The notes under the pieces were generated by a model that saw nothing but the letters and a program-made list of their open reading frames with translations, had not been told where the DNA came from and made no database searches. Both the position numbers and the translations under genes were made by a program. This document shows positions 1 to 18,339 of a stretch of DNA of 18,339 bases, one piece after another (the first letter of the stretch is position 1; each line of letters begins with the position of its first letter). The DNA comes from Candidatus Bathyarchaeota archaeon (GTDB lineage Archaea > Thermoproteota > Bathyarchaeia > Bathyarchaeales > SOJC01): positions 1 to 18,339 of the forward strand of contig DAOWHM010000091.1 of the NCBI GenBank assembly GCA_030641425.1, written 5' to 3'.

Positions 1-1
1 C

Positions 2-496
2 AAAATCATTCTGTCTTTAAAGAAGCCACCAGACTATATCATCACAATGGACGCAGACTACTCCCATAATCCTCAAGCTATACCTAGACTGCTTGCAGTC
101 ACAGAGACAGGTTATGCACTGGTGATAGGAAGCAGATATACCAAGGGTGGCAAGATATCTGGATGGCATATTATACGGTGGTTAATTAGTCGAGTGGCGA
201 ACTTTATTGCGTCTACGCTGGTCGGAATGAGGATAAGTGACTGCACAAGTGGTTTTAGATGCTATTCGAAGAAATATGTAGAGAACGTAATTGGGTATCT
301 TCACAGCCAAACATACGAGATACAAATAGAAACAATCAAACAAGCTTGGACGAGAGGATTCAAAGTTAAGGAGATCCCTATAACATTTGAAAACAGGAAA
401 AAGGGTAAATCAAAACTCACGAAGACTGAGCTTCAAGGATTCATATCATACATCATTAAGACAAAGCTGGGAGCGCGTGCAAAGCAATACACATGA
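2..496 (+). CDS. Family 2 glycosyltransferase, dolichol-phosphate mannosyltransferase-like (5' truncated)
   Basis: The reading frame is open from the first bases of the window, so the N-terminal part of the gene lies outside; 164 residues and the TGA stop are visible. The segment TMDADYSHNP, starting 14 visible residues in, is the metal/nucleotide-binding region typical of DPM1-type enzymes. It is followed by the usual arrangement of SGFRCYSKK and, near the end, ENRKKGKSKL, matching the conserved R-x-x-G-x-SKL motif of the family. Such enzymes move a sugar from GDP- or UDP-sugar to a polyprenyl phosphate at the cytoplasmic face of the membrane. No C-terminal membrane segment is present, so this is the short soluble type. 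It converges on a minus-strand glycosylation cluster, which fits a role in making lipid-linked sugar donors. The family is clear; the exact sugar is not determinable. Confidence 0.9.
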   Translation, partial: KIILSLKKPPDYIITMDADYSHNPQAIPRLLAVTETGYALVIGSRYTKGGKISGWHIIRWLISRVANFIASTLVGMRISDCTSGFRCYSKKYVENVIGYLHSQTYEIQIETIKQAWTRGFKVKEIPITFENRKKGKSKLTKTELQGFISYIIKTKLGARAKQYT

Positions 497-566
497 TTTT
501 GCAAGAGGCAAATACCAAAGATACAATCTTTGTAATGAGGTTAGAGATGGAGAATTATCCTAAAAT

Positions 567-580
567 CTCTTTTTTCTCTT
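567..580 (+). terminator. T-rich stretch, candidate archaeal terminator
   Basis: A pyrimidine-rich tract with six consecutive T residues lies about 70 bases after the stop codon of the truncated GT2 gene, in the gap before a convergent gene. Archaeal RNA polymerase commonly terminates at oligo-T runs without a hairpin, so this is a plausible terminator for the + strand transcript. No strong stem is visible just before it. The rest of the gap (497-688) shows nothing gene-like. Confidence 0.35.
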
Positions 581-688
581 TCAGACATAGCAACTGAATC
601 TCAATTATTTGAGGTCACTGATCTTAGAACTTCACTCGTCTGCAAAAAGTGCTTAGAATGCGTGCTTGATGTTTGTATTATTTATGTA

Positions 689-1963
689 TTACACAACGCC
701 TCGTTTCAACCAACGTAAGACATCTCTTCCCCATAAAAGGAGTTCAGGTAGGAATTGTCGTGGAGATGATCTTGCAGGATCTACATATGGTTCATTAATA
801 AACATCTCCAAAGGTTTTAGTGCATTAGTAATGTCAAGACTTTTCTCATAGATTCCTTCCATGTTTCTTCTTGCCTTCGTTATTTCTTGGACCCCATGTT
901 TGCCCATTAGACTCTCTAAAACCTTGGAAAGGCTTGTGGGATCATTTGCGAGATACTTGAAACCACCCTGATTGTCTATAACCATTTTGGAATGTTCATC
1001 TGTTGCGGGAGTTATTACTGGAAGTTTTGCCCAAATATAGTCCATGATTCTTGTTCTTACACTCAGTTCATCTTCTACTGTGCTGAGAGGGATGTTAACA
1101 GCAACATCAGATTGAAGATAATAGTTTCCCCGTTCCTTAAAAGGTACTAAGCCCGTGAAAATTAGGCTATTAGTAAAGTGTGAATCACGACCCATCCTTA
1201 GGATTAATTTTTCAAAACGTGGGTTTCTCGGATTACCTCCGAAAAAGACGCATTTGAAATTCTTTCTGCCATGGTTGACCAATATATCGAGAGCCTTGAA
1301 TAAAGTTGAGTAGCTATACCATGGCAAGAAAGCCCCAGCTACCAATATTACTAGTTCACAAGGTTTTTTTTCTATAACTTTTTTTCGAAGTACGGGAGGA
1401 ATTGAAGGCGGGATCATGGGGATTAGATGAATGAGAGAAGGGGATAGTTTTCGCTTGAGTGTACAGAGCCTTTTAGACCCAATAAGGAGGCCCATCAAAT
1501 AGTATCTTTCTCGTGATCCAGCGGTCATGAAGAAGTCTCCAATCCAAAAAGACTTCATCTTCAGGCGAAGAAAATCAGCGGGAACCGTGCCAAAAGAAAT
1601 AAATTGCTCCAGTAGAGTCGCACCTACATAGTCTACAATCGTTGGGATTTTTTGTTTTAGTCGAGCTAGGAAGGGTGTTGCTGACCAAGGCAGGTATAGG
1701 ATGTCTGGCTTTTCGTCATGCACAGCCTTTGCAACTTTTCTAGGCTTATGTGACATGCATTTAATCAGAAAATTGCCTTCTGAGATGGTAAACTCTTTTC
1801 TTATATTTTTATGATAACTTTCATATAGACTTAGAATGACAATCTCGTGTTTGTTGGAAATCCTTTGAAAGAGATTCCACGCTCTGTAACCAGGTCCGTC
1901 AGTAATGTTATTGCTATGGGGAAACGGAGAAGTCGAAATCAGCACAAGCTTTCTCCTTGGCAC
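689..1963 (-). CDS. GT4-like (GT-B fold) glycosyltransferase
   Basis: This 424-residue protein has the layout of GT-B glycosyltransferases. An N-terminal acceptor domain begins with the hydrophobic strand KLVLISTSPFP and the segment GPGYRAWNL (about residues 23-31). The C-terminal nucleotide-sugar domain begins near ELVILVAGAF (203-212) and includes SDVAVNIPLS (285-294) and a donor-binding region around RTRIMDYIWAKLPVI (303-317), equivalent to the E-x7-E / K-hP region of GT4 enzymes. A tidy E-x7-E is not obvious, so the subfamily is uncertain. No signal peptide or membrane helix is seen; it should act on lipid-linked glycan at the cytoplasmic face. The start is GTG, supported by AGGAG nine bases upstream. 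It is the last gene of a five-gene minus-strand run, 84 bases after the GT-C gene; that gap holds a T-rich stretch but no clear promoter. Confidence 0.82.
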   Translation of the reverse strand: MPRRKLVLISTSPFPHSNNITDGPGYRAWNLFQRISNKHEIVILSLYESYHKNIRKEFTISEGNFLIKCMSHKPRKVAKAVHDEKPDILYLPWSATPFLARLKQKIPTIVDYVGATLLEQFISFGTVPADFLRLKMKSFWIGDFFMTAGSRERYYLMGLLIGSKRLCTLKRKLSPSLIHLIPMIPPSIPPVLRKKVIEKKPCELVILVAGAFLPWYSYSTLFKALDILVNHGRKNFKCVFFGGNPRNPRFEKLILRMGRDSHFTNSLIFTGLVPFKERGNYYLQSDVAVNIPLSTVEDELSVRTRIMDYIWAKLPVITPATDEHSKMVIDNQGGFKYLANDPTSLSKVLESLMGKHGVQEITKARRNMEGIYEKSLDITNALKPLEMFINEPYVDPARSSPRQFLPELLLWGRDVLRWLKRGVV

Positions 1964-2047
1964 TATCTCTCACTCCTAGAATTCAAACAACAACTAACAC
2001 TTTTCATTTCAATAATGCGAGACATGTTAAAAAGGATAATGCTTCTT

Positions 2048-4225
2048 TCACTTTGCCTCCTTGATGAGTCGATAGAGCATAATAATTAGAACCGAGATGT
2101 TAACTAGAGTAAGGCATAAGATGGTTGTATGGCTCAATAAGTCTGGAGGAGTCCATTGACCTGAAAGAGCAGAGAGCAGGTTTATCGAGAAAGTCGTTAG
2201 CAAGAGGCCATAAAAAACTTTGGCATATTTTGTTTTACCGTAGGCAAAAGGAAGAAGGGCTAGGGCGAAATACATGTAACGTTCGTGCATCCGTGTAGGA
2301 AGCATGTAAAATACAAGCATGAGCAAGCTGAATTTTTCCATCAGACTTTGACCATTCGCCTTCTTTCGAAGGCTATAAAGAATAACAACATAGAAAATTG
2401 CGAACAATAAAATGCCAAGTTGATAATAACTGAGAAAAAGAAATTGGTTTGGTTCATTGTCCAACACAGTTGCTAAAACACTAGTTCCTGGCAGAACTCT
2501 ATCTTTCAGCAAATTTATAACTGGCCAGATATTTAACGCTGAGACAGTAGTCTTAGTGATCTCCGAAGACGCAGGCGTAAATGCTCCACGGCTGGAAAAA
2601 AGGCCAAACCCAGATTGCCACAGAACAAAATTTAATGAATACCCACTAAATAAGAAAGGAGCCCAAACAACGATTGTGGTTAAGCTGAATATTCCTATGC
2701 CGAGTAAAGTATGAAAGAATCGCCGCTTTTTTGCGCTTATTATGAGTAACCCGGGGATAAATGGAAGTGCTGTTGATTTTGTTGCCACTGCCAAAGCTGC
2801 AAACAACCAACCTAATTCGATATGTTCCGTTATAACAAGCCACACAGCCAAGACCATGAATAAAGCGACAACAGACTCGTATTGTCCCCAAATACTAGAA
2901 TTGGTGATGTTCAACATAGATAATGTAGCTGCAACAAGTCCAGTTTTATATCCCCTCCATCGTTTGACAGCGGTAAACGTTACCCATCCTAATGATAATT
3001 CAGCTAAAATCGGGGGAAACTTAAGTAAGACTGGCAGAGCTTGAGGGACGTGAACACTTGTCGGGAAAATTTGAGTAATTAGAAAAAAAATATATGCTAT
3101 TATTGGCGGATAAGGATAGACAGGTCGAATAGAATGAATGGGGGGTAACACGACAGTTTCAGGATAAATGACTAACAACCCTTTATCATTAATCACTTGG
3201 CACCAAGCTTTGAATGCATACATGTCGAACCAGTGAGCAGACATAGATATAGCTAAGATAATCCGTAATACAGCGAAAAATGAAATCAAGTAGATAAAAG
3301 TTTTGTTTTCCTTGGCGTACGATACAAGGAAGTTATACATACGCTTAATGATGCTATATAAAGCAAGTACCTCTATTTTCAAAGGAAACTTCAAGAAAGA
3401 AGAAAATCCGTTTAATTTGGAGGCAAATACCAAAGTTGTCATAGTTGTGAAAACAATACTTATGAGTATGGAAGCCACCGTTGCATCATACGACTCTTCT
3501 GCAAATCTCAAATTATCACTCAAGAAAACGCTTTGCACATAATGAACTTCAACATGCGCATTATAATCAGCCCACGCTTGAAGGCTTAGAGCAGGAGAAA
3601 GGCCAACTTCGGGTATTTTAATGGTAAATTCCTTATACCATGTTTCATTCTTAATTGAAACAGTTGCTATAATATCCGTGATTTGTTCGTTCCATTCGAT
3701 TTCAATGTCGTATTTCGAGCCAATAGTGATAAAACCTCCTATTGAAGTGTTACTCTGTGCTGAACTTTCGTCGCCGTTGAAGTTGTAATACCAGCCACTT
3801 CCTGTTTCAGCCCACACAGAAATATGGGTTTGTGCCCATTCCACTGAGAAGAAAATTGGATAGCAAGAACCTGATGCAATTAGAGGGGTTGCTGAGAAGT
3901 TCCATTTGAAATCTCCGGCAGCAGCGTAAACAAACGCCTTTGGAAATGATTTGTTCTCTGCCTCTAATCTGACGCTGTCTTGAGTGATAGAAATAATGCC
4001 TTGACCATTCGTTGACTCAACATATGTCTGAAAGCCATTAACTTGGGCAAATTTTTCTAATGGGCTGCCCCCTAAGTATCTAGAGGTGACCATAACAGAG
4101 ACAAGAATCGACGCAACCGTCAATATGAGAAGCAGCCCTAAGTGTTTGGGAGGTGTTTTTCTTAAGAAGCCTATAAAGCCTCTAAGATAGAGGAAGGGTG
4201 TTTTTAACATTTGGCTTTTCCTCAC
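2048..4225 (-). CDS. Large GT-C type membrane glycosyltransferase with extracytoplasmic N-terminal domain
   Basis: The 725-residue protein has a membrane helix at about 28-46, then a soluble region at about 50-243 rich in aromatic and beta-type segments. A second helix follows at about 248-268, then a polytopic core from about 308 to the C-terminus. The core shows GT-C hallmarks: an Asp in the first outside loop (HWFDMYAF, D334), KFPPILAEL (402-410), SIWGQYESV (444-452) and MHERY (646-650) before a late helix. Such enzymes use polyprenyl-phosphate sugars as donors on the outer face of the membrane, and the WGQ and HERY motifs point to the mannosyltransferase-like branch. The start is GTG with GAGG seven bases upstream; an in-frame ATG five codons later (4210) also has GAGG in front. 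It lies 54 bases after a GT2 gene. Class is firm, substrate unknown, and the insert resembles a lectin-like sandwich only by impression. Confidence 0.82.
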   Translation of the reverse strand: MRKSQMLKTPFLYLRGFIGFLRKTPPKHLGLLLILTVASILVSVMVTSRYLGGSPLEKFAQVNGFQTYVESTNGQGIISITQDSVRLEAENKSFPKAFVYAAAGDFKWNFSATPLIASGSCYPIFFSVEWAQTHISVWAETGSGWYYNFNGDESSAQSNTSIGGFITIGSKYDIEIEWNEQITDIIATVSIKNETWYKEFTIKIPEVGLSPALSLQAWADYNAHVEVHYVQSVFLSDNLRFAEESYDATVASILISIVFTTMTTLVFASKLNGFSSFLKFPLKIEVLALYSIIKRMYNFLVSYAKENKTFIYLISFFAVLRIILAISMSAHWFDMYAFKAWCQVINDKGLLVIYPETVVLPPIHSIRPVYPYPPIIAYIFFLITQIFPTSVHVPQALPVLLKFPPILAELSLGWVTFTAVKRWRGYKTGLVAATLSMLNITNSSIWGQYESVVALFMVLAVWLVITEHIELGWLFAALAVATKSTALPFIPGLLIISAKKRRFFHTLLGIGIFSLTTIVVWAPFLFSGYSLNFVLWQSGFGLFSSRGAFTPASSEITKTTVSALNIWPVINLLKDRVLPGTSVLATVLDNEPNQFLFLSYYQLGILLFAIFYVVILYSLRKKANGQSLMEKFSLLMLVFYMLPTRMHERYMYFALALLPFAYGKTKYAKVFYGLLLTTFSINLLSALSGQWTPPDLLSHTTILCLTLVNISVLIIMLYRLIKEAK

Positions 4226-4279
4226 GATCCAACCTCGAATTTTTAGACCATTGAACCCGTATGAAATCGTACGAACTTT

Positions 4280-5395
4280 TCATAATTTCTTCCCAAATGC
4301 ATATAAAAGTAAGCCATAGCAAAAGCCAAAAGTATAGGTAAAATCGATGGATATCCCTAAAGCGGCTATGAGTAACGACTCTAGAAAAGAAACAACACTG
4401 TTTCTATGGAAAATGTTTGACATGTGAAGAAGTTCGTACCAAATAGTGGCAACATAAGAAAGGTATCTAAAGGCTAACACTGCAACTGATAACCACAACA
4501 TTAGTACATTCAGAAAAACTATCGCGAGAAGTAACAGAAGAGCGAAAATCGAAACAAACAAAGGTTGAGCTGCCCTTTGTAAAGACCTAGCCCTTGAATA
4601 CTTGGAAACCCCTATTTTCTTAAACAAAAATGTTTTAAACATCGGAAAAACACCGCCCATAGCTTTTCCAAAGATAAACTCTTTCCGCAAATTCTTGGAC
4701 ACATTATCTGCTGCTAGCCCAAATTTCTGCACGACAGGAAGCTGGTAGCTTTTTAGTATCAGAAATCCTTGTTGACGGATTGCGTAAGATACGAAAAGAT
4801 CTTCTCCAGCAATCCTGAACCTTTCAGGGAATCCACCAATCTTTTCCAAAACATCTTTCCTGTATATATCGCATTTCCCCTCAGAAAACGTTACCTCTTC
4901 TTCAACTTGTTTCGAGTTTGCGGCGTGATATTGCCTTCGAACGATGCCGAAGGCTTTTGCTGCAAAACCTAGTTTTTCAGGGGGGATCCCATAATAACCT
5001 GTTACCACGGCTACTTTGCTGTTGTTAAAGTGTTCTAACGCTTTGGCTATCCACTTTTGGTCGACTAATACGCAGTCTTGATGAAGTATTAAAACATATT
5101 TTCCTTGACTTTCTTTTATTCCATGATTTAGTGTTGCCGCAAGTCCGATATTTATGTCATGTTTTATTACCCTATAACTGACACTCTTGCGTTTGTATTC
5201 CGTTAATTTTTCAAAGGTGTTGTCTTGGCTCGCGTCATCTATTATAATTAGTTCGATGGACTTGTAGGTTTGATTTAAGACAGATTCAATGCTATCATGT
5301 ATGGTTTTTTCGCCGTTAAAAGCAGGTATTATTACCGAAACCAATTCTCTCAAAGAAAAATCTCTGTTGCCTTTTGCAGTCATTGTAGCCCTCAT
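4280..5395 (-). CDS. Family 2 glycosyltransferase with C-terminal membrane helices
   Basis: This 371-residue protein starts its GT-A domain at VSVIIPAFNGEKTI (about 19-32), continues with IDDASQDNT (52-60), and has HQDCVL (105-110) where most relatives carry D-x-D. GGFPERFRIAGEDL (187-200) matches the acceptor/ED motif. The C-terminal third has several hydrophobic stretches (about 279-318 and 335-367), so it is membrane bound with its catalytic domain in the cytoplasm. It probably transfers a sugar onto a lipid-linked glycan. The first ATG (5395) overlaps the upstream stop as ATGA, implying translational coupling. The second in-frame ATG (5383) has a better spaced GAGGG six bases upstream, so the true start may be four codons later. 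Substrate cannot be told. Confidence 0.85.
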   Translation of the reverse strand: MRATMTAKGNRDFSLRELVSVIIPAFNGEKTIHDSIESVLNQTYKSIELIIIDDASQDNTFEKLTEYKRKSVSYRVIKHDINIGLAATLNHGIKESQGKYVLILHQDCVLVDQKWIAKALEHFNNSKVAVVTGYYGIPPEKLGFAAKAFGIVRRQYHAANSKQVEEEVTFSEGKCDIYRKDVLEKIGGFPERFRIAGEDLFVSYAIRQQGFLILKSYQLPVVQKFGLAADNVSKNLRKEFIFGKAMGGVFPMFKTFLFKKIGVSKYSRARSLQRAAQPLFVSIFALLLLLAIVFLNVLMLWLSVAVLAFRYLSYVATIWYELLHMSNIFHRNSVVSFLESLLIAALGISIDFTYTFGFCYGLLLYAFGKKL

Positions 5396-6696
5396 ACCAT
5401 TTCATGATTGAGCAAAGCGATTTGTGCTGCTTCCATACCTGTTTGGAGAGCTGTACCCATGTAACGATCTCTCGGATAGGTTCGAGAGATGCCCCCGATG
5501 TATAATCCTTTCACGGGGGATTTTGATTCAGGCATGTATTTACCATAATCCGGGATAAATAGAGGTGTAGAGTATTTTGCCCTGTGAAGGCGCCACCATA
5601 GCAGTTTTTTTCTTATGTCACAGTCAAAAATGTCGCTAAGATGCGACAAGTATTCCTCGACTATTTTCTGATCAGGTTTTTGCCAGAATTCATCTGTGGA
5701 ATTCAGATACTTCACGATAAACATTAAACTAGGGTATTTCAACTCTGTGTTTAAATGTCCATGCTCGAAGACCCCTACAAAAGGATACTCATCTAAATCC
5801 ATTACATTTAACCAATAGAATGGACTAATTTTCTCAGACAAAGCTATCGCCGCACACAGTGAGGATTTGTATTTGATATTTTCCAACGATTTCCGGTATT
5901 CCTGTGGCAGACCATCGACAACCTTTAAAAGCATAGGCATAGGCAATGTGCTGATAACTGTGTCTGTTCTAGTTTCTCGAGTCTTTCCTTTTTCCATATA
6001 TTCTACCTTGTTCACCTCTCCCGCCTTCAATATAATGCTAGTGACTTTAGCCCCAGTTTTTGCAGCACCCCCTTTATTTGTACAACGCTTAGTAAGTCCT
6101 TTGACAATTTTCTCAACACCACCTTTCAAATATCCGAATCGATCACTCACTGATTTTGATTCGTGCCCGAAACGGCTCATCAACCACGCAGCAGATACAT
6201 TATCTGAGGGTTCAGCAAACTTTGCTTGAACGATGTAATTTATTAGTTTGTAGGCTTCTTTGCCCGCGGCGGTTTTGCAGTAGTTTTCAACACTTACCCC
6301 TTCTAGGTCCTGCCAATCCACTTTTTGGCGTGCTTTGAAGACTAACAAGCCAAATTTTATGCGTCCCCACAGACTCAAAGGCTTAAATTTCAGAATTGAC
6401 AAAGGAGAAGAAAAATCGTAAGATTTGCCTTGTGAATAGAAACCTACCTTCAATTTTCTCCAATACAGATTGCTTTCCAAACCTAAATCGTGTATGGTTT
6501 TAAGAGTTGTGCTGTCGCCATACATAACGTGGTGATAAGTTTTAGGAATATATTTTCCATCAATCAGGTAACTTGATGCTAAGCCTCCAAGGGTCTCATC
6601 CTTTTCCAACAAGATTGTTTTAAGGCCATTCTCGGAGAGTGTGGAGGCAGCCATTAAACCAGATAAGCCCCCGCCTAGAACAACAGCTTTCTTCAA
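5392..6696 (-). CDS. FAD-dependent oxidoreductase, amine oxidase / protoporphyrinogen oxidase-like
   Basis: The 434-residue protein opens with a Rossmann dinucleotide-binding motif, GGGLSGLMAA (8-17), followed by LLEKDETLGG (29-38), where the acidic residue contacts the FAD ribose. It closes with the typical C-terminal FAD-contact segment GLYIGGISRTYPRDRYMGTA (about 396-415). This architecture is shared by amine oxidases, phytoene desaturases, protoporphyrinogen oxidases and UDP-galactopyranose mutase-like proteins. It sits between a DUF362 gene and glycosyltransferases, so action on a sugar nucleotide, a polyprenyl lipid or a lipid-linked glycan is more likely than haem synthesis; that is inference. 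It has no membrane segment. The start is TTG, with GAGGT six bases upstream overlapping the stop region of the DUF362 gene ten bases away. Its stop overlaps the next gene by ATGA. Confidence 0.85.
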   Translation of the reverse strand: MKKAVVLGGGLSGLMAASTLSENGLKTILLEKDETLGGLASSYLIDGKYIPKTYHHVMYGDSTTLKTIHDLGLESNLYWRKLKVGFYSQGKSYDFSSPLSILKFKPLSLWGRIKFGLLVFKARQKVDWQDLEGVSVENYCKTAAGKEAYKLINYIVQAKFAEPSDNVSAAWLMSRFGHESKSVSDRFGYLKGGVEKIVKGLTKRCTNKGGAAKTGAKVTSIILKAGEVNKVEYMEKGKTRETRTDTVISTLPMPMLLKVVDGLPQEYRKSLENIKYKSSLCAAIALSEKISPFYWLNVMDLDEYPFVGVFEHGHLNTELKYPSLMFIVKYLNSTDEFWQKPDQKIVEEYLSHLSDIFDCDIRKKLLWWRLHRAKYSTPLFIPDYGKYMPESKSPVKGLYIGGISRTYPRDRYMGTALQTGMEAAQIALLNHEMV

Positions 6697-6706
6697 GAGA
6701 AAACCT

Positions 6707-7789
6707 CTATAAATTCAAAAACTGCGCCAATTCCCGGGCATACCAGGTATCCACAATTTTCTCCGTGTAGTTTCTTCCTTCTCGTCTATAATACCAAAAA
6801 CTGTTATATTTAGTGGCTATCCAAGCAAACAACCCAAACATAGGTGTATCGAACATTATTGGCTTTAGGATAGATTTACGAAACGCCATCTCCCATTTGA
6901 AAATCGGTTGTTTATTCGGGTTTGGCAAAATAAACGGATTGGGTATGAACTCGTCACCTTCCAGAGTATAGTTCAGTATGCCTACGCCCCGTTCCGCAGC
7001 AGTCCTTACATGCTTTGGAGTTGACATCCCCATATATTTTGCAGCAAGGGCGTCTAATGCCACAGGGTCGGTAGAAGCCAGTATTACATTACATATCTTT
7101 GATATCCCTGTACGAGGTGCATTGCCTTCCATAGCGATGGTGCCATCAGCTATGGTGTATGCAATCTTAGGTTTTAAAAAACTCGTTATGTCTGCAATTG
7201 CATCGTTGACGACCAAATGATATTGATGCCTTACTCTAGGAACGACGCCCCAAAAATGTTTAAGAGAACAAGTCAAGCCAGTAAGGCAATGGGTTTTCAT
7301 TACAGGCAAGTTAATGATGCTATCTGCCTCAAGAACAGATTTGGGAATATCCAGGGTTTTGAAAATTTTGCCGTCTAACCTAACTTTAATCAACTTGTCT
7401 TCTGAAAGATTCTGAAAACGTGCACCATATTTCTTAGCGAGTCTTTTATGCCCCCAGACTTTGGCAGCCTTGTTGCATTGCCGTGCCGCTGCGAGATCTG
7501 CATCGCCAAGAGTTACATCGTAACCACGTTCAGTTAGCTCACTCAAAACTTCATCTAAAACCATTGGGGATGTGCATTGCCCCGGAACATACTCTGAAGA
7601 AATAAGATTAACTTTAACGAAGACATTATCTCCCTTCAATACACGTTCTTTCCACATAGGCATCATAGCTGTCTTGACTACCTTTTGCACACCGCCTCGC
7701 ATTTGTTTCACTTTTAAGAAAAGAACAGATGGAAGTGCTTGCTGGATTTCCTCATCTGCAACAAGTGAAGTATTAGAAATCACTTCCAA
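6707..7789 (-). CDS. DUF362 family protein without ferredoxin domain
   Basis: This 360-residue protein carries the DUF362 signature in order: FVKVNLISSEY then CTSPMVLDEVL (72-82), GYDVTLGDAD (89-98), INLPVMKTH (159-167), LKHFWGVVPRVRHQYH (176-191), an acidic segment IADGTIAMEG (213-222) and STDPVALDALAAKYMG (239-254). The function of DUF362 proteins is largely unsettled; many have a C-terminal 2x[4Fe-4S] ferredoxin domain. Here the C-terminal 80 residues hold no cysteines, so any Fe-S role would need the few scattered ones (72, 105, 168, 174, 233). The start is TTG: GGAG lies nine bases upstream, and the nearer upstream ATG is followed at once by a stop. It is the first gene of the glycosylation run, directly behind a TATA-like element. 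Family is clear, role unknown. Confidence 0.85.
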   Translation of the reverse strand: MEVISNTSLVADEEIQQALPSVLFLKVKQMRGGVQKVVKTAMMPMWKERVLKGDNVFVKVNLISSEYVPGQCTSPMVLDEVLSELTERGYDVTLGDADLAAARQCNKAAKVWGHKRLAKKYGARFQNLSEDKLIKVRLDGKIFKTLDIPKSVLEADSIINLPVMKTHCLTGLTCSLKHFWGVVPRVRHQYHLVVNDAIADITSFLKPKIAYTIADGTIAMEGNAPRTGISKICNVILASTDPVALDALAAKYMGMSTPKHVRTAAERGVGILNYTLEGDEFIPNPFILPNPNKQPIFKWEMAFRKSILKPIMFDTPMFGLFAWIATKYNSFWYYRREGRNYTEKIVDTWYARELAQFLNL

Positions 7790-7830
7790 CTATCACATCT
7801 CCTTTTATCCTCCAATGTATTCGTGCGTAC

Positions 7831-7840
7831 GTATAAAATC
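7831..7840 (-). promoter_or_regulatory. TATA-like box for the glycosylation operon
   Basis: Read on the minus strand the site is GATTTTATAC, preceded by purine-rich CCCAAA that could serve as a TFB-recognition element. A start site about 25 bases downstream would fall near 7810, leaving a leader of roughly 20 bases that contains AAAGGAG nine bases before the TTG start of the DUF362 gene. Spacing and sequence fit an archaeal promoter; it is a by-eye call. Confidence 0.5.
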
Positions 7841-8082
7841 TTTGGGAAACAGGCACTACTTGGGATGGCATATTCACCAGCCACGTATCTCAAAAATAGT
7901 CACCAACGTTGCTGCTGTTCAGAGTTGATACTAAAAGGGATTTATCCTTTAAAATTTGTTATTATAACATGTCAAGACAAAGAATTTGCTGAGTTACTTC
8001 TAAACTTGAATAAGCAATCTATATGCAAATCAAGAATCGTTGAATGATTGTTTTTTCGCCTCAGCACAAAATGCATGCGCGC

Positions 8083-8091
8083 GCTTATATC
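8083..8091 (+). promoter_or_regulatory. TATA-like box upstream of PriS, short leader
   Basis: GCTTATATC lies about 34 bases before the ATG at 8122. With the usual 22-27 base distance to the start site, transcription would begin near 8112, giving a leader of about ten bases or less. The bases directly before the ATG (CAACTGAAAAA) contain no ribosome binding site, consistent with leaderless or near-leaderless initiation. Confidence 0.5.
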
Positions 8092-8121
8092 TCATAGCTT
8101 CAATAGCTCACAACTGAAAAA

Positions 8122-9345
8122 ATGCAAACACCATCTACCCTCATGATCAAAGAGAACTTTCGCCACTATTATAAGATAGATGCGGAAATCGCTCGGGTCC
8201 CCTCCTCAATCCGACAACGTGAATTTGGATTTGTCCTATCTGACCAAAAAACTATGCTCCGTCATAAGAGGTTCGAGAATGCAGCCTCTCTCAGAGACTA
8301 CATCGTGAACATAATACCATCCGATGTATATTACTCATCTGCGTATTATGAATCTCCTGAAGCCAACATGGATAGAAAAGGCTGGCTCGGAGCGGATCTA
8401 ATCTTTGATATTGATGCAGATCATATCCCAACCCCATGTGGCAAGGTTCATGACAGATGGACTTGTAGTAGTTGCGGGTTTTCAGGAAAAGGGCCTTCTC
8501 CTGAGAAATGCCCGATCTGCGAAAAGGGGAAATTTGGCACTAGGAAATGGATGTGTGATAGTTGTCTGGAATCCGCTAAGAAAGAAACAAGCAAGCTTTT
8601 AGATATGTTGCTGAACGATTTTGGGTTTTCAGAGAAGAAAGTACGAGTATTTTTCAGCGGAAATCGTGGTTATCACATTCATGTTGAAGCTGACAGCGTT
8701 TGTCTTTTGGATTCCATGGCTCGAAAAGAGGTTGTAGACTATGTAATCGGGTTAGGTTTGGAGCCAAAATTGCACGGTTTAATAGAAAAGAACAGAATCG
8801 TATTTGGGAACCAAGTAGATAGAAAAGGCTGGCGAAGACGTATTGCCAGCGGAATAATGGAGTTCCTAGAGGCTTCACCTGAAGAGGTGGCGGCTGTTGG
8901 TTTAAGGAAAAAAAACATCAGAAACTTGATGCAGAGAAGGAGTTTGCTTCGTGAAAATCTAGAGAAGGCTGGCTGGCTGGATACATCGGGTGTTGGACCT
9001 AGGAACTGGTTGAAGATAATTCGCTGGGTTGTGGAGCAAAAAGCGTCTAAGATTGACACCGTTGTCACTACAGATATTCATCGATTGATTCGGTTACCTC
9101 AGAGTTTACATGGGAAAACAGGATTTGCCAAAGTGGAAACTCCAATTGGAAGTCTTAGCGAATTCGATCCTTTAAAGGAAGCGATAGTCTTCAGAGAAGG
9201 GGAGGTTAAGGTTAACATTGTTGAAGCTCCAAAATTCCGCGTAGGAAACAAATATTACGGTCCCTTCACAAAAGTTTCCCAAGAACTACCTACTGCAGCC
9301 GCTATATTTCTCATCTGCAGAGGAGTAGCTCAAGTGAGGGAATAG
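8122..9345 (+). CDS. priS: DNA primase small (catalytic) subunit PriS
   Basis: The 407-residue protein matches archaeo-eukaryotic primase catalytic subunits. DRKGWLGADLIFDIDADH (84-101) contains the first catalytic aspartates (D96, D98). A zinc-binding module follows, with C106, H110, C115 and C118, and two further CxxC pairs at 130/133 and 145/148. FSGNRGYHIHV (178-188) is the nucleotide-binding SGxRGxH motif, and TTDIHRLIRLPQSLHGKTG (316-334) carries the probable third catalytic Asp (D318). With PriL it makes primers for replication. The extended cysteine-rich insert is longer than in Pyrococcus-type enzymes. The ATG at 8122 is chosen because the TATA-like element fits it; an in-frame ATG at 8143 is an alternative. 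The GINS gene follows two bases after the stop, an archaeal pairing that links primase to the replicative helicase. Confidence 0.97.
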   Translation: MQTPSTLMIKENFRHYYKIDAEIARVPSSIRQREFGFVLSDQKTMLRHKRFENAASLRDYIVNIIPSDVYYSSAYYESPEANMDRKGWLGADLIFDIDADHIPTPCGKVHDRWTCSSCGFSGKGPSPEKCPICEKGKFGTRKWMCDSCLESAKKETSKLLDMLLNDFGFSEKKVRVFFSGNRGYHIHVEADSVCLLDSMARKEVVDYVIGLGLEPKLHGLIEKNRIVFGNQVDRKGWRRRIASGIMEFLEASPEEVAAVGLRKKNIRNLMQRRSLLRENLEKAGWLDTSGVGPRNWLKIIRWVVEQKASKIDTVVTTDIHRLIRLPQSLHGKTGFAKVETPIGSLSEFDPLKEAIVFREGEVKVNIVEAPKFRVGNKYYGPFTKVSQELPTAAAIFLICRGVAQVRE

Positions 9346-9347
9346 CG

Positions 9348-9908
9348 ATGTACGATTTACTGTACAACTCGTGGTTAAAAGAGAAAGAGAATACAGAGTT
9401 GCAGACCCTCCCAAAAGACTTCTACACCAAATTAACTGAATATGTAGTCGAGATCCGACAAAAGGGACGAATGCTAGATCGAAACTCACCCAAAGCAAAA
9501 CTCATTTCCCAAGAACTAACAAGGGTCAAACGGTTGATGGAGGAACTCGCCAAACTTCGCTTCAAAAAGATTATTGAATTGGCAAGCTCTACGGATTCCT
9601 TCGGAATGGACCCACTAACACCTGAAGAAGAAAAAGCGGTAAGTGAGTTAAAGACTACGTTTGAAAGTTTCCAATCCTTTCTAAAAGGAGCCTTACGAGG
9701 GAAAAAACCAAAGGTTGAAAATAGCAACGCCTCCACAAATCCCACCAAGAAATTGCTACTACGATTCCTACAAGAAGTTCCAGCTATAATCGGCTCAGAT
9801 CTGAAAGTTTATGGTCCCTTCTCAATTGAAGATGTCGCTACACTTCCAATTGAGAATGCTAAGGTCTTAATGAAGCATGGTGTAGCCACCAAAGTGGAAA
9901 TTGCATAA
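9348..9908 (+). CDS. Archaeal GINS complex subunit (Gins51/Gins15-type)
   Basis: At 186 residues this has the length and A-then-B domain order of archaeal Gins51. The helical A domain starts LLYNSWLKEKENTELQTLP (4-22), includes the LAKLRFKKI core (68-76) and ends with LTPEEEKAV (90-98). The small beta-rich B domain at about 136-186 contains VYGPFSIEDVATLP (154-167) and a final hydrophobic strand, as in GINS proteins. GINS joins MCM and GAN/RecJ-like nuclease in the archaeal CMG helicase. A GAGGG site lies seven bases before the ATG, inside the end of priS, so the two genes are almost certainly co-transcribed and co-translated. An NPTKK-containing linker (about 118-135) is poorly conserved in character. 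Assignment is from motif pattern and context together. Confidence 0.88.
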   Translation: MYDLLYNSWLKEKENTELQTLPKDFYTKLTEYVVEIRQKGRMLDRNSPKAKLISQELTRVKRLMEELAKLRFKKIIELASSTDSFGMDPLTPEEEKAVSELKTTFESFQSFLKGALRGKKPKVENSNASTNPTKKLLLRFLQEVPAIIGSDLKVYGPFSIEDVATLPIENAKVLMKHGVATKVEIA

Positions 9909-9942
9909 ATCGATATTCATATCTTCCCTTCGGTGAAGGTTT

Positions 9943-9950
9943 GAAATATG
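9943..9950 (+). promoter_or_regulatory. Possible TATA-like box before the TusA gene
   Basis: GAAATATG is the best AT-rich candidate in the 107-base gap after the GINS gene. It would start a transcript near 9972 with a leader of about 44 bases ending in the GGGAG site used by the TTG start. The sequence match is weak, and read-through from the priS operon is equally possible. Confidence 0.25.
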
Positions 9951-10015
9951 CTCTTGCGATCGATCATAGTAAACCTTTTCTAACCCTCACATAGAAAATC
10001 CTTTGGGAGCACACT

Positions 10016-10255
10016 TTGACTAAATTTAAAGCATCGAGAACTCTAGATTGCCTCGGACTTTTCTGTCCCGAACCTGTTTTCAGAACCAGAATGGAACTAA
10101 ATAAACTTGAAATCGGCGAAACGTTGGAAGTCTGGGCGGACGACCCAGCAGCCGAGAAAGACATTAAAAGTTTGACGAAGCGTTTAGGCCATGAAATCTT
10201 GGAAATAAGAAAAGAGAAAGGCAAACTTCACTTCTTGATTAAGAAAGGACGATGA
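10016..10255 (+). CDS. TusA / SirA-family sulfur carrier-like protein
   Basis: This 79-residue protein has the TusA fold signature LDCLGLFCPEPVFRTRMEL (10-28), with the family's persulfide-carrying Cys as C17 in the CPEP motif. It continues with LEIGETLEVWADDPAAEKDI and a closing beta strand. TusA-like proteins receive sulfane sulfur on this Cys and pass it to partner proteins; in bacteria the donor is IscS. The start is TTG, with GGGAG six bases upstream and no better ATG before the motif. Its stop overlaps the next start as ATGA, so it is translationally coupled to the IscS-type gene. A second Cys (C12) five residues before the active one could take part in disulfide or relay chemistry. The adjacent desulfurase-like protein appears unable to bind PLP in the normal way, so this carrier may be a genuine sulfur source here; that is inference. 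Confidence 0.85.
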   Translation: MTKFKASRTLDCLGLFCPEPVFRTRMELNKLEIGETLEVWADDPAAEKDIKSLTKRLGHEILEIRKEKGKLHFLIKKGR

Positions 10256-11442
10256 GGAATATAATGAGAAAGGTATACTTAGATCACACAGCAGGCATGC
10301 CTGTAGATCCTCAAGTCATCGAAGCCATGAAACCTTACTTCACACAGCTCTACAGTAACCCATCTTCGTTACATTCCTCTGCGCAAGAAGTGAGGAAGGG
10401 ATTTCAAAATGCTCGCAAGAAAGTCGCCATGCTAGTTGGTGCAAAAAGCGAGGAGATATTCTTTACTTCATGTGCTACGGAAAGCAATAATTGGGCAATA
10501 AGAGGGGTAGCCAGCCGAAATAGAGGTCGAGGAAAACATATCATAACTACAGCAATCGAGCATATGTCAGTGATGAACGTCTGCAAGTACTTGATGAAGC
10601 AAGGCTATAGAGTTTCGTTCTTACCTGTCGATAACACAGGCCTAATAGATCTTGAGGTACTGCAGAAGGAATTGGCGGATAACACGATTCTTGTTTCCGT
10701 TATGTACGCAAACGGAGAAATTGGAACGATTGAACCCATAAAAGAGATTAGCGAAGTTGTACACAGCAAGGATACCTACTTGCACGTAGACATGACAGCA
10801 GCTATGGGACAAGTTTCCGCAGACGTAATGAAAGAAGGCATAGACTTATTGACCTTATCTTCAAACGACATGTACGGACCGAAAGGAGTAGGTGCTCTCT
10901 ACATAAAAAAAGGAACACGTTTAGACCCCCTCATCTTCGGAGGCGGACAGGAGCGAGGACTAAGGTCAGGTACAGAAAACTTGCCAGGTATCGCAGGAAT
11001 GGGAAAAGCAGCGGAGATCGCCAAAGCAGAAGTAGGGAGGGAGGGTTCAAGATTATCCAAACTTCGAGACAAGTTCATCAATGGAATACTGGAGACTATC
11101 CCCCACTCGTTCCTAAATGGCCACCCGACTAGACGATTACCAAATAACGTCGCAGTTCGATTCAGCTTTGTTGAAGGAGAATCTATGCTCCTAAACTTGG
11201 ACATAGCTGGCGTCGCAGCCTCATCAGGATCAGCGTGCACCGCCAAGACGTTGGAGCCCTCCCACGTGTTGCGCGCCATAGGATTGAAACACGAAGAAGC
11301 CCACGGTTCACTACTATTCACGCTTGGTAAACAAAATGATGAAGAAAATGTAAATTATGTACTGGGGTTACTACCCGATATAGTTAAAAGATTGAGAGCC
11401 ATGTCACCATTAACACCAAGAGAGTTGAGGGAAAATGTATAG
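10252..11442 (+). CDS. iscS: IscS/NifS-type cysteine desulfurase homologue lacking the PLP lysine
   Basis: The 396-residue protein aligns by motif over the full length of IscS: YLDHTAGMPVDP (9-20), FFTSCATESNNWAIRG (70-85), H104 in AIEHMSV, MYANGEIGTIEP (151-162), HVD (178-180), YGPKGVGALY (208-217), GGGQERGLRSGTEN (230-243) and the Cys loop SSGSACTAKTLEPSHVL (324-340) with catalytic C329. The Schiff-base lysine expected in SGHK-type motifs is replaced: the sequence reads SSNDMYGPKG, with N205 and D206. The PLP-contacting Gln after HVD is Ala (A183). So it keeps fold, IscU-docking region and sulfur-carrying Cys but not the normal PLP anchor. From memory, Archaeoglobus fulgidus IscS has the same Lys-to-Asp change and needs that residue restored for normal activity. 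The ATG at 10252 overlaps the TusA stop; an ATG at 10264 with GAGG before it is also possible. Confidence 0.93.
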   Translation: MRNIMRKVYLDHTAGMPVDPQVIEAMKPYFTQLYSNPSSLHSSAQEVRKGFQNARKKVAMLVGAKSEEIFFTSCATESNNWAIRGVASRNRGRGKHIITTAIEHMSVMNVCKYLMKQGYRVSFLPVDNTGLIDLEVLQKELADNTILVSVMYANGEIGTIEPIKEISEVVHSKDTYLHVDMTAAMGQVSADVMKEGIDLLTLSSNDMYGPKGVGALYIKKGTRLDPLIFGGGQERGLRSGTENLPGIAGMGKAAEIAKAEVGREGSRLSKLRDKFINGILETIPHSFLNGHPTRRLPNNVAVRFSFVEGESMLLNLDIAGVAASSGSACTAKTLEPSHVLRAIGLKHEEAHGSLLFTLGKQNDEENVNYVLGLLPDIVKRLRAMSPLTPRELRENV

Positions 11443-11818
11443 CGAAAAGGTGATGGACCATTTCAGAAACCCTCGAAATGTAGGAGAAATTAAAGACCCT
11501 GACGGAGTTGGCACAGTGGGAAACCCCGTCTGCGGCGACCTAATGACGATACACATCAAAGTCAAAGACAACACCATCTCAGAAATAAAATTCAAAACCT
11601 TTGGCTGCGGAGCAGCACTCGCAACCAGCAGCATGATAACCGAGTTAGCAAAAGGTAAGAGTTTAGAAGACGCCCTGAAGATCACCAGAAAGGACGTGGC
11701 AGATAATTTGGGTGGTCTCCCACCTATAAAGATGCATTGCTCAAACCTAGCTGCTGACGCTCTGCATGAAGCAGTAAAGGACTACCAGAAAAAGCAGGAG
11801 GAAAATCGAAATGGTTAA
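11435..11818 (+). CDS. iscU: Iron-sulfur cluster scaffold protein IscU
   Basis: At 127 residues this is a complete IscU/NifU-N scaffold. The three cluster-ligand cysteines are present: C33 in GNPVCGD (with the conserved Asp, D35), C58 in TFGCGAALATSS, and C102 in PPIKMHCSNLAADAL, preceded by H101. These assemble [2Fe-2S] clusters from iron and sulfur and hand them to apoproteins in the cytoplasm. The gene overlaps the IscS-type gene by eight bases and is preceded by GAGGG in the end of that gene; its own end overlaps the next small gene by eight bases. The usual FGCGSA is FGCGAA, a mild change. An intact scaffold beside a PLP-lysine-less IscS argues that the pair still functions, with sulfur arriving in another form. 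Confidence 0.96.
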   Translation: MYSEKVMDHFRNPRNVGEIKDPDGVGTVGNPVCGDLMTIHIKVKDNTISEIKFKTFGCGAALATSSMITELAKGKSLEDALKITRKDVADNLGGLPPIKMHCSNLAADALHEAVKDYQKKQEENRNG

Positions 11819-11984
11819 ATCCATACTTTGCAGCCAGTGCAAAGTCAAGATAGCAGGAGATGAATGCCAATTCATGAGTTATAAACGTGTCATCAACGGT
11901 GAAGAATATGCCTTCTGTTGCCAGAAATGCGTCGAGAAGTTCAAAGCTCAAAAGACAGCTATCTCTCGCCCCAAGAAGCAGTAA
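11811..11984 (+). CDS. 57-residue TRASH-like cysteine-rich metal-binding protein
   Basis: A small gene begins at an ATG overlapping the end of iscU by eight bases and is preceded by a strong AGGAGG nine bases upstream (11796-11801). The 57-residue product has cysteines at 7, 10, 19, 36, 37 and 40 in the pattern CSQC, later C, then FCCQKCVEKF, resembling TRASH/MYM-type treble-clef zinc or metal-binding modules (CxxC ... FCxxCxxxF). The C-terminus is basic (SRPKKQ). No other domain exists. Strong initiation signal, tight overlap and clean metal-ligand spacing support a real gene. Its place last in the TusA-IscS-IscU run suggests metal sensing, iron delivery or redox control for Fe-S assembly; none of this is shown. 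It ends 67 bases before the convergent HemK gene. Confidence 0.8.
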   Translation: MVKSILCSQCKVKIAGDECQFMSYKRVINGEEYAFCCQKCVEKFKAQKTAISRPKKQ

Positions 11985-12051
11985 TGTCTCTATTGGGTTT
12001 CGGTTGGCGACTCAATGAGATGCCCATGCCTTGAATTTATGTCTGAGAATA

Positions 12052-12690
12052 CTAGACAAGTTCTCTCTTAATGGTGTTTTGAGGAGTTACTTCAATCAAC
12101 ATTATGCTTTCGAAAAACAATTTTTTCTCCACAATTATCTTCGCAATTAGTCCGCGCTTTGAGAACTCCTCCAAAGTCCTATCTACGTCTGAAAAAGTGG
12201 ATTGCACCAGTAAGGCACGTCCCTTCTCCGTCAGATACTCCGAAACCTCATCAATAAATCGATCAATAACAGTTCTCCCTGTTTCTCCACCAGACCAAGC
12301 TTTCTCGATCCAATTTTTCCCTTCATCTCCTTCCACAGGTAAATAAGGAGCGTTGAAAAGAATCAAATCAAACTTTTCCCCATCTCTAACTGGACTGAAG
12401 AGGTTTCCTTCACGGACTTCGACTTTTACCGCTACATCGTTCAGTTCAGCATTTTTCCCAGCGCATTCGACAGCGTAGGGGTTGACGTCTACTGCAATTA
12501 CTTCGTTAACTTTTTCAGCTGCGATCACTGCGAGAATACCACATCCTGTTCCCATATCTAAAACTCTTTCGCCATTCGTCAACGAGAGATTTCGAGCTAT
12601 CAGAAAGCTGTCTTCAGATGGTTCATACACCTCGTCACAGATAACGAAAGTGTGTCTTCCAAAATGGATTTTCTTAGGTTGAGATTTCAT
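12052..12690 (-). CDS. HemK/Mtq2-like protein N5-glutamine methyltransferase
   Basis: This 212-residue protein has the class I SAM-methyltransferase layout. VYEPSEDSFL (21-30) is the archaeal/eukaryotic HemK2-type N-terminal motif, then VLDMGTGCGILAV (43-55) is the SAM loop, VIAVDVNPYAVECA (64-77) the acidic ribose contact, and LILFNAPYLP (109-118) the catalytic region. The family methylates the GGQ glutamine of release factor 1 (NPPY motif contacting the Gln side chain); here the motif reads NAPY. It lacks the N-terminal helical domain of bacterial PrmC, as expected for the archaeal type. It is the last gene of the SRP54-to-HemK operon, overlapping the KsgA gene by 17 bases, with GGAG nine bases before its ATG. 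Function by family and context; the motif change leaves some doubt about substrate. Confidence 0.85.
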   Translation of the reverse strand: MKSQPKKIHFGRHTFVICDEVYEPSEDSFLIARNLSLTNGERVLDMGTGCGILAVIAAEKVNEVIAVDVNPYAVECAGKNAELNDVAVKVEVREGNLFSPVRDGEKFDLILFNAPYLPVEGDEGKNWIEKAWSGGETGRTVIDRFIDEVSEYLTEKGRALLVQSTFSDVDRTLEEFSKRGLIAKIIVEKKLFFESIMLIEVTPQNTIKRELV

Positions 12691-13501
12691 TTGCTAGAGC
12701 TCCAAACTCTGAAGGAGTAAGCTCTCGGACTCGTTTGTCCAAGAAAGGCAACTGGAAAACTCTCTCGGAGGCTACTGTATTCCTCATCTTGAACTTCTCA
12801 AGGATTGGCAAAAGGGCTTTTCGAGCTTTTCTGTTACGCTGACTGAACAACACTCTCAAAACTTCTCCGAAAATCTCCTCATTCTTTACATTAAAGGGTC
12901 GTAATCTTCTCGGAGTTAGCTTCACTATAACAGCTTCAATGTCTGGTGGTGGATGGAAAGCCTCTTTCGAAATATTCTCCAACAAATCAACTTGGGCTCG
13001 ATAAAACGTAGATACGGTCAGTCGACTATAATCCTTACTGCCCACAAGCGCTTTGAGACGTTGCGCGAATTCTTTTTGAAAAGTCATGATGGCAACATCG
13101 AAATTACGGTCTAAGATGTGGAATAGTAGAGGAGAGGAAATCGAGAACGGAGGATTACACACAACTTTATTGAATGGAGGTGTGGGGACTTTGAAGAAGT
13201 CCCCTTCAATTATCTGGACATTTTCGTATCCACTAAACTCACTTCTTAGAACTTCTACAAGATTAGGGTCTACTTCGATTGCGAAGACTTGATGTGCTCT
13301 TTCTGCTAGTCCACGAGTGAGAAACCCGAGTCCTGCACCAACCTCTAAGACAACATCAGTCTGCTTCAGATCTGCATGCGAAATAAGGAGCTGCAGCAGG
13401 TACTCATCAATCATGAAATGCTGTCCCAAACGTTTCTTCGGAAAGATTCCGTGAGCTCGAATTAGATAACTGGCTCGTTGTCGCAGGTTCATAGGTTCCA
13501 C
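12674..13501 (-). CDS. ksgA: KsgA/Dim1 rRNA adenine dimethyltransferase
   Basis: The 275-residue protein shows the KsgA motifs: KKRLGQHFMID (22-32), the SAM loop VLEVGAGLGFLT (51-62), AIEVDPNLVEVL (74-85), EGDFFKV (99-105), and the catalytic region VVCNPPFSISSPLLF (113-127). The family dimethylates two adjacent adenines in the 3'-terminal helix of 16S rRNA as a late step in small-subunit maturation. The catalytic motif is NPPF rather than the NLPY usual in the family. FHPPPDIEAVIVKL (186-199), a conserved C-terminal region, is also present. The start is taken as GTG, which overlaps the DUF655 stop by one base; an in-frame ATG three codons downstream (13492) is a reasonable alternative, since neither has a strong binding site. 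Adjacent DUF655 and HemK genes match a common archaeal gene order. Confidence 0.94.
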   Translation of the reverse strand: MEPMNLRQRASYLIRAHGIFPKKRLGQHFMIDEYLLQLLISHADLKQTDVVLEVGAGLGFLTRGLAERAHQVFAIEVDPNLVEVLRSEFSGYENVQIIEGDFFKVPTPPFNKVVCNPPFSISSPLLFHILDRNFDVAIMTFQKEFAQRLKALVGSKDYSRLTVSTFYRAQVDLLENISKEAFHPPPDIEAVIVKLTPRRLRPFNVKNEEIFGEVLRVLFSQRNRKARKALLPILEKFKMRNTVASERVFQLPFLDKRVRELTPSEFGALANEIST

Positions 13502-14055
13502 TAATGGGCTCGCGTAAACAAGCGATACTTACTTTCTCCAGCCAGCTCCTCAACAATTCGTTTAGCGATCAGTTTGGATGGATCAGGTATGTTAGTGCGT
13601 TCTTGCAGGTTTTTGAAACTTTTAAAGGAGCCGCGTTCACGTTCGTTAATAATTTGCCACATGTATTTCTTTCCGATACCTGGAATCAATTCCATAGCAT
13701 GCATGCGCGGGGTTATAGCTTGAGCTGTGTTGAAGAATTTAACAAACCAACCTTCTCTACCCAAGATTATTTCTTCTATTACTCCAGGCAATTCCATCTT
13801 AGCATTCGCAGTTAACTCGTCATAGCCTACGCGTCCAATAATATAGGTGATCTCTTTTCTCTTATTCTTCCCAACGTAGATCCTGTCGTGAGGTTTGAGG
13901 ATGGATCCTTCTTTTACTATTGCTTCAAGTAGAGTGAAGAAAGCCTCACCCACCATTTGCACTAGCGCGCCTGCCCGGTAGCCGGGTCTTGTGCTCCCTC
14001 GTCCATGGAGAAGAAAATCCAGAATATATGCCCGTTCCTCGTATCTCTTCTCCAT
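13501..14055 (-). CDS. DUF655 helix-hairpin-helix nucleic-acid binding protein
   Basis: The 184-residue protein carries the archaeal DUF655 features. The N-terminal segment EERAYILDFL (6-15) is followed by a basic patch GRGSTRPGYRAG (18-29), a beta-rich core with RIYVGKNKRKEITYIIGRVG (58-77), and a helix-hairpin-helix motif MELIPGIGKKYMWQI (121-135) after TPRMHA. The fold suggests RNA or DNA binding, but the molecular role is not established. It lies between the RNA polymerase stalk gene and ksgA, a position seen widely in archaea, which suggests a link to ribosome maturation or transcription. GGAG lies eight bases before the ATG; 50 bases separate it from rpoF, and its stop overlaps the ksgA start. 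Confidence 0.9.
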   Translation of the reverse strand: MEKRYEERAYILDFLLHGRGSTRPGYRAGALVQMVGEAFFTLLEAIVKEGSILKPHDRIYVGKNKRKEITYIIGRVGYDELTANAKMELPGVIEEIILGREGWFVKFFNTAQAITPRMHAMELIPGIGKKYMWQIINERERGSFKSFKNLQERTNIPDPSKLIAKRIVEELAGESKYRLFTRAH

Positions 14056-14105
14056 ACCCTCTACTCCTTCACTCTGAAGTATTATGCTATGTTCAGCTAA
14101 AACTA

Positions 14106-14444
14106 TTATTCCTTTCTTCTATATTCATTTAAGAACGTTAATATCTCTTTCAGCTTCTTCGTTTCCACGATTTTTCTGCCAGCAGCCAAGAAAACTCGAA
14201 TCTCCTCAATGCTTTCAGGTAGGCAGTTTACTATTTGAACTGCCTCTTCCTCTTCAAGCTCAAATCTTCCCACTAGACCTTTTACAAGTTTCTTAGCGGA
14301 TGTTGGTTCCACTTTGGCGAATTTTGATGCATAATCCAAAGCTCGTCTTTGGAACTGATCCAAGTTTTCTTCCCCAATCTCTTCGAGTATACGTTTCACT
14401 TCTGGCACTGTTAATAATTCTTCTTTCAAAGCTTTCCTAGGCAT
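14106..14444 (-). CDS. rpoF: DNA-directed RNA polymerase subunit F (Rpb4 homologue)
   Basis: This 112-residue, highly charged, helical protein begins KEELLTVPEVKRILEEI and contains QFQRRALDYASKFAKV (30-45) and SAKKLVKGLVGRFELEEEEA, ending with the paired segment IVNCLPESIEEIRVFLAAG. This is the pattern of archaeal RpoF/Rpb4. With RpoE it forms the stalk of RNA polymerase, which contacts nascent RNA and helps initiation and termination. It is preceded by the strongest ribosome binding site in this operon, AGGAGGT six bases before the ATG, lying in the 17-base gap after the L21e stop. That may raise its translation relative to the neighbours. Length and order directly after rpl21e are as in many archaea. 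Confidence 0.95.
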   Translation of the reverse strand: MPRKALKEELLTVPEVKRILEEIGEENLDQFQRRALDYASKFAKVEPTSAKKLVKGLVGRFELEEEEAVQIVNCLPESIEEIRVFLAAGRKIVETKKLKEILTFLNEYRRKE

Positions 14445-14461
14445 TTCAGAACCTCCTACTT

Positions 14462-14752
14462 CTAAGCCTTGAAGGGTTCAAGGTGTTCTGGTCTGACCGT
14501 TATCGTTTTGAGTGCTTTTCCTTGAGTGACACTAACCACGTAGGCTCGCCCTTGTCTACTCTTCACGATGCCAACTCTACCATGAAAGCGGCGATGAGGC
14601 ATACCTTTATGAATGCTCGGATTCAGCATCACCACAACTCGGTCACCAAGCGCATATTCTCTCAGCATCTTGCTTAGTCCGGTCTTTCCCTTCTGCCTTG
14701 CCTTTCTCCGAAGTAGCGAACGCGTTTTGCGTCTATAGCCCTGTGACTTCAT
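14462..14752 (-). CDS. rpl21e: Large ribosomal subunit protein L21e
   Basis: The 96-residue basic protein has the L21e signature: MKSQGYRRKTRSLLRRK at the N-terminus, YALGDRVVVMLNPSIHKGMP (33-52), RRFHGRVGIV (54-63), and a closing TVRPEHLEPFKA. It is a component of the archaeal/eukaryotic 50S/60S subunit. Its ATG overlaps the Pus10 stop by one base (TAATG), giving tight coupling to that gene. No unusual insertions are seen. Confidence 0.97.
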   Translation of the reverse strand: MKSQGYRRKTRSLLRRKARQKGKTGLSKMLREYALGDRVVVMLNPSIHKGMPHRRFHGRVGIVKSRQGRAYVVSVTQGKALKTITVRPEHLEPFKA

Positions 14753-16062
14753 TATGAGCCCCCTACGTTCATCACATCTAGTTGGAGGGGTGTTGCTTTA
14801 ACCTCCAGTATGCTTGCGACGCTAGGGTTAGTGCGTCCATCATCCCCAGTGATTAACTCCTTGATATAGAGGCCTCCTTGACAACGAATCTTAATTTCCG
14901 CACGATTCTGTGACAACCTCTTTGTATTAGCCGCATATATGTACTTTTCCCGCGTCAAATTAGAACGGCGATGTAAGACACGTATAGGTGTTTGCTGTCG
15001 AATTGTTGCTTCAGATAGAATTTCTTCAATGTTTCTTAATTCTTCATCAGAGACTTCACGGTCAAACTCTATAACTGCATTATAGGTTTTCTCAGTGGAT
15101 TCCGCTCTCTTAAATTGTCTAACGACTTCTTTGTCAGCAACATACAGACCAAGCACTTCGATTTTACCATCAGCTTGCTTATTGATGATGTGTTCGAGTC
15201 TTCGCAATTCAATGGAACGTTTCTTAGGCTGTTTTATCTCTAAGACGAAAGGTCGTCCGGAACCTAACATGCGAGCATCAACATCCTCTCTACCAGCTCC
15301 ATGAAAGGCTATTTCTTCACCTTGAACCATCTTCAATAAAGGTAGCCCAATTAGTTCTTCAACGGAATCCTGGTATGTTTTACCAGTCCAATTGCAGACT
15401 TCGCATCCTTTTCCATTGCATTTTCCACATATCCATCTTGACTGAGAAATACCGCGGACTAGCTTCTTGTATCTTCCCGCTACATAAATGGGATTTATCT
15501 GCAATCGAACCCTATTCAAAAAAGGGTTTACAAGGACAACCACATCAGGTTTTAAATACTCAACTTCTTTCTTGGTTGTTTGACAGAGCTGCTTTCCTAT
15601 ATTGCGGCTGAATTGACTCTTCATACTTTCACCGTGGGTAACATGAAAGCGAGCCTTAAACTCGTCTTCTCGTTCAGCTATGTCCAATGGAAGTTCCACG
15701 CCAACCAAGAATGTAGCGAATTCGTAGTTTTCAAGTTCTCTCACGGCGTTCACTATAGTAGAATCAATTCTTTCGAATGCTCCTTCGCAAAGGAAACATC
15801 TCCATTCAGCTTTTGCAGGTTCATTGAATAGTCTCAAAACGTTTCCAGTCATTTCAGATGAACCGTTAGTTGCGACATTCTTCAACAAATCAAGGGCGCC
15901 TTCACCAAGATCATATGAGTGCAAGTGTCTTTCCAGAGTTAATAGCAGCTTAATTGCTTTTCCGCGACCTTTGTTTCCTATACCATGACCTAGTAGAGCA
16001 AATTGTCTGCCCAAGCAGTTATCGCAAATAGGGTGCTCAGTGAGCATCTGGAGAGCTACCAC
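14752..16062 (-). CDS. pus10: tRNA pseudouridine synthase Pus10
   Basis: The 436-residue protein has the two-part Pus10 structure. An N-terminal zinc-binding accessory (THUMP-like) region contains CDNC (13-16) and CFLC (89-92). The C-terminal pseudouridine synthase domain contains FHGAGREDVDARMLGSGRPF (253-272), where the GREDVD segment holds the catalytic Asp, and the end segment CQGGLYIKELITGDDGRTNPS (394-414). A second cysteine cluster, CGKCNGKGCEVCNWTG (212-227), precedes SVEELIG, as in many archaeal Pus10 proteins. The archaeal enzyme makes pseudouridine 54 and/or 55 in the T-loop of tRNAs. The start is GTG, 23 bases after the SRP54 stop, with GGA about eight bases upstream; an ATG five codons inside is the alternative. 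Confidence 0.95.
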   Translation of the reverse strand: MVALQMLTEHPICDNCLGRQFALLGHGIGNKGRGKAIKLLLTLERHLHSYDLGEGALDLLKNVATNGSSEMTGNVLRLFNEPAKAEWRCFLCEGAFERIDSTIVNAVRELENYEFATFLVGVELPLDIAEREDEFKARFHVTHGESMKSQFSRNIGKQLCQTTKKEVEYLKPDVVVLVNPFLNRVRLQINPIYVAGRYKKLVRGISQSRWICGKCNGKGCEVCNWTGKTYQDSVEELIGLPLLKMVQGEEIAFHGAGREDVDARMLGSGRPFVLEIKQPKKRSIELRRLEHIINKQADGKIEVLGLYVADKEVVRQFKRAESTEKTYNAVIEFDREVSDEELRNIEEILSEATIRQQTPIRVLHRRSNLTREKYIYAANTKRLSQNRAEIKIRCQGGLYIKELITGDDGRTNPSVASILEVKATPLQLDVMNVGGS

Positions 16063-16085
16063 TAAGATTTCCGTCGTATTCCACC

Positions 16086-17420
16086 CTACCGTAGGCTTGG
16101 AGAGAACTTCTTACCAGTCAAGAATGGCAGTTTCTTTCGTCTGAGTTGCTTCATCATCCTTCGCATCATGTTGTATTGTTGGACAAGTTCTTTGACTTCT
16201 TTTTCTGAGGTTCCGGATCCTCTTGCGACTCGACGTACTCGAGATGAGGAGAGAATCTTCGGGTTTTCTCTTTCCTTCGGAGTCATCGATTGAATGATGA
16301 TGCGCCAACGTTCCAAGCGGTCTTGGGCCATATCAATCATCTCCTCAGGTATGTTGTAGGACATACCAGGCAGCATCTTCAAAATGCGTTTGAAGGGTCC
16401 CATGCTCTTCATTGCTTCGAATTGCTCGTACATGTCTGTTAGAGTGAATTTACCACTCAGCATTCTCTTGGCTTTCTTTTCGGGGATCCTTATTTCAGCC
16501 TCCCGTACTTTCTCGACGAGACTCTCCAAATCCCCCATGCCCAGAAGACGCCCCACAAAACGGGAAGGTACAAAGGCTTCAATATCGTCGATTTTCTCGC
16601 CAATGCCTATGAATTTTATTGGTGAGCCTATGGCAGCAACCGCGGATAATGCACCACCACCCCGAGCAGAGCCATCTAATTTGGCTACAAGTATTGAACC
16701 GATAGGCGTAACGTCGTGAAAGGCTTTGGCTTGGGTTGCTGCTTGTTGCCCAATGGTTCCATCAATTACAAGCATCACCTCGTCAGGTTTGATGACTCGT
16801 TCCAACCGCTTCATCTCTTCAATGAGGTCTTTCTCGTCCTTATGACGCCCTGATGTGTCAATCAACACGACATCTCGCTTCTGAAACTCATCTAGCCCCC
16901 TCTGAGCAACCTTCACTGCATTCTTGGAGCCCGGTTCTCCATAGACAGGTACATTGATACGGTCAGCCAATTGCTTCATTTGATCGAAGGCGCCAGGCCT
17001 GAATGTATCCACACAAATTAAAGCAGGCTTCAACCCTCTCTTCTGAAGAAATCTAGCGAGTTTGACAGACGAAGTGGTTTTTCCAGATCCTTGAATGCCA
17101 ACGAGCATTATGACTCGTCTTTTTCCTGGCTCAACTTTCAATGGAACGGGTTTCTCTCCAAGAAAGCGAGTTATCTCCTCATAGACTACTTTGACTACAT
17201 GTTCCTTTCGAGAGATACCGGGAGGCAGCTCTTCCTTCAATGCCCTGTCTTCAATACGCTTCGAAATGTTTAGGACCAATTGAACATTAACGTCTGCTTG
17301 GAGCAGTCCTCGTTGGATGTCACGAGCCAATTCTTTCACTGCTGCTTCATCTACAACAGCGGCTCCAAAGAGCTTCTTTAAGGCTGCAGAGATCGACGAG
17401 CCAAGACGGTCCAAGACCAT
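16086..17420 (-). CDS. srp54: Signal recognition particle GTPase SRP54
   Basis: This 444-residue protein has the N-G-M layout of SRP54/Ffh. The helical N domain spans about 1-95. The G domain has P-loop GIQGSGKTT (108-116), [10 protein letters not shown] (138-147), DTSGRH (188-193), AKLDG (246-250, usually TKLDG) and GGGALSA (254-260). A methionine-rich M domain spans about 305-444 with the RNA-binding stretch around [15 protein letters not shown] (391-405). It binds signal sequences and 7S RNA and docks with FtsY at the membrane. The M domain ends in a basic tail ([13 protein letters not shown]). The ATG at 17420 follows a TATA-like box by about 35 bases, with no clear ribosome binding site. 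It is the first gene of the long minus-strand operon. Confidence 0.98.
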
Positions 17421-17452
17421 GTGTTTTCACTTTACATTTTAATTTGCTGGCA

Positions 17453-17462
17453 CTTAAATAGG
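17453..17462 (-). promoter_or_regulatory. TATA-like box for the SRP54 operon
   Basis: On the minus strand this reads CCTATTTAAG. Placed about 35 bases before the ATG of SRP54, it would give a start site near 17431 and a leader of about ten bases, similar to the PriS promoter. The gap of 90 bases to the upstream DHS stop gives room for an independent promoter, so the operon probably does not depend on DHS transcription. Confidence 0.5.
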
Positions 17463-17510
17463 GTTTGGATTCTCTTAGCACACTATCCCAGTTGGATTGT
17501 AAATTTTCCG

Positions 17511-18339
17511 TTATGTTTCTTCTAAGGCTGCGGCGATGATTAGTGGAAATGCAATGGTGGCATCGCAGATTACTGTGACAGTTTGGCCTTCTGATTTGAC
17601 CTTACTCCAGCTCACAGCCTCATCCAATGAAGCTCCGCTTAGTCCTCCTGGTTCCGGTCTATCCATAGTAATCTGAACTGCTGAGTCTACTCCTTCTCGG
17701 AAGGTGTTAGCGAAGAGAGCGAGATGTTTTGGCAAACCGCCCCCTAAAATAATGATTCCTGATTTCTTGGCTTCATAAACCTTGTCTATGAGCGTGGAAA
17801 GATCATCTAGAGGGTCTAGTATAAATCGGTTGGACTCTCTATATACCCAAAGTTGAAAACCTACGATTGAATCGGGAAGTCCAGGGCATATTATGGGAAC
17901 GTTTCTTCTTGCTGCAGCAGATAAGATGGAGTTTCCGTCATCCAATCGTTTCCCGAATTCACTTAGTAATTCAGAAGGGGAAATTCTCTCGCGCTTCTCT
18001 TTAGGCATCTGACCAAGAACTTGATGCAGCCAACATTCTAAACCACTAAAAGCTTTATGTTCCACGTAAACATCTCCGATTCTGCCGATAGCATTACTCT
18101 TTAGTTCTTCGTCATTAGCCTCGAATGTGCCAACTTTGTGAGAATAACCTAGACTTTCGATAATATCATGAACCATGTTAGCACCTGTAGTAACTATAAC
18201 ATCAATGTGCCCTTCCATTACTAAATGAGCGATTATGTTTCTGAGCCCCCCAGGAACGAGCGCGCCAGCAATCGTCAAGAAGACAGTATAGTCTGGATTT
18301 TCGAACATCTCCTTTACGAGCCTAGCGGCTTGTCCAACC
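17511..18339 (-). CDS. dys: Deoxyhypusine synthase (N-terminus beyond window edge)
   Basis: The frame is open to the right edge, reading VGQAARLVKE before the first internal Met at 18308, so the beginning (probably about 40 residues) is outside the window; 275 residues are visible. Numbering from that Met, motifs include TVFLTIAGALVPGGLRNI (8-25), VIVTTGANMVHDI (37-49), CPGLPDSIVGFQLW (141-154), IILGGGLPKHLALFAN (186-201) and MDRPEPGGLSGASLDEAVSWSK (215-236), where K236 matches the active-site lysine region, then DATIAFPLIIAA. The enzyme transfers the butylamine group of spermidine to a lysine of archaeal eIF5A using NAD. The usual SWGK reads SWSK here. The first Met in the frame is not the real start, because homology continues upstream of it. 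A paralogous homospermidine-synthase-like role is less likely. Confidence 0.92.
   Translation of the reverse strand, partial: VGQAARLVKEMFENPDYTVFLTIAGALVPGGLRNIIAHLVMEGHIDVIVTTGANMVHDIIESLGYSHKVGTFEANDEELKSNAIGRIGDVYVEHKAFSGLECWLHQVLGQMPKEKRERISPSELLSEFGKRLDDGNSILSAAARRNVPIICPGLPDSIVGFQLWVYRESNRFILDPLDDLSTLIDKVYEAKKSGIIILGGGLPKHLALFANTFREGVDSAVQITMDRPEPGGLSGASLDEAVSWSKVKSEGQTVTVICDATIAFPLIIAAALEET

Follow-up and report, generated by a model that had tools for sequence, protein, structure and literature searches.

How sulfur enters the Fe-S clusters of anaerobic archaea is an open problem where the IscS on the scaffold side cannot use cysteine. A locus of Candidatus Bathyarchaeota archaeon (assembly GCA_030641425.1) raises this question, as a first-pass annotation had read an Asp there in place of the PLP-binding Lys of cysteine desulfurases. 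We followed up this reading in the 18,339-nucleotide stretch of contig DAOWHM010000091.1 that carries the gene (hereafter the window), in related loci and in whole genomes.

The operon and the active site of its IscS

The iscS-like gene (10252..11442, forward strand) encodes a 396-residue IscS/NifS-type protein with the class V aminotransferase fold (PF00266, 246 bits; cut-off 21.5), which scores under the equivalog cut-offs of both NifS (TIGR03402, 516.7 vs 530.75) and IscS (TIGR02006, 416.3 vs 643.2). It belongs to a forward-strand operon in which every gene overlaps its successor. The first gene, tusA (10016..10255; PF01206, 86.3 bits, cut-off 28.6), encodes a sulfurtransferase or sulfur carrier and runs from an inferred TTG start at 10016 to a TGA stop at 10255 that overlaps the ATG of iscS by 4 bp; its product carries the CPxP cysteine of TusA carriers, as CPEP, and reaches 67.5 bits against the NCBIfam TusA equivalog NF001423, under the cut-off of 78. 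On the other side, the Fe-S scaffold gene iscU (11435..11818; PF01592, 171 bits; TIGR03419 NifU_clost, 209.5 bits, cut-off 187.9) overlaps iscS by 8 bp, and alignment with E. coli IscU places the Cys-Gly-Asp motif, the second Cys, the His-Cys pair and the LPPIK motif in its product. The last gene (11811..11984) overlaps iscU by another 8 bp and encodes a Cys-rich, zinc-ribbon/YHS-like protein of 57 residues, with a weak PF04945 match (22.5 bits, cut-off 30.3), no match in an NCBIfam search and five Cys columns conserved in all 33 relatives found; it is possibly a metal-binding protein. Farther upstream on the same strand lie ORFs 8122-9345 and 9348-9908, whose products we take to resemble the two subunits, small and large, of an archaeal DNA primase. 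The annotated picture of a full-length gene, no pseudogene, in an overlapping operon with iscU was borne out by the open frame and by the conservation of its residues among homologues, while the operon proved larger than described, with tusA overlapping upstream and the Cys-rich gene downstream.

We aligned the window IscS with E. coli K-12 IscS using MAFFT (43% identity over 388 positions). Asn205-Asp206 (codons AAC GAC, 10864..10869) lies opposite His205-Lys206, whose Lys forms the Schiff base, and Ala183 (10798..10800) lies opposite the PLP-side Gln183; A. fulgidus chain 4eb5 also carries Ala, Asn and Asp at 183, 205 and 206, so the reading of these three positions agrees with both comparisons. 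The sulfur-carrying loop cysteine is retained (C329, 11236..11238, opposite E. coli C328), as are His104 and Asp180, again as annotated. Two further losses had gone unremarked. Gly155 (10714..10716) stands opposite E. coli N155, a presumed substrate-carboxylate residue, and Leu355 (11314..11316) stands opposite E. coli R354. In SspA, an Arg and an Asn are described as binding the carboxyl group of cysteine, and both are stated to be conserved in IscS (PMC7188994); in our own reading, R354 and N155 would be their E. coli counterparts. The protein thus keeps the loop Cys, His104 and Asp180 of a desulfurase and lacks Lys206 and His205, Gln183, Arg354 and Asn155. E. coli IscS is reported to lose activity in the H104Q, D180G, Q183E, K206A and C328S mutants and to retain it in R354K (PMC9978102). 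By these mutant data, the window protein is without two residues proven essential, together with most of the substrate clamp, and it is very probably not a cysteine desulfurase.

The best match among solved chains was A. fulgidus IscS2 (PDB 4eb5, 4eb7 and 4hvk; variant chain 4r5f), at 474 bits, which has A183, N205, D206, the Cys loop and an IscU partner in common with the window. The inactivity of A. fulgidus IscS, which the first-pass annotation had mentioned, is likewise found in the literature, where the protein is described as sharing the Lys-to-Asp change and having no desulfurase activity (PMC7585200). The same source describes M. acetivorans IscS1, of the IscS1-IscU1 pair, as lacking the catalytic Lys and suggests that it acts like A. 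fulgidus IscS; its likeness to the window IscS is by this description, the missing Lys in both. The window is therefore not merely a second example of such an IscS, as had been proposed: M. acetivorans IscS1 was already known, our comparison took in 54 distinct proteins with the Asn-Asp (ND) motif, and the motif occurs in 61 of 250 genomes sampled from the class. The window also has the adjacent IscS and IscU genes of the minimal iron-sulfur (MIS) system, an archaeal MisS-MisU pair (PMC12442378); MisS, however, is classed there among cysteine desulfurases, whereas the window IscS is disarmed and its operon adds tusA and the Cys-rich gene.

A clade of IscS proteins, most of them without the catalytic lysine

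The residue counts come from the best 120 of 8000 scored homologues, which were not picked by the ND motif and include the window's own protein. Asn205, Ala183 and the loop Cys are present in 120/120 and Asp206 in 118/120, the remaining two having one Val and one Glu. The window copy is thus not a sequencing error, and, judged from these homologues, the Lys-to-Asp change is real and old. The other collections were selected partly or wholly by the ND motif: 60 relatives (55 ND, 4 HK, that is His-Lys, and 1 QH, Gln-His), the 250 genomes of the class (ND motif in 61, an HK-[Y/F]GPKG motif in 45, both in 21) and 196 genomes of the phylum of Methanoperedens, of which only four carry ND, so that the motif is rare there.

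To find what else distinguishes these proteins, we set the 54 distinct ND sequences against a canonical group of 34 (HK and Gln183, E. coli included) in a single alignment. Of the positions with 97% or higher constancy in the canonical group, just five retain their residue in under half of the ND proteins: 12, 183, 205, 206 and 354 (E. coli numbering). Apart from the motif and position 183, T12 is therefore lost as well, and R354 is replaced in 52/54 ND rows, against its retention in 34/34 canonical and 6/6 SufS-like rows. N155 is kept in 9/54 ND rows (lost in 45) and in 32/34 canonical ones. The rest of the pocket is held: T76, H104 and the loop Cys in all 54 ND rows, D180 in 53 and S203 in 52. 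L380, R381 and S384 are invariant across the ND set, in a stretch through which E. coli IscS is described as contacting IscU (PMC2854127).

We computed a tree without the motif columns. The 54 ND proteins, three HK rows with Asp183 and two YK (Tyr-Lys) rows form one clade of 59 rows apart from canonical IscS (SH-aLRT 98), and a thinned tree with six columns omitted, which kept 75 of 101 rows after omission of 7 long-branch rows and 19 near-copies, gave the same clade (SH-aLRT 97). ND takes two changes on the unconstrained trees; a constraint that kept the ND rows together passed the AU test (p 0.706, log-likelihood 12.9 higher), and the Lys may have been lost a single time. Rows dropped from trees and counts were fragments and shifted or over-long frames (L030, L064, L057, L062, L045, L047, L046), copies of the window (L002, L065), rows under 360 or over 460 residues, those with a gap at the motif (for example L041) and those identical over the last 300 residues. 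The rows represent Bathyarchaeia, Methanoperedens, an A. fulgidus-like genome, Thermoplasmata, two bacterial bins (L053, L054) and single bins named Hadesarchaea, Njordarchaeum and others. The window IscS, which has A183, N205, D206 and the loop Cys of the A. fulgidus type, thus belongs to a large and predominantly archaeal clade that takes in a few bacterial bins and also contains the A. fulgidus-like proteins L133 and L137.

Several atypical proteins turned up alongside. The three HK rows (L066, L067, L068) retain His104 and His-Lys together with Asp183 and Leu354, another atypical branch within the clade. IscS-like proteins with Pro104, Asp183 and Tyr-Lys at 205-206 (L103, L104, L105, L107, L131, L132) adjoin iscU and in several cases a SufS-like gene. 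A bacterial IscS-like protein (L060, 2940-4127) has Gln-His at 205-206 and Met183. Thermoplasmata-type ND proteins (L046, L048, L049, L051) carry an SSPC loop in place of GSAC, with tusA and dsrE upstream; we looked for iscU downstream of these four and found none.

Sulfur-carrier neighbours and the desulfurases and scaffolds of each genome

Upstream tusA and/or dsrE genes were found at 50/51 ND loci (tusA at 41, dsrE at 30) and at 0/32 canonical loci, counting rows with at least 700 bp of upstream sequence, the canonical rows being mostly pattern hits with flanks of about 900 bp. The difference (Fisher p 3e-22) is descriptive only since the rows are related. The sole ND exception, L009, has unrelated genes upstream. 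In many loci DsrE (PF02635) lies between TusA and IscS, and across the fetched loci the CPxP cysteine was retained in 49/49 TusA matches and the DsrE cysteine in 42/42. Downstream, iscU is present in 44/52 ND rows (absent in 8) compared with 7/33 canonical rows. Among the other groups, tusA or dsrE lies upstream in 3/3 HK rows with Asp183, 0/2 YK rows and 0/6 SufS-like rows. The three HK rows are dsrE-tusA-iscS-iscU operons whose IscS keeps both Lys and His, and we therefore rejected the idea that the linkage signals loss of the Lys; it goes with the wider clade, excluding the two YK rows, which have iscU without tusA or dsrE.

Reductase-like genes form a second kind of neighbour. Methanoperedens loci encode a fusion of IscU with a pyridine-nucleotide-disulfide-reductase-like (TrxR-like) domain, found by Pfam in L044 and by profile in nine rows. 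L053 and L135 have IscU and reductase-like matches within one frame, and L031, L034 and L062 have a separate reductase-like gene downstream. The A. fulgidus-like genome (G389) encodes L137, nearly identical to 4eb5 by eye, and the second copy L133, with dsrE upstream of both and tusA upstream of one. The window IscS is about 56% identical to L137 and differs in having tusA directly upstream without dsrE, Gly155 rather than Asn and the Cys-rich gene downstream. In genome G259 an ND iscS (L015/L121) has tusA upstream, and a genome-wide search for IscU and SufB/D gave no match.

A survey for a second, canonical desulfurase had been suggested, and one was found in the window's own genome (1.0 Mb assembly, 145 contigs, 79.5% complete): contig 34 encodes a canonical-type IscS that has Q183, HK and the Arg. 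For this genome, the idea that no other desulfurase exists is thereby rejected. The gene for this second IscS (L001, on contig 34) has no in-frame ATG, GTG or TTG before the conserved N-terminus, and the same holds at L096. Both loci have an ATT (L001 1494-1496, L096 901-903) at a fitting position after a GGAG-type ribosome site, where the protein likely starts. At least 14 of the 23 genomes behind the ND loci contain a broader HK motif, by a pattern that misses some codons. A search for ND genomes without another desulfurase covered 12 entries with no HK motif found earlier, which reduced by identical coordinates to nine distinct genomes. Five of these have another desulfurase-type gene, with HK read in it; two have a strong SufS-like match (Lys not read in the alignment) and a YK-type gene, one has a SufS-like gene containing unreadable bases, and one (G048, rated 95% complete, with SufB/D present) has only a distant PF00266 protein.

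The single TusA found in the window's genome is that of the operon, and a DsrE search of this 79.5% complete assembly found none. A SufB/D search of the genome also found none, with a model that matched in 14/14 control genomes. SufB/D was likewise found in 0/9 genomes of the window's family, including one rated 100% complete and three single-contig assemblies, and in 3/18 distinct genomes examined overall (21 entries, 3 duplicates). In six of the nine family genomes a single IscU was found, encoded next to the ND IscS; of the remaining genomes, two have two each and one has three. PF10609 (the Mrp/ApbC group) gave long matches in G151, G066 and, at weak strength, the window's genome, and short ones only in G138, G180 and G200, which leaves room for scaffolds beyond IscU and SufB. 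Three of these points go beyond the first-pass annotation: that tusA overlaps iscS, that the residues for the substrate carboxylate are lost, and that related genomes lack detectable SufB/D.

Readings of the sulfur route

The reading that we prefer, tentatively and at a little under even weight, is that of a pseudo-desulfurase to which IscU docks and which passes on or ligates sulfur supplied by TusA or DsrE. TusA, or elsewhere DsrE and TusA, would deliver persulfide sulfur to an IscS dimer that would no longer form persulfide from cysteine and would serve as the dock for IscU, with Cys329 accepting or ligating the delivered sulfur during [2Fe-2S] cluster build-up. The sulfur might come from cysteine by way of the separate canonical IscS, or from polysulfide, and the TrxR-like domain, whether fused to IscU or encoded nearby, probably reduces the persulfide. 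We infer which way the sulfur flows, what donates it and what the Cys-rich and reductase-like proteins do. Studied DsrE/TusA relays, which combine PF02635 and PF01206 proteins with retained cysteines as the ND loci do, belong to sulfur-oxidising or tRNA-thiolation pathways, and we know of none that donates to IscU.

Several findings argue for a relay: the loss of K206, H205, Q183, R354 and N155 alongside the retention of T76, H104, D180 and the loop Cys; the tusA/dsrE linkage, the tusA-iscS overlap, the retained carrier cysteines and the position of the genome's only TusA; the described inactivity of the A. fulgidus homologue (PMC7585200); the single operon IscU in 6/9 family genomes, with SufB/D in 0/9; and the TrxR-like domain fused to IscU in L044. 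Against it stand the Lys-keeping operons L066-L068, the YK rows with iscU and no tusA or dsrE, the lack of a DsrE match in the window's genome, the 8/52 ND operons without iscU, the activity of E. coli R354K (PMC9978102), and the retained cofactor pocket, through which PLP or PMP may still play some part. E. coli TusA, moreover, is an acceptor: IscS there has IscU and TusA partners of the same families, is active and donates sulfur to TusA (PMC2854127). With Lys, His, Gln, Arg and Asn lost, sulfur at the window locus would have to flow in the opposite direction. Because TusA and IscU are reported not to bind E. coli IscS together (PMC2854127), their use of IscS would be sequential.

The main rival, which we consider rather unlikely, is a ligand-donor scaffold fed by free sulfide from its surroundings, in which IscU would dock on IscS, the IscS Cys would serve as a ligand of the forming cluster and TusA would have its role elsewhere. 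This is the published reading for A. fulgidus IscS (PMC7585200). It is consistent with the IscU D35A complex, in which three IscU cysteines and Cys321 of IscS are described as holding the cluster (PMC9769115), and with M. maripaludis, which lacks SufS and is said to use sulfide (PMC12442378). It leaves unexplained, however, the tusA/dsrE linkage at 50/51 ND loci and the TrxR-like domains, which are suited to persulfide reduction. The gene neighbours would favour persulfide carriers over sulfide as the form in which sulfur arrives.

Alternatively, TusA could be an acceptor or an unrelated neighbour, part of a general grouping of sulfur genes, and be charged by the canonical IscS for tRNA thiolation. 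TusA does accept sulfur in E. coli (PMC2854127), the window's genome has a canonical IscS, and L066-L068 combine tusA and dsrE with a Lys-bearing IscS. We nevertheless judge it improbable, as canonical loci lack upstream tusA and dsrE (0/32), the linkage tracks the atypical clade, and tusA and iscS overlap in the window.

A changed enzyme, whose retained pocket would hold PMP, or PLP with no Schiff base, for a different reaction, would account for T76 and H104 in 54/54, D180 in 53/54 and S203 in 52/54 ND rows. Recombinant A. fulgidus IscS has reportedly been isolated with PMP. The substrate-carboxylate residues are lost, however, the partners are sulfur carriers and a scaffold, and to our knowledge no such reaction is known, which makes this reading very improbable. 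A decaying pseudogene or a sequencing error is rejected outright by a frame that stays open within overlapping genes and by the same residues in 118-120 of the best 120 of 8000 scored homologues.

Already known are the Lys-to-Asp change and inactivity in A. fulgidus and the missing Lys in M. acetivorans IscS1, as described in PMC7585200. Added here are the carboxylate-clamp loss, the clade, the tusA/dsrE linkage, the scaffold counts in the window's family and the canonical second IscS. We found no report of the linkage, or of an ND IscS in Bathyarchaeota, in the open-access literature, which is weak evidence with subscription papers mostly outside that coverage.

The annotation 'cysteine desulfurase' is probably wrong for the whole ND group, and the A. 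fulgidus complex serves as a model of cluster assembly despite its inactive IscS. The tusA/dsrE linkage points to a candidate sulfur donor and brings the question within reach of experiments on as few as three or four small recombinant proteins. For the window's family, it is possible, though we regard it as somewhat doubtful, that the main, and in some genomes perhaps the sole, IscU/SufB-type scaffold works with an IscS inert towards cysteine, with a canonical IscS or an inorganic source charging TusA or DsrE with persulfide and the disarmed IscS providing the dock and ligand at which this sulfur reaches IscU; sulfur would then pass from TusA to IscS-IscU, opposite to the direction in E. coli.
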